A stretch of 64,000 bases of DNA, taken from assembly GCA_009996615.1 (NCBI GenBank), contig JAACZU010000002.1:1-64000 (forward strand). Reading direction: 5' to 3'. The stretch's first letter is position 1, and the number at the start of each line of letters is the position of its first letter. Source of the stretch: Rhodanobacteraceae bacterium. GTDB taxonomy: Bacteria; Pseudomonadota; Gammaproteobacteria; Xanthomonadales; Rhodanobacteraceae. Below the pieces are notes generated by a model. The model ran no database searches and had not been told where the DNA came from. It was given only the letters and a program-made list of their open reading frames with translations. Shown here piece after piece: positions 1 through 64,000 of the stretch. The position numbers and the translations under genes are program-made.

Positions 1-38
1 GCCTTCAAGCACCCGGCTGCCGCAACATCGGCGGGTCG

Positions 39-1355
39 TCAACCACACGGAACACGAGAGAGCCCAGTTTCCGTCGACACCGCTTGTGCATTAGCGAGTC
101 TATCAAGAACTCGCTGCAGCAACGGACCGCGGGCGTGCGGGTGACGGAACGAATCGGCCACATCCGCCGGTGGTGGAAACCACAAGCGCTCCAATGCGTG
201 TTGAACGGCCAGTCGGACGGCATGCTCCTGATCCACCGTAAGCGGCGGCGCGACCTCCGCCAGCTGCTCGCCCAGCAGCGCATCGACCTGTGAGGTCCTC
301 TCCTGACGCTGCGAAGTCGCCGCCTCCCACTGCTCGCGCTTTCGCTCCTGCTCGAGACGTATTTCGACGCGTTGGCGAAGCGGTTGACCGGCAAGCGCCA
401 GCGGCAAATCCATTTCGGCAATCGTGCGCAGCCTGTCTTCGGCACTCGCGTACTGTCGCTCGAAGTCAGCTTTATCTTTCGCCAACTCCTCAAATTGCGC
501 GCGCGTTCCACCTCCATGGTTTGCAGTTAGTTCCCGAGTCAGACTGTCGCGCTCCAGTTCGCTGCCGCGCAACTCAGCTTCAATCTCCTGAAGCTTACTT
601 CCCGCCTGCTCCAACTCAGCTTCCATTGCCGAAATCATGGAATCCAACTGGCTAATGGCTTCCGTAGAAGCTTCCCTCGGAAGCTGCGAGCGCTTTTGCG
701 CTGCATAGGCTCGAAGATCCTTGGCCAGTTGCTCCAGCCAGTTCAGGCCCAGCAGCCCCGCGATACCGGCGCGCACCTGTGCACCCATATCTCGCTCAGC
801 ATAGATCGACGCTGATTCACCATCAAACAGGAAAAAACTCGCCAGCGACGTCGGAAGAAATTTACGTGAAATCCAATCCCGGAACCACGCTTCAGGGTCT
901 GCTTCACTACGAGGCGGATTAACTGGCCTGCGCCCAGTTCCTTCGAGAATCCTCAATTCCTCGCCATAATCGCCCTGCTTAAGTCTTCCCGCATCATTGA
1001 AGTGCCATTTGCGCACAATCTCAATAGGCTCATCGTTTCCGTCGAAGAACTTTAATTCGATAGAACACGAACTCCGGCCAGCAGGCAAGGCACCACTGAA
1101 CAGCGCGCGCTCTATAAAACTTCGGAAGTTCTGTGAAAGCTTCTGCTCGTCACCAGCCACACCAGCGCGCAATACCAACGGCAAACCATCTCGGCCGAAC
1201 AAACCTAGCGCCAGCGCCTCAAATAGCGTAGTTTTGCCAAAACCATTTTCTCCGCCGATCAGTACAACATTCTTCCTGTTGCCTGGAGCGGGAAACTCGA
1301 ATGTTGCCGATTCATATGCCTTCCAATCGCGCAGCTTGATTGAGCGAATATACAT
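39..1355 (-). CDS. dndD: DndD-like ATPase of DNA phosphorothioation, C-terminally truncated
   Basis: DndD is the SMC/RecN-like ATPase of the DndBCDE sulfur-modification complex. The 438-residue product has a Walker A motif near residues 35-43 (GGENGFGKTT), an FFLFDGE motif near residue 175, a coiled-coil stretch from about 235 to 370, and an ERLWFPPP segment like that of DndD. The family is normally about 650-700 residues with Walker B, signature and D-loop in the C-terminal lobe. Here the frame stops at 39-41 before any of these. A second minus frame stops at 5-7, and the third does not read like DndD. The DNA left of about position 100 therefore looks unrelated, and the gene is probably a remnant. 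Its ATG abuts the TGA of the preceding small gene with no gap. GC is clearly lower than in the rest of the window, suggesting horizontal acquisition. Confidence 0.75.
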   Translation of the reverse strand: MYIRSIKLRDWKAYESATFEFPAPGNRKNVVLIGGENGFGKTTLFEALALGLFGRDGLPLVLRAGVAGDEQKLSQNFRSFIERALFSGALPAGRSSCSIELKFFDGNDEPIEIVRKWHFNDAGRLKQGDYGEELRILEGTGRRPVNPPRSEADPEAWFRDWISRKFLPTSLASFFLFDGESASIYAERDMGAQVRAGIAGLLGLNWLEQLAKDLRAYAAQKRSQLPREASTEAISQLDSMISAMEAELEQAGSKLQEIEAELRGSELERDSLTRELTANHGGGTRAQFEELAKDKADFERQYASAEDRLRTIAEMDLPLALAGQPLRQRVEIRLEQERKREQWEAATSQRQERTSQVDALLGEQLAEVAPPLTVDQEHAVRLAVQHALERLWFPPPADVADSFRHPHARGPLLQRVLDRLANAQAVSTETGLSRVPCG

Positions 1356-1556
1356 TCATTCCCCCGACTCGGCTTGATCCAGCACCTCATCGAACGCCTG
1401 CCACAAACCTGCGCGCCGCTGTAGGCTACCCCTGTCCACCACCTCCTCAACCAGGCGCTTCAAGTCAGCGACTGGCAAACCGGCGCCACGACAATGTTTC
1501 TGGATCAACTTCTTTCCGTCTTCTTGTGCAAATAGAGTGACGACATCCTTCGGCAT
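1356..1556 (-). CDS. Small protein between dndC and dndD
   Basis: This 66-residue acidic, helical protein has no signal peptide or membrane segment. It starts at an ATG preceded by a GGGGGAG ribosome-binding site about 7 bases upstream, 27 bases after dndC. Its TGA is directly followed by the dndD ATG, so translation of the three genes is probably coupled. I recall uncharacterised 'DNA modification system-associated small proteins' at this position in other phosphorothioation operons, but I cannot assign a biochemical role. A part in assembling the DndC-DndD complex is an inference from position only. Confidence 0.7.
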   Translation of the reverse strand: MPKDVVTLFAQEDGKKLIQKHCRGAGLPVADLKRLVEEVVDRGSLQRRAGLWQAFDEVLDQAESGE

Positions 1557-1583
1557 AACGATCTCCCCCGATGTTCCGTTCGT

Positions 1584-2810
1584 TCAAGCTACAACAGTGC
1601 TTCCGGAGGCCCAAGCAGCCATCTGGATGGCGTCCTCGGCCCATATCGCCTTGATGCGTGCGATCTCACCATCGGAGATCAGACGTTCGCTCATTTTGTC
1701 CTGCACCGCCAGCACCTTGTCGAGAATCTCCCGGCGCGTATCCAGCGTGAACGGGCCGGGAACGAACACGCCGTCCGCGGTGACTGTCAGCCGCCCATTG
1801 CGGCGGCGGGCCATCCGCCGCGCAGGCACATCGCGGATGCCAGCAAGCCAGTCACGGAAGGCAACTAGCGGCTCGAATTCCGCGAACCCAGCTTCGACGA
1901 AACCGGCGAGACTTCTATCCTTTTCAACCACCGTACAGGTCCAACAGCCGAAGCGCGATGAGGACGTCCCGCACGAAGCCGAATCGGCCTGCGACATCAC
2001 CGTTGGGCATTCCGCCGCGCCAGCATCCAGATATAGCTTGAACAACGCGTTATGTGAACCTCCCCACGGAGGTGGATTGAATGCCAGGTACTCCCAGACT
2101 TCGTCGGTGGTGAGTTCGACGATAGGCCGGAACACCAGACAGTTCTGCAAGTCGTTGTGGGGGTGCAGGCGCTCACCATTGTCGTAGCGTGCCACGGTGG
2201 CCGCACGCGTGGCGCTTTCCGATCGGCGCACGCCGATCAACAAGATCGCCTCCCCTGAGACCGAGGCCTGCTCGCGAATGTAGCGGCTAGTCGGCTGGAT
2301 TTTCATGCGATCCGTGCACCAGCGAAAGGAGCGGTTCGGCGGCGGATAGCCGCGTCCGATCAGGTTAACCCAAAAGGTTGCGTCATCATCTGGCCGCGTG
2401 GTGACTACTTTGACGGGCAACCGCCATGCGTCCGCCGCAGAGCGGATCTCCTCTTGCACGTTGGCGATGTGCGAGATGACCAGCGGGCTTTCCACCAATG
2501 TATCGTTCGATACCAGATGAACTTCACGTCGTCTATCGTTCGGCGCTAGCGAAGAAAGCACACCGAACACCAAATGCGCGACCAATGTGCTGTCTTTGCC
2601 ACCGGAAAAGCCAATGATCCAAGGGTAGCTGTGCGATTGGAGGTACTCGTCGAGAATGTCCGCGGAGATCGCCTCCACTTTGGTGACCAGCGCCGGGTCG
2701 ATCCTCGGAGTAGGTCGTGGTCCGCTCATCAGTTCCTTATGCTCCAAATAGGTTGCTACATACGGCCGACGCTCGCGCAACACCTGTTCGCGGTACGCAT
2801 GGGCAGCCAA
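1584..2810 (-). CDS. dndC: DNA phosphorothioation protein DndC (PAPS-reductase-like, Fe-S)
   Basis: DndC is the ATP-pyrophosphatase/PAPS-reductase-family Fe-S protein that takes part in sulfur transfer to the DNA backbone. The 408-residue product shows the PP-loop SGGKDST near residue 69, NLIGRGYPPP, RWCTDR, LGVRRSESATRA-like residues, PWGG, and a set of cysteines (RWC, ECP, SCG and GCWTC) fitting the 4Fe-4S cluster. The first in-frame start is a TTG at 2808-2810 with a stop codon just upstream at 2814-2816, so the true start is uncertain and could lie further in. No dndB is found upstream and no cysteine desulfurase gene (dndA) lies in the window. The gene is at lower GC than its right-hand neighbours. 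Confidence 0.88.
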   Translation of the reverse strand: MAAHAYREQVLRERRPYVATYLEHKELMSGPRPTPRIDPALVTKVEAISADILDEYLQSHSYPWIIGFSGGKDSTLVAHLVFGVLSSLAPNDRRREVHLVSNDTLVESPLVISHIANVQEEIRSAADAWRLPVKVVTTRPDDDATFWVNLIGRGYPPPNRSFRWCTDRMKIQPTSRYIREQASVSGEAILLIGVRRSESATRAATVARYDNGERLHPHNDLQNCLVFRPIVELTTDEVWEYLAFNPPPWGGSHNALFKLYLDAGAAECPTVMSQADSASCGTSSSRFGCWTCTVVEKDRSLAGFVEAGFAEFEPLVAFRDWLAGIRDVPARRMARRRNGRLTVTADGVFVPGPFTLDTRREILDKVLAVQDKMSERLISDGEIARIKAIWAEDAIQMAAWASGSTVVA

Positions 2811-2823
2811 AATTCATCATCAA

Positions 2824-2844
2824 TCGATACTCACCAAGTATCGA
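2824..2844. promoter_or_regulatory. Perfect inverted repeat upstream of dndC, candidate operator
   Basis: A 7-bp perfect inverted repeat, TCGATAC-N7-GTATCGA, lies 14 bases upstream of the first possible dndC start. Phosphorothioation operons in other bacteria are repressed by regulators that bind inverted repeats in their promoter. An operator role here is inferred from position and symmetry; no regulator gene is adjacent. Confidence 0.4.
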
Positions 2845-3012
2845 GCATCTTGAGGGGGACATCACCCCCTTGACATTGGCCTAGCTTCCTTCGCACACGG
2901 AAGCAGCATGGCATCGACTATGCGGCAGGACGATCCTCTACCCTTCGACTTCGCCGCGCCACGCTCAGAACTAACGTAAGGTCTACTGAAGCAATGCGCG
3001 GCGCGGGCACGA

Positions 3013-6000
3013 TCACTCCGCCACCTCCGCCGCCACCAACAGCCGCCCCATCAACGCCTTCAGCGCCAGCGGCTTGAGCGGCTTGTGCAGCAGGTGGCAG
3101 CCGGCGGCGGCGACAGCGGCGCGTATGGCCTCGCCGTGATCAGCGGTGACGACGATGCATGGCAGCGCGGCAATGGCGGGGCCGAGCGCGGCGCGCAGGT
3201 CGAGGCCGGTGTGGCCGCCGTCGAGGTGGTAGTCGAGGATCAGCAGGTCCGGGCGCGTGGCGGCGCAGGCCGTGCGTGCGGCGGCGAGGTCGGCCACGGC
3301 CTGCACCTCGCAATGCCAGCCTTCGAGAAGGTTTTGCATCGCGGCGAGCACGGCGGCGTCGTTGTCGACCACGAGCACGCGCGCGGTCGGCGCGGCGGCG
3401 ACCTCGGCCTCCTCGCGCGGCGCGGTCGCGGCGGCGGGCGTGGCACGCGGTACCTCGATCGCGAACACGCTGCCGCGCCCCATCCACGAGCGCAGGGTCA
3501 GCGCATGGCCGAGCAGGCGCGCGATGCGCTCGGCGATCGCCAGGCCGAGGCCGAGGCCGGCGCCGCCGCGGTCGAGGCGGCGGAACTCCTCGAAGATCGC
3601 CGCGCGGTCGGCTTCGGCGATGCCGGGACCGCTGTCCCAAACCTCGATGCGCAATGCGTCGCCGCGGCGGCGGGCGCCGAGCAGGATGCGGCCGCGGCGC
3701 GTGTACTTGACCGCGTTCGAGAGGAAGTTCTGCAGCACGCGGCGCAGCAGGTGCGGATCGCTGTGCAGCCAGGCGCGCGTCGGCACGCAGTGCAACTGCA
3801 AGCCCTTCTCCTCGGCGAGCAGGCGGAATTCGGCGGCGAGCCCGAGCAGGAGGGGCGCCGCATCGAACGCGCGCACGTCGCTCGGCATGCCGCCGGCATC
3901 GAGGCGCGCGATGTCGAGCAGGCCGGCGAGCAGTGCCTCGGCCGAGCTCAGCGCGCCGTCGATGTGCGCGACGGTGGCGCGCTCCGCTTCGCCGATGCGC
4001 TGCGCCAGCGCGTGCGTGAACAGGTGCGCCGCATGCAGCGGCTGCGCGAGGTCGTGGCTGACCGCGGCGAGGAAGCGCGTCTTGTCCTGGTTGGCGCGCT
4101 CGGCCGCGGCGCTGGCGCGCGCCAGCTCGGCGGTGCGCGCGGCGACGCGCTGTTCGAGCGTCTCGTTGGCGCGCTTGAGGTCGCGCTCGGCCTGGCGGAA
4201 CGCGGTGACGTCGGTGAATGTGGCGACATAGCCGCCGCCCGGCATCGGGTTGCCGCGGATCTCGACCACCGCCTCGCCGAAGCGGCGCTCGGCCAGATGC
4301 GGCGTACCGCGGCGCATGTGCTCCACGCGCCGCGCGACGCGTGCCTCGATGTCGCCTGCCCCGATCAGGCCGCGCGCGATGGCGTGGCGCGTCAGCTCGG
4401 CGATCGGCCGGCCGATCGCGAGCAGACTTGGCGGATAGGCGAACAGCTCGGCGTAGCGGCGGTTCCACGCGACGACCTTGAGCTCGGCATCGACCACGCA
4501 GATGCCCTGGCTCATGTTTTCCAGCGCGGCCTCGAGCACGCGCTGGTTGAAACGCAAGTCCTGGCTGGCCTCGCCGACGATCGCGGCGACCGTGTCGAGC
4601 TGACCGCCGCGCTCGCGTCGTGCGACCTCGATCAGCAGCCGCGCGGACGACGCGCCGATCACCGCGGCCAGTTCGTGCTCGACCGCGGCGATCGTGCCGG
4701 CATCGGCGCGCGGCGCGGGAGGCGCCGCAGCGAACAATGCCGCCACGCGCTCGGGTGCGAGGAAACGCGCGGCCAGCGCGGCGAGGTCGGCGCGCGACAG
4801 GTCGCCGGTCTGCGCCGGCGCGGCGCGGCGCGCCCAGCGCGTGCGCGCGACCAGCAGCACGACGGCGGCGTTGACGGCGAGGCTGGCGACGACCGCGCGC
4901 GCGAGCTCGCTCCAGTCGCCGAGGCCGAACAGCGTCGCCGGCGCCAGCACGGCAAAGCCGAACGGACCGTGCTGCAGCCACGCCGGCGCGGCCGGCAGCC
5001 AGGTGGGCGTCAGCGCGTACAGCCACACGAGCGTGCCGGCGACGAGGCCGAGCGCGACCGCGCGCGCACCGAGCGCAGGCCGGTACAGCGCGGCCAGCAC
5101 GGCCGGCATCAGGCCGGCCAGCGCCGAGAACGACAGCGCGCCGAGGTCGGCCAGCGCCTCGCTGTTGCCGAGCGCGCGCGAGTACAGCCAGGCCAGCAGC
5201 ACCACCGCGAGGATCACGACGCGGCGCTGGCGCAGGATCGCCGGACGCAGGTCGCCGCTGTGCGTGCTGCCCCAGCCGGCACGCACGCGCAACGGCGCGA
5301 TCCAGTGGTTGCCGATCATCAGGCTCAGCGCGAGCGTGGCGACGATGACCATGCTGGTCGCGGCGGACAGGCCACCGAGGAAGCCGAGCACGGCCAGGCC
5401 GTGCTGGCCCTGCGCCAGCGGCAGCGCGAGCACGTACAGGTCGCTCGGCACGCCGAGCGCGCCGAGCCGCGTCGCGCCGGCCTCGGCCAGCGGCAGGATC
5501 GGCAGCGCGATCAGCACCAGGTATAGCGGGAACAGCCAGCGCGCGGTGCGTACGTGGCGCGCGTCGCGGCATTCGACCACGCCGGCATGGAACTGGTGCG
5601 GCATCGTGAACGCGGCCAGCGCGCCGAGCAGGATCAGCGGCGGAAAACCGCTGCTGTCGCGTGGCGTCACCTTGGCCGCCGCGGCGAGGTCGGGCATGCG
5701 CAGCACCAGCGCGCCGATCGCCAGCATCGCGACCAGCTTGAACAGCGACTCGAACGCGAGCGCGAGCACGAGACCGCGGTTGTGCGCGGCGGCCGGCGCG
5801 CGGCGCGTGCCGAACAGCATCGCGAACAGCGCCATCGCCAGCGCGACGTAGAGCGCGCCATCCTGCCAGGCCGGAATCGACAGGTCGCTGCCGCGACCGA
5901 CCAGCGCATAGCTCATCGCAACCGCCTTCAGCTGCAGCGCGATGTACGGCACGATGCCGATCGCGGTCAGCGCGGTGACCAGCGCGGCGAGGCCGGAGTG

Positions 6001-6333
6001 GCGGCCGAGCCGCGCCGCGACGAGGTCGGCCAGCGAGCCCGCGTTGTGCTCGCGCGCCAGCCTCACCAGCCGCACCAGCACGTGCGCCGCCAGCGCGTAA
6101 AGCGCAATCACGCCGAGGAAGGTCGGCGGCAGCCACCAGCCGGAGCGCTCGGCCTGCGTGACCGTGCCGTAGAACGTCCACGAGGTGCAGTGCACGCCGA
6201 GCGACAGCGCGTAGACGATGCCCCAGTGCCGCGCCAGCACGTTCGGGCGGCGCTCGCCGTACAACGCGACCGCGAACAGCACCGCGAGCCAGGCGAGGCC
6301 GGACAGCGCGACGAGGAGCTCGGGGTACACCAT
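3013..6333 (-). CDS. Hybrid sensor histidine kinase with SSF transporter domain (CrbS/MxtR-type)
   Basis: This protein of about 1106 residues combines an N-terminal sodium:solute symporter (SSF) domain of roughly 12-13 membrane segments (residues 1-500) with a STAC linker (about 510-590). After these come a PAS domain (about 600-720), a dimerisation domain with H-box SHDLAQPL (about 758), a HATPase domain with N-box NFLSNAVKYT and G1 box DSGPGI, and a receiver ending with LILDYHLDGG as phospho-acceptor. This order is that of CrbS/MxtR/CbrA-like kinases, which sense acetate or other carbon sources. I chose the ATG just before the first membrane segment; an ATG 60 bases upstream (6393) is also in frame, and neither has a clear Shine-Dalgarno. 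The usual LuxR-type partner (CrbR) is not adjacent. Confidence 0.85.
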   Translation of the reverse strand: MVYPELLVALSGLAWLAVLFAVALYGERRPNVLARHWGIVYALSLGVHCTSWTFYGTVTQAERSGWWLPPTFLGVIALYALAAHVLVRLVRLAREHNAGSLADLVAARLGRHSGLAALVTALTAIGIVPYIALQLKAVAMSYALVGRGSDLSIPAWQDGALYVALAMALFAMLFGTRRAPAAAHNRGLVLALAFESLFKLVAMLAIGALVLRMPDLAAAAKVTPRDSSGFPPLILLGALAAFTMPHQFHAGVVECRDARHVRTARWLFPLYLVLIALPILPLAEAGATRLGALGVPSDLYVLALPLAQGQHGLAVLGFLGGLSAATSMVIVATLALSLMIGNHWIAPLRVRAGWGSTHSGDLRPAILRQRRVVILAVVLLAWLYSRALGNSEALADLGALSFSALAGLMPAVLAALYRPALGARAVALGLVAGTLVWLYALTPTWLPAAPAWLQHGPFGFAVLAPATLFGLGDWSELARAVVASLAVNAAVVLLVARTRWARRAAPAQTGDLSRADLAALAARFLAPERVAALFAAAPPAPRADAGTIAAVEHELAAVIGASSARLLIEVARRERGGQLDTVAAIVGEASQDLRFNQRVLEAALENMSQGICVVDAELKVVAWNRRYAELFAYPPSLLAIGRPIAELTRHAIARGLIGAGDIEARVARRVEHMRRGTPHLAERRFGEAVVEIRGNPMPGGGYVATFTDVTAFRQAERDLKRANETLEQRVAARTAELARASAAAERANQDKTRFLAAVSHDLAQPLHAAHLFTHALAQRIGEAERATVAHIDGALSSAEALLAGLLDIARLDAGGMPSDVRAFDAAPLLLGLAAEFRLLAEEKGLQLHCVPTRAWLHSDPHLLRRVLQNFLSNAVKYTRRGRILLGARRRGDALRIEVWDSGPGIAEADRAAIFEEFRRLDRGGAGLGLGLAIAERIARLLGHALTLRSWMGRGSVFAIEVPRATPAAATAPREEAEVAAAPTARVLVVDNDAAVLAAMQNLLEGWHCEVQAVADLAAARTACAATRPDLLILDYHLDGGHTGLDLRAALGPAIAALPCIVVTADHGEAIRAAVAAAGCHLLHKPLKPLALKALMGRLLVAAEVAE

Positions 6334-6550
6334 GGTCGGGAAGGAAGGGCGCGAGTGGACGCGGGGCTGTCGATTGAACCACGCCAGCGGCATCCGACGC
6401 CCGCACCATCCTTCGACCGGCTGCCGTCGCGTGCAGGCTCAGTCGTGTGCGATGCCGTTCAAGACGATCGTGTGGATCGGATCGGTAGCACAGCGTCGCG
6501 CACTCGATCGACATGATCGAGAGGCGGTCGCTGCACGCCAACCGATCGAA

Positions 6551-7684
6551 TCAATCGTCAAAGGGACCATTCCAGGAAACCAGGTAGTCGCCGCACGAGT
6601 CAGGCTGGGCGGCTCCCACGACCAGTTGATAGTCCCCTGGCGGCAACGCATTCACGGCGAGAGGGATCCCGTTCGACCTGCCCGCCGCGAAGCATGCGCC
6701 CGAAGGACCCGCACCGGCCGGACAAAGGAACATCATCAGGGGCGACGGGCCGGCATTCTGGAGCGCGAATCCCGCGTAGGGACCAGACAGGGACACCGGA
6801 TGGATCGCAACCGGCCCGTACAAGGTGGTCGTGCCATGCGCGACTTGAGGCAGGAGTGCGGAGCTGCCGCACGTCGTCCCCGAGTGGACGCCCAGCGAAG
6901 TCAGGGGTGGCCTGTTCGCCTCGACGTTTCCGGCAAGCAAGGACTCGAAGTCGCTCCAGAACAGTTGCTCGTCGCTGGTTTCGATGCCGCGGAAGCTGAC
7001 CGTGTGGCCGGCTGCGACCTGGTTGAACGCTGGCCTCGTGGCAAACAGGCCGAGCAGCACGCGGTCGATTCCTCCGATCGCCGCATTGTCGAGGTTGGCC
7101 AGCTGCAGCGTGGGAGCCGCCATGTCGGGATCGGAGTTCATCCAGAGGCCAAGACGGCCGGAAGCGCCCGCCCCGACTTCGGCATCGAGCGTGATCTCGA
7201 GCGGAAAATCGGCCGCGGTAAACGCCGGTGTGATGGCGGAACAGGAATTCGAAGCCTCGCTCGCGCACCATCCCGAAAGACCAAGATAGTATTTCGAGGC
7301 GCTCAAGTTTCCTAAGAGAATGAGGTCGAACGCGGGCGTAACCGACGATGAGGACGCATCGGCTCGACGTACGACGCCTCTGGCCATGCTCACCGATTGC
7401 AGCGCGTTCAGCGCAGGAAGGTCGGGTGCGTCGACGGTGAACCGCAGGCGAAGAGGCGCGGTGGGTTGCCGACGCAAATAGCTGACCGACGCCGCCGCCG
7501 GAGCATCGATTGCAGTCACCTGGGTCTGGAGATGGCAATTCCCGCCGCTCTCTTCCCAGATGCTGGATCCGCCCCAATTCCACGTGTCGGAGAACGGCGT
7601 CCTGTTGCAGGCAAGTGCAACCGGCATTCCCAATACGCACGCGGCCAGCAGTACTACGCCATTCCGCAGGGTGCGACTATCCAT
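6551..7684 (-). CDS. Secreted protein of unknown function
   Basis: The 377-residue product begins with a signal peptide (hydrophobic residues about 8-25, cleavage near ALA-C). The mature part is rich in Ser, Ala and Gly and carries about eight cysteines, suggesting disulfides in the periplasm or outside the cell. The C-terminal part, with alternating hydrophobic and small residues and a PPGDYQLVVG-like stretch, resembles bacterial pre-peptidase C-terminal beta-sandwiches. I see no catalytic motif and do not recognise the family. It stands alone between the sensor kinase and the esterase gene, both on the same strand, with 157- and 249-base gaps. Confidence 0.7.
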   Translation of the reverse strand: MDSRTLRNGVVLLAACVLGMPVALACNRTPFSDTWNWGGSSIWEESGGNCHLQTQVTAIDAPAAASVSYLRRQPTAPLRLRFTVDAPDLPALNALQSVSMARGVVRRADASSSSVTPAFDLILLGNLSASKYYLGLSGWCASEASNSCSAITPAFTAADFPLEITLDAEVGAGASGRLGLWMNSDPDMAAPTLQLANLDNAAIGGIDRVLLGLFATRPAFNQVAAGHTVSFRGIETSDEQLFWSDFESLLAGNVEANRPPLTSLGVHSGTTCGSSALLPQVAHGTTTLYGPVAIHPVSLSGPYAGFALQNAGPSPLMMFLCPAGAGPSGACFAAGRSNGIPLAVNALPPGDYQLVVGAAQPDSCGDYLVSWNGPFDD

Positions 7685-7933
7685 GGCCCCTCCAATCCGT
7701 CTTCGGAATCAGGGCATAGCAAGCCAGCTTCTGCGCGAGACTGCAAGGTGGAATTCAGGAAATTGCTGGGCGCGCCACGGCATTGTCCGCTTCGCTGTCC
7801 GCAAGCCGGTCGAGGTCGGTGCGGAGAACAAGGGCGGGAATTCCGAAGCTCCACGTGACGGGCGCTTCGTTCCCACCCCATTCGCTGCCGGCCACTGGTC
7901 TTGCGGTGCCCTGCCTCGCAGTCGGCGAAACGC

Positions 7934-8968
7934 TCAGCGCAGCGGCGCGCCGAGCGCGGCGCTCATGCCGGCGACCGCGCGCAGCTGCACGCCGTCGCGC
8001 GTGTCGTAGCCTTCGCCGCTGTAGCCCCACCAGTCCCAGCACCCCTTCGGATTGAGCGGCGCCATGCTCGCCCGCGCCTGAGGATACAGGACCACCACGC
8101 CGTAGGCGTCGGCCCAGCGGTTGTAGCCGGCCTCGCGCACGAACGCCTCGCCGACCGTGTCGGCGTTCTGCTGGCAGCCGTGGAACGCTATGTGCAGCGC
8201 GCACTTCCTGCCGTCGGCGCAGGCCTTGGGTACGTAGACGTAGCCGGTCTTGGCGAGGAACGCGTCGCCGCCGTCGACGCCGAACGCGGCCTGGTCGAAC
8301 GTGCGCAGTTCGCCGGTCGCGTCCTTCGCCGCGTGCGGCGGCTTGCCGTAGAGGTCGGCGAAGATCGCGCCGGCCGCGTCGAAGCCGCACTTGCCGACGA
8401 ACGGGGTAGTCGCGGTGTCGCAACTGGCGCCGGCGTCGACGGTCGGGAAGGTGTGCGTGAAGCCGCGCGCGAGGTCCTCGTGCAGGACGGCTTTCGGCGC
8501 GATTTCGCGGTACAGCGCGGCGGTGTCGGCGCTGAGCGATTCGGCCACGGTCTTGTCGGCCTTGCCGTGCAGGATCAGCACGCGGTCGCCGGCCAGGCCC
8601 GAGAGCGGCGCGATCCTGCCGGCCTTGGCGGCCTCGTTCGCATGCTGCGCCAGCGCCTTGGCATCCGGGCCCTTGCCGTCGGCCGGCATCATGCAGCGCG
8701 CCAGCGCGGTCTGCAGCGAGCCCTCGGCGCAGTGGTATGGCCCGCCGGCGATCAGCGCGGCGCCGGCGAGGTGGTCGGAATAGGCCAGGTGCACCTGGTG
8801 CGCCATGTAGGCGCCCGAGGACAGGCCCGACACGGTCGTGCGCGCCGGGTCGAGGTCGAGCTTGGGCAGCGCGGGGTCGGCGGCGTGGACGCCGGCCGAC
8901 AGCAGGGTCGTCAGGCCGATCGCCAGGGCGGATCGCAGCGGGATTCGCGGAGTCATCGTCGTCTCCAT
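7934..8968 (-). CDS. Extracellular PHB depolymerase-family esterase
   Basis: This secreted alpha/beta hydrolase of 344 residues has a signal peptide ending near VHA-AD. The nucleophile elbow is GLSSGAYMA (near residue 50), and a cysteine-bearing segment HIAFHGCQQNAD is followed by a GCWDWWGY motif near the C-terminus. These fit poly(3-hydroxybutyrate) depolymerase-family esterases, which release 3-hydroxybutyrate or its oligomers outside the cytoplasm. It carries only the catalytic domain, with no separate substrate-binding domain. A downstream in-frame ATG (codon 5) is also possible. The neighbouring TonB-dependent receptor, GntP permease and, 15 kb away, a 3-hydroxybutyrate dehydrogenase support a role in PHB use, but substrate assignment is by family only. 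Confidence 0.82.
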   Translation of the reverse strand: METTMTPRIPLRSALAIGLTTLLSAGVHAADPALPKLDLDPARTTVSGLSSGAYMAHQVHLAYSDHLAGAALIAGGPYHCAEGSLQTALARCMMPADGKGPDAKALAQHANEAAKAGRIAPLSGLAGDRVLILHGKADKTVAESLSADTAALYREIAPKAVLHEDLARGFTHTFPTVDAGASCDTATTPFVGKCGFDAAGAIFADLYGKPPHAAKDATGELRTFDQAAFGVDGGDAFLAKTGYVYVPKACADGRKCALHIAFHGCQQNADTVGEAFVREAGYNRWADAYGVVVLYPQARASMAPLNPKGCWDWWGYSGEGYDTRDGVQLRAVAGMSAALGAPLR

Positions 8969-8979
8969 GGGTTGGAGCT

Positions 8980-9047
8980 CTGTGGGAGCGGCGGCAGCCG
9001 CGATGCTCTTCCAGCCGCAAGCATCGCGGCTGCCGCCGCTCCCACAG
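8980..9047. repeat. Family A palindrome, 27-bp perfect inverted repeat
   Basis: Arms at 8980-9006 and 9021-9047 are perfect reverse complements (core TGTGGGAGCGGCGGCAGCCG) around a 14-base loop. It is the best-formed copy of the REP-like family A that recurs at 9057, 23066, 39327, 40190, 47159, 47339 and 51337. It lies upstream of the esterase gene. Confidence 0.9.
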
Positions 9048-9056
9048 GGGCAAGCA

Positions 9057-9112
9057 TCGCGGCTGCGCCGCTCCTACAAGGGGCATTCAATGTAGGAGCG
9101 GCGCAGCCGCGA
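9057..9112. repeat. Family A palindrome, 22-bp perfect inverted repeat
   Basis: Arms at 9057-9078 and 9091-9112 (core TGTAGGAGCGGCGCAGCCGC) form a second perfect hairpin right after the first. It sits 12 bases past the stop codon of the TonB-dependent receptor, so it could also shape that transcript's 3' end. Confidence 0.9.
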
Positions 9113-9124
9113 CCGCAACATCGA

Positions 9125-11410
<2,286 letters not shown>

Positions 11411-11582
11411 GTTTCCCCTCCACGGCATGATCGCCAGCTTGCCGGCAGGCTAGGGCAGGCGCGCGCACCAGGCACTTGTACCTTCGTACAGTGGGCGCGG
11501 GCGGTGGGGTGCGGATACTGGCCTTCATCCACCGGCAGCCTCGTCGAGGGGCAAGGTGAGCGACGCACTGCTCGCCTTTAAG

Positions 11583-11620
11583 TCCTCCCCTTCAAGGGGA
11601 GGATTTAGGTGGGGATGGTG
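11583..11620. repeat. Family B dispersed repeat
   Basis: TCCTCCCCTTCAAGGGGAGG is followed by the conserved GGTGGGGATGGTG tail. The core is a palindrome. It pairs with an opposite-facing copy at 11651-11687 to make a larger inverted repeat in front of the GntP permease gene. Confidence 0.85.
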
Positions 11621-11650
11621 TTGTGCGATGCGCCGCTCGCATGGAGTGAA

Positions 11651-11687
11651 CACCATCCCCTCCCAACCCTCCCCTTGAAGGGGAGGG
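11651..11687. repeat. Family B dispersed repeat, inverted copy
   Basis: This is CACCATCCCCTCCCAACCCT followed by the palindromic CCCTTGAAGGGG core, the reverse orientation of the element at 11583-11620. The remainder of the receptor-permease gap holds only the divergent promoters. Confidence 0.85.
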
Positions 11688-11719
11688 CTTCAACGCGCGG
11701 CCCAACGAGGGGTTCTTGC

Positions 11720-13117
11720 ATGGCTTTTCTGATCGTCCTCGCGGCGCTCGTCTTCCTGATGCTGGTCGCCTACCGCGGCTACAGCGTGATCCTGTTCGCG
11801 CCGGTGGCGGCGCTAGGCGCGGTGCTGCTGACCGATCCGGCGCTGGTCGCGCCGATGTTCACCGGCCTGTTCATGGACAGGATGGTCGGCTTCCTCAAGC
11901 TGTACTTCCCGGTGTTCCTGCTCGGCGCGGTGTTCGGCAAGCTGATCGAGATCTCCGGCTTCTCGCGCGCGATCGTCGCGGCGACGATCGGCCTGGTCGG
12001 ACGCAGCCGCGCGATGCTGTCGATCGTGCTGGTCTGCGCGCTGCTGACCTACGGCGGCGTGTCGCTGTTCGTGGTCGTGTTCGCGGTGTACCCGTTCGCG
12101 GCCGAGCTGTTCCGCCAGAGCGACATCCCCAAGCGCCTGATCCCGGGCACGATCGCGCTCGGCGCGTTCACGTTCACGATGGACGCGCTGCCGGGCACGC
12201 CTCAGATCCAGAACGTCATCCCGACCACGTTCTTCCAGACTACGACCTGGGCCGCGCCGTGGCTCGGCACGCTCGGCGCGGTGTTCATCCTCGTCGTCGG
12301 CCTCGCCTACCTCGACTGGCGCCGGCGCGCCGCGGCCGCCGCCGGCGAAGGCTATGGCGCGGGCCACGGCAACGAGCCGGCGCCGTTCGAAGGCGACCGG
12401 CTCGCGCCGGCCTGGCTGGCGCTGCTGCCGCTGCTGGTGGTCGGCGCGGCGAACTTCGCGCTGACGCGTCTGATTCCGCACTGGTACGGCGCCACCCACA
12501 GCTTCAGCCCGAGCGTGGTCGGCACGGCCGCGCCGATCACCCAGGAAGTGGCCAAGCTGACCGCGATCTGGGCGGTCGAGGGCGCGCTGCTGCTCGGCAT
12601 CGCCTGCGTGCTGGCGAGCGCGTGGCGGCCGATCGTGCGCACGTTCGCCGACGGCAGCCGGCATGCGGTCGGCGGCGCGCTGCTGGCGTCGATGAACACC
12701 GCCTCCGAGTACGGCTTCGGCGCGGTGATCGCGGCGCTGCCGGGCTTCCGCGTGGTCGCCGACGCGCTGCAGGCGGTGCCGAATCCGCTGGTCAACCAGG
12801 CCGTGTCGGTGACCGCGCTGGCCGGCATCACCGGCTCGGCCTCCGGCGGCATGAGCATCGCGCTCGCCGCGATGGCCGACACTTTCGTGCGCAACGCGCA
12901 GGCCGCCGGCATCCCGCTCGAGGTGCTGCACCGCGTCGCCGCGATGGCCTCCGGCGGCATGGACACGCTGCCGCACAACGGCGCGGTGATCACGCTGCTG
13001 GCGGTGACCGGCCTGACCCACCGCCAGTCCTACCGCGACATCTTCGCGATCACGCTGATCAAGACGCTGGCGGTGTTCGTCGTGATCGCGCTGTTCTACG
13101 CGAGCGGGCTGGTGTAA
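11720..13117 (+). CDS. GntP-family permease
   Basis: This inner-membrane proton symporter of the gluconate permease (GntP) superfamily has 465 residues and about 12 hydrophobic segments. Family-like signatures include TYGGVSLFVVVFAVYP and a C-terminal GMDTLPHNGAVITLL. The start at 11720 follows an AGGGG site and fits the first membrane segment. GntP members carry gluconate, other sugar acids, or short hydroxy acids, including 3-hydroxybutyrate in some proteobacteria. Being divergent from the TonB receptor and near a PHB-depolymerase-type esterase, transport of 3-hydroxybutyrate is a reasonable but untested guess. Confidence 0.85.
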   Translation: MAFLIVLAALVFLMLVAYRGYSVILFAPVAALGAVLLTDPALVAPMFTGLFMDRMVGFLKLYFPVFLLGAVFGKLIEISGFSRAIVAATIGLVGRSRAMLSIVLVCALLTYGGVSLFVVVFAVYPFAAELFRQSDIPKRLIPGTIALGAFTFTMDALPGTPQIQNVIPTTFFQTTTWAAPWLGTLGAVFILVVGLAYLDWRRRAAAAAGEGYGAGHGNEPAPFEGDRLAPAWLALLPLLVVGAANFALTRLIPHWYGATHSFSPSVVGTAAPITQEVAKLTAIWAVEGALLLGIACVLASAWRPIVRTFADGSRHAVGGALLASMNTASEYGFGAVIAALPGFRVVADALQAVPNPLVNQAVSVTALAGITGSASGGMSIALAAMADTFVRNAQAAGIPLEVLHRVAAMASGGMDTLPHNGAVITLLAVTGLTHRQSYRDIFAITLIKTLAVFVVIALFYASGLV

Positions 13118-13131
13118 CACGGCCCATTGAT

Positions 13132-13203
13132 TGCAGGAGCGCACCCGGTGCGCGGCCGTTCGACACCGTAGCGCACCCGTCGCGCACAGGGTGCGCTCCT
13201 GCA
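13132..13203. repeat. Inverted repeat with 15-bp arms
   Basis: TGCAGGAGCGCACCC at 13132-13146 is the reverse complement of 13189-13203, with a 42-base interior that itself is rich in GCGCACC/GGTGCGC. It lies between the GntP permease and DMT genes and could act as the permease transcript end. Confidence 0.75.
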
Positions 13204-13229
13204 CGAAAGCAGCCGCGGCGCCGATTCGC

Positions 13230-13235
13230 TACGCT
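13230..13235 (+). promoter_or_regulatory. Candidate -10 element, possibly leaderless start
   Basis: TACGCT ends 6 bases before the ATG at 13242 and no Shine-Dalgarno is present. If this is a -10 box, transcription would start at about the A of the ATG. The same hexamer with the same spacing precedes the GT2 gene at 26893. Confidence 0.35.
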
Positions 13236-13241
13236 GCGCGG

Positions 13242-14132
13242 ATGACTTCCACTCCTGTCCCCGCCGCGCACCTGCGCGGCGTCGCCGCGATGCTGTGCGC
13301 GGTCGCGCTGTTCAGCCTGATGGACGCCTGCATGAAGGCGCTGTCGCCGCACTATCCGCCGATGCAGGTCGCGACGCTGCGCGGGCTGACCTCGCTGCCG
13401 CTGGCCTGCGCATGGGTACTCCTTGATGGCGGCCCGCGCCAGCTGCTGCGCGTGCGCTGGCCGCTGCACCTGCTGCGCGGCGCGCTGTCGGTGCTGATGC
13501 TGGCCGCGTTCGCGTTCGCGCTGCGGCAGCTGCCGATGGCCGAGGCGTATTCGCTGTTCTTCGTCGCGCCGCTGCTGATCACCGCGCTGGCGGTGCCGAT
13601 CCTCGGCGAACGCGTCGGCTGGCGGCGCTGGAGCGCGATCGGCGTGGGCCTCGCCGGCACCGTGATCGTGCTGCGGCCGAGCACGAACGGCCTGCTCTCG
13701 CTCGGCGGCGTGGCGGTGCTCACCTCGGCCACCGCCTACGCGCTGTCGTCGATCCTCGTGCGCGTGCTCGGCCGCAGCGATTCGACGCAGAGCATGGTGT
13801 TCTGGATGCTGGCGATGCTCAGCGCGTTCGCGTTCGCGCTGGCATGGCCGCAGTGGGAGCCGCTGCAGGCCGGGCACTGGCCGATCCTGCTCGCGCTCGG
13901 CGTGACCGGCGCGCTCGGCCAGTACGCCATCACCGAGGCGTTCCGCCACACGCCGGCAGCGGTGGTCGCGCCGCTCGAATACACCGCGCTGGCCTGGGGC
14001 CTGGGGCTGGACTGGCTGCTGTGGCAGACCCGACCGGACCGCACGATGCTGCTCGGCGCGGGCGTCATCATTCTCGCCGGCCTGTACCTGCTGCGGCGCG
14101 AGCGCGTGCACGCGGAGGCGGAGCATCCCTGA
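13242..14132 (+). CDS. EamA/DMT-family transporter
   Basis: The 296-residue inner-membrane protein has ten hydrophobic segments arranged as two EamA repeats, as in drug/metabolite transporters. The first repeat carries LFSLMDACMKAL and the second the sequence around GALGQYAITEAF. The start at 13242 was chosen because the upstream in-frame extension runs through the inverted repeat. Substrate is unknown; family members export amino acids, purines or other small metabolites. It converges with the GGDEF-EAL gene on the opposite strand. Confidence 0.85.
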   Translation: MTSTPVPAAHLRGVAAMLCAVALFSLMDACMKALSPHYPPMQVATLRGLTSLPLACAWVLLDGGPRQLLRVRWPLHLLRGALSVLMLAAFAFALRQLPMAEAYSLFFVAPLLITALAVPILGERVGWRRWSAIGVGLAGTVIVLRPSTNGLLSLGGVAVLTSATAYALSSILVRVLGRSDSTQSMVFWMLAMLSAFAFALAWPQWEPLQAGHWPILLALGVTGALGQYAITEAFRHTPAAVVAPLEYTALAWGLGLDWLLWQTRPDRTMLLGAGVIILAGLYLLRRERVHAEAEHP

Positions 14133-14139
14133 GCGGGAC

Positions 14140-16008
14140 TCAGCCCGCCACGCATTCGGCCACTGCGCGCCGTCGCAACGCAGCCAGGCGCTCCGGGCGC
14201 TCGAGCAGCGCGTGCAATGCGGCGCCATCGAGCGGCTCGCTCAGGTAGTAGCCCTGCCCTTCGCCACAGCCGTGACGGGCGAGCCATTCGAGCTGGCTGG
14301 CGTTCTCGATGCCCTCGGCGACGGTGCCGATGCAAAGGTCGCGTGCCAGCCCGATCACCGCGTGCACGATCGCGATCGCGTCCTTGTCGATGCCGAGGCC
14401 GCGCACGAACGACATGTCGATCTTGAGCCGGTCGAACGGGAACGAGCGCAGCGACTGCAGCGACGAGAAGCCGGTGCCAAAATCGTCCAGCGACAGCGAC
14501 ACCCCGTGGTCGTGCAGCTGGTTCAGCGCGATCCGCGTCGCCACGTCGCGCGACAACAGCGCGCTCTCGGTGACTTCCAGGGCGAGCCGCTCCGGGGGCA
14601 GCCCGGTCTGCTGGAGCACCTCGAGCACGTCGGTGACCAGGCCAGGGCGGCGGAACTGCAAGGGCGACAGGTTCACCCCGACCTTGAGCGGGCGCGGCCA
14701 TGCCGCCGCGGTGCTGCAGGCCTCGTGCAGCACCCAGTGGCCGAGCGCACCGATCAGGCCCATCTCCTCGATCACCGGGATGAACTGCGCCGGCGACACG
14801 TTGCCGCGCGCGTGATGGTGCCAGCGCAGCAGCGCCTCGACCGCGACCAGCTCGCCGCTGGCGAGCGCGACGATCGGCTGGTAGGTGAGCGTGAACTCGC
14901 CGGCGTCGATCGCATGGCGCAGGTCCTGCTTCAGGTGCCGGCGCGACCGCGTCGCCGCGTCCATCTCGGGCGCGAAGAAGCAGTACGCGCCGGCCCCCTC
15001 GGCCTTCGCCGCGCATAGCGCGAGGTCGGCGCGGCGCGACAGCTCGGCAAAGTCGGTGTCGGCGCGCGAAGCCTGCGCGATGCCGACATTGGCACCGATG
15101 CTGAGCCGGTGCCCGTCGACCTCGAACGGCTCGTCCAGTGCGTCGATGAGCGCCTGCGCGAGGGGCGCGGCGCCGGCGCGCCCGGCCGGAACGATCTGAA
15201 CCAGCGAGAACTCGTCGCCGCAGTAGCGTGCCAGCAGCATTCTCTCGACGTCGCAGCCGCAGAAGCGGCAGTTGCAGAAGCGCCGGGCGACGCGCTCGAG
15301 CAGGAGGTCTCCGATGCGGTTGCCGAGCGTGTCGTTGATGCCCTGGAAGTCGTCCAGGTCGACGTGCAGCAGGTTCAGCACCTCGCCGTCGCGCAGCGTG
15401 GCCAGCATGCCCTCGGCCCGCTCGCGGAACAGGATCCGGTTCGGCAGGCCGGTCACGAGGTCGTAGTAGGCGAGCTGCTGGATGCGCGCCTGCGCCTCGT
15501 CATGTTCGATCGCGATCGCGCACAGGTGCACGCAGGTGGCGACGATTGCGCGCTCCATCTCGGCCGGCCCACGCGCCTGGCGGAAGTAGAACGCGAACGT
15601 GCCGACCACACGCCCGTCGCGCGCCTTGATCGGACTCGACCAGCACGCGCGCAATCCGGACGGCACGCCGAGATGGCGATAGTCGGCCCACAGCGGATCG
15701 CTCCAGATGTCGTGCACCTCGATCGGCTCGCCGCGCCAGGCCGTGGTGCCGCAGGAGCCGGCGCTGGGCCCCACGACCAGTCCGTCGAGCGCGCGCGAAT
15801 ATTCCGGCGGCAGGCTCGGCGCGGCCAGCGGACGCAGGACGCCCTGGGCATGCACGGCGAGGATCGAGCAGATGGCGTCGGGGGCGAGACGCTCGGCGCG
15901 CCGGCAAACCAGCTCGGCGACCTGGTGCAGCGTGGCGCCGGTGGCGATCGCCTCCAGCACTTCGTTCTGAAGCTGCTGCAGCAATTCCCCCGACGTCGCG
16001 CTGCGCAT
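14140..16008 (-). CDS. GAF-GGDEF-EAL protein, likely c-di-GMP phosphodiesterase
   Basis: This cytoplasmic protein of 622 residues has an N-terminal GAF domain (about 15-170), a GGDEF domain (about 185-340) and an EAL domain (about 360-605). The cyclase signature reads YCGDEF near residue 262, so the first glycine of GGDEF is Cys, which normally harms cyclase activity. The EAL domain keeps EALLRW, DDFGTGFSSL, KIDMSFV and the AEGIEN motif. The protein therefore probably hydrolyses c-di-GMP under control of a ligand or redox signal sensed by GAF. The start at 16008 has GGGGAG six bases upstream. It converges with the DMT gene, leaving only 7 bases. Confidence 0.88.
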   Translation of the reverse strand: MRSATSGELLQQLQNEVLEAIATGATLHQVAELVCRRAERLAPDAICSILAVHAQGVLRPLAAPSLPPEYSRALDGLVVGPSAGSCGTTAWRGEPIEVHDIWSDPLWADYRHLGVPSGLRACWSSPIKARDGRVVGTFAFYFRQARGPAEMERAIVATCVHLCAIAIEHDEAQARIQQLAYYDLVTGLPNRILFRERAEGMLATLRDGEVLNLLHVDLDDFQGINDTLGNRIGDLLLERVARRFCNCRFCGCDVERMLLARYCGDEFSLVQIVPAGRAGAAPLAQALIDALDEPFEVDGHRLSIGANVGIAQASRADTDFAELSRRADLALCAAKAEGAGAYCFFAPEMDAATRSRRHLKQDLRHAIDAGEFTLTYQPIVALASGELVAVEALLRWHHHARGNVSPAQFIPVIEEMGLIGALGHWVLHEACSTAAAWPRPLKVGVNLSPLQFRRPGLVTDVLEVLQQTGLPPERLALEVTESALLSRDVATRIALNQLHDHGVSLSLDDFGTGFSSLQSLRSFPFDRLKIDMSFVRGLGIDKDAIAIVHAVIGLARDLCIGTVAEGIENASQLEWLARHGCGEGQGYYLSEPLDGAALHALLERPERLAALRRRAVAECVAG

Positions 16009-16101
16009 CGCCATCTCCCCGCGAGGTAACCCGGCTCCACAGGTTACGCCAAATCCCGCCCGATGCCAGCCGAGGCAGGAAGGCACGACCGTTGCGCGGG
16101 C

Positions 16102-17190
16102 TCAGGCCGGCGTGCGCTCGGCTTCCAGCGCGGAGGCACTGGCCCCGGGCGCACAGTCGCGCTCGAACGCGTGCAGGTCGACGTGCGCGGTCGGCACCGG
16201 CCGGTAACGCTCGTCGAACGCGACGTCGCCGGGCGTCCAGCCGGCGCGCGTCCACAGTGCGCCCCAGAAGCGGCGGAACGCGCCCCACTGCATCGCGACC
16301 AGGCCGCGCTCGTTGTCGATGTCGACCATCGGGTCGCCGACCCCGGTCGGGCGCGGCGGTTCGCCGTACAGCGCGGTACCGAACAGCACGTCCCACAGCG
16401 AAAACACCTGGCCGTAGTTGCAGTCGTGCAGGCGCGGCCGCTCGGGGTCGACGATCATGTGGTGCAGGCGGTGGAACTTCGGGTCGACGAAGATCTTGTC
16501 GAGCACGCGGCCGAAGCCGAAGCGCACGTTCGTGTGCGACAGGTTCTGCACCAGCTCGCCGACGAACATCAACAGCGCGAACTGCTCCGGCTCGACGCCG
16601 ATCAGCAGGCCGACCGTGGCCAGCACCATCGACTGCAGGAAGCCGTCGACGTAGCTGCCGCGGTCGTTGGTCCAGCAGCTCATCTGGCGCTGGCTGTGGT
16701 GCATGCTGTGCAGCGCCCACCACCACGGGATCGCGTGCTGCACGCGGTGCATCCAGTAGTAGACGAAGTCGTAGATCAGGTAGTAGGTCAGGAACAGCGC
16801 CAGCGGATGCTGCTGGAACCACGGCAGCCAGTGCGCCAGGCCGCTGGCCGCGGCGTCCGTGCCGGCCACGTCCGCGCCGCCGCCGGCCCAGTTCGCCAGC
16901 GGCATCAGCACGAGGTAGGCGAACAGAGGGTTCAGGCCGAGCAGCATGACCAGCGTGTAGGTACGGTCGATGCGGGTCAGGCGGCGGTCGCGCCAGCGCT
17001 CGGCCGGCGCCAGCGTCTCGAGCGGGCGGAGCACGAGACCGATCACCAGCACCTGCGCGAGCGCGACCAGCAGCGCCGCGGCGATCTCGCGCGGATCGCC
17101 GGCGAGGCCGTCGAGGTGGATCAGGGCGAGGAACGGTGCGACGGCGTGCAACGTCAGCCAGTCGACGCAGGAGGTCCAGAGTTCGGGCAT
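16102..17190 (-). CDS. Sterol desaturase / fatty acid hydroxylase family protein
   Basis: The 362-residue membrane protein has about five hydrophobic segments and the histidine clusters of the di-iron hydroxylase superfamily: HRVQH (near 148), HSMHH (near 161), and HRLHH (near 245). Such enzymes hydroxylate or desaturate membrane lipids with molecular oxygen. The specific substrate is not evident. No strong ribosome-binding site precedes the ATG. It is transcribed alone, divergent from the small secreted protein gene at 17328. Confidence 0.85.
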   Translation of the reverse strand: MPELWTSCVDWLTLHAVAPFLALIHLDGLAGDPREIAAALLVALAQVLVIGLVLRPLETLAPAERWRDRRLTRIDRTYTLVMLLGLNPLFAYLVLMPLANWAGGGADVAGTDAAASGLAHWLPWFQQHPLALFLTYYLIYDFVYYWMHRVQHAIPWWWALHSMHHSQRQMSCWTNDRGSYVDGFLQSMVLATVGLLIGVEPEQFALLMFVGELVQNLSHTNVRFGFGRVLDKIFVDPKFHRLHHMIVDPERPRLHDCNYGQVFSLWDVLFGTALYGEPPRPTGVGDPMVDIDNERGLVAMQWGAFRRFWGALWTRAGWTPGDVAFDERYRPVPTAHVDLHAFERDCAPGASASALEAERTPA

Positions 17191-17327
17191 CCGGCCATTT
17201 TACGGGAAGGCCGCCAAGGGCGCCGGGCTGGCGAAACGGCAGCGAAACGACCGGCGCGCGGCACGGAACTATCGCGCCTCGCGCATGCACGCTGCAGACG
17301 GCATTGCCTGCCCCGGAGGAGGCCGCC

Positions 17328-17627
17328 ATGAAAACCGCACCGATCGCCGCCGCGCTGCTCGCGTTCGCCGCCGGCGCCGCCGCATCCGAGCCCGAGCCGC
17401 TGGTCTGGAACTGCGCCCAACCCGGCCAGCCGAGCTACCAGCAGACCGCACGCGTGTTCGGCATCGACAACTTCACGCGGGTCGACGCCACGCGCGCCTC
17501 GCTGATGCACCAGATCCACCGTACCTGCGAGCGCCGCCACAATCCCGAGGAACTGATCCTGATGGGCCAGGAGTTCGGCCAGGTGCAGGCCAAGCCGGTC
17601 GCGGACCGCGCGCTGGCGGTGCATTGA
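17328..17627 (+). CDS. Small secreted protein of unknown function
   Basis: This 99-residue protein has a clear signal peptide (MKTAPIAAALLAFAAGAAAS). The mature part is about 80 residues with two cysteines (WNC and RTC), suggesting one disulfide bond. The start is fixed by GGAGGAGG ahead of the ATG. I do not recognise the family. It is followed by an inverted repeat and then the S10 peptidase gene on the same strand. Confidence 0.72.
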   Translation: MKTAPIAAALLAFAAGAAASEPEPLVWNCAQPGQPSYQQTARVFGIDNFTRVDATRASLMHQIHRTCERRHNPEELILMGQEFGQVQAKPVADRALAVH

Positions 17628-17663
17628 GGCGTCGGCGCCGCACTGCTGGTTGGCGCCGTATTT

Positions 17664-17751
17664 GTAGGCTGGACGCGCGCAGCGCGGCCGGCAGCGATTG
17701 GGCATGAGGCGCCGCGACCGGCGCCGGTCGCGCTGCGCGCGCCCAGCCTAC
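17664..17751. repeat. 23-bp inverted repeat (GTAGGCTGG family)
   Basis: GTAGGCTGGACGCGCGCAGC at 17664 pairs with GCTGCGCGCGCCCAGCCTAC ending at 17751, with a single mismatch over 23 bp and a 42-base interior. It is a stand-alone palindromic element in the 225-base gap before the S10 peptidase gene. Confidence 0.75.
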
Positions 17752-17852
17752 CAAGCGGGACCGCCATATCGGCCCCGCGCCTTTCGGCACATCGCGGGCC
17801 GGCGCGGATGGGGCTACCCTCGGCGTTCGCCGACCACCGACGGGTCCCCACC

Positions 17853-19355
17853 ATGTTCAAGCCCTCCCTCGCCGCGCTGTTCGCGGCCTGCCTCACGCTC
17901 GCGGCCACCGCGCCGGCCTTCGCCGCCGACGCCGGCGGCAAGGACGCACCGAAGGACGCCGCCAAGGCCGGCGAATCGAAGCTGCCGCCGTTCCCGGCCG
18001 ACCGCACAGTGCGCCAGAGCACCACGATCGACGGCCGCAAGCTCGCCTACGACGCGACCGTCGGCTCGCTGCCGGTGCTCGACGACAAGGGCGAGACGAT
18101 CGCCGACGTGATGTTCATCGCCTACACCGTGCCGGGCAAGGACCGGCCGGTCACGTTCGCGCTGAACGGCGGCCCCGGCGCCGCCTCGGTGTATCTCAAC
18201 CTCGGCGCGCTCGGGCCCAAGCGCGTGCAGTTCGGCGCCGCGGGCGACAGCCCGTCGGATCCGGCGATCGCGCACGACAACCCCGGTTCCTGGCTCGACT
18301 TCACCGACCTCGTGTTCATCGACCCGGTCGGCACCGGCTTCAGCCGCGCGCGCATCGGCGAGGACGAGGCGAAGAAGAAGTTCTATGCGACCGAGGCCGA
18401 CATCGAATACCTGTCGCGCATCGTCTACGACTGGCTGGTCAAGAACGAGCGGCTGGGCGCGCGCAAGTACCTGGTCGGCGAAAGCTACGGCGGCTTCCGC
18501 GGCCCGCGCATCACGCACTACCTGCAGACGCGCCTGGGCGTGGCGATGAACGGTTTGATCCTGGTCTCGCCGTACCTGGACCCGTCCGCCTCGAACAACG
18601 GCGACCTGTCGCCGCTGCCGTGGATGCTGACGCTGCCGACGATCGCCGCGGCCAACCTCGAGCGGCACGGCAAGCTGACCGACGCGGCGATGGCCGACAT
18701 CGTCGCCTACACGCGCGGCGACTACGTGACCGACCTGCTCAAGGGCCGCTCCGATCCGCAGGCGCTCGAGCGCATCGTCGCGCGCGTGACCGCGCTGTCC
18801 GGCCTCGACGCCGAGTTCGTGCGCCGCTCCGGCGGGCGCCTGGAGACGCAGGCGTTCCTGCGCGAGGTGTTCCGCGACCAGGGCAAGCTCGGCAGCCGCT
18901 ACGACGCCAACGTGACCGCGTGGGACCCGTTCCCGTTCGCGCCGCAGCAGCGCACCAACGACCCGATCCTCGACGGCATCATCGCGCCGACCACCACCGC
19001 GATGGTCGACTTCATCACGCGCACCGCCGGCTGGAAATACACCGGCCGCTACAACGCGCTCAGCTACGAAGTGAACCGCGCCTGGGACCGCAAGGACGGC
19101 GAACGCGGCTCGGTGGCCGAACTGCGCCAGGCGGTCGCGATCGACCCCAAGCTGCAGGTGCTGATCGTGCACGGCTGGGGCGATTTGTCGTGCCCGTTCA
19201 TGGCCTCGCGCCTGATCGTCGACCAGATGCCGGTGATGGGCGATGCGAACCGCGTGCAGGTCAAGCAGTACGCCGGCGGCCACATGTTCTACAGCCGCGG
19301 CGACAGCCAGGCCGCGCTGCGCCGCGACGTGATGGCGGTGTATGCGGCGCATTGA
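17853..19355 (+). CDS. Secreted S10-family serine carboxypeptidase
   Basis: This secreted peptidase of 500 residues removes C-terminal residues from peptides. A signal peptide ends near AFA-AD. Family features are NGGPGAAS (oxyanion region), DPVGTGFS, the nucleophile GESYGG near residue 210, the Asp in GWGDLSCPF near 443 and the His in GGHMFY near 476. The ATG at 17853 was chosen because it starts the signal peptide; an ATG at 17808 would put a polar extension before it. It is a single gene, with family B repeats after it. Confidence 0.9.
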   Translation: MFKPSLAALFAACLTLAATAPAFAADAGGKDAPKDAAKAGESKLPPFPADRTVRQSTTIDGRKLAYDATVGSLPVLDDKGETIADVMFIAYTVPGKDRPVTFALNGGPGAASVYLNLGALGPKRVQFGAAGDSPSDPAIAHDNPGSWLDFTDLVFIDPVGTGFSRARIGEDEAKKKFYATEADIEYLSRIVYDWLVKNERLGARKYLVGESYGGFRGPRITHYLQTRLGVAMNGLILVSPYLDPSASNNGDLSPLPWMLTLPTIAAANLERHGKLTDAAMADIVAYTRGDYVTDLLKGRSDPQALERIVARVTALSGLDAEFVRRSGGRLETQAFLREVFRDQGKLGSRYDANVTAWDPFPFAPQQRTNDPILDGIIAPTTTAMVDFITRTAGWKYTGRYNALSYEVNRAWDRKDGERGSVAELRQAVAIDPKLQVLIVHGWGDLSCPFMASRLIVDQMPVMGDANRVQVKQYAGGHMFYSRGDSQAALRRDVMAVYAAH

Positions 19356-19398
19356 GCGGGTGTCTACGAAATAGGTTCGCTGGCCGCGCGCTTTTGAG

Positions 19399-19435
19399 CC
19401 CTCCCCTTCAAGGGGAGGGTTGGGTGGGGATGGTG
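19399..19435. repeat. Family B dispersed repeat
   Basis: A CCCTCCCCTTCAAGGGGAGG core with the GGTGGGGATGGTG tail lies 44 bases after the S10 peptidase stop codon. The rest of the 259-base gap to 19614 shows no gene. Confidence 0.88.
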
Positions 19436-19614
19436 TTCGATCTTCGTGTTATCGATTTCCGCGAAAACCGCCCCGTATCCATGCGTTTTCCGCTCGCATC
19501 CCTGCGAGCGGCGCGCGTGGATGGAGTGTCCCGCCAAAGCCCCTTGGGGTGAGGGTACGGTCGAAGGACGACGCCCGCCCTCGCATCTCGCTCCCGGGCG
19601 CGTCGGATAGCACG

Positions 19615-20157
19615 CTATCGGTTGATCTCGCGCAACATGTCCCTGGCAGCCTGCAGCGTCGGCACGCCCATCTCCGCCCGCTCCGCGTCCGACACGACGG
19701 ACTCGTCCACCTTGTACAGCTCCATCGGCGCCTCCGCGCTCGGCTTGTGGTACTGCGTGCCGTACCACTGCGGCACGTTCTTGCGCACCAGGATGCGATC
19801 CCACGCCGCCGCGGACAGCCAGCGCGCCCGCTTGCTGGCCGGGTCGAGCGTGGCGCTGAGTTGCGCCAGGCTGAAGGCGAGGCGGATGTCGTCGAGCGCT
19901 TCGCCGTGCTGGAACACCATCGCCGCGTGGTAGTAGTCGTTCGCGGTCTTGAGCTGGCCCGCCTTCAACATGCCCAGCACCTCGGCGCGATGCGCCCGGT
20001 CCTGCGGCGCGACGACGCTCCAGTCGATCGGCTGCTTCTGCCGGACCTGCTGGTCTTCCTTGAAGATCGCGCCGAGGCGCGCGTTGTCTTGCGGTGCGGC
20101 CGCGAATGCGGTCGAGTACGCGATGAAGAACACTGCAACTGCGAGCAGGCGACGCAT
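19615..20157 (-). CDS. Secreted protein, DUF6624-like
   Basis: This 180-residue protein has an N-terminal signal peptide (MRRLLAVAVFFIAYSTAFA). The helical mature domain contains DYYHAAMVFQHGE and a later DRILVRKNVPQWYGTQY stretch. The combination of an 'AAMVFQHG' helix and a 'PQWYGTQ' motif is what I remember from DUF6624 proteins, whose role is unknown. The start at 20157 follows GGAGGGG. It is divergent from yaiI. Confidence 0.75.
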   Translation of the reverse strand: MRRLLAVAVFFIAYSTAFAAAPQDNARLGAIFKEDQQVRQKQPIDWSVVAPQDRAHRAEVLGMLKAGQLKTANDYYHAAMVFQHGEALDDIRLAFSLAQLSATLDPASKRARWLSAAAWDRILVRKNVPQWYGTQYHKPSAEAPMELYKVDESVVSDAERAEMGVPTLQAARDMLREINR

Positions 20158-20273
20158 AGCTCCCCTCCGTGTCAACGTCCGTGTCCTCGGACCGGCGCCG
20201 ACGGCGGAGGTTCCGTCGCGCCTCACGCCGCCACCATTGGCTACGCTGCCCGACTTTCCCTGACGCCGCACGC

Positions 20274-20723
20274 ATGAAACTCTGGGTCGACGCCGACGCC
20301 TGTCCGAAGGTCATCAAGGACATCCTCTACCGCGCCGCCGAGCGCACGCGCACCGAGCTGATCCTGGTCGCGAACCGGCCGCTGGCGGTGCCGCGCTCGG
20401 CGTTCATCCGCAGCCGCACGGTCGCGTCCGGCTTCGACGTCGCCGACAACGCGATCATCGGCTGGGCCGAAGCGGGCGATCTCGTCGTGACCGCCGACAT
20501 CCCGCTCGCCGCCGCGCTGGTCGACAAGGGCGTCACCGCGCTCAACCCGCGTGGCGAGCTGTACACCGCCGAGAACGCGCGCCAGCAGCTGTCGCTGCGC
20601 GACTTCATGGCCGAGCTGCGCGGCGCCGGCGTCGACACCGGCGGCCCGCCGGCGTTCGACCAACGCGACCGGCAGGCGTTCGCGAACCAGCTCGACCGGC
20701 TGCTGGCGCAGCGCTCCGGGTAG
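20274..20723 (+). CDS. yaiI: YaiI/YqxD family protein (DUF188)
   Basis: The 149-residue cytoplasmic protein belongs to the widespread YaiI/YqxD family, with an N-terminal [13 protein letters not shown] motif, then [16 protein letters not shown] and TADIPLA motifs. The fold is PIN-like with conserved acidic residues (Asp6, Asp8), hinting at metal-dependent nuclease activity, but the function is not established. The length is typical. It converges with the GST gene. Confidence 0.93.
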
Positions 20724-20733
20724 GCCTCAACCG

Positions 20734-21408
20734 TCACGGGGCAGCCTCGTCCGTGCCGGTCGGCGGCGCCGGCAGCTCGCGCGCCGAATGCGGATCGATC
20801 GCGTACGGATGGGTCACGTCGAGGAAACCCGGTTGCGCGCGCACGCGCTCGATCCAGTCGCGCAATGCCGCGTACGGCTGCAGCGACAGGCCGGCCTCCT
20901 CCGCGCGGCTGGCATAGGCGAACACCGACATGTCGGCGATCGTGTAGGCGTCGCCGACGAGGAACAGGCGCATCGACAGCTCGGCCTCGAGGATCGCCAG
21001 TGCACGCAGCGCGGCGCCGCGCTTGGCCTCGACCAGCTCCGGCGAGCGCCGCGCGAGCTTGCCGGTCAGGCGCCAGTGGCGCAGGGCGCCGATGACCGAT
21101 TCGATGCGCTCCTGCTCGAACGACAGCCACTGGCAGACCTTGGCGCGGCCGAACGGATCGGCCGGCAGGTAGCGCGTGCCGTCGGCCAGATACAACAGGA
21201 TCGCGTTCGACTCGGCCAGCACGCGGCCGTCGTCGAGCCGGATGGCGGGGACCGTGCCGGTCGGGCTGATGCGGCGGTAGTCCGCGTGCTGGCCGGCGCC
21301 TTCGAAGATGCTCACCGGTTCGGTGCGGTACTCCACGCCGAGGTGATTGAGCAGCAGGCGCACCTTCCAGGCGTTCTGCGAGGGCAGATAATCGAACAGG
21401 GTCAGCAT
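20734..21408 (-). CDS. Glutathione S-transferase family protein
   Basis: This 224-residue cytoplasmic GST has a thioredoxin-like N-terminal domain (MLTLFDYLPSQNAWKVRLLL, then TGTVPAIRLDDGRVLAESNAI with the cis-Pro and glutathione-binding ES pair) and an all-helical C-terminal domain with FLVGDAYTIADMSVFAY. The active-site residue at the start of helix 1 appears to be Ser/Asn rather than Cys, so simple conjugation or peroxidase activity is likely. The start is the first ATG before the fold. It is divergent from ada. Confidence 0.9.
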   Translation of the reverse strand: MLTLFDYLPSQNAWKVRLLLNHLGVEYRTEPVSIFEGAGQHADYRRISPTGTVPAIRLDDGRVLAESNAILLYLADGTRYLPADPFGRAKVCQWLSFEQERIESVIGALRHWRLTGKLARRSPELVEAKRGAALRALAILEAELSMRLFLVGDAYTIADMSVFAYASRAEEAGLSLQPYAALRDWIERVRAQPGFLDVTHPYAIDPHSARELPAPPTGTDEAAP

Positions 21409-21562
21409 CGGCGGCTCCAGCGGATCGGGAGCGGCACTTTCGCCGTCAGGCCGGGTGCCCGCCATCCGGTTCTTGCAGCGCATGGGTGGCGCAGAAAGCG
21501 GATGGTTCGGCCGGCGCGGGTGCGCGAGGATGGGCGGACTGCGGCCGAGGCGGAGAATGCTC

Positions 21563-22642
21563 ATGCGTGACGAGGACATGTGGCGCGCCGTGCAGCGGCG
21601 CGACGCGGCGGCGGACCATGCGTTCGTCTACGGCGTGTCGAGCACCGGCGTGTACTGCCGGCCGTCCTGTCCGGCGCGGCGTGCGCGGCGCGAGCACGTG
21701 CGCTTCTTCGCCGATCCGGCCGCCGCCGCCGCGGCCGGCTTGCGCCCGTGCCGGCGCTGCCGTCCGCTCGAGCGCTGGCAGGACGATCCCGAGATCGCGC
21801 AGTTGCTGGCGCTGTGCCGGTTCGTCGACCTGCATGCGGACCCGCTGCCGGATGGCGGAGCGCTCGCCGCCCGCGCCGGGCTGGATGCGTTCCGGCTGAA
21901 CCGGCTGTTCCGGCGTTACCTGACCATCACGCCCGGCGACTATCTCGAACGCGAACGCGTGCGCCGCATCAAGCGCGCGCTGCGCACCTCGGCCTCGGTC
22001 ACCGACGCGATCTACGATGCCGGCCTGGGTTCCAGCCGCGGCCTGTACGAGCGCGCGCCCCGCGCGCTCGGCATGACGCCGCGGCAATACCGCAGCGGCG
22101 GCGCCGGCCTGACGATTTCCTGGGCGATCGGCGCGACGCCGCTCGGGCCGGTCTGCATCGGGGCGACCGACCGCGGCATCTGCTACCTGCAGTTCGGCGA
22201 GGATCGCGACGGCCTGCTCGCCCAGCTCGCGGCCGAGTACCCGCGCGCGCAGCTCGCGCCGATGGCGCCCACGGCGCAGCCGGCGTTCGACGCCTGGATG
22301 GCGGCACTGAACGCGCACCTCGAAGGCCGCGTGCCGAGCCCGGATCTGCCGCTGGACCTGCGCGGCACGGCGTTCCAGGTGCGCGTGTGGAACTACCTGC
22401 GCTCGATCCCGAGCGGCGCGGTGGTCTCCTACGGCGAGGCGGCGACGGCGCTCGACATGCCGCGTGCCGTGCGCGCGGTCGCGTCCGCCTGCGCACGCAA
22501 CCGCGTCGCGGTGCTGGTGCCGTGCCACCGCGTGATCCGCGGCGACGGCGACCTCGGCGGCTACCGCTGGGGCCTGCCGCGCAAGCGCGCCCTGATCGAC
22601 GCCGAGCGGCGCATCGCGGCGGCGCGCAAGCGCGCGCGCTAG
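21563..22642 (+). CDS. ada: Bifunctional AraC regulator / O6-alkylguanine-DNA methyltransferase Ada
   Basis: Ada repairs methylated DNA and activates its own regulon. The 359-residue protein has the N-terminal zinc domain with cysteines 32, 36, 63 and 66 (Cys32 being the methyl-phosphotriester acceptor by homology), an AraC-type DNA-binding domain (about 80-180) and the C-terminal methyltransferase with the acceptor Cys in PCHRVI near residue 321. The start at 21563 has GGAG 8 bases upstream. No alkB or alkA gene is adjacent. Confidence 0.93.
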   Translation: MRDEDMWRAVQRRDAAADHAFVYGVSSTGVYCRPSCPARRARREHVRFFADPAAAAAAGLRPCRRCRPLERWQDDPEIAQLLALCRFVDLHADPLPDGGALAARAGLDAFRLNRLFRRYLTITPGDYLERERVRRIKRALRTSASVTDAIYDAGLGSSRGLYERAPRALGMTPRQYRSGGAGLTISWAIGATPLGPVCIGATDRGICYLQFGEDRDGLLAQLAAEYPRAQLAPMAPTAQPAFDAWMAALNAHLEGRVPSPDLPLDLRGTAFQVRVWNYLRSIPSGAVVSYGEAATALDMPRAVRAVASACARNRVAVLVPCHRVIRGDGDLGGYRWGLPRKRALIDAERRIAAARKRAR

Positions 22643-22670
22643 GCGCCTGCGCGCGGGAGCGCCACGAAGG

Positions 22671-23000
22671 CTAGTCGTGCGTGCTTGCCAGCCGCTTCAG
22701 GAACACGCTCATTTCCTTGCGCGCCTGCTCGTCGCCGCGCGCATGCGCGACCTCGATGCCGCGTTCGTAGGCGGCGATCGCGCCGGCGGTGTCGCCGGCG
22801 GCGGTCAACGCGCGGCCGAGCATCTTCCACGCCGCCGAATAGGTCGCGTCGAACGCGACCGCCTCGCGGAACGCGGCCGCGGCGCCGACGGCGTCCCCGT
22901 GGCCGAGCAGCGCGTTGCCGAGCGAGAAGCGCAGCAGCGCGCCGTCGCGCGGGCCGCCCAGTTGCGCGCGCAGGCGCGCGATGAAGTCGGTCGTGTCCAT
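22671..23000 (-). CDS. TPR-repeat protein
   Basis: The 109-residue cytoplasmic protein consists of about two to three tetratricopeptide helical pairs (LGNALLGHGDAVGAAAAFREAV, broken here at the repeat centre, then WKMLGRALTAAGDTAGAIAAY). Such proteins mediate protein contacts; no partner can be deduced. An ATG six codons upstream is also possible. It converges with ada, with only 28 bases between them. Confidence 0.8.
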   Translation of the reverse strand: MDTTDFIARLRAQLGGPRDGALLRFSLGNALLGHGDAVGAAAAFREAVAFDATYSAAWKMLGRALTAAGDTAGAIAAYERGIEVAHARGDEQARKEMSVFLKRLASTHD

Positions 23001-23065
23001 GCCGCGATCATCGCGCATCGGCGCGGCACGCGCAGCCGCAGCGGTGGGGGCGCGCAGGGCGGCCA

Positions 23066-23090
23066 GTGGGAGCGGCGGAAGCCGCGATGC
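23066..23090. repeat. Family A half-element
   Basis: GTGGGAGCGGCGGAAGCCGC followed by GATGC is a single arm of the family A palindrome, itself partly self-complementary. It is followed 8 bases later by a family B element. Confidence 0.85.
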
Positions 23091-23098
23091 TGTCAAAG

Positions 23099-23136
23099 CC
23101 CTCCCCTTCAAGGGGAGGGTTTGGGTGGGGATGGTG
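23099..23136. repeat. Family B dispersed repeat
   Basis: The CCCTCCCCTTCAAGGGGAGG core with TTTGGGTGGGGATGGTG tail is identical in arrangement to copies at 19399 and 36801. It lies between the TPR and 3-hydroxybutyrate dehydrogenase genes. Confidence 0.88.
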
Positions 23137-23227
23137 TTTGCGATGCCAGTCAAGAGCGTCGCGACTTCCGCCGCGCATCAACGCCGCTTTTCCGAATCCC
23201 CGATCTCCAATCACGAATCCCGGCTGA

Positions 23228-24010
23228 TCACTCCATGTACCAGCCGTGGCTGACGACCATGCTCTGGCCGGTCAGCGCATTGGTCTCGAAGCCAGCGAAG
23301 AACAATGCGCAGGCGGCGACGTCGTCGAGCGTGGTGAATTCGCCGTCGACGGTGTCCTTGAGCATGATGTTCTTGACGACCTCGGCCTCGGAGATGCCGA
23401 ACTCCTTCGCCTGCTCGGGGATCTGCTTTTCGACCAGCGGCGTGCGCACGAAGCCGGGGCAGATCACGTTCGCGCGCACGCCGTGCGCGGCGCCTTCCTT
23501 CGCCACGACCCGGGCCAGGCCGAGCAGGCCGTGCTTGGCGGTCACGTACGGCGCCTTCAGCGGCGAGGCCAGCTTGGAATGCACCGAGCCCATGTAGATG
23601 ATCGCGCCGCCCTTGCCGCGCGCGTACATGTGGCGCAGGCAGGCGCGCGTGGTCAGGAACGCGCCGTCGAGGTGGATCGCCAGCAGCTTCTTCCAGTCGG
23701 CGTAGGAGAACTTCTCGACCGGATCGACGATCTGGATGCCGGCGTTGGAGACGAGGATGTCGACCGCGCCGAGCTGCTGCACGACCGCGTCGACGCCGGC
23801 GTCGACCGCCGCCTCGTCGGTCACGTCCATCGCGATGCCGATCGCCCTGACGCCCTGGGCGGCCAGCTCCCGCGCGACGGCCTGCGCGCCGGCCAGGTTC
23901 AGGTCGGCGATCGCGACCGCGGCGCCGTGCTGCGCGTACACCTCGGCGATGCGCTTGCCGATGCCGCTGGCCGCGCCGGTCACGATTGCCACCTTGCCGT
24001 CGAGTCGCAT
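23228..24010 (-). CDS. bdhA: 3-hydroxybutyrate dehydrogenase
   Basis: The 260-residue short-chain dehydrogenase oxidises D-3-hydroxybutyrate to acetoacetate with NAD+. It shows TGAASGIG (nucleotide binding, residues 11-18), NAGIQ, the catalytic Ser in MGSVHS, the YVTAKHG Tyr-Lys pair, and the family-specific [20 protein letters not shown] and C-terminal HGWYME. The His/Lys/Gln residues that bind the carboxylate in BDH enzymes appear to be present. The start at 24010 has GAGGA upstream. It is monocistronic. Together with the esterase and permease at 7.9-13.1 kb it would complete a path from polymer to acetoacetate. Confidence 0.9.
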
Positions 24011-24171
24011 TGCTGGATTCCTCATCATGGGGCGGCGCGCCGGCGCCGCGGACAAAAAAAAATGCGCCGCGCGGGCGCGCGACGCAAGTCGGAGTGTGCA
24101 TGAAGCTGGCACGTGGGACTCGCCCACGCCGCGCAAGTTCCGCATTGCAGCAAACGCCCGCTGAACGGCCG

Positions 24172-25140
24172 TCATCGCGAGGCCGACAACTCGGCCAGGC
24201 GCGTGCGGTAGAGATCGGCCAGGCAGGCGCCGAGCGCCGCATCCGCCGGCTTGCAGGCCGCGTCGCGGCGACCGAGCCAGCCGCGCTGGGCCGCGCGGAT
24301 CGCCTGCTTGTCGGCCGCCGCGTCGGCGCCGGCCAGGCGCTCGGCGTAGACGCGTGCGACTTCGCGGTCGAGCCGCGCCAGCGCCGCGTCGGCGCAGATC
24401 GCGTGCTCGACCGGCGTGGCAGCCTTGGCGCAGTCGAACGAGGCGACCGGCGCGCGCCAGTCCGCGCGCATGACCGGGCGCAGCGCGGCGAGCGGGATCC
24501 GCACGCTCTGCGGGCCGGCCGCGTAGGCGGCGACCTGGTATTGCGGGAACTCGATGCGCAGCGCATCGGGCAGCAGCAGGAAGTTCTCGAAGTTGGCCCA
24601 GTCGGGGCCCGCGCCGCGGCGGATCCACTCCACGTCGGTCATCGCATCGGGCCCTTCGAGCTGGCGCGTGAGATCGGCCACCACGAGCTGGCTGAGCCGC
24701 GCCAGGCCCTTGGCGCCGTCGAGCAGCTGCGCCAGGTCCAGGCGCTGGCCGTCCGGCCGCAGGTAGTTGAACGTGCGGATGTCGTTGCTCGGGTGCGCGC
24801 CGCCGGTGTAGGTCGAGTCGTCGAAGCGCACGGCGAACACCTGCGCGTCGTTGCGCACGACCTCGTAGTCGATGTGCAGCGTCCACGGGCCGGTCGGCAC
24901 GTCCGGATCCGGATCCGCCTGCTGCTTGAAATCGGCCACCGCGTGCTCGACCCAGTCGGCCAGCTCGGCGTCGATCGCCTTCACGCCGGTGCGCGGGTAG
25001 GCCGCCTCGATCTCGTAGACGGGCGACTTCGCCGCGAGCGTGCGCTTTTCGATCTTCAGCGCGTCGGCCGCCTGCGCCGTGCTCACGAGCCAGCCCGCGG
25101 CCAACGCCAGCATCGCCCCGCACCACTGCCCTCGTGTCAT
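24172..25140 (-). CDS. Secreted DUF4163/DUF3298 protein with LprI-like C-terminus
   Basis: This exported protein of 322 residues has a signal peptide ending near AQA-AD. An N-terminal DUF4163-like beta/alpha region precedes a DUF3298-like part with [16 protein letters not shown] and LAQLLDG, as in RsiV-like proteins. The last 90 residues form a DUF1311/LprI-type domain with paired cysteines (FDC, AIC, AAC and GAC). LprI-type proteins inhibit lysozyme, and RsiV-like DUF3298 domains bind it, so a role in lysozyme binding is a possible inference. The start at 25140 follows GGGGGA. The gap to the NtrX-like gene is 149 bases. Confidence 0.8.
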
Positions 25141-25289
25141 CGCATCCCCCTTCGCGCGCCGTGCCGCCGTCGCGAACTTTGCCACAGCGGGAGCGGGTGG
25201 ACACCGGTCGACGCGCACGCAGCGGGCCGGCCGACCAGGCATAGATCCGAACCGATCCGTGTTTTCCCGTGGCCGGTCGCGCCGGAGGA

Positions 25290-26690
25290 TCAGCCCTGCC
25301 CCTCGCGCGCTGGCGCGCGCGGGTCGATGTCGAGGTCCTTCAGCTTGCGGTACAGGTGCGTGCGCTCCATGCCGACCGCCTTGGCCAGCTTGCCGACGCT
25401 GCCGCCGGCGGCGTCGAGCTGGTGCAGCAGGTAGGCGCGCTCGAACTGCTCGCGCGCCTCGCGCAGCGGCAGGCTGAAGTCGACCGCCGGACCGGTCGCC
25501 ACGGCGGCCGTCGAGGCCGGCGCGGGCGCGGCGGCGTGGCCGAGCGCGGCCTCGACCTCGTCGAGGCTGACGTCGCCGCTGCTGCCAAGCACGAGCAGGC
25601 GCTGCACGAGGTTGCGCAGCTCGCGCAGGTTGCCCGGCCAGGCGTAGTGGCGCAGGCGGTTCTGCACCGCGACCGGGAAGTTGCGGTACGGCAGCGCGTC
25701 GCGGTTGGCGAACCAGTCGGCGTAGTAGCGCAGCAGCTCGGGGATGTCGTCGCCGCGCTCGCGCAGCGGCGGCATCGCCAGCGGCACGACCTTGAGCTGG
25801 TAGTACAGCTCCTCGCGGAAGCGTCCGGCGGCGACCAGCGCCTCCAGGTCCTGTGCGGTCGCGGCGACCACGCGCGCGCTGGTCGCGACCGGCTCGTGGC
25901 CGCCGCAGCGGATCAGCGCGCGGCGCTCGATCACGCTGGACAGGCGCAGCTGCAGTTCCGGGTCGAGCTCGGCGACCTCGTCGAGGAACAGCGTGCCGCC
26001 GTTGGCCTGTTCGACCAGGCCCTGCTGCACGCCGCCCGCGTCCTCGGCGCCGAACAGCGCGCGCGCGGCATGCTCGCGCGCGATCGCGCCGGCGGCGACG
26101 GTGACGAACGGTCCGCCACGGCGCGCGCTGCGCTCGTGCAGCGCGCGCGCCAGCGTCTCCTTGCCGGTGCCCGGCTCGCCGACGATCAGCACGCCGGTGT
26201 CGTGCGCGGCGATCTTGTCGAGCTGCGCGCGCAGCGCCTGCATCGCCTTGCCGCTGCCGACCAGCTCGGCCGGCGCCGGCAGCTGGCGGCGCAGGCCCTC
26301 GTTCTCGCGCTTGAGCCGGCCGGCCTCGACCGCATGGGCGACCACCAGCAGCAGCTTGGCCAGCGACAGCGGCTTTTCGATGAAGTCCCACGCGCCCAGG
26401 CGGGTCGCCTCGACCGCGGTCTCGACCGTGCCATGGCCGGAAATCATGATGACCGGGCACGGCAGGCCACCGCGCTCGCTCCACTCGCGCAGCAGGCTGA
26501 TGCCGTCGAGGTCGGGCATCCAGATGTCCAGCAGCACCACGTCCGGCCGCTGCAGCCGGCGCGCCTCGCGCGCGGCCGCGGCCGACTCGGCGACGTCGAC
26601 GACGTAGCCCTCGTCCTCGAGGATGTCCTTGATCGTCGCGCGGATGTCCGGCTCGTCGTCGACCACGAGCACGCGTGCGCCGTTCGTCAT
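25290..26690 (-). CDS. NtrX-like response regulator lacking the GAFTGA motif
   Basis: The 466-residue regulator has a receiver domain with phospho-acceptor [11 protein letters not shown] (about residue 53), an AAA+ domain with Walker [10 protein letters not shown] and Walker B GGTLFLDE, and a Fis-type helix-turn-helix at the C-terminus. It resembles NtrX. The GAFTGA loop that contacts sigma-54 in classical activators is absent: the segment between ALFGAED and [15 protein letters not shown] is shortened to AGGVQQ. It may therefore act as a DNA-binding regulator without sigma-54. Some alphaproteobacterial NtrX proteins show the same loss. No ntrY kinase gene is adjacent. Confidence 0.85.
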
Positions 26691-26789
26691 GCTGCCGCCC
26701 TATGTCGCGAAAAGGAGACAGCGAGCATAGCGCAGGCGGAAGACAAAGCCGAAAGATTGAAACGCGGCAAGTGCCAGGGCCGCATGAAG

Positions 26790-26812
26790 CCCCTCTCCCG
26801 TCGGGAGAGGGG
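26790..26812. repeat. Palindrome with 11-bp arms
   Basis: CCCCTCTCCCG and CGGGAGAGGGG flank a single T, followed by GTTGGGGAG. It resembles family B in layout but has a different core. It sits in the divergent gap between the NtrX-like and GT2 genes. Confidence 0.8.
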
Positions 26813-26880
26813 TTGGGGAGACGGTTCGGGCGAAGTACGACAGGCCACGGCTTCGACTTCTGCCGCCGGGCCGCCTCCGC

Positions 26881-26886
26881 TACGCT
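26881..26886 (+). promoter_or_regulatory. Candidate -10 element, possibly leaderless start
   Basis: TACGCT ends 6 bases before the ATG at 26893 and there is no Shine-Dalgarno, the same arrangement as at 13230. Confidence 0.35.
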
Positions 26887-26892
26887 TGCGCG

Positions 26893-27669
26893 ATGCCTGC
26901 TTCCCCGCGCCCCGGCCTGTCGGCCTGCATCATCACGTTGAACGAGGCCGACCGCATCGAGGCGTGCCTGGATTCGCTCGCGTTCTGCGACGAGGTCGTC
27001 GTGGTCGATTCCGGCTCGACCGACGGCACGCGCGAACGCGCAGCGGCGAAGGGCGCGCGCGTGCTCGAGCGCGCGTTCGACGGCTACCGCGCGCAGAAGG
27101 ACTTCGCGGTCAGCGCGGCGGCGCACGACTGGGTGCTGTGCCTGGACGCCGACGAGCGCGTCACGCCGGCGCTGCGTGCATCGATCGAGGCGGCGCGCGA
27201 CGGCGGCTTCGCCGGCGCGGCCGGCTATCGCTTCGCGCGCCTGACCGAGTACTTCGGCGCGCCGCTGCGCCACGGCAACGCGTATCCGGATCGCGTGCTG
27301 CGCCTGTTCGACCGCCGCCGCGGCGGCTGGCGCGGCGGACGCGAGATCCACGAGCACGCCAGCGTCGACGGCGCCGTCGTCACGCTCGCCGGCGACCTCG
27401 ACCACGCCGCCTACCGCTCGCTGGCCGACCAGCTCGGCCGCCTGGAACGCTATGCGCGGCTGATGGCCGAGCACATGCATGCACGCGGCCGGCGCGCGCG
27501 CCTTTCCAGCCTCGTGCTGAACCCGTGGTGGCGCTTCGTGCGCGGCTACGTGCTGCGCGGCGGCTTCCTCGACGGCTGGCGCGGCCTGGTCTACGCCTAC
27601 GTCGAGGCGAACTACGTGCGGCAGAAGTTCATCAAGCTGTGGCTGCTCGAGCGCGGCCAGCGCCTGTGA
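26893..27669 (+). CDS. GT2 glycosyltransferase, WaaE-like
   Basis: The 258-residue family 2 glycosyltransferase starts with LSACIITLNEADRIEACLDSL (21 residues apart in two parts of the nucleotide-binding fold), followed by VVVDSGSTDGT and the DxD motif in LCLDADERV. It resembles WaaE/KdtX-type transferases that add a sugar to the lipopolysaccharide core. It probably acts at the cytoplasmic face of the inner membrane. The TGA overlaps the GTG start of the next gene (GTGA), so the two transferases are made together. Confidence 0.87.
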   Translation: MPASPRPGLSACIITLNEADRIEACLDSLAFCDEVVVVDSGSTDGTRERAAAKGARVLERAFDGYRAQKDFAVSAAAHDWVLCLDADERVTPALRASIEAARDGGFAGAAGYRFARLTEYFGAPLRHGNAYPDRVLRLFDRRRGGWRGGREIHEHASVDGAVVTLAGDLDHAAYRSLADQLGRLERYARLMAEHMHARGRRARLSSLVLNPWWRFVRGYVLRGGFLDGWRGLVYAYVEANYVRQKFIKLWLLERGQRL

Positions 27670-28646
27670 GCACGCCGCAGGCCCCTTCGGCGACGCTGCT
27701 GGTCATCGCCTACCGCATGGCTGGCACGATCGCCGACGCGCTGCGCTCGGCGCTGGCGCAGACGACACCGTGCGAGATCATCGTCTCCGACGATGCCTCC
27801 GGCGACGACACGCTGGCGATCGCGGCCGCGCTGCTCGCCGGCTACGCCGGCCCGCACCGCGTGCGCCTGCGCGCGAACGCGCGCAACCTCGGCCTGTGCG
27901 AGCACCTCAACGTGCTCGCGCGCGAGGCGAGCGGCGACATCCTCGTGTTCCTCGCCGGCGACGACATCGCCTATCCCGAGCGCGTCGAGCAGCTGGCGGC
28001 CGTGTTCGCGGCGAACCCGCAGGCGCAGGTCGTCGGCTCGGCGGTCGACGACATCGATGCCGGTGGCGCGCTGCTCGCGGCGAACGTGCGCGGCCTGCCG
28101 GCGCGCGTCGACCAGCGCTGGTTCCTGCGCCGCGGCAAGCTGGCGACCGTGCTCGGCGCCTCGATGGCGGTGCGGCGCGACCTGCTGACCGCCTTTCCGC
28201 CGCTGGCCGGCACGGTCGAGGACAACATGCTGAGCCTGCGCGCCGTGCTCGCCGGCGACTGCCTGTGCCTGCCGCAGGCGCTGCTCGGCTACCGCCGCCA
28301 CGCGCACAACCTCGGCAGCTGGGTGTTCGACCGCAGCGAGGCCGGCTACGCCGGCTTCGAGCGCCGCTACCGGCGCGTGCTGGCGATGTACCGCGACATC
28401 GCCGCCGACCAGGAGCGCTGCGTCGCCGCGCGCCCGGACCTGCCGGCCGAGCGCCGCGCGCTCGCGCTGGAACTGGCCGCGATGTACCGGCTCGAGGCGG
28501 ACATGCGCGAGGCGATCCTCGACCGCCCGCGCCGCGCCTGGCTGCCGCTGCTGTGGCACGGCCTGCGCCACCCGGGCCTGCGCCGCAAGAGCGCCGAGCG
28601 CGCGTTCAAGCTGCTGCTGCCGCGGCGCTGGCTGGGCCGGCGCTAG
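27666..28646 (+). CDS. GT2 glycosyltransferase
   Basis: The 326-residue family 2 glycosyltransferase has ATLLVIAYRMAGTIADAL, SDDASGDDT and the DxD-like LAGDDIAYPERVEQL in its N-terminal GT-A domain. A helical C-terminal region ends in PRRWLGRR. The start is a GTG overlapping the previous stop codon by 4 bases. The acceptor is unknown; being coupled to a WaaE-like transferase suggests surface polysaccharide or LPS core decoration. The stop codon is the loop of a 22-bp perfect hairpin. Confidence 0.87.
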   Translation: MSTPQAPSATLLVIAYRMAGTIADALRSALAQTTPCEIIVSDDASGDDTLAIAAALLAGYAGPHRVRLRANARNLGLCEHLNVLAREASGDILVFLAGDDIAYPERVEQLAAVFAANPQAQVVGSAVDDIDAGGALLAANVRGLPARVDQRWFLRRGKLATVLGASMAVRRDLLTAFPPLAGTVEDNMLSLRAVLAGDCLCLPQALLGYRRHAHNLGSWVFDRSEAGYAGFERRYRRVLAMYRDIAADQERCVAARPDLPAERRALALELAAMYRLEADMREAILDRPRRAWLPLLWHGLRHPGLRRKSAERAFKLLLPRRWLGRR

Positions 28647-28668
28647 GCGCCGGCCCAGCCAGCGCCGC
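28622..28668. repeat. 22-bp perfect hairpin with the stop codon as its loop
   Basis: Positions 28622-28643 are the exact reverse complement of 28647-28668, and the 3-base loop is the TAG stop codon of the GT2 gene. The arm core is GGCGCTGGCTGGGCCGGCGC. The upstream arm encodes the last seven residues of the protein. Confidence 0.9.
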
Positions 28669-28708
28669 ACGCGCACCGGCGGCACCGAAACCGCGCCGCC
28701 ACGAACGA

Positions 28709-28740
28709 AAACGGCGCGGTCGAGACCGACCGCGCCGTTT
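28709..28740. terminator. Bidirectional terminator between convergent genes
   Basis: AAACGGCGCGGTCG and its reverse complement CGACCGCGCCGTTT form a 14-bp stem with a 4-base loop. An outer pair GGCACCGAAAC/GTTTCGGTGCC (28681 and 28737) can extend the structure. It separates the GT2 gene from the convergent secreted-protein gene. Confidence 0.75.
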
Positions 28741-28762
28741 CGGTGCCGATGCCCTCGCCGGC

Positions 28763-29965
28763 TTATTCGCAGGTCGAGACGTTGTTGACCGCGGCGCGCT
28801 GCCAGGTGCGCGTACCGCTGCCGCCCGGGCCGGCGGTGGTCGCGTCGGTGCGGCCGTTGAAGCTGAAGTCGATGCGGTTGCAGTGCGTGAAGCGCAGGCT
28901 CATCGTGCCCCAGTTCTTCAGGTTCGCGCTCGCGCCGAACGCGCCGGCGAAGCCGCCGCCGGTGAGGTAGTAGACCGGCATGTTGTCCAGCGCGACCTGG
29001 CCGGGCTGGATCGTCGCCTGCGCGACCAGCCAGAACGGCAGGCCGAGCGGATCATAGGTGTACCAGGCGGCGAACACGGTGCGCGGGCCGTCGCTGCCGA
29101 AGACGCTGATCTGCATGCCTTCGCCGCTGTGCGCCGGATCGAACCAGTTGCCGTCGAGGTAGCCGTCCAGCGGCAGCGGCGCGAACGCATCCGGATAGGT
29201 CGCCTGGGTCGGCGCATAGGCCGGGATGCTCAGCGTGACCGGGTTGACGCCGTTGAGCGCCGGATCGATGCGCAGCTTGAACGCGTCGCTGAACGTGAAG
29301 TAGCCCGAGCCCTGGTAGGGGTAGTTCTCCAGCACGTAGGTCATGCTGGAGTAGATCGGCGAGTCGAAGGCGGTCTCGGCGATCACCGTGTTCGGCTCGC
29401 CCGCCACGCGGATCACGCTCGCGCTGGTGCCGAAGCCGATGTTGCCCTGCGAGGCGGTCACGAGCGGGAACGTCGGCCAGACGTTCATGTCGCCTTCGAA
29501 CTGCGTGTCGCGGTCGATGCGCAGCAGCGTCATCGCGTTGTACGCGCCGGTCGGGTTGTACGTCAGCGCGCCGCCGCTGCTCGAGCAGGCCAGGCGCCAG
29601 ACCGTGGCGGTCACGGTCTCGGTGTAGGCGCGGCCGGAGGCATCGGTCGCATACAGCGGCACGCGCGCGGACCAGGTCGGGCCGCTGGCCTTGTCCGGCA
29701 GCGGGTCGGCCGCGCAGCTCGGCGGATAGGCGCGGAAGCCGTTCGCGGCCGGCACGCCCGGATAAGTGGAGCTGCCCATGACCTTCGGCGTCGCCGCCGT
29801 GGCGGTCTGCGGCGCACCCGGCGCGGCGGCGCGGACATAGCTCGGACGCAGCGCCGGCACGCTGTCGTGCCCGCTGGCGGCGAGCGGCACGCGCGGATCG
29901 GCCGAGGCGGACAGCGCAACGGCGCCTGCGGCGAACGCGAAACTCAGGCGAATCAGGGTCTTCAT
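28763..29965 (-). CDS. Secreted protein of unknown function
   Basis: This exported protein of 400 residues has a signal peptide ending near SASA-DP. The long central region has no recognised catalytic motif. Toward the C-terminus is GNWFDPAHSGEGMQ followed by VFAAWYTYDPLGLPFWLVAQ, a motif pair I associate with many uncharacterised secreted proteins of this bacterial group. Four to five cysteines (SCAAD, LACSS, THCNR and the C-terminal STCE) may form disulfides. The start at 29965 follows GGGGAT. It is monocistronic. Confidence 0.78.
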   Translation of the reverse strand: MKTLIRLSFAFAAGAVALSASADPRVPLAASGHDSVPALRPSYVRAAAPGAPQTATAATPKVMGSSTYPGVPAANGFRAYPPSCAADPLPDKASGPTWSARVPLYATDASGRAYTETVTATVWRLACSSSGGALTYNPTGAYNAMTLLRIDRDTQFEGDMNVWPTFPLVTASQGNIGFGTSASVIRVAGEPNTVIAETAFDSPIYSSMTYVLENYPYQGSGYFTFSDAFKLRIDPALNGVNPVTLSIPAYAPTQATYPDAFAPLPLDGYLDGNWFDPAHSGEGMQISVFGSDGPRTVFAAWYTYDPLGLPFWLVAQATIQPGQVALDNMPVYYLTGGGFAGAFGASANLKNWGTMSLRFTHCNRIDFSFNGRTDATTAGPGGSGTRTWQRAAVNNVSTCE

Positions 29966-30102
29966 CGGTGTATCCCCATCGAGTGGACCGGCGCGAGCAT
30001 GGCCGGCAGGCAATGAATTCGCTGTGAACCCGCAGGGGTGCGGTCGCTGCGCCGGCCTTGCATAATCGCGCGTTTGCGCGTCCGCATGAAGGGCCATCCG
30101 TC

Positions 30103-30897
30103 GTGACCTACCCACCGCTCGTCGACATCGGCGCGAACCTGACCCACGAATCGTTCCGCCCCGACTTCGACGCCGTGCTCGAACGCGCGCGCGCGCATGG
30201 CGTGGCGCAGATGCTCGTGACCGGCGCCAGCGCCGGCGGCAGCCGCGCCGCGCACGAGCTGGCGCGCCAGCATCCGGGCTTCCTGCATGCCACCGCCGGC
30301 GTGCATCCGCACCACGCGATCGAGTACGACGAGGCTACGGACGCGCTGCTGCGCGAACTCGTCGCAGACCCGCTCGTGAAGGCGGTCGGCGAGACCGGCC
30401 TGGACTACCACCGCAACTATTCGCCGCACGCCGCGCAGGTCGCCGCGTTCGAGCGCCAGCTGGCGATCGCGATCGACTGCGGCAAGCCGCTGTTCCTGCA
30501 CCAGCGCGACGCGCACGCGGACTTCCTCGCCTGCCTCGACAACGTGGCCGGTCGCATCGGCCGCGCCATCGTGCACTGCTTCACTGGCGAGCGCGACGAA
30601 CTCATCGCCTACCTCGACCGCGGCTGGTCGATCGGCATCACCGGCTGGATCTGCGACGAGCGCCGCGGCACGCACCTGCGCGAGCTGGTGCGGCTGATCC
30701 CGGCCGACCGCCTGATGATCGAGACCGACGCGCCGTACCTGTTGCCGCGCGACCTGCATCCCAAGCCCTCGCACCGGCGCAACGAGCCGATGTACCTCGC
30801 CCACGTCTGCGCCGCGGTCGCGGCCGCGCGCGGCGAGGACCTCGCCACGACCGCCGCGCTCACGAGCGCCAACGCGCGCGCGTTCTTCGCGCTGTAG
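30103..30897 (+). CDS. tatD: TatD-family metal-dependent DNase
   Basis: The 264-residue TIM-barrel hydrolase closely follows E. coli TatD: DIGANLTHESF, TAGVHPHHA, VGETGLDYHRN, HCFTGERDEL, GITGWICDERRG, IETDAPYLLPRDL and KPSHRRNEP. TatD proteins are Mg-dependent 3'-5' nucleases implicated in DNA repair and quality control. The first supported start is the GTG at 30103, which places the family N-terminus correctly. It is followed closely by the convergent delta-60-repeat gene. Confidence 0.93.
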   Translation: MTYPPLVDIGANLTHESFRPDFDAVLERARAHGVAQMLVTGASAGGSRAAHELARQHPGFLHATAGVHPHHAIEYDEATDALLRELVADPLVKAVGETGLDYHRNYSPHAAQVAAFERQLAIAIDCGKPLFLHQRDAHADFLACLDNVAGRIGRAIVHCFTGERDELIAYLDRGWSIGITGWICDERRGTHLRELVRLIPADRLMIETDAPYLLPRDLHPKPSHRRNEPMYLAHVCAAVAAARGEDLATTAALTSANARAFFAL

Positions 30898-30953
30898 GGC
30901 AGCGACAGGCGGAACGCTCCACAGTCGGTACCGCGCCAGCGAGCCGCGTGGAT

Positions 30954-33215
30954 TCACGGCTGCGAAGGGTGCTGCGCGCGAAGCGGGCGTACCGGGATCG
31001 GCGGTGGTCGCAAGCGGCGTGGCACCGTCGTACTCGAAGGCAGCGCAGCCAGGCTGCCGCGCGGCTCGCCGCCGATCGTCGCGAAATCGCCACCGACGAG
31101 GATGCTGTTGTCGGCCCCGGGCAGCAAAGCGTTGATCGTCGAGCCATCCGGGCCGGGATTCCAATCGGCAAGCACGGTACCGAGATCGCCGGAAAGCTTC
31201 ACCAGGAAGTTCCGCGGTGGCGTACTATCTCCGAGAAAGCGGGAGCCGCCGATGTGGACGGTCTGGTCGGTACCGACGGCCAGCGCCCGCATCTCGCCGA
31301 GGATGGCGTTGTCGTCGGCCAGTTCGCTCCAGGACGCGGCCACCTTGCCAGCGTGGGTGACCTTCAGGATCTGGCGGGACGCTGTCGGGTAGCCCCAGGA
31401 ATCGACGCCCGCATAGAGCGAGCCGTCCGCAGCCAACGCCAGCACGGCCGGCGGGCCAGGAACCGATACGCTCCATTCGCGTGAGGCCGTGACAGCGCCG
31501 GCGGCGAACTTGCTGACCGCATAGGCGGTGCCGCTATCCGAGCGGATCTCCGTGCCGACATGGATGGCGCCGGCGGAGTCGATGGCCATCGCTTTCCCGC
31601 TGATGCCCCCTTCGGGAATCCAGAAGGGGTCGGGGGTGGCATCGAGCGCCGAGAGCCTGGCCAGGCCGGATCGCATCACGTCCGCGATTTGAGAGTATCC
31701 GCCGCTGGCGTAGACATTGCCGTGCGCATCGGCCGCCAGCGCATACACCGGGCCTCCGCCGACGGTCGGACTCCAGCGCGGGTCCGTCGCACCGGCGCCG
31801 GTGCCCGCGAACCTTGCCAGACGCTGTCCCAGCACGCCGTATGGCAGTTGGCCCGCTACGTACACCTGGTTGTCGGGGTCGACCGCCAGCGCCTGCACGG
31901 GGCGATCGAAGGAAGGATTCCACTCCCGGTCCAGCGCGCCGTCGGGAGCGATGCGCATCAGGTTCCTGCGCGCGAAGGCGCCCGCCATGAGGAACCTTCC
32001 GCCGACGATGGTGCCGCCATTGGGCTGGCGTGCGATCGCCGTGACTTCTCCGGGCGCCTCGACGCCGACGGTCGCCGTGACCTTGCCGTCAGCGGTGGCC
32101 AGGCGCGCAAGGCTGACGACGAAACGCCCTCCGGCCGCCTCGAACGCACCGCCCGCATACAGCTGGCTACCGACCGTGAGGCCAAGCGCCTGCACCGGGC
32201 GGTCGGTCTCGACACGCCAATCCACGTTGGCGGTCTCGCCGGTGGTGGAAACCTTGGCGATCCCGCCGGCATCACCATCCGTGTAACCGACGTAAAGCGA
32301 GCCTGCGCCATCGAACGCCAATGCCGCGGCGCCCACGTGCAGGTTCCAGCCTGTCGTGATGGCGCCACCGCCGCCGCGCGGAAACCTGATCACGGCTCGC
32401 TGGTCATCCCGCGAGATGATGAAGCGGCCAGTTGCGTACAAGGCCCCATCGGGCCCGATCACGAGAGATTTTGCCGTCCCGGTGATGGAAGGTTTCCAGT
32501 CGCTCATCGACGCGCCGGTGCCCTTGCCGGAATACTTGCCGACGAGGAGAGCCCAGAAGTCGACTCCCGCGAAGGCGGCATAGACGTCGCCGTTCGAGTC
32601 GATCGCCAAGGCCTTGACCGGAGCGCTGAGCGACGCGTTCCAGGTCGCATCGACCGCGCCGCGGCCGTTGGCTGACAGCTTGGCGATGTAATTGCGCACC
32701 TGACCGCCGATCAAATGGAAGTCGCCGCCGACGAACAAGGCGCCGTTCGCATCCAGTGACAGCGAACTGACCTTGACACCGACCGAGTACTCGGTATCGA
32801 CGAAGCCCGGATTCCACTCGGCGTCGACCGCGCCGCGTCCCTTGCCGGACAGCTTGGCCACCAGATTGCGCGGCTGCCCGTCGACCGTGCTGAACGATCC
32901 ACCGGCATAGACCTCGCCGGATGCGCCCACCGCCAATGCCGCGACCTCGTCATCGGCCGATGGATTCCAGTCCATGTCGAGCGTGCCCGCCGGCGTGAGG
33001 CGCGCGAGGTTGCGGCGTGGTACGCCGTCGACCATCGTGAACCGCCCGCCCAGGATCAGGCCGCCGTCGGGTTGTCGCGCGATGGCCAGCACCGAGCCGG
33101 CCAGCCCCACCGGGACGTTGGGCGCGGTCAGCGGCGCGGGCGTCTGCGCCAGCGCGCTGGATGCGACCAGGCACAGGAGCGCCCAGCGAAAAAACCCCGA
33201 CCTCTTCCTCTCCAT
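30954..33215 (-). CDS. Secreted delta-60-repeat beta-propeller protein
   Basis: This exported protein of 753 residues has a signal peptide ending near ALA-QT. The rest is built of repeats of about 50-60 residues with the pattern 'A..PDG...GG.F....G..R..LARL...G..D..WNP' (for example LILGGRFTMVDGVPRRNLAR and VYAGGSFSTVDGQPRNLVAK), the delta-60 (DUF5122) repeat. Such repeats form beta-propellers; the ligand and role are unknown. No catalytic domain or C-terminal sorting tail follows. The start at 33215 has a GGAAGGGG site. Confidence 0.85.
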   Translation of the reverse strand: MERKRSGFFRWALLCLVASSALAQTPAPLTAPNVPVGLAGSVLAIARQPDGGLILGGRFTMVDGVPRRNLARLTPAGTLDMDWNPSADDEVAALAVGASGEVYAGGSFSTVDGQPRNLVAKLSGKGRGAVDAEWNPGFVDTEYSVGVKVSSLSLDANGALFVGGDFHLIGGQVRNYIAKLSANGRGAVDATWNASLSAPVKALAIDSNGDVYAAFAGVDFWALLVGKYSGKGTGASMSDWKPSITGTAKSLVIGPDGALYATGRFIISRDDQRAVIRFPRGGGGAITTGWNLHVGAAALAFDGAGSLYVGYTDGDAGGIAKVSTTGETANVDWRVETDRPVQALGLTVGSQLYAGGAFEAAGGRFVVSLARLATADGKVTATVGVEAPGEVTAIARQPNGGTIVGGRFLMAGAFARRNLMRIAPDGALDREWNPSFDRPVQALAVDPDNQVYVAGQLPYGVLGQRLARFAGTGAGATDPRWSPTVGGGPVYALAADAHGNVYASGGYSQIADVMRSGLARLSALDATPDPFWIPEGGISGKAMAIDSAGAIHVGTEIRSDSGTAYAVSKFAAGAVTASREWSVSVPGPPAVLALAADGSLYAGVDSWGYPTASRQILKVTHAGKVAASWSELADDNAILGEMRALAVGTDQTVHIGGSRFLGDSTPPRNFLVKLSGDLGTVLADWNPGPDGSTINALLPGADNSILVGGDFATIGGEPRGSLAALPSSTTVPRRLRPPPIPVRPLRAQHPSQP

Positions 33216-33335
33216 GCCCCTTCCCCAAGGTCCATGCGCGCGCGGCGGCTGACCGGCATCATGCCCGCAGCGCGCGCGGGCATTCAAGCCGCACGCGCTG
33301 CGGCAGATTCGGCTGGACTCGGGGCGTGGCCGCAG

Positions 33336-34034
33336 TTAGCGGCTGTCGACCAGCACCACCTCGGTGTCGGCGAGCGCGCTCACGACCACGCGCGCCTCGT
33401 CGCGGATCGCCGCGCCGTCGCGCGCGTCGAGGCGCACGCCGTTGACCTCGACCGATCCGGCCGCCGGCACCAGGTAGGCGTGGTGGCCCGGTTCGAGCGC
33501 GTATTCGGCCTGCTCGCCGGCCTTCAGCGTCAGCCCGAGCACGCGCGCATCGGCGCGGATCGGCAGCGCGTCGCCGTCGCCGGCGCGGCCGCTGGCCAGC
33601 GCGACGAAGCGGCCGGCGCGCTCGCCCTTCGGGAACGGGCGCGTGCCCCACGCCGGCGCGCCGCCCTGCGCGTCGGGGATGATCCAGATCTGGAAGATGC
33701 GCGTGGTCTCGCGCTCGGCGTTGTATTCGGCGTGGCGGATGCCGGTGCCGGCGCTCATCACCTGCACGTCGCCGGCGACGGTACGGCCCTGGTTGCCGAG
33801 GCTGTCCTGGTGCGAGATCGCGCCGTCGCGGACGTAGGTGATGATCTCCATGTCCGCGTGCGGATGCGGCGGGAAGCCGGTGCCGGGCGCGATCTCGTCG
33901 TCGTTCCACACGCGCAGGTGCCCCCAGCCCATGCGCGCCGGATCCATGTAGCCGGCGAACGAGAAGTGGTGGCGGGCCTTGAGCCAGCCGTGGTCGGCGC
34001 CACCGAGGGCGCTGTAGGGCCTGCGTTCGATCAT
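33336..34034 (-). CDS. Pirin family protein (YhhW-like)
   Basis: The 232-residue cupin protein has the pirin N-terminal metal site: PHPHADMEIITYV with His residues near 56, 58, and the Glu/His in AGTGIRHAEYN. It also has the second cupin half of YhhW-like pirins. YhhW has quercetin 2,3-dioxygenase activity in vitro; the physiological substrate is unknown. The start at 34034 follows GGAGGA. It is a single gene. Confidence 0.9.
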   Translation of the reverse strand: MIERRPYSALGGADHGWLKARHHFSFAGYMDPARMGWGHLRVWNDDEIAPGTGFPPHPHADMEIITYVRDGAISHQDSLGNQGRTVAGDVQVMSAGTGIRHAEYNAERETTRIFQIWIIPDAQGGAPAWGTRPFPKGERAGRFVALASGRAGDGDALPIRADARVLGLTLKAGEQAEYALEPGHHAYLVPAAGSVEVNGVRLDARDGAAIRDEARVVVSALADTEVVLVDSR

Positions 34035-34169
34035 GGACGTGTCCTCCGGGCGCCGCGGTGGCGCCGTGGTCGACCAAGCTAGGGGCGCGCGGGCACGATT
34101 GCCAGCGCGCCGCGGGAAACGCTGCGTTCGCCGGACCGGCAAGCCGCGCCGGATCGCGGTGGCGACGCG

Positions 34170-35165
34170 TCAGGCGCCGCGGTCGGTGCGCAGCGCCTGC
34201 GTCGCGCGCGCGTCGCCGGCCGAGGCGCGGCCGGCGAGCAGGCCGAGGCCGACGATGCCGGCGACCACCAGCAGCGCGCCGCCCGCGGCCCAGCCGCGCG
34301 GCAGGTGCTCGCCGAGGAAGGCGACGCCGAGTGCGGTCGAGAACAGCAGCTCGGCCGCCTGCATCGCCTCGACCGCGCCGAGCGTGGCCGGGTCGTCCTG
34401 CACCATCGCGGTGGCCTGGAAGAACAGGATCGTCGCGATCGTGCCGGCGAACAGCGCGACGCCGCCGGCGAGCAGGATCTGCTGGCCCGGCGGCGCGCCG
34501 GCCGCGTGGCCGGCCCACGCCGCGATGACAAGCCAGAACGGCTGGCTCGCCAGCGTCATGCCGAACACGCGCTGCGTCGCGTTCAGCGTTTCGCCGGTCT
34601 TCTCCAGGTGCAGCAGGATCGCGCGATTGCCGAGCGGATACAGGAACGCCGCCAGCGTGACCGAGGCGAGCGCGAGCCAGGCGTTGGCGTCGAGGCGGCC
34701 GTGGAAGTGCGCGCCCTGCATCAGCGCCACGCCGGCGACGATCACGCCGCCGAGCGCGAGCGCCACGCGCGGCAGGCGCGCGCGCTGGTCGCGGTACAGC
34801 AGCGGCGCCAGCAGCATGCCGGCGATCACGGTCAGCTGGAACGTGCCGGCGACCAGCCACGACGGCGCGTAGTCGGCCGCCCAGGTCAGGCACACGCAGA
34901 ACAGCGTGAAGCCGATGCCGCTCCACCCCAGCCACACCCACGGGTGCGCGCGCAGCGCCGCCCACACCGGCGCGAAGCCGCCGCGCGCGGGCAGCACCAG
35001 CGCGAGCATCGGCAGCGTCAGCAGGTAGCGCAGCGCGGCCGACCACGCCCAGTGGCCGCCGGCGCTGGCCATCGCGCGGTTCAGCACGTAGGTCGCGGTG
35101 AAGAACAGCGCCGAGGCGAGCGCGAGGCCGATGGCGGCGATGGCGGTGCGGCGCGGCGCGCTCAT
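34170..35165 (-). CDS. Multidrug-resistance efflux transporter family (EmrE/DMT) protein, last gene of the bio cluster
   Basis: The 331-residue inner-membrane protein has ten hydrophobic segments in two DMT halves, with LFFTATYVLNRAMAS near the N-terminus and AEAMQAAELLF-like sequence in the second half (here GAVEAMQAAELLFSTALG). I place it in the 'multidrug resistance efflux transporter' DMT subfamily. Its ATG overlaps the bioC stop codon (ATGA), so it is co-translated with the biotin genes. A role in moving biotin or a precursor is an inference from this coupling only. Confidence 0.83.
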   Translation of the reverse strand: MSAPRRTAIAAIGLALASALFFTATYVLNRAMASAGGHWAWSAALRYLLTLPMLALVLPARGGFAPVWAALRAHPWVWLGWSGIGFTLFCVCLTWAADYAPSWLVAGTFQLTVIAGMLLAPLLYRDQRARLPRVALALGGVIVAGVALMQGAHFHGRLDANAWLALASVTLAAFLYPLGNRAILLHLEKTGETLNATQRVFGMTLASQPFWLVIAAWAGHAAGAPPGQQILLAGGVALFAGTIATILFFQATAMVQDDPATLGAVEAMQAAELLFSTALGVAFLGEHLPRGWAAGGALLVVAGIVGLGLLAGRASAGDARATQALRTDRGA

Positions 35166-36034
35166 CGGCGCCGGCTGCCGCGCAGCTGCTCGACCGAGAA
35201 GCGCGCGATGTCCTCGCCGCCGTGCCGGCGCGGCTGGCCGGCCTGCGGCGCCTGCGCCTGCGCATAGACGACCTCGTAGGTCGCCGGCAGCACGCCGTCG
35301 CGGCGGAACGCCTCGTACGCTTCGATCACACGCGTGAGATGCGCCTTGCCGGTCAGGCTGCGCTGGCGTGCGCTGTCGGCGTTGGTCGCGCCGATCGCGC
35401 GCAGGTCGTGCATCAGCGTGCGCACGTCGGTGTAGGTCAGCACGAAGTCGTCGCGCTCGAGCACCGGATCGCGGAAGCCGGTCGCGAGCAACGCATCGCC
35501 GATGTCGTGCATGTCGACGAAGCGGCTGACGTGTGGCGTCGCATCGACCGCGGCGAACGCGGCGCGCAGTTCCTTCAGCGTGTCCGGCCCGAAGGTCGAG
35601 AACAGCAGCAGGCCGCCCGGCCGCAGCACGCGGTGGAACTCGGCCAGCGCCAGGCCCGGGTCGTCGCACCACTGCAGGCACAGGTTCGAGTGCACGAGGT
35701 CGACGCTGGCGTCGGCCAGCGGCAGCGCCTGCGCGTCGGCGCAGACGTAGCCGGCCGCGGCGCCCAGGTGCGTGCGCGCGACGCCGAGCATCGCCGGCGC
35801 GAGGTCGAGCGCGACGAACTCGGCATCGGGATAGCGCGCGTGCAGCGCCGCGCTGGCGCCGCCCGGGCCGCAGCCGACGTCGAGGATGCGCTGCGGCGCG
35901 AACTCCGGGCTTTCGTCGAGCCGCTCGCGCAGGCGCGTGGCGACCTCGTTCTGCAATACCGCGTGCGCCTCGTAGCTGGCCGCGGCGCGGGCGAAGGCGC
36001 GGCGCACGTGCGCCTGGTCGAGGCCTGCACTCAT
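35162..36034 (-). CDS. bioC: Malonyl-ACP O-methyltransferase BioC
   Basis: BioC methylates malonyl-ACP so that the fatty-acid machinery can build the pimeloyl chain of biotin. The 290-residue SAM-dependent methyltransferase has RRAFARAAASYEAHAVLQ at its N-terminus, motif I LDVGCGPGGASAAL, and SNLCLQWCDDP and FSTFGPDTLKELR typical of BioC. Its start overlaps the bioH stop (ATGA), and its stop overlaps the start of the transporter gene. Confidence 0.93.
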   Translation of the reverse strand: MSAGLDQAHVRRAFARAAASYEAHAVLQNEVATRLRERLDESPEFAPQRILDVGCGPGGASAALHARYPDAEFVALDLAPAMLGVARTHLGAAAGYVCADAQALPLADASVDLVHSNLCLQWCDDPGLALAEFHRVLRPGGLLLFSTFGPDTLKELRAAFAAVDATPHVSRFVDMHDIGDALLATGFRDPVLERDDFVLTYTDVRTLMHDLRAIGATNADSARQRSLTGKAHLTRVIEAYEAFRRDGVLPATYEVVYAQAQAPQAGQPRRHGGEDIARFSVEQLRGSRRR

Positions 36035-36792
36035 GCGGGCAACTCCGTGTCGAAGGTGGCGAGGGCGGCCGCGATGTCGTCGGCATAACCGACGAACGGC
36101 GCGTGGCCGCTGTTGAAGTCGAGGTAGCGTCCATGTGGCGCCTGCGCCGCGGCCCACTGCAGCGCGCCGGCCGGCACGAGGCGGTCGCGCCGGCCGGCGA
36201 TCCACAGGCTCGGCATCGCCAGCCGCGCGAGTTCGCCGCGCAGGTCGGTCGCATCGAGTGCGGCGAGGCCGTCGGCGAGCGCGCCGAGCGCCGGTTCGCC
36301 GCGCGCGAACACGAGCTTCTTCAGTGCGCGCAGCTCGCTTTGCGCATGTTCCGAACCCATCGTCTCGAGCGCGAGGAAGCGCTCGATCGCATGGTGGTAG
36401 CGCGACTGCAGTTCCGCCCCGAACGCGGCGAACACCTCGGCGGCGACGCCGTGCGGCCAGTCCGGCGCGCTGACGAAGCGCGGGCTCGAGGCGAGCAGCG
36501 CGAGCGCGCGCACCTGCGCCGGTTGATCGAGCGCCGCGCGCAGCGCGACCAGCCCGCCGAGCGACCAGCCGACCCACAGCGCGCGCGGCGTCGCCGCGGC
36601 GATGCGGCGCGCCGCGTCGGCCACGTCGAAATGCGCCTCGTCATGGCTGTAGCCGTGCCCGGGCAGGTCGACCAGGTGCACGCGGAACTGCGTCGACAGC
36701 CGTTCGGTCAATGGCGCGAACAGTCCGCCGTGCATGGCCCAGCCGTGGATCAGCACGAGGTCGGGACCGTGTCCCTGGGTTTCGATGTGCAT
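36031..36792 (-). CDS. bioH: Pimeloyl-ACP methyl ester esterase BioH
   Basis: BioH removes the methyl group from pimeloyl-ACP methyl ester, ending chain elongation in biotin synthesis. The 253-residue alpha/beta hydrolase shows HGWAMHGG, the nucleophile GWSLGG near residue 77, an Asp in AGRRDRLVP and the His in NSGHAPFV. It lies between bioF and bioC, and is coupled to bioC by a 4-base overlap. A family B repeat separates it from bioF. Confidence 0.92.
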   Translation of the reverse strand: MHIETQGHGPDLVLIHGWAMHGGLFAPLTERLSTQFRVHLVDLPGHGYSHDEAHFDVADAARRIAAATPRALWVGWSLGGLVALRAALDQPAQVRALALLASSPRFVSAPDWPHGVAAEVFAAFGAELQSRYHHAIERFLALETMGSEHAQSELRALKKLVFARGEPALGALADGLAALDATDLRGELARLAMPSLWIAGRRDRLVPAGALQWAAAQAPHGRYLDFNSGHAPFVGYADDIAAALATFDTELPA

Positions 36793-36800
36793 CGCTTAAG

Positions 36801-36838
36801 CCCTCCCCTTCAAGGGGAGGGTTTGGGTGGGGATGGTG
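36801..36838. repeat. Family B dispersed repeat inside the bio cluster
   Basis: The CCCTCCCCTTCAAGGGGAGG core with the TTTGGGTGGGGATGGTG tail fills most of the 64 bases between bioF and bioH. Confidence 0.88.
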
Positions 36839-36856
36839 TGCACGCGGGATCGGCCG

Positions 36857-38116
36857 TCAGGGAGTTTGTGTGGGAATGGTGTCGTTGCCGCGCAGCGCCT
36901 TCACCAGCGCATCGAGCAAGCGCTCGACCTCGCCCTCGGTATGCAGCGCCGACAGCGCCACGCGCAGGCGTGCGTGGCCTTTCGGCACGGTCGGCGGGCG
37001 GATCGCCGGCACGTAGAAGCCGGCCTCCTCCAGCCGCGCGGCGACGGCCAGCGCGGTGGCGGCGTCGCCGATGCGCACCGGCTGGATCGGCGTGCGCGAG
37101 TCGAGCAGCGCGAGGCCGCGCGCGGCGGCGCCGTGGCGGAAATGCGCGATCAGCACGCCGAGCTGGGTGCGGCGCCAGCCTTCGTGGCGCGCGAGGTCGA
37201 GCGCGGTGCGCGTCGCGGCGGCGAGCGCCGGCGGCAGCGCGGTGGTGTAAACGAACGCGCGCGCATCCTGCACGAGGCCGTCGATCAGCGCCGCGCGGCC
37301 GGCGACGAACGCGCCGGCGACGCCGAGCGCCTTGCCGAGCGTGGCCATCAGCACCGGCACCTCGTGCTGCGACAGCGCCGCCTCGGCGACGCTGCCGGCG
37401 CCGGCGGGGCCGAGCACGCCGAGACCGTGCGCGTCGTCGACCATCAGCGTGGCGCCTTGCGCCTGGCCCAGCGCGGCCAGTTCGTGCAGCGGCGCGACGT
37501 CGCCGTCCATGCTGAACACGCCGTCGGTCGCGAGCAGCGCCGCCGCCGCCGGGCGCGTTTCGAGCTGGCGCGCCGCGCTGGCCGCGTCGGCGTGCACGTA
37601 ACGCTTCAGCTCCGCGCCGGCCAGGTGCGCGGCGTCGATCAGGCTGGCGTGGTTGAGCTTGTCCTGCACGCACAGCTCGCCCGCGCCGAGCAGCGCGGTG
37701 ACGACGCCGAGGTTGGCCATGTAGCCGGTCGAGAACAGCAGCGCGCGCTCGCGCCCGGTCCACTGCGCCAGCGCCGCCTCGAGCGCGGCGTGTTCCTCGC
37801 GATGCCCGCCGAGCAGGTGCGCGGCGCTCGCGCCGACGCCCCAGCGCGCCGCCGCCGCGGCCAGCGCCTCGACCAGCGCCGGATGGCGCGCGAGGCCGAG
37901 GTAGTCGTTGCTGGCGAAGTTCAGCAGGCGCCTGCCGCCGATCCAGACGTAGCCACCCTCGACTTCGTCGACCGTGCGCAGGCGGCGCAGCAGCCCGGCG
38001 CGCGCGCGCTCGGCCTGGGTGGCGGCGAGGCGTGCGAGCAGGTCGGGGCGTGCTTGCGCTCCCCCGGCGGCTTTGCCGTCGGGGGAGTGCGCTGGCGTGG
38101 GGGGGCGGGGTTTCAT
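36857..38116 (-). CDS. bioF: 8-amino-7-oxononanoate synthase BioF
   Basis: BioF condenses pimeloyl-ACP with alanine to form KAPA. The 419-residue PLP enzyme has NFASNDYLGLA, GVGASAAHLLGGHREEHAALE, TDGVFSMDGDVAPL, DDAHGLGVLG and the PLP-binding Lys in TLGKALG near residue 260. The ATG at 38116 gives an N-terminal extension of about 25 polar residues before the usual start (ARPDLLARL), so the real start may be slightly later. It is separated from bioB by a family C repeat. Confidence 0.92.
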   Translation of the reverse strand: MKPRPPTPAHSPDGKAAGGAQARPDLLARLAATQAERARAGLLRRLRTVDEVEGGYVWIGGRRLLNFASNDYLGLARHPALVEALAAAAARWGVGASAAHLLGGHREEHAALEAALAQWTGRERALLFSTGYMANLGVVTALLGAGELCVQDKLNHASLIDAAHLAGAELKRYVHADAASAARQLETRPAAAALLATDGVFSMDGDVAPLHELAALGQAQGATLMVDDAHGLGVLGPAGAGSVAEAALSQHEVPVLMATLGKALGVAGAFVAGRAALIDGLVQDARAFVYTTALPPALAAATRTALDLARHEGWRRTQLGVLIAHFRHGAAARGLALLDSRTPIQPVRIGDAATALAVAARLEEAGFYVPAIRPPTVPKGHARLRVALSALHTEGEVERLLDALVKALRGNDTIPTQTP

Positions 38117-38165
38117 CGGAGTGAGCCGCGTGGCGATGGAAGCACGAGCGAAACCTGCAAATCCT

Positions 38166-38247
38166 TCGTCGTCCCGGCGGACGCCGGGACCCAGCGCCTT
38201 TGCCATGCACCGAAGTCACTGGGTTCCGGCGTTCGCCGGAACGACGA
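38166..38247. repeat. Family C repeat, about 80 bp with terminal inverted ends
   Basis: The element starts TCGTCGTCCCGG and ends CCGGAACGACGA (reverse complement TCGTCGTTCCGG), with internal GCCGGGACCCAGCGCC and GAAGTCACTGGGTTCCGGC. The second copy is at 49868-49947. It lies between bioB and bioF. Confidence 0.88.
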
Positions 38248-38285
38248 GGCCGGGCGCCGTCCTCGCCAGCTTCAGCAATGTGCGG

Positions 38286-39293
38286 TCACGCCACCGCCGC
38301 GCACGGCTCGACGATATCCGCATGCACGGTCTTCGACTCGACCTGCACCTGCAATGCATGGATGCCGAGGCGGTCGAACAGCGCGAGGTCGCGCTCGGTG
38401 TCCGGGTTGCCGGTGGTCAGCAGTTTCTCGCCGTAGAAGATCGAGTTCGCGCCGGCGAAGAAGCACAGCGCCTGCAGCTCGTCGCTCATCTCGGCGCGGC
38501 CGGCGGACAGGCGCACCATCGAGGCCGGCATCAGGATGCGCGCGACCGCGATCGTGCGCACGAACTCGAACGGATCGAGTTCCTGCGTGCCAGCCAGCGG
38601 CGTGCCCTTGACCTGCACGAGGCGGTTGATCGGCACCGAATCCGGATGCGCCGGGAGCGTCGCCAGCGTGTGCAGCAGGCCGGCGCGCTCGGCGCGCGAC
38701 TCGCCCATGCCGACGATGCCGCCGCAGCAGGTCTTGAGGCCCGCGTCGCGCACGTGGCCGAGCGTGTCGAGGCGATCCTGCAGCTCGCGCGTGTGGATGA
38801 TCTCGCCGTAGAACTCCGGCGCGGTGTCGATGTTGTGGTTGTAGTAGTCCAGGCCCGCGTCCTTCAGCGCGTGCGCCTGCGTGTCGCTGAGCATGCCGAG
38901 CGTGGCGCAGGTTTCCATGCCGAGCGCCTTCACCTCGGCGATCATCGCGGCGACCTTCGGGATGTCGCGGTCCTTCGGCGAGCGCCACGCCGCGCCCATG
39001 CAGAAGCGCGTCGCGCCGGCCGCCTTGGCCGCCTGCGCCTTGGCCAGCACGCCGTCCAGGCTCATCAGCTTGTCGGCCTCGACGCCGGTCGCGTAGCGCG
39101 CCGCCTGCGGGCAGTAGGCGCAGTCCTCCGGGCAGCCGCCGGTCTTGATCGAGAGCAGCGTCGACACCTGCACCGCGTTCGGATCGTGGTGTTCGCGGTG
39201 CACCGCGTGCGCCTTGGCAAGCAGGTCGGCGAACGGCAGGTCGAGCAGGGCGCGGACCTCGTCGCGGGTCCAGTCGTGGCGCAGGGCAGTCAT
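38286..39293 (-). CDS. bioB: Biotin synthase BioB
   Basis: BioB is the radical SAM enzyme that inserts sulfur into dethiobiotin. The 335-residue protein has the SAM 4Fe-4S motif CPEDCAYC (Cys54, Cys58, Cys61) and the second-cluster residues in [16 protein letters not shown] and the conserved Arg in MVRLSAGR. Also present are YYNHNIDT and [17 protein letters not shown]. The length is typical. It is first in the bioB-bioF-bioH-bioC order and is divergent from comF. bioA and bioD are not in the window. Confidence 0.95.
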
Positions 39294-39326
39294 GCGGGTT
39301 CCGGTAGAGTGGGAATGGATGTCGTG

Positions 39327-39397
39327 GGAGCGGCTTCAGCCGCGATGCCCTGGCCTTGTCGGCAATGGCGCAAAAGCATCGCGGCTGAAGCCGCTCC
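39327..39397. repeat. Family A palindrome, 22-bp perfect inverted repeat
   Basis: Arms at 39327-39348 and 39376-39397 (core GGAGCGGCTTCAGCCGCGAT) lie in the divergent bioB-comF promoter gap. Confidence 0.88.
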
Positions 39398-39448
39398 TGC
39401 GCGAAAAGCGGGTCGGGAAGTCTCACGGGCTGCGGGGAGGCTGTCAAC

Positions 39449-40165
39449 TTGGGTTTGCGACAGGCAGTCGACAGGATCGCGCCGCGCCTGCTGCGCACGC
39501 TGCTGCCGCCGCGCTGCCTGCTGTGCGGCGGACGCGGCGACGGGCGCGACCTGTGCGCGGCCTGCGCCGCGGATTGCCTGCCGAACGCGCCGTGCTGCCC
39601 GCGCTGCGCGCTGCCGCTGGAAACCGCCGCGCCGCTGTGCGGTCGCTGCCTCAAACGCGCGCCGCCGTTCGCCGCGGCGTGGGCGCCGTTCCGCTATGGC
39701 CATCCGCTCGACCTGCTCGAGACGCGCTTCAAGTTCGGCCGCGACCTCGCCGCCGGGCGCGTGCTGGCCGAGCTGATGATCGAGCGCGCGCACCGTGACG
39801 CGCCGGCGCGGCCGGACCTGCTGCTGCCGATCCCGCTCCACCCGGCACGCCTACGCGAGCGCGGCTACAACCAGGCGCTGGAACTGGCGCGGCCGCTGGC
39901 CCGGGCGCTGGCGATCCCGCTCGGCCACGAGCGCCTCGTGCGCACGCGCGCCACGCCGCCGCAGACCGGCCTCGACGCCGCCGCGCGCCGGCGCAACCTG
40001 CGCGATGCGTTCGCGCTCGCGCCCGGGCCGCTGCCCGCGCACGTGGCGCTGCTCGACGACGTGATGACCACCGGCGCGACGCTGCGCGAAGCGGCCCGCA
40101 CGCTGCGCCGCGCCGGCGTCGCGCGCGTGGACGTGTGGGCGCTGGCGCGCGCGCCGCAGCGGTGA
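39449..40165 (+). CDS. comF: ComF family phosphoribosyltransferase-like protein
   Basis: ComF-type proteins support natural transformation (and use of DNA as nutrient, as in E. coli GntX/YhgH). The 238-residue protein has N-terminal zinc-finger cysteines (CLLC, CAAC, CCPRC and CGRC) and a phosphoribosyltransferase fold with PIPLHPARLRERGYNQ and the PRPP motif LLDDVMTTGATL. The start is a TTG preceded by GGGGAGG at 8 bases. Adjacent, divergent bioB is a common arrangement in gammaproteobacteria. Confidence 0.92.
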   Translation: MGLRQAVDRIAPRLLRTLLPPRCLLCGGRGDGRDLCAACAADCLPNAPCCPRCALPLETAAPLCGRCLKRAPPFAAAWAPFRYGHPLDLLETRFKFGRDLAAGRVLAELMIERAHRDAPARPDLLLPIPLHPARLRERGYNQALELARPLARALAIPLGHERLVRTRATPPQTGLDAAARRRNLRDAFALAPGPLPAHVALLDDVMTTGATLREAARTLRRAGVARVDVWALARAPQR

Positions 40166-40189
40166 GCGAACACCGCAGCACGGTTTTCA

Positions 40190-40316
40190 GTGGGAGCGGC
40201 GGAAGCCGCGATGCTCCCGGGTGAAATCGAAACGGCGCCGGGCGCGATGGTGGGACTCGCCGTGGCGGGGCTGCCTTCCACCCGGAGCATGGCGCGCGGC
40301 TGTGTCCCACCCTACG
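40190..40316 (-). repeat. Composite repeat D, single copy in reverse orientation
   Basis: This 127-bp stretch is the reverse complement, with scattered differences, of the 127-bp core of the tandem array unit. It starts with a family A arm (GTGGGAGCGGCGGAAGCCGC) and ends with GGCTGTGTCCCACCCTACGG. It shows that the array unit also exists alone. Confidence 0.85.
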
Positions 40317-40322
40317 GGGGGC

Positions 40323-40432
40323 GTCTCACCGGGCGAGGCCGAAACCGCGCCGGGCGCGCGGATGGTGGGACTCGCCGTGGCGGGGCTGCACTCCGCCCAG
40401 TCGCTGTCGCGCGGCTGTGTCCCACCCTACGG
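40323..40432 (-). repeat. Composite repeat D, partial copy in reverse orientation
   Basis: This second copy in the same orientation lacks the family A arm but keeps GGTGGGACTCGCCGTGGCGG and GGCTGTGTCCCACCCTACGG. With the previous copy it fills the 342-base gap after comF; no gene is seen there. Confidence 0.82.
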
Positions 40433-40454
40433 GTGGCTTTGGCGCGGCCACCAA

Positions 40455-40487
40455 CGAAAAGGGCCGGATGCGATCCGGCCCTTTTCG
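40455..40487. terminator. Rho-independent terminator after the GlsB-type gene
   Basis: A 15-bp stem (CGAAAAGGGCCGGAT / ATCCGGCCCTTTTCG) with a GCG loop carries T-runs in both directions. It lies 20 bases past the stop codon of the small membrane-protein gene on the minus strand. Confidence 0.85.
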
Positions 40488-40507
40488 ATTTTCCCCTGAA
40501 GAAACCG

Positions 40508-40762
40508 TCAGGTCGCGCGCTTGAACAACCCGATCACGAACAACAGGATGATCGCGCCGATCGCGGCATAGATGATGCTGCCGACCATGCCCGCCAGCGG
40601 CAGGCCGAGGTTGGGCAGCAGCCAGCCGGCGATGGCGGCGCCGACGATGCCGACCACGATGTTGCCGAGAAGCCCGAAGCCGTGCCCCTTGACGACCTGC
40701 CCTGCCAGCCAGCCGGCGACGGCACCCACGATCAACCAGACGACAATAGCGGTGATGTCCAC
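40508..40762 (-). CDS. GlsB/YeaQ/YmgE family stress-response membrane protein
   Basis: This 84-residue inner-membrane protein has three hydrophobic helices. The glycine-rich GAVAGWLAGQVVKGHGFGLLG and GIVGAAIAGWLLP signatures are those of the transglycosylase-associated GlsB/YeaQ/YmgE family. These are small stress-induced proteins of unclear biochemical role. The start is a GTG at 40762 with GGGAGG upstream. A strong terminator follows. Confidence 0.88.
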   Translation of the reverse strand: MDITAIVVWLIVGAVAGWLAGQVVKGHGFGLLGNIVVGIVGAAIAGWLLPNLGLPLAGMVGSIIYAAIGAIILLFVIGLFKRAT

Positions 40763-40863
40763 GCTTGCCTCCCATCGTGATGTCGCGCATTGCGACGACG
40801 GGAGTCTGCAGCATCGGGGGCCGCCACGCATGCCGCACCGCGGCGAGCGCGCCGGCGGCGGCG

Positions 40864-41139
40864 TCAGGCGGCGTCGTTGGACGGGCCGTCGCCGGGTCGC
40901 CGCGGCGGCGTGCCCACGGGCGGCGCCGTCTTGCGCAGCGCGCGCAGGTCGTCGACCGAGGCCATCGACGTCTCCGGCCGCGCGCGCGCCGACACGCGCG
41001 CGGCGGCCAGCGCGAACACGAAGCCGATCAGCCCGGCCAGGCCGAGCAGCAGGCCGAGGCCGAGCACGCCGGGCGAGTTCGTGGTGAAGGCGATCGCGAA
41101 GCCGATTACCGTGAGGGCGAGCGTGATCCAGCGGGCCAT
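40864..41139 (-). CDS. Small conserved two-helix membrane protein
   Basis: The 91-residue protein has two hydrophobic segments (ALTVIGFAIAFTT and LGLGLLLGLAGLIGFVFALAAA) followed by a polar tail with RPETSMASVDDLRALR. Similar short proteins occur in related genomes as far as I recall, with no known function. No strong Shine-Dalgarno is seen. Its 5' end faces the tandem array. Confidence 0.68.
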   Translation of the reverse strand: MARWITLALTVIGFAIAFTTNSPGVLGLGLLLGLAGLIGFVFALAAARVSARARPETSMASVDDLRALRKTAPPVGTPPRRPGDGPSNDAA

Positions 41140-41245
41140 GGCGCACCGTGCGCGCGGGTTGTTGCGGAGCGGCCACGCTAGCAGAAACCGCTTCGCCGCG
41201 GCCATCCACCCATCGGCGCGACGGCGCACCCACATCGCACGCTGA

Positions 41246-42608
41246 CCGTAGGGTGGGACACAGCCGCGCGACAGCGACCGGATGGAAGGCATCCCCACCA
41301 CGGCGAGTCCCACCATTCGCGCGGCGCCGATTCGTCTTCGCCCAAAAGCATCGCGCCTTCCGGCGCTCCCACAGAAGCAACGAAACCCCGCGTTCGCTGG
41401 GAGCGGCGCAAGCACCCACCGTAGGGTGGGACACAGCCGCGCGACAGCGACCGGATGGAAGGCATCCCCACCACGGCGAGTCCCACCATTCGCGCGGCGC
41501 CGATTCGTCTTCGCCCAAAAGCATCGCGCCTTCCGGCGCTCCCACAGAAGCAACGAAACCCCGCGTTCGCTGGGAGCGGCGCAAGCACCCACCGTAGGGT
41601 GGGACACAGCCGCGCGACAGCGACCGGATGGAAGGCATCCCCACCACGGCGAGTCCCACCATTCGCGCGGCGCCGATTCGTCTTCGCCCAAAAGCATCGC
41701 GCCTTCCGGCGCTCCCACAGAAGCAACGAAACCCCGCGTTCGCTGGGAGCGGCGCAAGCACCCACCGTAGGGTGGGACACAGCCGCGCGACAGCGACCGG
41801 ATGGAAGGCATCCCCACCACGGCGAGTCCCACCATTCGCGCGGCGCCGATTCGGCCTCGCCCAGAAGCATCGCGCCTTCCGGCGCTCCCACAGAAGCAAC
41901 GAAACCCCGCGTTCGCCGGGGGCGGCGCAAGCACCCACCGTAGGGTGGGACACAGCCGTGCGACGGCGCCCGGGCGGAGTGCATCCCCACCACGGCGAGT
42001 CCCACCATTCGCGCGGCGCCGATTCGGCCTCGCCCAGAAGCATCGCGCCTTCCGGCGCTCCCACAGAAGCAACGAAACCCCGCGTTCGCCGGGGGCGGCG
42101 CAAGCACCCACCGTAGGGTGGGACACAGCCGTGCGACGGCGCCCGGGCGGAGTGCATCCCCACCACGGCGAGTCCCACCATTCGCGCGGCGCCGATTCGG
42201 CCTCGCCCAGAAGCATCGCGCCTTCCGGCGCTCCCACAGAAGCAACGAAACCCCGCGTTCGCCGGGAGCGGTGCAAGCGCCCACCGTAGGGTGGGACACA
42301 GCCGCGCGACAGCGACTGGCCGGAGTGCATCCCCACCACGGCGAGTCCCACCATTCGCGCGGCGCCGATTCGTCTTCGCCCAAAAGCATCGCGCCTTCCG
42401 GCGCTCCCACAGAAGCAACGAAACCCCGCGTTCGCTGGGAGCGGCGCAAGCACCCACCGTAGGGTGGGACACAGCCGCGCGCCACGCTCCGGTTGAAATG
42501 TATCCCCACCACGGCGAGTCCCACCAAGCCCGCATGCACCGCCGCAGCCCGGAGGCCGCTCCTCTCCCGCCCCGGCAAAAGCATCGCGCCTCCCGGCGCT
42601 CCCACAAT
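41246..42608 (+). repeat. Tandem array of 173-bp composite palindromic units
   Basis: Units start at 41246, 41419, 41592, 41765, 41938, 42111, 42284 and 42457; every interval is exactly 173 bases. Units 1-3 are nearly identical and units 5-6 are nearly identical, while the last is diverged and about 150 bases long. Each unit has a first half bounded by GGGTGGGACACAGCC and GGCGAGTCCCACC (imperfectly complementary), a second half AAAAGCATCGCGCC..GGCGCTCCCACA (family A-like), and a 46-base spacer. No credible gene lies between 41140 and 42880; beyond 42608 I see only the promoter region of the next gene. Confidence 0.95.
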
Positions 42609-42880
42609 CAATCTCACGCCTGGCGCGCCTTCAATGGCGCGACGCGCGCCTCCGGCGCCGTTGTCCACACTGCGCATGGCCCGTCGCCCCCACCTTGGCA
42701 TCGTTCCTGCTTGTCACTCCCATGGCCGCTGTCCACGCCGCCGCGTTTCGGCGCGCGGGGGGCGGCTGACGACGGCCGTCGGCGATTTCCTACAAACCGT
42801 GTCGGAAATTTCCTCGGCGGCGCCGCGCGTGGCTTTACGTTACTATCGGCATCTTGACGAGCCGTACGGGGAGGTTCGTG

Positions 42881-43954
42881 GTGGGCAGCGACAGGCTGGA
42901 AGCGGCTGACGACCAGGTGCAGATGATGTCTGCGGCAGCGACCGCGCGCGCGCAATTGCTGCCGCGCCAGCTCTCCGACGAGGAGGCCGCGTTGTTCGCC
43001 GCGGTCGGCACGCACCGCACGGTCCAACCCGGCGAACTGATCTTCCGCCGCGGCGAACTCGGCCGCAGCATGTTCATCGTCGAATCCGGCCAGATCCAGC
43101 TCGAATTCGGCGACGGCATGCCCGACAAGCTGATCGGCCCGCGCGAATTCTTCGGCGAACTGGTGCTGTTCATCGGCAGCCACACGCGCGTGGCCAACGC
43201 CGTCGCGGCGACCACCGCCGATCTGTGCATCGTCGACCAGCCGACCTTCGAGGGCCTCATCACCGCGCAGCCGCGCCTACTCGCGCAGTTCATGCGCCGC
43301 TCGTTCTCCTACCTCGTCGCCAGCGAGCAGCAGCTGATCCAGAGCCTCAAGCGCCGCAACGAGGACCTGATGGTCACGCTCGACTCGCTGCGCCAGACGC
43401 GCACGCAGCTGTCGACCGCGCAGCGCCTGGTGCAGACCGACGAGCTGTCGGGCCTGTGCAACCGGCGCGGCCTGTACCTGTTCCTCGAGCAACTGCCCGA
43501 ACAGCGCCTGCCCGGCACCGTGCTGGCCCTGCTGCTGGTCGACCTCGACCGCTTCAAGCAGATCAACGACCGCTGCGGCCACCTCGTCGGCGACCAGGTG
43601 CTGCGCGCGATCGCCGAGGAAGTGCAGAACGCCGCCTCGTCCACCGACCTGCCCTGCCGCCTCGGCGGCGACGAGTTCGCGCTGCTGATGCAGGTCACCG
43701 GCGAGGAGGAACTGTGCGCGCGCGCCACGCAGATCATCCACGCCGTGCGCATGCTGCGCTTCCCGACCGGCAGCGACAGCCTCGGCGTCAGCGTCAGCAT
43801 CGGCGGCAGCCTGTGCGCCGAGGACGCCGACTGGGCGGTCTGGTACAGCGACGCCGACGCGGCGCTGTACGAGGCCAAGGGGCGCGGCGGCGACGGCTAC
43901 GAGATCGTCGCCGGCACCGCCGTGGCGCACGAGGCCCTGCGCCGCGCCCTGTAA
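42881..43954 (+). CDS. Cyclic-nucleotide-binding GGDEF protein (diguanylate cyclase)
   Basis: This cytoplasmic protein of about 357 residues has an N-terminal cNMP-binding (Crp-like) domain (about 25-145, with PGELIFRRGELGRSMFIVESG and GPREFFGELVLFIG), a coiled linker and a GGDEF domain with intact RLGGDEF near residue 261. A clear RxxD inhibitory site is absent (SSTD at that position). It probably makes c-di-GMP under control of a cyclic nucleotide or by protein contact. The GTG at 42881 has GGGGAGG six bases upstream; a GTG three bases earlier and a TTG at 42854 are alternatives. It lies just upstream of the class III cyclase-like gene. Confidence 0.88.
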   Translation: MGSDRLEAADDQVQMMSAAATARAQLLPRQLSDEEAALFAAVGTHRTVQPGELIFRRGELGRSMFIVESGQIQLEFGDGMPDKLIGPREFFGELVLFIGSHTRVANAVAATTADLCIVDQPTFEGLITAQPRLLAQFMRRSFSYLVASEQQLIQSLKRRNEDLMVTLDSLRQTRTQLSTAQRLVQTDELSGLCNRRGLYLFLEQLPEQRLPGTVLALLLVDLDRFKQINDRCGHLVGDQVLRAIAEEVQNAASSTDLPCRLGGDEFALLMQVTGEEELCARATQIIHAVRMLRFPTGSDSLGVSVSIGGSLCAEDADWAVWYSDADAALYEAKGRGGDGYEIVAGTAVAHEALRRAL

Positions 43955-44123
43955 TCGCCGCGCGCGCAGGGTGAATCCATCCGGACCGGGCCGCGAGGCG
44001 CCGGTCCGACGCGTGGCAGGCCAGGCCGTCGATGGCGCCGCCACGCACCCGCGACCGGCGCACCGGCGCGGTGGAGCAGCAGACACGGCGCCGAAGTCGG
44101 GCGCCGCAGGAGCAAGCAAGGCC

Positions 44124-46799
44124 ATGAACGCGATCGCCACCACCGCCGCCTCCGCCCAGGCCCCGGCCAGCCCGCCGCTCGCCGCGCCGCTCCTGCGCAC
44201 GCTCGTGCTGAGCGACCTGGTCGACTCGACCGCGCTGATCGAGCGCCTCGGCGACCTGTGCGCGGCCGAACTGGTGCGCCGCCACGACCGCCTCGTGCGC
44301 ACGCTGGCGCCGCAGCACGGCGGCCGCGAGATCGACAAGACCGACGGCTTCCTCTTGCTGTTCGAACGCCCGATCCAGGCCGTCGCGTTCGCGCTCGCCT
44401 ACCAGCGCGACCTGAAGGCACTCGGCCGCGCCGAAGGCGTCGAGCTCGCCGCGCGCATCGGCATCCACGTCGGCGACGTGCTGACCTGGGACAATGCCCC
44501 GGCCGACGTCGCCCAGGGCGCCAAGCCGGTCGAGGTCGAGGGCCTGGTCAAGCCGATCACCGCGCGCCTGATGCAGCTCGCGCTGCCGAACCAGATCCTG
44601 CTTTCCGGCGTCGCCCACGCGCTCGCGCACCGCGCGCAGGGCGAACTCGGCGCGCAGCTGCGCACGGTGCGCTGGCGCACGCACGGCCGCTACCGCTTCA
44701 AGGGCATCCCCGACCCGATCCCGGTGTTCGAGGTCGGCGAGGAAGGCCTGGCGCCGCTGAAGGCGCCGCCGTGGTCCGGCAAGGCGCACCGCGAAGTGCC
44801 GTTCTGGCGCCGCCCGGCCAGCCTCGCGTTCGAGGCGCTGGCGCTGCTGGTGCTGCTCGTGGTGCCGGCCTGGTACCTGCTCAAGCCGGCGCCGGCGATC
44901 GCGTTCGCCGACCGCGACTGGGTCGTCGTCGGCGACCTCAAGAACCTGACCGACGAACCGGCCTTCAACGACTCGGTCGGCACCGCGTTCCGCATCGGCC
45001 TGGAGCAGTCGCGCTACGTCAACGTGCTGTCCGACCTGAAGGTGCGCCAGACGCTCGCGCTGATGAAGCGCGACCCGAACCAGACCGCGCTCGACCGCGC
45101 GGTCGGCTCCGAGATCGCGATCCGCGACGGCGCGCGCGCGCTGATCCTGCCGACCATCGCCGAGATCGGCGGCCGCGTGCGCGTGACCGCCGAGGTGATC
45201 GACCCGAACACGCAGACCACGGTCTGGTCCGAATCGGCCGACGGCACCGGCGCCGACTCGGTGCTGCCGTCGCTCGACCAGGTCAACCAGAAGCTGCGCG
45301 TGCGCCTCGGCGAGGCGCTGGCGACGGTGACGAAGGACTCCAAGCCTCTGGAGAAGGCGGCGACGAAGAATCTGGATGCGTTGCGGGCGTATTCGCTGGC
45401 AGCGTCGGAACACGCCAAGGGCAATGTCAAGCAGGCTATTTCTCTATATCGCCAAGCGATAACGTTCGATTCCCAGTTCGCGCTCGCTCGAATCGACTTA
45501 GGATCAGCGTTGAGCCTGACCAGCGCAGGCGATTTTAATGAGGCAATTTCCGAGTTTCGCAAGGCAGTGGCATTGAGTGATCGTCTTTCTGCGCGTGATG
45601 CGCTGTATGCGCAGGCGTGGCTTGCCAACTTCGAGAGCCCTCGGACAGCCTTGGAAAAATGGCGTTTGCTCGCGCGAATGTATCCTGATTTTACACGCGG
45701 TAGTGGCGGTGCAGGTTATTTTTCGTACCAATCCGCGAATGACTTCGACGCGGCAATTCTTGCAACCGAACAGAACGCGGTGGCAACAAACCCGCGACGC
45801 GGAACCGGAGACTATCTGCTCGCTACCTTATATCTCGGCAACGAGCGTTATTCGGACGCGCAGCGACGCTTTGCGTCAGCAGCAGATAACGGGGTTTCAA
45901 ATCAGGGCATCTACGAATCTTATCTTTACGCTGCGCAGCGCCAGTTTGGCCGTGCCGAGCAGATACTTGCCGGCGGCAAAGCCAGCGGTATCACCGGGGA
46001 TGATGAGATAAGCTGGTATCCACGTATAACGCTAGCACTCGATCGTGGCCATTGGGACGAGGCGCGAACTGCCGTCGCCCGAGCGCGTCAGGAAACCGCT
46101 ACGCTGAAAGGTGTGCTGCATGCGGAGTACACCTTGATCGAACTCGGCTTGCGCGCTCTGACCGAGCCGAAAGACGCATTCAAGCCGGTACTTGCGGATT
46201 ACCTGAAGACGTTGGCGGCGTCAAAGACGCGTGAGAGTCCCGACGCGCAGTTCAGTCTCTTGTTCGCCGCCTATCTGGCCGCACACGTTGATTCAGTCGA
46301 TCTGGCCCAGTCGGCACTGACTGGCGTCGCACCGGTCAGCCGCAGCGGAGATTACCCGTATCTGTCGAGCCTGCTGGCGGTGGTCGAGGCGGAACTTGCG
46401 CGCGCGAACGGCCAGCCACAGCAAACGGTCGCGATGCTGAAGCCGCATATCGACGGCCGCGAATACTATTTCAGCCACAGCGTGCTGATGGATGCGTACG
46501 CTGCGCAGGGCGACTACGCGAACGCGCTGGCCGAGGCGAACTGGCTCGCTCGGCACCGTGGCCGCGCCTACGTCGAGCAGTTCGGACAGATCAGGCTGCG
46601 TCCATTCAACGTCGCGTTGTCCGATCTGGCCCTGCTCAATGCGGCGGAGTTTTCAGCTCGATTAAACAAGCCCGATGTTGCACGCAAGGCCTTGGGCGAT
46701 CTGCGCCAAGCTTGGCCCGGCGCAGATCGACTCCCATTTCTGCAACAACGACTGCAGACCTTGGATGCAGGCTTGGCCGCAAAGCCTAGCGCGCCTTGA
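44124..46799 (+). CDS. Class III cyclase-like/TPR membrane protein, putative peptide-modification system cyclase
   Basis: The 891-residue protein has an N-terminal adenylate/guanylate cyclase domain (about 20-200, metal Asp residues in LSDLVDST and KTDGF), one membrane helix (about 235-253), a TolB-like region (about 255-400) and a long TPR-like C-terminus (from about 415). The Asn of the usual 'VN.AAR' catalytic segment is replaced (VKPITARL), so activity is uncertain. I recall this architecture as the 'putative peptide modification system cyclase' next to putative modified peptides in this bacterial group. GC falls sharply after about 45,420, within the TPR part. The last 14 bases overlap the convergent precursor gene. 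Confidence 0.82.
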   Translation: MNAIATTAASAQAPASPPLAAPLLRTLVLSDLVDSTALIERLGDLCAAELVRRHDRLVRTLAPQHGGREIDKTDGFLLLFERPIQAVAFALAYQRDLKALGRAEGVELAARIGIHVGDVLTWDNAPADVAQGAKPVEVEGLVKPITARLMQLALPNQILLSGVAHALAHRAQGELGAQLRTVRWRTHGRYRFKGIPDPIPVFEVGEEGLAPLKAPPWSGKAHREVPFWRRPASLAFEALALLVLLVVPAWYLLKPAPAIAFADRDWVVVGDLKNLTDEPAFNDSVGTAFRIGLEQSRYVNVLSDLKVRQTLALMKRDPNQTALDRAVGSEIAIRDGARALILPTIAEIGGRVRVTAEVIDPNTQTTVWSESADGTGADSVLPSLDQVNQKLRVRLGEALATVTKDSKPLEKAATKNLDALRAYSLAASEHAKGNVKQAISLYRQAITFDSQFALARIDLGSALSLTSAGDFNEAISEFRKAVALSDRLSARDALYAQAWLANFESPRTALEKWRLLARMYPDFTRGSGGAGYFSYQSANDFDAAILATEQNAVATNPRRGTGDYLLATLYLGNERYSDAQRRFASAADNGVSNQGIYESYLYAAQRQFGRAEQILAGGKASGITGDDEISWYPRITLALDRGHWDEARTAVARARQETATLKGVLHAEYTLIELGLRALTEPKDAFKPVLADYLKTLAASKTRESPDAQFSLLFAAYLAAHVDSVDLAQSALTGVAPVSRSGDYPYLSSLLAVVEAELARANGQPQQTVAMLKPHIDGREYYFSHSVLMDAYAAQGDYANALAEANWLARHRGRAYVEQFGQIRLRPFNVALSDLALLNAAEFSARLNKPDVARKALGDLRQAWPGADRLPFLQQRLQTLDAGLAAKPSAP

Positions 46800-47067
46800 A
46801 GCCGACCAACGGCACGTACATGTCCATTGCACTGCTGATCAAGTCCTCGGCTCTGCTCTGGAGCAGATCTTCATAGTGATCCTTGGCCGCGAGCGTGCGC
46901 GGGCACAGGCAGCTGGCTGGCAGGTGCACGATCGTCTTCTCATCGACGCCCAATTCGTACAGCGCCTTCGCCGGCGCCGTCTCGAACAGCGCACGGAAAT
47001 CGTCGTCCTTCGCGAGCTTCTCGAGCAGCGCGCGCGCCTGGTCCTGCGTCAGGTTCGTATCGGCCAT
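46786..47067 (-). CDS. Putative modified-peptide (RiPP-like) precursor with Nif11/NHLP-like leader
   Basis: This 93-residue protein begins with a helical leader, LTQDQARALLEKLAKDDDF then RALFETAPAKALYELGV. It resembles the Nif11/nitrile-hydratase-type leaders of RiPP precursors, in which a 'DFRALFE..P..AL.ELG' pattern is common. The C-terminal 50 residues contain the only cysteines, SCLCP (Cys53, Cys55). The ATG has a GGGGGGAT site upstream. Its neighbours are the cyclase-like protein (convergent, 14-base overlap) and a SagB-type dehydrogenase. I recall 'putative modified peptide' as the name of this family. The modification itself is unknown. Confidence 0.8.
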   Translation of the reverse strand: MADTNLTQDQARALLEKLAKDDDFRALFETAPAKALYELGVDEKTIVHLPASCLCPRTLAAKDHYEDLLQSRAEDLISSAMDMYVPLVGFKAR

Positions 47068-47158
47068 GGATCCCCCCGGATTGTGATGGGCGGTGAGAGT
47101 CTAGCCGCAACGCGGCCCGGAGTGTGACGCCGCGCACATTGCGCATCCGCCGCTGTCG

Positions 47159-47223
47159 GTGGGAGCGGCGGAAGCCGCGATGCCTTCGTGGCAGGAGAGC
47201 ATCGCGCCTGCCGGCGCTCCCAC
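47159..47223. repeat. Family A inverted pair
   Basis: The forward arm at 47159-47183 (GTGGGAGCGGCGGAAGCCGC plus GATGC) faces a reverse arm at 47199-47223 (GCATCGCGCCTGCCGGCGCT plus CCCAC) with a few mismatches. It lies between the precursor and dehydrogenase genes. Confidence 0.82.
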
Positions 47224-47284
47224 AGCCACCTTGCCGTCCGCAGGCGCGGCTTCAGCCGCGTTGCCCTGCCGCCCGGCGACGAAA

Positions 47285-47313
47285 GGCATCGGGACTGAAG
47301 TCCCTCCCACAAC
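47285..47313. repeat. Degenerate family A arm
   Basis: GGCATCGGGACTGAAGTCCC followed by TCCCACAAC is a diverged reverse arm of family A, itself a short hairpin. Confidence 0.6.
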
Positions 47314-47338
47314 GTCCGCACGGCGCCGCAAGGTGTTC

Positions 47339-47462
47339 GTGGGAGCGGCTTCAGCCGCGATGCTTTTACCGATCGGGCATCGCCGCGTAGAACACCATCC
47401 CCACCCAAACCCTCCCCTTGAAGGGGAGGGCTGAAAGGCATCGCGGCCGAAGCCGCTCCTAC
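47339..47462. repeat. Family A pair enclosing a family B element
   Basis: A forward family A arm (47339-47363) and a reverse arm (47438-47462) flank a reverse-oriented family B element at 47393-47430 (CACCATCCCCACCCAAACCC then CTCCCCTTGAAGGGGAGG). With the two preceding elements, repeats take up most of the 433-base gap between the precursor and the dehydrogenase. Confidence 0.82.
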
Positions 47463-47500
47463 CATAATCGCATCCTCGCCATTTCCACTCCGGAGCACCC

Positions 47501-48664
47501 ATGCGCCTGCGTCGCTGCCAGACCGTGCTGATCGAACCGCGTGAGCACAAGGAAATCGACCTGGAACTGCTGCTCGGCGCGACGCCGCGGCTGGCCTCCA
47601 CGCTGCGCTGGTTCGCGCTGGCGCCGCACCTGGAGCAGGAACAGCCGCTGGACGGCGCCGAGGTCGCGCTGCTCGGCGCGGTCTCGCCGAGCGACTGGAG
47701 CGATGCGGCGGAACTGGCGCGCACGCATGCGCCGGCGACGATCGAAAACCTGCTCGCGAAGGGCCTGCTGGTCGCCGACGATGCCGGCGCGCACGCGGCG
47801 GCCGACCGCGCCGCGCGCACACGCCACTGGCGCCCGCTGGCGGCGGTTGCGCACCGCCACCTGCGCTGGCGCGGCGTCGATACCGAGATCGAGAACGCGC
47901 GCCTGGGCGAGATCAGCGGCGGCGCGGTGCTCGACCACCTCGGCCCGCCGCCGCCGCCGGCGCTCGACTGCGCCGCGCCGGAACGGCGCCTCGGCCTGCC
48001 GCGCGGCAACGCCTCGGCGCTCGACGCGCTGCTCGACCGCCGCGTCACCTGCCGCAACTTCGACACCGCGCGTGCGCTGTCGCTGGCCGAGGTCGGCGCG
48101 GTGCTGTACCGCGCGTTCGGCGCGCGCACCGCGACCGAGGTCACCGGCGTGGCGGTGCTGAAGAAGGGCGTGCCGTCGGCCGGCGGCCTGCACCCGACCG
48201 AGGCCTACCTGCTGGTGCAGCGCGTCGACGGCCTCGCGCCGGGGCTGTACCACTACCAGCCGGTCGCGCACGCGCTCGATCCGCTGCGCGAGATGAGCGC
48301 CGAGGAGGCCGCCGAGCATGCGCGCCGCTTCGTCGCCGGCCAGCCGTGGTTCGCGCGCGCGCCGCTGCAGCTGATCATGGCCAGCCGCTTCGAGCGCAAC
48401 TTCTGGAAATACCGCAACCACGCCAAGGCGTACCGCGCGACGATCCTCGACGCCGGCCACCTGTCGCAGACGGTCTACCTCGCCGCAACCGAACTGGAGC
48501 TGGCCGCGTTCATCACCGCGGCGGTCAACGAAGGCGACATCGAAGACGCGCTCGGCCTCGACCCGATGGAACAGGGCGTACTCGCGGTCAGCGGCTTCGG
48601 CCACCGCGGCGCGCTGCGCGAGGAAGTCGAGTTCGACCCGCTCAATGCGGTGTGGCCGGCGTGA
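47501..48664 (+). CDS. SagB-type dehydrogenase, putative peptide maturation dehydrogenase
   Basis: The 387-residue protein has an N-terminal winged-helix-like region (about 30-110) and a nitroreductase-fold FMN domain (about 175-380) with CRNFDTARALSLAEVGAVLY, PSAGGLHPTEAYL and ATELELAAFITAAVNEGDIE. This is the pattern of SagB/ThcOx dehydrogenases, which oxidise azolines to azoles in RiPPs. In this group I recall the family as 'putative peptide maturation dehydrogenase'. The CATAAT at 47463 may be its -10 box. No YcaO cyclodehydratase is in the window, so its substrate on the peptide is open. Confidence 0.85.
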   Translation: MRLRRCQTVLIEPREHKEIDLELLLGATPRLASTLRWFALAPHLEQEQPLDGAEVALLGAVSPSDWSDAAELARTHAPATIENLLAKGLLVADDAGAHAAADRAARTRHWRPLAAVAHRHLRWRGVDTEIENARLGEISGGAVLDHLGPPPPPALDCAAPERRLGLPRGNASALDALLDRRVTCRNFDTARALSLAEVGAVLYRAFGARTATEVTGVAVLKKGVPSAGGLHPTEAYLLVQRVDGLAPGLYHYQPVAHALDPLREMSAEEAAEHARRFVAGQPWFARAPLQLIMASRFERNFWKYRNHAKAYRATILDAGHLSQTVYLAATELELAAFITAAVNEGDIEDALGLDPMEQGVLAVSGFGHRGALREEVEFDPLNAVWPA

Positions 48665-48792
48665 GTGGCGTTGGCCCCTCGCGTTCCGCGCGCTGCGCGC
48701 CGAGCCACCGCCTGTCGATTTCCCGCCCGCTCGTTCGTCGCATGGACAGGGCCCGCCAAGACGGCGGGCTTTACACCCGAGGAGACACGACG

Positions 48793-49218
48793 ATGCGATT
48801 CATGGTGATGGTGCGCGCGACGCGCGAGTCGGAAGCCGGCGTGATGCCGAGCGAGGAACTGCTGGCCGCGATGGGCCGCTACAACGAGGAGCTGGTCAAC
48901 GCCGGCGTGATGCTCGCCGGCGAAGGCCTGCAGCCGAGCGCGAAGGGTGCGCGCATCCACTTCTCCGGCGCGCAGCGGCGCGTGATCGACGGCCCGTTCG
49001 CCGAGACCAAGGAGCTGATCGCCGGCTTCTGGCTGTGGCAGTGCCGCTCGCTGGAGGAGGCGATCGAGTGGGCCCGGCGCTGCCCGAACCCGTTCGACGG
49101 CGAGTCCGAGCTGGAAATCCGCCAGGTGTTCGAGGCCGAGGACTTCGGCGAGGCGTTCACGCCCGAGCTGCGCGAGCAGGAGGAGCGCCTGCGCGCGCAG
49201 GTCGCCGCGCGCGAGTGA
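48793..49218 (+). CDS. YciI/DGPF family protein
   Basis: The 141-residue protein starts MRFMVMVRA and has the family motif DGPFAETKELIAGFWLW and a C-terminal helix. DGPF (YCII-related) proteins are the usual genetic partners of ECF42 sigma factors; some members may have hydrolase or dehydratase activity, but no function is settled. The start has AGGAGA upstream. It is first in a set of three same-strand genes ending in the sigma factor. Confidence 0.9.
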   Translation: MRFMVMVRATRESEAGVMPSEELLAAMGRYNEELVNAGVMLAGEGLQPSAKGARIHFSGAQRRVIDGPFAETKELIAGFWLWQCRSLEEAIEWARRCPNPFDGESELEIRQVFEAEDFGEAFTPELREQEERLRAQVAARE

Positions 49219-49314
49219 CCGCATGCACGCAGCGACCGCGCTGCGCTCACGTGCGCGCCTGCCGCCGCGCGGGCGCGCGATACCCGCAACCCCCGTCCGC
49301 AATCGGAGGATTCG

Positions 49315-49857
49315 ATGCTCAAGACCCTTGTCATCATCGTCATCGCGCTGGTCGTGTTCGTGCTGCTGTTCGCCACGACGCGCCCGGACACGTTCCGCGT
49401 CGAGCGCAGCGCGCGCATCAAGGCGCCGGCGGCGACGATCTTCGCGCTGCTCGACGACTTCCGCCGCTGGCCGGAATGGTCGCCGTGGGAGAGGCTAGAC
49501 CCGGCCATGCAGCGCACGCTGAGCGGCCCTGCCCGCGGCACGGGCGCCGCCTATGCCTGGGACGGCAACAAGCAGGTCGGCCAGGGACGCATGGAGATCG
49601 TCGGCGCGGAGCCGCCGTCGCATCTGGTCATCAAGCTCGATTTCCTGCGCCCGTTCGAGGCGCACAACACGGCCGAGTTCACGCTGACCGCCGCCGGTGA
49701 CGACACCGAGGTGCTGTGGGCGATGCATGGCCCGATGCCGTACGTGTCCAAGCTGATGAGCGTGTTCGTCAGCATGGACCGCATGGTCGGCAAGGACTTC
49801 GAGGCCGGCCTGGCCAACCTGAAGGCGCTGGCGGAAAGCTCGGTCGACACGCCATAG
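49315..49857 (+). CDS. SRPBCC family protein with N-terminal membrane anchor
   Basis: The 180-residue protein has one N-terminal hydrophobic helix (LVIIVIALVVFVLLFA) and a START/polyketide-cyclase-like SRPBCC domain (from FRVERSARIKAPAATIFALL to the C-terminal helix). SRPBCC domains bind hydrophobic ligands; the ligand is unknown. GGAGG precedes the ATG. It lies between the DGPF gene and the sigma factor and may belong to the same regulon. Confidence 0.88.
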   Translation: MLKTLVIIVIALVVFVLLFATTRPDTFRVERSARIKAPAATIFALLDDFRRWPEWSPWERLDPAMQRTLSGPARGTGAAYAWDGNKQVGQGRMEIVGAEPPSHLVIKLDFLRPFEAHNTAEFTLTAAGDDTEVLWAMHGPMPYVSKLMSVFVSMDRMVGKDFEAGLANLKALAESSVDTP

Positions 49858-49867
49858 ACAATGGGAT

Positions 49868-49947
49868 TCGTCGTCCCGGCGAACGCCGGGACCCAGCGCC
49901 TGCAATGCGTCGAAGTCACTGGGTTCCGGCCTGCGCCGGAACGACGA
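49868..49947. repeat. Family C repeat
   Basis: TCGTCGTCCCGG begins and CCGGAACGACGA ends this second family C copy, with the same internal GGGACCCAGCGCC and GAAGTCACTGGGTTCCGG as at 38166. It lies between the SRPBCC and sigma-factor genes. Confidence 0.88.
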
Positions 49948-50007
49948 GCGGGGTGCACAAGGCCGCCAGGCTTGCACGTGCTCCACCGCGGTGCTGATAT
50001 CGGCTGC

Positions 50008-51279
50008 ATGACGACCACCGATATCCGCCGCACGATCGACGCGGTCTGGCGCATCGAGTCGGCCCGGCTGATCGCCGGGCTGGCGCGCATGGTGCGCGAC
50101 GTCGGCTTGGCCGAGGAGCTGGCGCAGGACGCGCTGGTCGCCGCGCTCGAACACTGGCCGCGCGGCGGCGTGCCGGACAACCCCGGCGCGTGGCTGATGG
50201 CCAGCGCCAAGCACCGCGCGATCGACCGCCTGCGCCGCGACCAGTTGCTCGAGCGCAAGCACGCCCAGCTCGTGCACGAACTCGAAGCGGCGCAGGCCGA
50301 GGCGACGCCGGATTTCGCCGCCGCGCTCGACGACGACATCGGCGACGACCTGCTGCGCCTGGTGTTCACCGCCTGCCATCCGCTGCTGCCGGCCGAGGGA
50401 CGCGTGGCGCTGACGCTGCGCCTGCTCGGCGGCCTGACCACGGCCGAGATCGCGCGCGCGTTCCTCGTGCCGGAGGCGACCGTCGCGCAGCGCATCGTGC
50501 GCGCCAAGCGCACGCTGGCCGAGGCGCAGGTGCCGTTCGAGGTGCCGCGCGGCGCCGAGCGCGCGGCGCGGCTGGCGTCGGTGCTCGAGGTCATCTACCT
50601 GGTCTTCAACGAAGGCTACGCCGCCACCGCCGGCGACGACTGGCTGCGCCCGGCGCTGTGCGAGGATGCGCTGCGCCTGGCGCGCGTGCTGGCCGGGCTG
50701 ATGCCGCACGAGGCCGAAGTGCACGGCCTGGCCGCGCTGCTGGAGATCCAGGCCTCGCGCGCCGGCGCGCGCACCGACGCGAGCGGCCGGCCGATCCTGC
50801 TGCTCGAGCAGGATCGCGCGCGCTGGGATCGCCTGCTGATCCGCCGCGGCCTCGCCGCGCTCGAGCGCGCCGAACGGCTCGGCACACCCGGCCCGTACAC
50901 GCTGCAGGCCGCGATCGCCGCCTGCCACGCGCGTGCGCGCACCGCCGCCGACACCGACTGGCCGCGCATCGCCGCGCTGTACGGCGTGCTCGCGCGGATC
51001 GCGCCGTCGCCGGTGGTCGAGCTGAACCGCGCGGTCGCGGTCGCGATGGCCAGCGGCCCGGCCGCCGGCCTCGCGCTGGTCGATGCGCTGGCGTCGGAGC
51101 CTTGGCTCAAGTCCTACCACCTGCTGCCGAGCGTGCGCGGCGACCTGCTCGCCAAACTCGGCCGCCGCGACGAGGCGCGCGCCGAGTTCGAACGCGCCGC
51201 CGCGCTGACGCGCAACGCACGCGAGCAGGCATTGCTGCGCGAGCGCGCCGCGGCGTGCGGCGAGCCGGCGATGCCGTGA
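50008..51279 (+). CDS. ECF42-like RNA polymerase sigma factor
   Basis: This 423-residue sigma factor has region 2 (ARMVRDVGLAEELAQDALVAAL, then AKHRAIDRLRRDQ) and region 4 (LLGGLTTAEIARAFLVPEATVAQRIVRAK) in the first 190 residues. A long C-terminal extension with YLVFNEGYAAT and helical TPR-like sequence (about 200-420) is typical of the ECF42 group. These lack an anti-sigma factor and are thought to be controlled by the extension. The DGPF gene upstream is the characteristic partner. Confidence 0.92.
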   Translation: MTTTDIRRTIDAVWRIESARLIAGLARMVRDVGLAEELAQDALVAALEHWPRGGVPDNPGAWLMASAKHRAIDRLRRDQLLERKHAQLVHELEAAQAEATPDFAAALDDDIGDDLLRLVFTACHPLLPAEGRVALTLRLLGGLTTAEIARAFLVPEATVAQRIVRAKRTLAEAQVPFEVPRGAERAARLASVLEVIYLVFNEGYAATAGDDWLRPALCEDALRLARVLAGLMPHEAEVHGLAALLEIQASRAGARTDASGRPILLLEQDRARWDRLLIRRGLAALERAERLGTPGPYTLQAAIAACHARARTAADTDWPRIAALYGVLARIAPSPVVELNRAVAVAMASGPAAGLALVDALASEPWLKSYHLLPSVRGDLLAKLGRRDEARAEFERAAALTRNAREQALLRERAAACGEPAMP

Positions 51280-51336
51280 CACGGCCGAGACGGCGGTGAG
51301 CAGCTCCAGCCGCGAGCCTTGGCTTTCTGGCGAAAC

Positions 51337-51401
51337 GCATCGCGCCTGCCGGCGCTCCCACAGGTCACATCCGGCGGTGGGAGCGGCGGAAGCCGCGATG
51401 C
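51337..51401. repeat. Family A inverted pair
   Basis: A reverse arm (51337-51361, GCATCGCGCCTGCCGGCGCT plus CCCAC) and a forward arm (51377-51401) sit in the convergent gap between the sigma factor and the DUF5996 gene. Confidence 0.85.
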
Positions 51402-51447
51402 TTTGGCTTGTGGGCGGCCCTATGGGAGTCGCGCACTGGGTGCGCTC

Positions 51448-52371
51448 CTACGGCCACTCCGACGGCGGCCGCTCGATCGCGGCGCGGTCCCAGTGCGCCA
51501 GCTCGGCACACGCCTCATAGGTCGACTGCAGGAACTCGAGCAGCATCCGGTCCGGCTCGGCCGCAGCGCGCACGGCCTCGTACGGCAGCAGGAATTCGCG
51601 CATCCGCGCATCGTAGGCCGAGGCCGCCGGGCGCACCGGATGCGCGGCGAAGCCGGGCGGCTCCGGATACGCATAGGCGTAGAACACCGGCTCGGCGACC
51701 GCGCCGCCGCCGGGCCAGAAGCCGCAGCTGGCGCACTCGTGCGAGTAGGCCTCGACCATCACGTAGTCGGGACAGTTCGGCGCGCCGCCCGGATGCCGCG
51801 GCGCGCGCCGGCCGCAGAAGCGCGTCGCGGCGAGATCGAAGCTGCCCCAGAAGAAATGCGCCGGACTCTGCTTGCCCAGGTAACGGCCGCGGAAGCGTTG
51901 CAGCACGCGCTCGACCTGCACCAGCACCTGCCAGCAACGTCGCGCCGCGGCGGCGTCGTAGGCCGCGTGCGTGCGGTCGTCGGCGAACGGAATCGCGGTT
52001 TCGATCTCGACCGGCGTCGCCATCAGCCGCGGCACGATGCCGAGCCGGCGCAGCGCGGCCAGGTAGCGCGCGAAGAACTCGGCCACCGTCATAGGCGCCA
52101 GCGCAAACGCTTCCGCGCACCCATCGCTGGCCTGGATCGACAGCCGGTGCTCGATGAGATCGAACGCGATCTCGAAACTGCGCGTGCCGCACGGCGCCGC
52201 CGAAGTCGAAAGCCCGCGCGGCGTCACGTACAGCGTGACCTGCCACCAGTGGTTCTGCATCGGCGCGAACGCGAGCCGCGTCTTGCCGACGATCTGCGTC
52301 CACATGTGCAGCGTGGCGTAGGTGTCGCGCCACTCGGCCAGCGGCAACGGGGGCCAGGGCGAGGCGTTCAT
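51448..52371 (-). CDS. DUF5996 family protein
   Basis: The 307-residue cytoplasmic protein begins WPPLPLAEWRDTYATLHMW and has HWWQVTLYVTPRGL, FFWGSFDLAATRF and EAYSHECASCGFWPGG, the hallmarks of the DUF5996 family. The conserved WGSFDL and CASCGFWPG segments suggest an enzyme or ligand-binding fold, but no activity is known. Its ATG overlaps the stop codon of the UBP zinc-finger gene (ATGA), so the two are co-translated. Confidence 0.88.
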   Translation of the reverse strand: MNASPWPPLPLAEWRDTYATLHMWTQIVGKTRLAFAPMQNHWWQVTLYVTPRGLSTSAAPCGTRSFEIAFDLIEHRLSIQASDGCAEAFALAPMTVAEFFARYLAALRRLGIVPRLMATPVEIETAIPFADDRTHAAYDAAAARRCWQVLVQVERVLQRFRGRYLGKQSPAHFFWGSFDLAATRFCGRRAPRHPGGAPNCPDYVMVEAYSHECASCGFWPGGGAVAEPVFYAYAYPEPPGFAAHPVRPAASAYDARMREFLLPYEAVRAAAEPDRMLLEFLQSTYEACAELAHWDRAAIERPPSEWP

Positions 52372-52649
52372 CGCGGCCGCGGCGCCGGTTCCAGCATCAG
52401 CTCATCGACGTAGCACCAGCCCCAGTCCTCGCCCGGCTCGAAGCTGCGGATCAGCGGATGTTGCGTGTGGTGAAAATGCCTGGTCGCGTGCTTGCCCGGC
52501 GAGCTGTCGCAGCAGCCGACGTGGCCGCAGGTCAGGCACAGCCGCAGGTGCACCCAGCGCGCGCCGGTCTTCAGGCATTCCTCGCAGCCGGCCGGCGTGC
52601 GTGGGGGCACGTCGCGGACTTGGTCGAGGTGCTGGCACGGCGTAGGCAT
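52368..52649 (-). CDS. UBP-type zinc-finger protein
   Basis: This 93-residue protein consists of a single ubiquitin-hydrolase-type (ZnF-UBP) zinc finger with Cys5, His7, Cys22, Cys25, Cys38, Cys41, Cys46 and several His (54, 58, 60). In eukaryotes this finger binds the ubiquitin C-terminus. Bacterial stand-alone copies have no known role. It is translationally coupled to the DUF5996 gene downstream. The 148 bases to its right hold no gene I can see. Confidence 0.88.
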   Translation of the reverse strand: MPTPCQHLDQVRDVPPRTPAGCEECLKTGARWVHLRLCLTCGHVGCCDSSPGKHATRHFHHTQHPLIRSFEPGEDWGWCYVDELMLEPAPRPR

Positions 52650-52797
52650 GGTGTGCCTCGCGCGGGGTGACGAAGGATTGTAGTACCAACCATTGCGTCT
52701 GTGCCGCCAAGTCACCGATGCGTGCAGTCGCTGTTCCGATCAGAGGTGGACATTCAAAAGTGCACTCTGACCGGGCCTCTGCCCCTGGTTTCTAGGC

Positions 52798-54417
52798 TTA
52801 GTCGGTCCACCCAGTGAGGTGACCGGCGACGCTGTGAATCGCATTCGCGCGAGCCTCAAGGAACAACTTGTAGTCGTCCTTCAACGCCGCCTCGACGGCG
52901 GCGTCGTCAATGAGGTTACTTGCAAGCCACTTTTTAGCGTTGTCGCCGTGGTCATGCAGAAGCTTCCTGAAGTAAGCCGACGGTGCTTGATCGCTAATCT
53001 GCTTGTTACTGGACGACGTCAGATATGCCATGTTGGCCAGAGGAGACGCTTGCGCGGAACTGATGCCACGCGCCTTCAGGAATGCCTGAGGGAAGATGTG
53101 GTGAAACTCCTTGGAGTTCTGCCAAGCAAGCGACTTGGACACGTCGATCTTTTGGCCCGTCAGGAAATCCAGCGGAGTCTGATAAGCCAGAATGAGTGCT
53201 AGGATTTTTGAATGCGCGTTGTCCGTCCGAAACTGACGACCGGCCCAGATCTGGTGGTGAGCCGGAGCCACTTGGACGTCGATGGTCGGCTTCTTCCCAT
53301 CAGCGAAATCACTGACCGCAGCAAGGTCCGAAGCCATCATGCCAGTATTCCACCCGCTGAAATATCCGGAAATGCCGGTCCGCCAGAACCAACGCTCAAT
53401 CTCGGTCCACTGAACACCTGAAGGCGTAGGCAGCCTGCGGAGAATCTCCGCTAGCACCACGATTTGGTTCGTGTACGGCACTACGGCAGCGGACGGGGCC
53501 CCGATGTGTGTGGCAAGGAAGTCGACGGCCCTACGCAGACCTTGCTCGGTTTGTGCAGTCGCGGCCTTGAGGGCCTCCACAGAAGCATGACGTAGGTCGT
53601 CAATGCTTTCTGCGCTGAATTGACCTCCGTTTGCAACAGAAACATTACGGAGGATTGCCTTTCGGTCGAGCGACTCGAAGGACTTTCCTGAGAGAGCTTC
53701 GCGAATCGCATCAATCGAATCCACGAGATCAAACTCGGGACTCCATGTCGCTGCTCGCATCAGGTCGACGATTGTGAGACGAGTGCCGGTGCTGTTGATT
53801 CTCTCGAAGATGGGCGCCACGTCTGAAAGAGACATGTCTCCGAGTGTAACTGTCGCAACCTTGTAGTCCTTGAAGCGGTTGAAGAGCTCCTTGGCGCTTT
53901 CCTGTAGCGCCTCGTCCTTCAGAGCAGCGACATGACCGAAGAAGGCCGATGGGTCGGGGATCTTGTTCAACCGCATAAAGTGAAGTGGCGGCTCCTCGAC
54001 GGAATCAAGGTGTTGGAAAGTCTTGCTACGAAGGTCGTATGCAATGTTCCAAGGACTGTCCGGATTCCTGCCGTTCCAATACAGCGCCCCGCAGATCGAC
54101 GACAGACGCTGCTGCCCATCGAGCAAATAATTGACCGGGTAATCCGGCTTTGGAAGAGCAATTTCAAGATCGCCGATCTTGCTCTCGCTTCGAAGCTCCT
54201 GGCGACTCTGCCAAAGCAGTACGCTGCCTATGGGGTAGTTTCGGGCGACAGAATCGAGCAGGCTAATGATCTGTGCGCGTTCCCAGACGAACTCTCGTTG
54301 AAATTTAGGCAGGTAGATGTCGCCATTGAGAATACGCTTCGCCAGATCGTCGATGCGATCAACGGAAGGCTGAGGGTCTTTGATTGGCTTCGGGTTCGTC
54401 GGGCTCTCGATGCTCAT
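52798..54417 (-). CDS. DUF262/DUF1524 protein, GmrSD/SspE-like nuclease
   Basis: The 539-residue protein has an N-terminal DUF262 domain with LPKFQREFVW (residues 36-45) and the NTP-handling motif DGQQR (100-104). The C-terminal region has HHIFPQAFL (near 437-446) and NMAYLTSSSNKQISD, the HNH-like DUF1524 nuclease signature. This architecture is that of type IV restriction enzyme GmrSD and of the phosphorothioate-sensing nuclease SspE, so defence against phage DNA is likely. GC is near 52-55%, well below that of the neighbours. It is alone, on the 3' side of tRNA-Ile. Confidence 0.85.
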   Translation of the reverse strand: MSIESPTNPKPIKDPQPSVDRIDDLAKRILNGDIYLPKFQREFVWERAQIISLLDSVARNYPIGSVLLWQSRQELRSESKIGDLEIALPKPDYPVNYLLDGQQRLSSICGALYWNGRNPDSPWNIAYDLRSKTFQHLDSVEEPPLHFMRLNKIPDPSAFFGHVAALKDEALQESAKELFNRFKDYKVATVTLGDMSLSDVAPIFERINSTGTRLTIVDLMRAATWSPEFDLVDSIDAIREALSGKSFESLDRKAILRNVSVANGGQFSAESIDDLRHASVEALKAATAQTEQGLRRAVDFLATHIGAPSAAVVPYTNQIVVLAEILRRLPTPSGVQWTEIERWFWRTGISGYFSGWNTGMMASDLAAVSDFADGKKPTIDVQVAPAHHQIWAGRQFRTDNAHSKILALILAYQTPLDFLTGQKIDVSKSLAWQNSKEFHHIFPQAFLKARGISSAQASPLANMAYLTSSSNKQISDQAPSAYFRKLLHDHGDNAKKWLASNLIDDAAVEAALKDDYKLFLEARANAIHSVAGHLTGWTD

Positions 54418-54647
54418 GCAGCGTCATTCCTTGAGGTTTAACAAACGATACCGTGGAAACGCAAAGCCCTCAACGAAAGTTGAACGCTGTGGCCGAGACA
54501 GGCCTATTACGGCAATCTATTTTCTCGCGCCTGCAAGCTCTAAATGGTTGAGTGCAGAAAGTCTTTTTCCTCTCTAGATGAGAAGCGACTTATTGTGAAG
54601 CTGCTCTTCCTCCCCCGACGCCCCGAAGCGTCAGTGATGCAAAAGAA

Positions 54648-54720
54648 TGGGCCCGCTCGGATTCGAACCGAGGACCAAGGGATTATGAGTCCCCTGCACT
54701 AACCGCTGTGCTACAGGCCC
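54648..54720 (-). tRNA. tRNA-Ile (CAU anticodon, lysidine type)
   Basis: The 73-base cloverleaf has acceptor GGGCCTG/CGGGCCC with a GU pair, anticodon stem-loop GGGGACTCATAATCCC and T-loop GGTTCGAATCC. The CAU anticodon within this GGGGACU-CAU-AAUCCC stem is typical of tRNA-Ile2, modified by TilS to read AUA, rather than of methionine tRNAs. The CCA end is not encoded; A73 is followed by TTC. It lies beyond the rpoD terminator on the same strand. Confidence 0.88.
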
Positions 54721-54913
54721 GCATCGCAAGTACGGCAGTCTAACCGGCGCGTGCGCAAACGAAAACGCTCGCTGACGCGGGATGGGCGCCGGTCGGCGTC
54801 GACTAGCAAGAGCGCCCCCTTCCGGCCTGCCGGCCACCTTCCCCCGCTGCGCGGGGGCAGGGACAGCAGGCGGCGCCAGAATCCGGTCGGCTACGGTCCA
54901 ACGATCCAAACGA

Positions 54914-54937
54914 AAACGCCCGCTTGCGCGGGCGTTT
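54914..54937 (-). terminator. rpoD terminator
   Basis: A 10-bp stem (AAACGCCCGC with GCGGGCGTTT) with a TTGC loop is followed on the minus strand by TTCG. It lies 22 bases past the rpoD stop codon. Confidence 0.88.
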
Positions 54938-54959
54938 CCGGTTCCGATTGCAGCGTCGC

Positions 54960-56807
<1,848 letters not shown>

Positions 56808-56844
56808 GTGAGGTTTTCCGGGGCGTGGTATTGCGAAGGATGGA

Positions 56845-56850
56845 AGTATA
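56845..56850 (-). promoter_or_regulatory. Candidate -10 box of rpoD
   Basis: TATACT on the minus strand lies 38 bases upstream of the rpoD ATG. No convincing -35 hexamer is found at the standard spacing, so this is tentative. Confidence 0.3.
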
Positions 56851-56927
56851 GGAGCCGCGTCAAGGGCGACCCAAAGCATTGATGCCCATGCGTTTTCCGT
56901 CGCGGGCGGAGCGCGGCCAGCGCGCGC

Positions 56928-57368
56928 TCACTGCACCTGGAGCCAGAACGTGACCGGCCCGTCGTTGGTGAGGCGAACCCTCATATGGGCACCGAAGCGG
57001 CCTGTTTCCACCCCCGCATGCGCCGCGCGCGCCAGTTCCACCAGGCGGTTGAACCAGCGTTCGGCCTCGGCCGGCGCGGCGGCGGTCGAAAAGCCCGGCC
57101 GCGTGCCCGAGCGCGTGTCGGCGGCGAGCGTGAACTGCGATACCAGCAGCAGGCCGCCGCCGGTGTCGGCCAGCGAGCGGTTCATGCGGCCCTGCGCGTC
57201 GGCGAACACGCGGTAGGTCAGCATGCGCTCGAGCAGGCGGCGCGCCTGCGCCTCGCCGTCGCCGGGCTGCACCGCGACCAGTGCGAGCAGGCCGGGGCCG
57301 ATCGCGCCGACCGTCTCGGTGCCGACGTCGACGGCGGCTTCGCTGACACGCTGGATCAGGGCGATCAT
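56928..57368 (-). CDS. dtd: D-aminoacyl-tRNA deacylase
   Basis: Dtd removes D-amino acids (and glycine from tRNA-Ala) from mischarged tRNAs. The 146-residue enzyme has [13 protein letters not shown], the [17 protein letters not shown] motif (SQxT) and [13 protein letters not shown] with the cross-subunit Gly-cisPro pair replaced in the usual position by NDGPVT. Its length is typical. AGGAG precedes the ATG. It is divergent from the acyltransferase gene. Confidence 0.95.
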
Positions 57369-57432
57369 GGCAGGCTCCTGGGCACGGCGGCGCATCCTCG
57401 CCGCCACGCCGCGGCACGGTCAATCGGCCCGC

Positions 57433-57438
57433 TACAAT
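57433..57438 (+). promoter_or_regulatory. Candidate -10 box of the acyltransferase gene
   Basis: TACAAT lies 10 bases upstream of the ATG at 57449 without a Shine-Dalgarno, suggesting a very short or absent leader. Confidence 0.35.
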
Positions 57439-57448
57439 CCGCGCGGTC

Positions 57449-58366
57449 ATGAATCCGGCTCCCATCGATGCCCCCCGCCTGTCCGGTCCCGCCGTGGCGC
57501 TGTACGCGCTGCTGCGCCTGGCCGGCCGCCTGCCGCTGCGCGTGCTGCACGGCCTCGGCGCGCTGGCGGGGCGGCTGCTGTGGCTGCTCCACGGCAGCGC
57601 GCGCCGGCGCGTCGAGCGCAACCTCTCGCTGGTACTTACGCAAGACAGTCCCGAAAGCCGTCACGCGCTCGCGCGCGCGGCGCTGGCCGAGAGCGGCAAG
57701 ACGTTGACCGAGATCGCGCGCATCTGGGGCAACCCGCCCGCGGCCGCGCTCGGCCTGGTGCGCGAGGTGCGCGGCGCGGAGCTGTTCGAGACGGCGCTGG
57801 CGCGCGGCCACGGCCTGATCGTCGCCGCGCCGCACCTGGGCTGCTGGGAGGTGCTGAACTACTGGCTGGCCGCGCGCACGCCGCTGGCGATCCTGTACCG
57901 GCCGCCGCGGGTGGCCTTCCTCGAACCGCTGCTGCGGCGCGCGCGTGGCGCGCTGCCGGTCGAGCAGGTTCGCGCCGAGGGCGCCGGCGTGCGCACGCTG
58001 TACAAGCGCCTGGCCGCCGGCGGCGTGGTCGGCATCCTGCCGGACCAGAAGCCGCGCCAGGGCGAGGGCGTGGACGCGCCGTTCTTCGGCGCGCCGGCCG
58101 CGACGATGGTGCTGCTGCCGCGCCTGGCCCAGCGCACCGGCGCGACCGTGCTGTTCGCGTTCGCCGAACGGCTGCCGCGCGGCGCCGGCTACCGCCTGCA
58201 CTTCCTGCCGGCGCCGGCGCAGATCGCCGATGCCGACACCGCGCTCGCCTGCGCTGCGCTGAACCGCGGCGTCGAGGACTGCGTGCGGCGCGCGTTCACG
58301 CAGTACCAGTGGCACTACAAGCGCTATTCCAGCGACGCGCGCAACCCCTACGCACAGGCGGACTGA
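57449..58366 (+). CDS. Lipid A biosynthesis (LpxL/HtrB-type) acyltransferase
   Basis: The 305-residue inner-membrane enzyme transfers a secondary acyl chain to lipid A. It has an N-terminal hydrophobic region, the catalytic HLGCWE (HxxxxE/D motif near residue 128), ILPDQKPRQGEGVDAPFFG and the C-terminal QWHYKRYS motif of the LpxL/LpxM family. A -10-like TACAAT lies 10 bases upstream. It is monocistronic, and two stacked GC hairpins follow it. Confidence 0.92.
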   Translation: MNPAPIDAPRLSGPAVALYALLRLAGRLPLRVLHGLGALAGRLLWLLHGSARRRVERNLSLVLTQDSPESRHALARAALAESGKTLTEIARIWGNPPAAALGLVREVRGAELFETALARGHGLIVAAPHLGCWEVLNYWLAARTPLAILYRPPRVAFLEPLLRRARGALPVEQVRAEGAGVRTLYKRLAAGGVVGILPDQKPRQGEGVDAPFFGAPAATMVLLPRLAQRTGATVLFAFAERLPRGAGYRLHFLPAPAQIADADTALACAALNRGVEDCVRRAFTQYQWHYKRYSSDARNPYAQAD

Positions 58367-58368
58367 CC

Positions 58369-58405
58369 CCCCGTTCGCGGGGTACGGCCGCGGCTCGCCG
58401 CGGCC
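58369..58405. terminator. Two stacked hairpins after the acyltransferase gene
   Basis: CCCCG-TTCG-CGGGG (58369-58382), with the extra-stable UUCG tetraloop in RNA, is followed by GGCCGCGG-CTCG-CCGCGGCC (58386-58405). There is no T-run, so these may protect the 3' end or pause the polymerase rather than terminate directly. Confidence 0.5.
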
Positions 58406-58571
58406 TAGCATGCCTGCACACACACGGTCGGCATCGCAGGATCGCCGCGCCGGCATGGGGGGAGGAAACGGCAGGCTCCGCGGTTGCGCGCGGCCGTGCG
58501 TGCCCGTCCATGCGGCCGCGCTCCCGCCCCCGATCGGCCGTGCCGATTCCCGAGACAGCGGAGCCCCATCC

Positions 58572-59405
58572 ATGATTCGCCCTCGCCTGACCCGCCGGCT
58601 GCCGCTCGGCATCCTGGCGCTTGCCCTCGCCACCGTTTCCGCCGACGCGCTGGCGATCTTCCAGAACGGCGGCTTCGAACAGAACAGCTACGCCGGCTGG
58701 ACGCTCGGCGGCGGCACCAACCCCGGCCTGTCCGGCAGCCAGCCGTTCACCGGCGCCAGCGTGCAGATCCTGCCCGGTGCGGCCGGACCGGCCGCGATCG
58801 TCGGCGCCATCAGCGATCCGCGCGCCCCCGGCATCGTGCTGCCGCGCACCGGCCAGCACACGGCGCGCCTGAACGACGAAGGCGGCGGCGCGCTGGTGAC
58901 CACGCTGCGCCAGGTCGACACGGTGACCAGCGCCGACATCGATCCGACCGACGGCCTGCCGCACATCCGCTTCGCGTTCGCGCCGGTGCTGGACGACCCC
59001 AACCATGCGCCGCAGGAGCAGCCGTACTTCTTCGTCTCGGTCAAGAACCTGGCCGACAACAGCGTGCTGTTCGAGCAGTTCGCCTACTCGGGCCAGCCGG
59101 GCGTGAACTTCCAGTCCGGCAGCGGCAGCTGGAAGTACCTGCCGTTCCAGGACGTCGACGCGGTGCTGCCGCTCAGCGCGGTCGGCCAGCAGATCGAGCT
59201 GACGGTCGTGGCGGCCGATTGCGCGCTCGGCGGGCACGGCGGCTACGTCTACGTCGACGGCTTCGGCTCCGCGCAGGTGCCGCCGCCGGGCGGCGGTGGC
59301 GGACAGACCGAATACCACCCGGTGCCGGCCCTCGACGGCCACGGCCTGGCGCTGCTCGCGCTGCTGGTCGGCCTGGTCGGCTGGGTCGCGGCGCGGCCGC
59401 GCTGA
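58572..59405 (+). CDS. Secreted protein with IPTL/PEP-CTERM-like sorting tail
   Basis: This exported protein of 277 residues has a signal peptide (LGILALALATVSADALA) and an N-terminal FQNGGFEQNSYAGWTLGGG motif common in secreted carbohydrate-binding-like domains. It ends in a Pro/Gly linker, VPALDGHGLALLALLVGLVG and a WVAARPR tail: a short motif, membrane helix and arginine tail as in IPTL/PEP-CTERM proteins. The sorting enzyme is not in the window. It converges with the LuxR-type regulator. Confidence 0.82.
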   Translation: MIRPRLTRRLPLGILALALATVSADALAIFQNGGFEQNSYAGWTLGGGTNPGLSGSQPFTGASVQILPGAAGPAAIVGAISDPRAPGIVLPRTGQHTARLNDEGGGALVTTLRQVDTVTSADIDPTDGLPHIRFAFAPVLDDPNHAPQEQPYFFVSVKNLADNSVLFEQFAYSGQPGVNFQSGSGSWKYLPFQDVDAVLPLSAVGQQIELTVVAADCALGGHGGYVYVDGFGSAQVPPPGGGGGQTEYHPVPALDGHGLALLALLVGLVGWVAARPR

Positions 59406-59489
59406 CCGGCAATCCGTTCAACGCGCACCCTGCGGCAAGGACCCCGTCTCGACGACCCGGCCACGGAAGGCCTTTCTCCCCGTACCGCC

Positions 59490-60125
59490 CTACGGCGCGA
59501 CCAGCCCGCGGCGCATCGCTTCCAGCGTCGCCTCCGCGCGCGTGCCGACGCTGAGCTTGCGGTAGATGTCCTTCAAGTAGCCAGCCACGGTGTGGCGCGA
59601 CAGGCCGAGCAGGTCGGCCGCCTCGGCAACGCTCAGGCCCTTGGCGATCAGGCGCAGCACCTCGGTCTCGCGCGCGGTCAGCGCGACCTCGGCCGGCGCG
59701 GCCGCCGGCGCGTGGAAATGCTGCAGCAGGCGCCGCGCGATCGACGGCGACAACGGCGGCCGGCCCTCGACGATCCCGGCCAGCATCGCTGCCAGCCACT
59801 CCGGCGTCTGGTCCTTCAGCACGTAGCCCTGCGCCCCGGCGTGCAGCGCAGGAAACAGGTGCGCGTCGTCGTCGAACATCGTCGTGACGATGCAGCAGGT
59901 GCCGCGCGGCGCCAGCTCGCGGATCAGGTCCACGCCCGAGCCATCCGGCAGGCCGAGGTCGATCAGCGCCAGCGGCGGCGCCGCCGCGCAGCGCGCGCGC
60001 GCCTCGGCCAGCGTCGCCGCGCGCTCGACCGCGATGCCGTCGAACGCGAGCGCGACCGCCCGCGCGAGCCAGTCCAGGCTCGAGGGCAGGTCGTCCAGCA
60101 CCAGCGCGCGGGCGAAGCGGCTCAC
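59490..60125 (-). CDS. NarL/LuxR-type response regulator
   Basis: The 211-residue regulator has an N-terminal receiver with the phospho-acceptor in ALIDLGLPDGSG and the Lys in GYVLKD. The C-terminal LuxR helix-turn-helix is LTARETEVLRLIAKGLSVAE, then LLGLSRHTVAGYLKDIYRKL. The start is a GTG that overlaps the stop of the kinase gene (GTGA). It is the output of the kinase pair encoded just upstream. Confidence 0.92.
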   Translation of the reverse strand: MSRFARALVLDDLPSSLDWLARAVALAFDGIAVERAATLAEARARCAAAPPLALIDLGLPDGSGVDLIRELAPRGTCCIVTTMFDDDAHLFPALHAGAQGYVLKDQTPEWLAAMLAGIVEGRPPLSPSIARRLLQHFHAPAAAPAEVALTARETEVLRLIAKGLSVAEAADLLGLSRHTVAGYLKDIYRKLSVGTRAEATLEAMRRGLVAP

Positions 60126-60844
60126 GCGGCGCCCTCGAGCGGTACGCTGAGCAGCACCTTGGTGCCGCCGAGCGTGCCCGGCGCCCAGTGGATGTCGCCG
60201 GCCAGCTCGGCGGCGCGCTCGCGCATGCTGCGCCGTCCGCCGCCGGGCGCGGCCGGCGCGACGCCGGCGCCGCTGCCGTCGTCGGTCAGGTCCAGGCACA
60301 GATGCTGGCCGGCCAGGCCGGCGCGCACGCGCACGTGGCGTGCCTGGGCGTGGCGGATGACGTTGCTGACCGCCTCGCGCACGATGCGGTACAGGTGCAG
60401 CGCGCGTGCCGGCTCGAGCGGCGTGGCGGGCAGGTCGCCGTGCTGCTCCCAGGCCAGCGCGATGCCGGCCGCGCCGAGCCGCTGCTGCGCCTCGGCGCGG
60501 ATGTCGGCGAGCACGTCCTCGAGCGTGCCGGGCGTGCCGCGCGAGCGCGTGACGACGTCGCGCAGGTCCTGCAGCAGCGCGCGTGCGAGGTCGGCCTGGC
60601 GCGGCGATTCGGCGGCGTGGATCATGCCGAGCAGGCGCGCGCCGAGATCGTCGTGCAGGTCGCTGTAGATCCGCTCGCGCTCGGCCGCGACGGCCTGTGC
60701 GGCGGCAAGAGCCGCCTGTTCGGCCAGCCGCGCCGCCGCGCGCGCGCGTTCGGCGCGCAGCAGGCGCGCGCAGTGCGCGGCGCGCCACGCGGCAGCGGCC
60801 GCGAGCAGCAGGCTGGCGCCGAGCAGCAGCGCCGCCGGCGTCAT
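60122..60844 (-). CDS. NarX-type (HisKA_3) sensor histidine kinase
   Basis: This short kinase of 240 residues has one N-terminal membrane helix (LLLGASLLLAAAAAWRA), a coiled region, the dimerisation box ERIYSDLHDDLGARLLGMIH with the phospho-acceptor His, and an HATPase domain with REAVSNVIRHAQA and DDGSGAG. It has no separate sensor domain, so input probably comes from the membrane or from the coupled Ser/Thr kinase. Both ends overlap the neighbouring genes by four bases. Confidence 0.9.
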   Translation of the reverse strand: MTPAALLLGASLLLAAAAAWRAAHCARLLRAERARAAARLAEQAALAAAQAVAAERERIYSDLHDDLGARLLGMIHAAESPRQADLARALLQDLRDVVTRSRGTPGTLEDVLADIRAEAQQRLGAAGIALAWEQHGDLPATPLEPARALHLYRIVREAVSNVIRHAQARHVRVRAGLAGQHLCLDLTDDGSGAGVAPAAPGGGRRSMRERAAELAGDIHWAPGTLGGTKVLLSVPLEGAA

Positions 60845-63273
60845 GCCGGCGCCTCCGCCAGCAGCGCGCTCGCCTTGTCGCCCAGTCCGAGCCGGCGGTA
60901 GACCTCGGCCAGGCGCTCGGCCGCCGCGCGCGTGCGCGCATGCGCGGGGCCGAGCAAGGTGCCCAGGCGCGCATGCGCGCTCTCCAGCTCCGCGCGCGCC
61001 TCGGCCAGGCGGCCGAGGCGGGCCAGGCACAGGCCGTGGTTGCTCATGAAGATCGCGGTCATCGCGTGATCGGCGCCGACCATGCGCCGGGACGCCTGCA
61101 GCAATGCGACGAACTCGCGCTCGGCGGCATCGAGCCGGCCGGCGGTCAGCAGCAGCATGGCGAGGTTGTTGTGCGGCGCGAGGCTGGTCGGATGCGTGGC
61201 GCCCTCGCGCTGCTGGATCGCCAGGATGCGCCGGTACAAGGCCTCGGCCTCGTCGACCTTGCGGCGCTCGTCGAGCAGGTAGGCCAGCGTGTTCATCGCC
61301 GCCAGCGCCTGCACGTGGCCGTCGCCGAACTGCGCCTCGAAGCCGGCCAGCGACTCGCGCGCGAGCGCCTCGGCGCGCTCGAGGTCGCCGGTCGCGACGA
61401 GGATGTTGGCCAGCGTCTGCATCGTCGTCAGCGTCACCGCATGCGCGTTGCCGAGCACCTCGCGCTGCAGCGCGAGCGTGGCCTCGGCCTCCTGCGCGGC
61501 GGTCGCGTTGTCGCCCTGCGCGGCGAGCACCAGCGCCAGCTTGTGCCGGCTGGCCAGCGTCGCCGGCGCACGCTCGCCGAGCTCGGCGCGGCGCCGTTCG
61601 AGCACCTCGCGCAACAACGCCTGCGATTCGGCCAGCTCGCCGCGCTCGCGCAGCAGCGCCGACAGGTTGCTGCGCACCACGTCGAGCATGGTGGCGAACG
61701 CGCGCGCCGCGTCGGTGGCGGCCGGCCGCACGTCCGCGGCGGCGGCGAGAATCGCGCGATAGCCGTGCAGCGCCTCGTCCTGGCGGCCGGCGTCGTCGGC
61801 GATGCGCGCCGCGGCGAGGTCGAGGTCCAGGCGCACCGTGGCCGGCGCCTCCGGCCAGGCCGCGCGCGCCTGCTCCAGCGCCGCGCGCGCCTCGTCGAAG
61901 CGGGTCAGCTCGGTCAGCAGCGCGGTGCGCTGGCGCAGCAGGCGCACGCGCTCGGCGGCGGGCGCATCGGCGGGCTGCGCGTGCAGCGCGCGGGCGTTCA
62001 GCGCCAGCGCCACGTCGTACTCGCCGAGCGACTGCCGCGTCGAGGCCAGCGTCGACGCGACCGCGGCCTGCACGCGCGCGGGCGCGTCCAGCCGGTCGAG
62101 GTCGTGCTCGGCGCGGTCGATCACCTCGCCGACCGTGACGCGCGCGCCGCGCGTGTATTCCGGATCGGCCGAGGCCAGCATGCTGTCGAGGAACGCGTTG
62201 ACCGCGGCGTATTCCTGCGCGCGCTGCTCGGCCTCGGCACGCGCGCGCTGTTCGGCCAGCGCGAAGCGCAGCGACACGACGCTGGTCGCGGCCAGCACGA
62301 CGATGACGCTCGCGACGGCGGCGCTGAGGGCGCGGTGCCGGCGCACGAAGCGGCCGGCGCGATAGGCCAGGCCCGGGCGGCGCGCCGCGACCGGCCGATG
62401 GCCGAGCACGCGCTCGAGGTCGTCGACGAACGCGGCCACCGTCGCGTAGCGCTGCGCCGGCTCGCCGGCGAGCGCCTTCATCACGACCGTCTCGAGGTCG
62501 CCGCGCGCCGCCGGCGCGATGCGCCCGAGCGGCGGCGGCACGTCGTCGCGCAGGATCTGCAGCGCCTCGAACACGGTCGCCTCCGCCAGGCGCGGATGCG
62601 GCAGGCGGCCGGCGACCAGTTCGTAGGCGATCACGCCGAGCGCGTAGACGTCGGCGCGCACGTCGATCGGCGCGCCTTCGAGCTGCTCGGGACTCATGTA
62701 GGGCACGGTGCCGAGCACCTGCCCGGCCAGGGTCAGTGCGCCGCTGCCGGCGTCGCGCATGCTGGCGATGCCGAAGTCGAGGATCTTCGGCCGGCCCTCG
62801 TCGTCGACCAGGATGTTGGCCGGCTTCAGGTCGCGATGGATCACGCCGCGCGCATGCGCGTACTCGACCGCGCGGCCGATCGCGATCACCAGGCGCAGGC
62901 GCGCGGCCAAGTCCAGCCGCGCGGCCTCGGCATGCGCCAGCAGGTCCGTGCCGCGCACGTACTCGAGCGCCAGCCACGGCACGTCGACCGCGTCGACGCG
63001 CGACTCGCCGGCCGCGTAGAGGCGCGCGATGCCCGGATGCTCGAGCTGCGCCAGCACTTCGATCTCGCGCCGCATACGCTCGATCGCATTGGCGGAGGCG
63101 CCACGCACGACCTTCAGCGCCACCTCGCGCCGCGGATGCACCTGCTGCGCCAGCCACACGCGCCCCATGCCGCCCTCGCCGAGCAGGCGCACGATGCGGT
63201 AAGGGCCGATCCGCGGCGCGCCCGCCGGATCGTCCCCCGGATCGAGGCCCGCCTGCCCATCCGCCTGCGTCAT
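60841..63273 (-). CDS. Ser/Thr protein kinase with TPR-like extracytoplasmic part
   Basis: The 810-residue protein has an N-terminal Hanks-type kinase domain (about 22-290: LGEGGMGRVW, ALKVV, HRDLKPANILVD, DFGIAS, APE-like SPEQ) and a membrane helix (about 312-335). A C-terminal region of about 450 residues is made of tetratricopeptide-like helical repeats. The start at 63273 has GGGGGAG upstream. Its stop overlaps the start of the histidine kinase (ATGA). The order STPK-HK-RR suggests one signalling unit linking Ser/Thr and His-Asp phosphorylation. Confidence 0.92.
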   Translation of the reverse strand: MTQADGQAGLDPGDDPAGAPRIGPYRIVRLLGEGGMGRVWLAQQVHPRREVALKVVRGASANAIERMRREIEVLAQLEHPGIARLYAAGESRVDAVDVPWLALEYVRGTDLLAHAEAARLDLAARLRLVIAIGRAVEYAHARGVIHRDLKPANILVDDEGRPKILDFGIASMRDAGSGALTLAGQVLGTVPYMSPEQLEGAPIDVRADVYALGVIAYELVAGRLPHPRLAEATVFEALQILRDDVPPPLGRIAPAARGDLETVVMKALAGEPAQRYATVAAFVDDLERVLGHRPVAARRPGLAYRAGRFVRRHRALSAAVASVIVVLAATSVVSLRFALAEQRARAEAEQRAQEYAAVNAFLDSMLASADPEYTRGARVTVGEVIDRAEHDLDRLDAPARVQAAVASTLASTRQSLGEYDVALALNARALHAQPADAPAAERVRLLRQRTALLTELTRFDEARAALEQARAAWPEAPATVRLDLDLAAARIADDAGRQDEALHGYRAILAAAADVRPAATDAARAFATMLDVVRSNLSALLRERGELAESQALLREVLERRRAELGERAPATLASRHKLALVLAAQGDNATAAQEAEATLALQREVLGNAHAVTLTTMQTLANILVATGDLERAEALARESLAGFEAQFGDGHVQALAAMNTLAYLLDERRKVDEAEALYRRILAIQQREGATHPTSLAPHNNLAMLLLTAGRLDAAEREFVALLQASRRMVGADHAMTAIFMSNHGLCLARLGRLAEARAELESAHARLGTLLGPAHARTRAAAERLAEVYRRLGLGDKASALLAEAPA

Positions 63274-63511
63274 CGTGAACTCCCCCGGTTCGTCGTTCGA
63301 TCGTGCCACAACACGATCGCATCGGCAGCGGGGAAGGTCGTGGCCGGCACGGCGCGGCGGGGACGCGGGGCTCGTGCATGAATCCGCACCCGTGGACTCA
63401 TTCAGCGGCGAGTCCGGCGCATGTCCGTACCCGCTCCCGCGCAACGGGCACTGGCGCGCCTGCGCTCCGGCCATCCGTGGCCGGGCGCAGGGGTGTTCAT
63501 TCCATGGCCTC

Positions 63512-63805
63512 TCAGCCGTCGCTCGCGGCCGCGCCGGCCAGCGGGCGCTCCTCGGCCTGCACGATCTTGCCGGCCACGACCCACAGCGTGACCTCGCTGG
63601 CCTTGCCGTGCCAGGTCCAGATCTCCATCGCCGGCGTGCTGGCGTCGCCGTCGATGCGGTCGATGCGGTCGGGCGGGCCGCCGGCGTCACGCGCGAGCGC
63701 GACGTCGTCGCCCTTGCCGACTAGGCGTTTGCCGAGCAGCGCGCTCTGCGCCTGCGCGCTGCCGGCCGCCAGCAGCAGCATCAGCGCGATCATCGGTTTC
63801 GTCAT
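63512..63805 (-). CDS. Small secreted protein of unknown function
   Basis: This 97-residue protein has a signal peptide ending near SAQA-QS. The mature part has LVGKGDDVALARDAGGPPDR and EIWTWHGKASEVTLWVVAGK, a pattern seen in small periplasmic proteins (DUF2845-like) of unknown role. GGAGG precedes the ATG. It lies between the STPK gene and the divergent radical SAM gene. Confidence 0.75.
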   Translation of the reverse strand: MTKPMIALMLLLAAGSAQAQSALLGKRLVGKGDDVALARDAGGPPDRIDRIDGDASTPAMEIWTWHGKASEVTLWVVAGKIVQAEERPLAGAAASDG

Positions 63806-63912
63806 GGGAGCCTCCGCGATCAGGGCGCGGCAGCCTCGCATGCGCATGTTGCGCGGATTTGTCCGGCGCGCACGTCGCAGCCGGCGCGACGCCGGCGGCG
63901 CATACTGGTTTG

Positions 63913-64000
63913 ATGAAACCCGCCGTCCCACCCGATCCGAACCGCCTCGATGCGCCCGCACGCATCAAGGGCCGCGGCGCGGCGTCGAATCCGGAAGGCC
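63913..64000 (+). CDS. PA0069-family radical SAM protein, 5' end only
   Basis: The first 29 codons are present before the window ends. They contain ARIKGRGAASNPEG, the N-terminal motif (KGRGA.SNPEGRF) that I associate with PA0069-type radical SAM proteins, which are related to spore photoproduct lyase. The radical SAM cysteine motif would lie beyond the window. There is no strong Shine-Dalgarno. Confidence 0.65.
   Translation, partial: MKPAVPPDPNRLDAPARIKGRGAASNPEG

What the first reader, a model, noticed from the sequence alone, without database searches (positions are those of the whole stretch)
42881..48664. Uncharacterised RiPP-like peptide-modification locus: GGDEF sensor, cyclase-TPR protein, Nif11-like precursor, SagB-type dehydrogenase
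Seen: a 93-residue precursor with a Nif11/NHLP-like leader and a Cys-x-Cys core region lies between a cyclase-like/TPR membrane protein and a SagB-type flavin dehydrogenase, with a cNMP-binding diguanylate cyclase directly upstream. Known: SagB enzymes oxidise azolines made by YcaO enzymes. Inference: with no YcaO here, the dehydrogenase may act on the peptide by itself or on another modification. A nucleotide cyclase-like protein plus a cNMP-binding GGDEF suggests the peptide system is tied to cyclic-nucleotide signalling. I recall bioinformatic family names for the three core parts but no experimental product.
Basis: partly seen in the sequence, partly recalled or inferred. Interest (0 to 1): 0.9.

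Follow-up and report, generated by a model that had tools for sequence, protein, structure and literature searches.

The report
Polymorphic peptide-receptor cyclic-GMP signalling locus
A four-gene bacterial locus pairs a small, probably enzyme-modified peptide with a membrane receptor that makes cyclic GMP; peptide and receptor half are swapped together between close relatives, which suggests that this known second-messenger pathway listens to a peptide signal.

Summary
The genes are real and match three NCBIfam families (TIGR04509 peptide, TIGR04510 cyclase, TIGR04511 dehydrogenase), which occur in the same 43 of 200 genomes of the order. The GGDEF gene belongs to the module: 42 of those 43 genomes carry it, against 3 of the other 157. 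GGDEF and cyclase are orthologues of Xanthomonas XC_0249/XC_0250, a published cGMP-to-c-di-GMP pathway (PMC3770947) whose main text mentions neither peptide nor dehydrogenase. The new observation is a mosaic. In 11 of 16 independent close pairs DGC and cytoplasmic cyclase stay 90-99% identical, while the periplasmic TPR half falls to 27-62%, the peptide to 25-78% and the dehydrogenase to 30-97%; most pairs' flanks are conserved again. In 22 Xanthomonas genomes, 5 sensor types pair one-to-one with 5 peptide types. Where the dehydrogenase is constant, the peptide's C-terminal half still changes with the distal TPR half. This is the signature of polymorphic pheromone systems such as ComQXP. Best reading: the peptide is the ligand of a receptor guanylate cyclase, and the dehydrogenase matures it. 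Modification, export and binding are inferred; nothing was assayed.

The parts
42881..43954 (+). cNMP-binding + GGDEF diguanylate cyclase (XC_0249 orthologue): the predicted cGMP effector
   Evidence: Pfam PF00027 and PF00990; best PDB match 5h5o, listed as 'Diguanylate cyclase', E 8.8e-25; 5 of the 7 residue positions that An et al. name for cGMP contact are kept (F73, E90, L91, H98, E146; V142 is L, N145 is S); GGDEF motif intact
43971..46799 (+). guanylate cyclase-TPR membrane protein (XC_0250 orthologue, TIGR04510); likely start 44124
   Evidence: TIGR04510 895 bits; D41, D71, A150, L157, A161 of XC_0250 kept, L73 is F
44166..44816 (+). cytoplasmic class III cyclase part: the output module, conserved between alleles of relatives
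   Evidence: PDB matches to class III cyclases 5d0g/4wp3; identity profile in relatives
44817..44882 (+). predicted single transmembrane helix, N-in/C-out (coordinates approximate)
   Evidence: hydropathy: one segment in 106 of 123 family members, basic N side in 121 of 123; here read from the sequence
44883..46796 (+). predicted periplasmic sensor half (alpha/beta domain, then TPR superhelix): hypervariable between alleles of relatives
   Evidence: AlphaFold2 mean pLDDT 94.5; TPR matches in Pfam and the PDB; mosaic in relatives
46786..47067 (-). 93-aa NHLP-related precursor peptide (TIGR04509)
   Evidence: 57.6 bits, cut-off 34; in relatives it co-varies with the sensor half
47068..47500 (.). 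divergent intergenic region between peptide gene (-) and dehydrogenase gene (+); promoters presumably here (inference)
   Evidence: gene positions; sequence read
47501..48664 (+). SagB-type FMN dehydrogenase (TIGR04511), the putative peptide-maturing enzyme

Best explanation
The locus encodes a polymorphic peptide-signalling circuit. (1) The small NHLP-type precursor is made in the cytoplasm [gene shown; expression not shown]. (2) The SagB-type flavoenzyme binds it, perhaps by its N-terminal half, and oxidises it without a YcaO partner [enzyme fold and lack of YcaO shown; reaction inferred]. (3) The peptide or its C-terminal part reaches the periplasm or medium by an unidentified route [inferred]. 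(4) The periplasmic TPR half of the membrane guanylate cyclase binds it with allele-specific fit [inferred from co-variation, which is shown]. (5) Binding changes cGMP synthesis by the cytoplasmic domain [inferred; cGMP synthesis was shown for the orthologue XC_0250 by An et al. 2013]. (6) cGMP binds the cNMP domain of the neighbouring diguanylate cyclase and raises c-di-GMP, hence biofilm and gene expression [shown for XC_0249 by An et al.; inferred here]. The output parts are constant and the recognition parts are swapped as a cassette, as in ComQXPA of Bacillus.
Against: No wet evidence for modification, export or binding. None of 167 peptides has a hydrophobic, signal-like N terminus, and the ten commonest recurring neighbour families of 43 loci include no exporter. 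Peptide and sensor genes are neighbours, so linkage alone would make them travel together; selection is inferred from the sharp boundary and the old alleles. 'Leader follows dehydrogenase' was not supported by partial correlation (leader~DH|sensor .09 and .16; leader~sensor|DH .40 and .48); in the g27 type with subtypes dN/dS of leader (.43) and rest (.37) are alike, and the leader also follows the distal TPR half with rho .50. The dehydrogenase also tracks the peptide strongly overall (rho .87 in Xanthomonas). Not every close pair is mosaic: 5 of 16 are not, and with nearest pairs first only 3 of 17 in g27 and 3 of 9 in Xanthomonas are; in g27 the types mostly follow the tree (25 changes, minimum 22, shuffles 37-40) and peptide-cyclase also passes Mantel (rho .20, 0 of 2000). 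An et al. report that the isolated cyclase domain is active and restores biofilm, so no ligand is needed for catalysis. Eight genomes outside the order have peptide and dehydrogenase without a detected cyclase. The window's genome has no relative near enough to show the mosaic (closest DGC .79).
Confidence: 0.6

Rival explanations
1. Antimicrobial RiPP with built-in self-recognition. The matured peptide is a bacteriocin-like weapon, and the TPR half of the cyclase senses self or rival peptide, so that cGMP/c-di-GMP triggers a protective state; the polymorphism is an arms race.
For: Same allele pattern expected; peptide + dehydrogenase without receptor, with five tandem peptides, in Kribbella (L187) and with one in each of three Streptomyces, two of these four loci with an MFS transporter next door; the nearest published cluster, Os1348 of Pseudomonas sp. 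Os17, affects antibiotic activity (PMC7726476, passages).
Against: The ten commonest recurring neighbour families in 43 loci are housekeeping genes, none an exporter; XC_0250/XC_0249 mutants are published with biofilm and virulence phenotypes.
Confidence: 0.17
2. The TPR half recognises the precursor or the dehydrogenase inside the cell as an assembly platform or sensor of peptide processing; no cell-to-cell signal exists.
For: TPRs often bind protein partners (general knowledge); strict co-occurrence.
Against: Predicted topology puts the TPR half outside the cytoplasm: basic N side in 121 of 123 (hydropathy only). Adaptation to a self-made cytoplasmic partner would not by itself explain alleles scattered over the species tree in Xanthomonas.
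Confidence: 0.1
3. The sensor half varies because something external (phage, toxin, plant or predator molecule) selects on it, and the peptide varies only because it is linked.
For: Hypervariable surface domains are commonly driven by phage or host (general knowledge); the genes are adjacent.
Against: In the 11-locus group the change covers distal TPR and peptide but not the dehydrogenase, though the first two are the adjacent ends; within that type peptide dN/dS is .42 at background dS, against .07 for DH and .10 for DGC; duplicated cyclases carry their own divergent peptides while sharing one DH in L153, L160, L167 and L196.
Confidence: 0.1
4. A conventional azole (TOMM/LAP) natural-product cluster in which YcaO is missing or unlinked.
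For: SagB/McbC-like dehydrogenase; Cys in 146 of 167 precursors.
Against: No YcaO found in the window's genome and in only 2 of 43 trio genomes; 21 of 167 peptides have no Cys.
Confidence: 0.03

Closest known systems
XC_0249/XC_0250 cGMP to c-di-GMP pathway of Xanthomonas campestris (An et al. 2013, PMC3770947; abstract, Results part 1 of 2, Discussion and found passages read)
   Same: Orthologous DGC and cyclase genes side by side; 886 aa and named residues at the same numbers in two Xanthomonas relatives
   Different: The main text has no occurrence of 'peptide', 'dehydrogenase' or 'nitroreductase' and calls the TPR domain of uncharacterised function; no mosaic of the sensor half in the parts read. 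X. campestris itself was not among my named loci
ComQXPA quorum sensing of Bacillus (PMC5385187, passages read)
   Same: Modifying enzyme, peptide and sensor half of the receptor highly polymorphic; output half and effector conserved; precursor conserved at the N end and variable at the C end
   Different: Other proteins: isoprenyl transferase (recalled) and histidine kinase there, flavoenzyme and guanylate cyclase here; different phylum; no experiment here
Os1348-Os1351 cluster of Pseudomonas sp. Os17 (PMC7726476, passages read)
   Same: NHLP-like small precursor and a SagB-type dehydrogenase; the authors found no sagC or sagD homologue
   Different: That cluster also has an acetyltransferase and a HEXXH-motif protein; no cyclase or GGDEF in the part of its gene table that I saw; its structure 6lk7 matches our peptide profile only at E 0.43
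McbC / ThcOx / BmdC thiazoline oxidases
RRNPP peptide receptors (Rap and kin)
Animal receptor guanylate cyclases for peptides (recalled, not searched)
   Same: Extracellular peptide-binding part, one helix, cytoplasmic guanylate cyclase
   Different: No TPRs, unrelated ligands, eukaryotes

Membership tests
NCBIfam trio TIGR04509/TIGR04510/TIGR04511 | each protein over its curated score | tested here: met
   57.6/34, 895/400, 476.7/240 bits
NCBIfam trio TIGR04509/TIGR04510/TIGR04511 | the three genes occur together | tested here: met
   same 43 of 200 genomes
XC_0249/XC_0250 cGMP pathway | adjacent cNMP-GGDEF and class III cyclase-TPR genes | tested here: met
   neighbours in 39 of 43 trio genomes
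XC_0249/XC_0250 cGMP pathway | residues named for cGMP binding and cGMP synthesis | tested here: inconclusive
   window DGC 5 of 7, cyclase 5 of 6; N145, part of the diad the paper stresses, is S here, E146 kept (the offset was chosen to maximise matches)
XC_0249/XC_0250 cGMP pathway | guanylate cyclase and cGMP-stimulated DGC activity | not testable with these tools
   needs enzyme assays
RiPP | genetically encoded precursor next to a modifying enzyme | tested here: met
RiPP | post-translational modification and a mature product | not testable with these tools
   needs mass spectrometry
TOMM/LAP azole peptides | YcaO cyclodehydratase | tested here: not met
   0 matches in G000, 2 of 43 trio genomes (E <= 1e-6)
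Nif11 (PF07862) | score over the gathering cut-off | tested here: not met
   13.8 against 23.8 bits
ComQXPA-like pheromone system (works like) | peptide, receptor input half and modifying enzyme polymorphic, output conserved | tested here: met
   (in relatives; the window itself has no near relative)
ComQXPA (member) | histidine-kinase receptor and prenyltransferase ComQ | tested here: not met
   no such domain among the matches of the four proteins
RRNPP (member) | TPR fold like Rap | tested here: inconclusive
RRNPP (member) | cytoplasmic receptor | tested here: not met
   by prediction only: N-in/C-out, basic N side in 121 of 123

The most novel reading that the evidence does not exclude
A bacterial receptor guanylate cyclase for a ribosomal, flavoenzyme-matured peptide pheromone: a Gram-negative 'pherotype' system in which dozens of peptide-receptor alleles, some older than the species that carry them, let Lysobacterales recognise kin or neighbours and set cGMP, then c-di-GMP, accordingly. 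Soil Actinobacteria that hold only the peptide and enzyme genes would be speaking to, or jamming, their Lysobacter neighbours.
Probability: 0.4. Interest if true: 0.95.

Novelty: new variant of a known kind. Interest (0 to 1): 0.85.

Why it matters
An et al. 2013 proved a cGMP to c-di-GMP pathway in Xanthomonas but left the TPR domain uncharacterised. The two genes next door in its relatives, annotated only by bioinformatic names, now look like the signal and the enzyme that matures it. If true, this is a peptide signalling class with a receptor guanylate cyclase, widespread in Stenotrophomonas (dehydrogenase in 90 of 91 genomes of genus g27) and Xanthomonas (29 of 35 in g47, 26 near full length). 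It would give the orphan dehydrogenase family a job and make kin-specific control of biofilm directly testable by a peptide-swap experiment.

Tried and rejected
Cys-x-Cys as the modified core: rejected as a family feature (4 of 55, 19 of 167). A pseudo-cyclase: suspected from my alignment, but An et al. state that the transition-state residues of XC_0250 are substituted and that the domain still makes cGMP. An unlinked YcaO: not supported. Leader follows dehydrogenase, core follows receptor: seen in single pairs with constant DH and in the 12 pairs, but the leader half was not supported by partial correlations nor by the dN/dS. A conserved exporter beside the locus: neighbour genes of 43 loci were clustered; the ten commonest families were annotated and are isocitrate lyase, malate synthase and a LysR regulator (34, 34 and 33 loci, not the window), Mg-chelatase, BMFP, P-II, biotin carboxylase, carboxyl transferase, acyl-CoA dehydrogenase and cytochrome c; rarer neighbours and unlinked exporters were not examined, and my gene caller misses some genes. 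The hybrid kinase beside peptide+DH in Duganella/Rugamonas: its input part is only moderately more variable than the rest, so it is no second mosaic case. Folds that did not appear in the second-look lists are not claimed absent. Literature: searches listed no paper in the held PMC library that, by title, abstract start or the parts read, joins the pathway with a RiPP or reports the polymorphism; of the six papers that name XC_0249 or XC_0250 only PMC3770947 was read, in part; subscription papers and preprints were not searched.

Rows dropped or chosen before counts: one search used 92 of 126 loci held (those with all four genes; several genomes were held twice); one search set aside 7 of 46 close pairs as same allele or genome; one search left out cyclases under 780 aa (123 of 128 used); the 13 pairs were picked; fetched 60 loci, chosen mainly by score and contig state, not at random; one search is a quick tree (7 of 19 inner branches open, one long row). 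The two peptide subtypes were named by eye from the peptides listed, after one search had already shown one such pair; the 77 and 12 pairs share some genomes.
Full report
Observation. The four genes are as described, with one addition: the precursor gene lies on the minus strand, tail to tail with the cyclase gene and head to head with the dehydrogenase gene. The curated NCBIfam models score far above their cut-offs: TIGR04510 cyclase 895 bits, TIGR04509 peptide 57.6, TIGR04511 dehydrogenase 476.7. The GGDEF protein has a cNMP-binding domain.

Co-occurrence. In the same draw of 200 genomes of the order, each of the three families is over its cut-off in 43 genomes, and the three lists of 43 are identical (compared by eye; a 44th dehydrogenase match, G082, is below cut-off). 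The DGC orthologue (E <= 1e-50) is in 42 of the 43 and in 3 of the other 157; it is the upstream neighbour of the cyclase in 39 of 43, elsewhere in the genome in G014, G024 and G073, and not found in G091. Across the class the dehydrogenase was found in 5 of 369 genomes, all of this order. The peptide gene runs opposite to the cyclase gene in 43 of 43 loci that hold both; one search has one exception (L163). The dehydrogenase runs with the cyclase except in 5 of 42 loci with all three. In 34 of 43 loci examined the module sits next to isocitrate lyase and malate synthase genes, but not in the window.

Identity of the DGC-cyclase pair. The best PDB match of the DGC is the cNMP domain 5h5o. An et al. 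2013 (PMC3770947; abstract, Results part 1 of 2, Discussion and passages read) showed that XC_0250 makes cGMP and that XC_0249 binds cGMP and then makes more c-di-GMP. Xanthomonas arboricola (L215) and Xanthomonas sp. Leaf131 (L202) carry, in the same locus as peptide and dehydrogenase, a cyclase of exactly the 886 aa given for XC_0250 with D41, D71, L73, A150, L157 and A161 at the stated numbers, and a DGC with 7 of 7 named contact residues. The window's proteins keep 5 of 6 and 5 of 7. X. campestris itself was not among the named loci; the identification rests on close orthologues. The paper's main text does not contain the words peptide, dehydrogenase or nitroreductase.

The mosaic. Comparing 92 loci with all four genes (of 126 held), many pairs with nearly identical DGC keep 90-100% identity over about the first 240 residues of the cyclase and then drop, just after the transmembrane helix, to 8-60% in most segments. 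DNA identity in pairs chosen from these shows an island of about 3.5 kb, sensor half to dehydrogenase: L097/L105 have 78-98% (mostly 88 or more) over the 8 kb before, 38-71% inside, and 82-98% after it except in the last window. In four pairs with constant dehydrogenase the island is shorter (1.3-2.3 kb). In L174/L192 the flanks are conserved only near the module. L092/L208 share one type and show no island. Of 16 independent close pairs, 11 have a sensor identity under 65%; over these 11, DGC is .91-.99, cyclase part .90-.99, sensor .27-.62, peptide .25-.78, dehydrogenase .30-.97. Control: the flank beyond the dehydrogenase in 22 Xanthomonas loci has a median DNA identity of .89 within and .88 between sensor types.

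Wider sample. The dehydrogenase is in 90 of 91 genomes of genus g27 and 29 of 35 of genus g47. By shared contig lengths, g27 is Stenotrophomonas (L096 and L194 110,461 bases; L227 and L205 537,472) and g47 Xanthomonas (L258 and L202 264,498; L267 and L215 105,503). In 74 loci from these genera (60 newly fetched, 14 earlier) all four genes are present. Xanthomonas, 22 loci, 231 pairs: median identity DGC .90, cytoplasmic cyclase .95, sensor .32, peptide .35, dehydrogenase .47; Spearman rho peptide-sensor .92, peptide-dehydrogenase .87, peptide-cytoplasmic cyclase .08, peptide-DGC .32. Sensor types and peptide types, each clustered alone at 65%, are 5 and 5 and form only 5 combinations; on the DGC+cyclase tree (quick, partly unresolved) the type changes 8 times where 4 would suffice and ten label shuffles gave 8-9, and one clade for the commonest type is rejected (AU p 2.8e-5). 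The nearest relative by DGC+cyclase carries the same sensor type in 13 of 22. In g27 there are 23 sensor types and 21 peptide types in 23 combinations among 52 loci; there the type mostly follows the tree (25 changes, minimum 22, shuffles 37-40), and the peptide-sensor rho is .70. Pairs are not independent; Mantel permutations reached the peptide-sensor value 0 times in 2000 in both genera, and the peptide-cyclase value 472 times in Xanthomonas but 0 times in g27 (rho .20).

Separating receptor from enzyme. In 11 g27 loci with one dehydrogenase type (.93-.98), two peptide subtypes exist. Median identities within and between subtypes are alike for DGC (.95/.95), cyclase 1-240 (.96/.96), cyclase 241-400 (.98/.98) and dehydrogenase (.97/.96), but differ for cyclase 401-560 (.98/.78) and 561-end (.92/.58; ranges .85-.97 and .56-.61). 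With DGC and dehydrogenase at least 90% identical, the peptide C-terminal part follows the distal TPR half with rho .85 (77 pairs) and .86 (12 pairs), against .31 and -.05 for the dehydrogenase; the leader follows it with .50 and .01. Over all pairs within each genus, partial correlations give core~sensor|DH .57 and .58, core~DH|sensor .36 and .49, leader~sensor|DH .40 and .48, leader~DH|sensor .09 and .16. Within one locus, L160 has two cyclase genes with identical cytoplasmic parts, sensors 38% and peptides 40% alike, and one dehydrogenase; L167 (.92/.36/.35), L153 and L196 are similar. Within types, median dS in Xanthomonas is larger in sensor (1.3-1.7), peptide (.8-1.1) and dehydrogenase (1.1-1.9) than in DGC and cyclase (.5-.6), as expected for alleles older than the species; peptide dN/dS is .10-.13 there, so the peptide is under constraint, and .42 in the g27 type with subtypes, where DH is .07 and DGC .10.

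Outside the order. Peptide and dehydrogenase without cyclase in the locus occur in three Streptomyces, one Kribbella (five tandem peptides), three Duganella and one Rugamonas; in none of the 8 genomes was the cyclase found at E <= 1e-40 (the tool warns that nothing rang in that call, but the same model found 43 genomes over cut-off). The actinobacterial dehydrogenases are 75-78% identical to that of Lysobacter sp. Root690, their peptides only about 44-53% identical to the best relatives held: this suggests transfer between phyla followed by fast peptide change.

Novelty. The peptide-dehydrogenase-cyclase trio is known as database families, the DGC-cyclase pair as a published pathway. The searches listed under Tried and rejected showed no paper in the held library that joins them or reports the polymorphism. 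It works like ComQXPA (PMC5385187 passages) but no ComQXPA part was found in it, so it is not filed as a member.

Noticed in passing
window 41245-42526: Array of 7.4 copies of a 173-bp unit (96% matches) just upstream of the DGC gene; open on both strands, which gives spurious long ORFs.
   Followed up: no
window 47150-47470: Several similar short palindromic-looking repeats in the peptide-dehydrogenase intergenic region, seen by eye in the sequence; not analysed.
   Followed up: no
L173, L177, L180, L187: Streptomyces and Kribbella carry peptide + dehydrogenase without cyclase or DGC in the locus; dehydrogenase 75-78% identical to Lysobacter sp. Root690; MFS transporter next to it in L177 and L187.
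   Followed up: partly
L203, L204, L207, L216: Duganella/Rugamonas carry peptide + dehydrogenase beside a large gene which in L204 and L207 is a hybrid histidine kinase with a Reg_prop propeller.
   Followed up: partly
L135:2402-5002 (-): A relative of the sensor half is joined to a Ser/Thr protein kinase domain instead of a cyclase.
   Followed up: no
L134 (G091): Five tandem peptide genes with a degenerate cyclase domain; no DGC in the genome at E <= 1e-50: the output side seems lost while peptides multiplied.
   Followed up: partly
L092-L134, 34 of 43 loci examined (not the window): The module sits beside isocitrate lyase, malate synthase and a LysR regulator, a fixed chromosomal site in most relatives.
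   Followed up: partly
G659, G676, G678 (genus of Xanthomonas): Dehydrogenase matches are partial or split, so the gene looks broken in some species.
   Followed up: no
G082:C51:89992-94223: A SagB-type dehydrogenase below the TIGR04511 cut-off lies about 2.6 kb from a YcaO gene: probably an ordinary azole cluster and a useful contrast.
   Followed up: no
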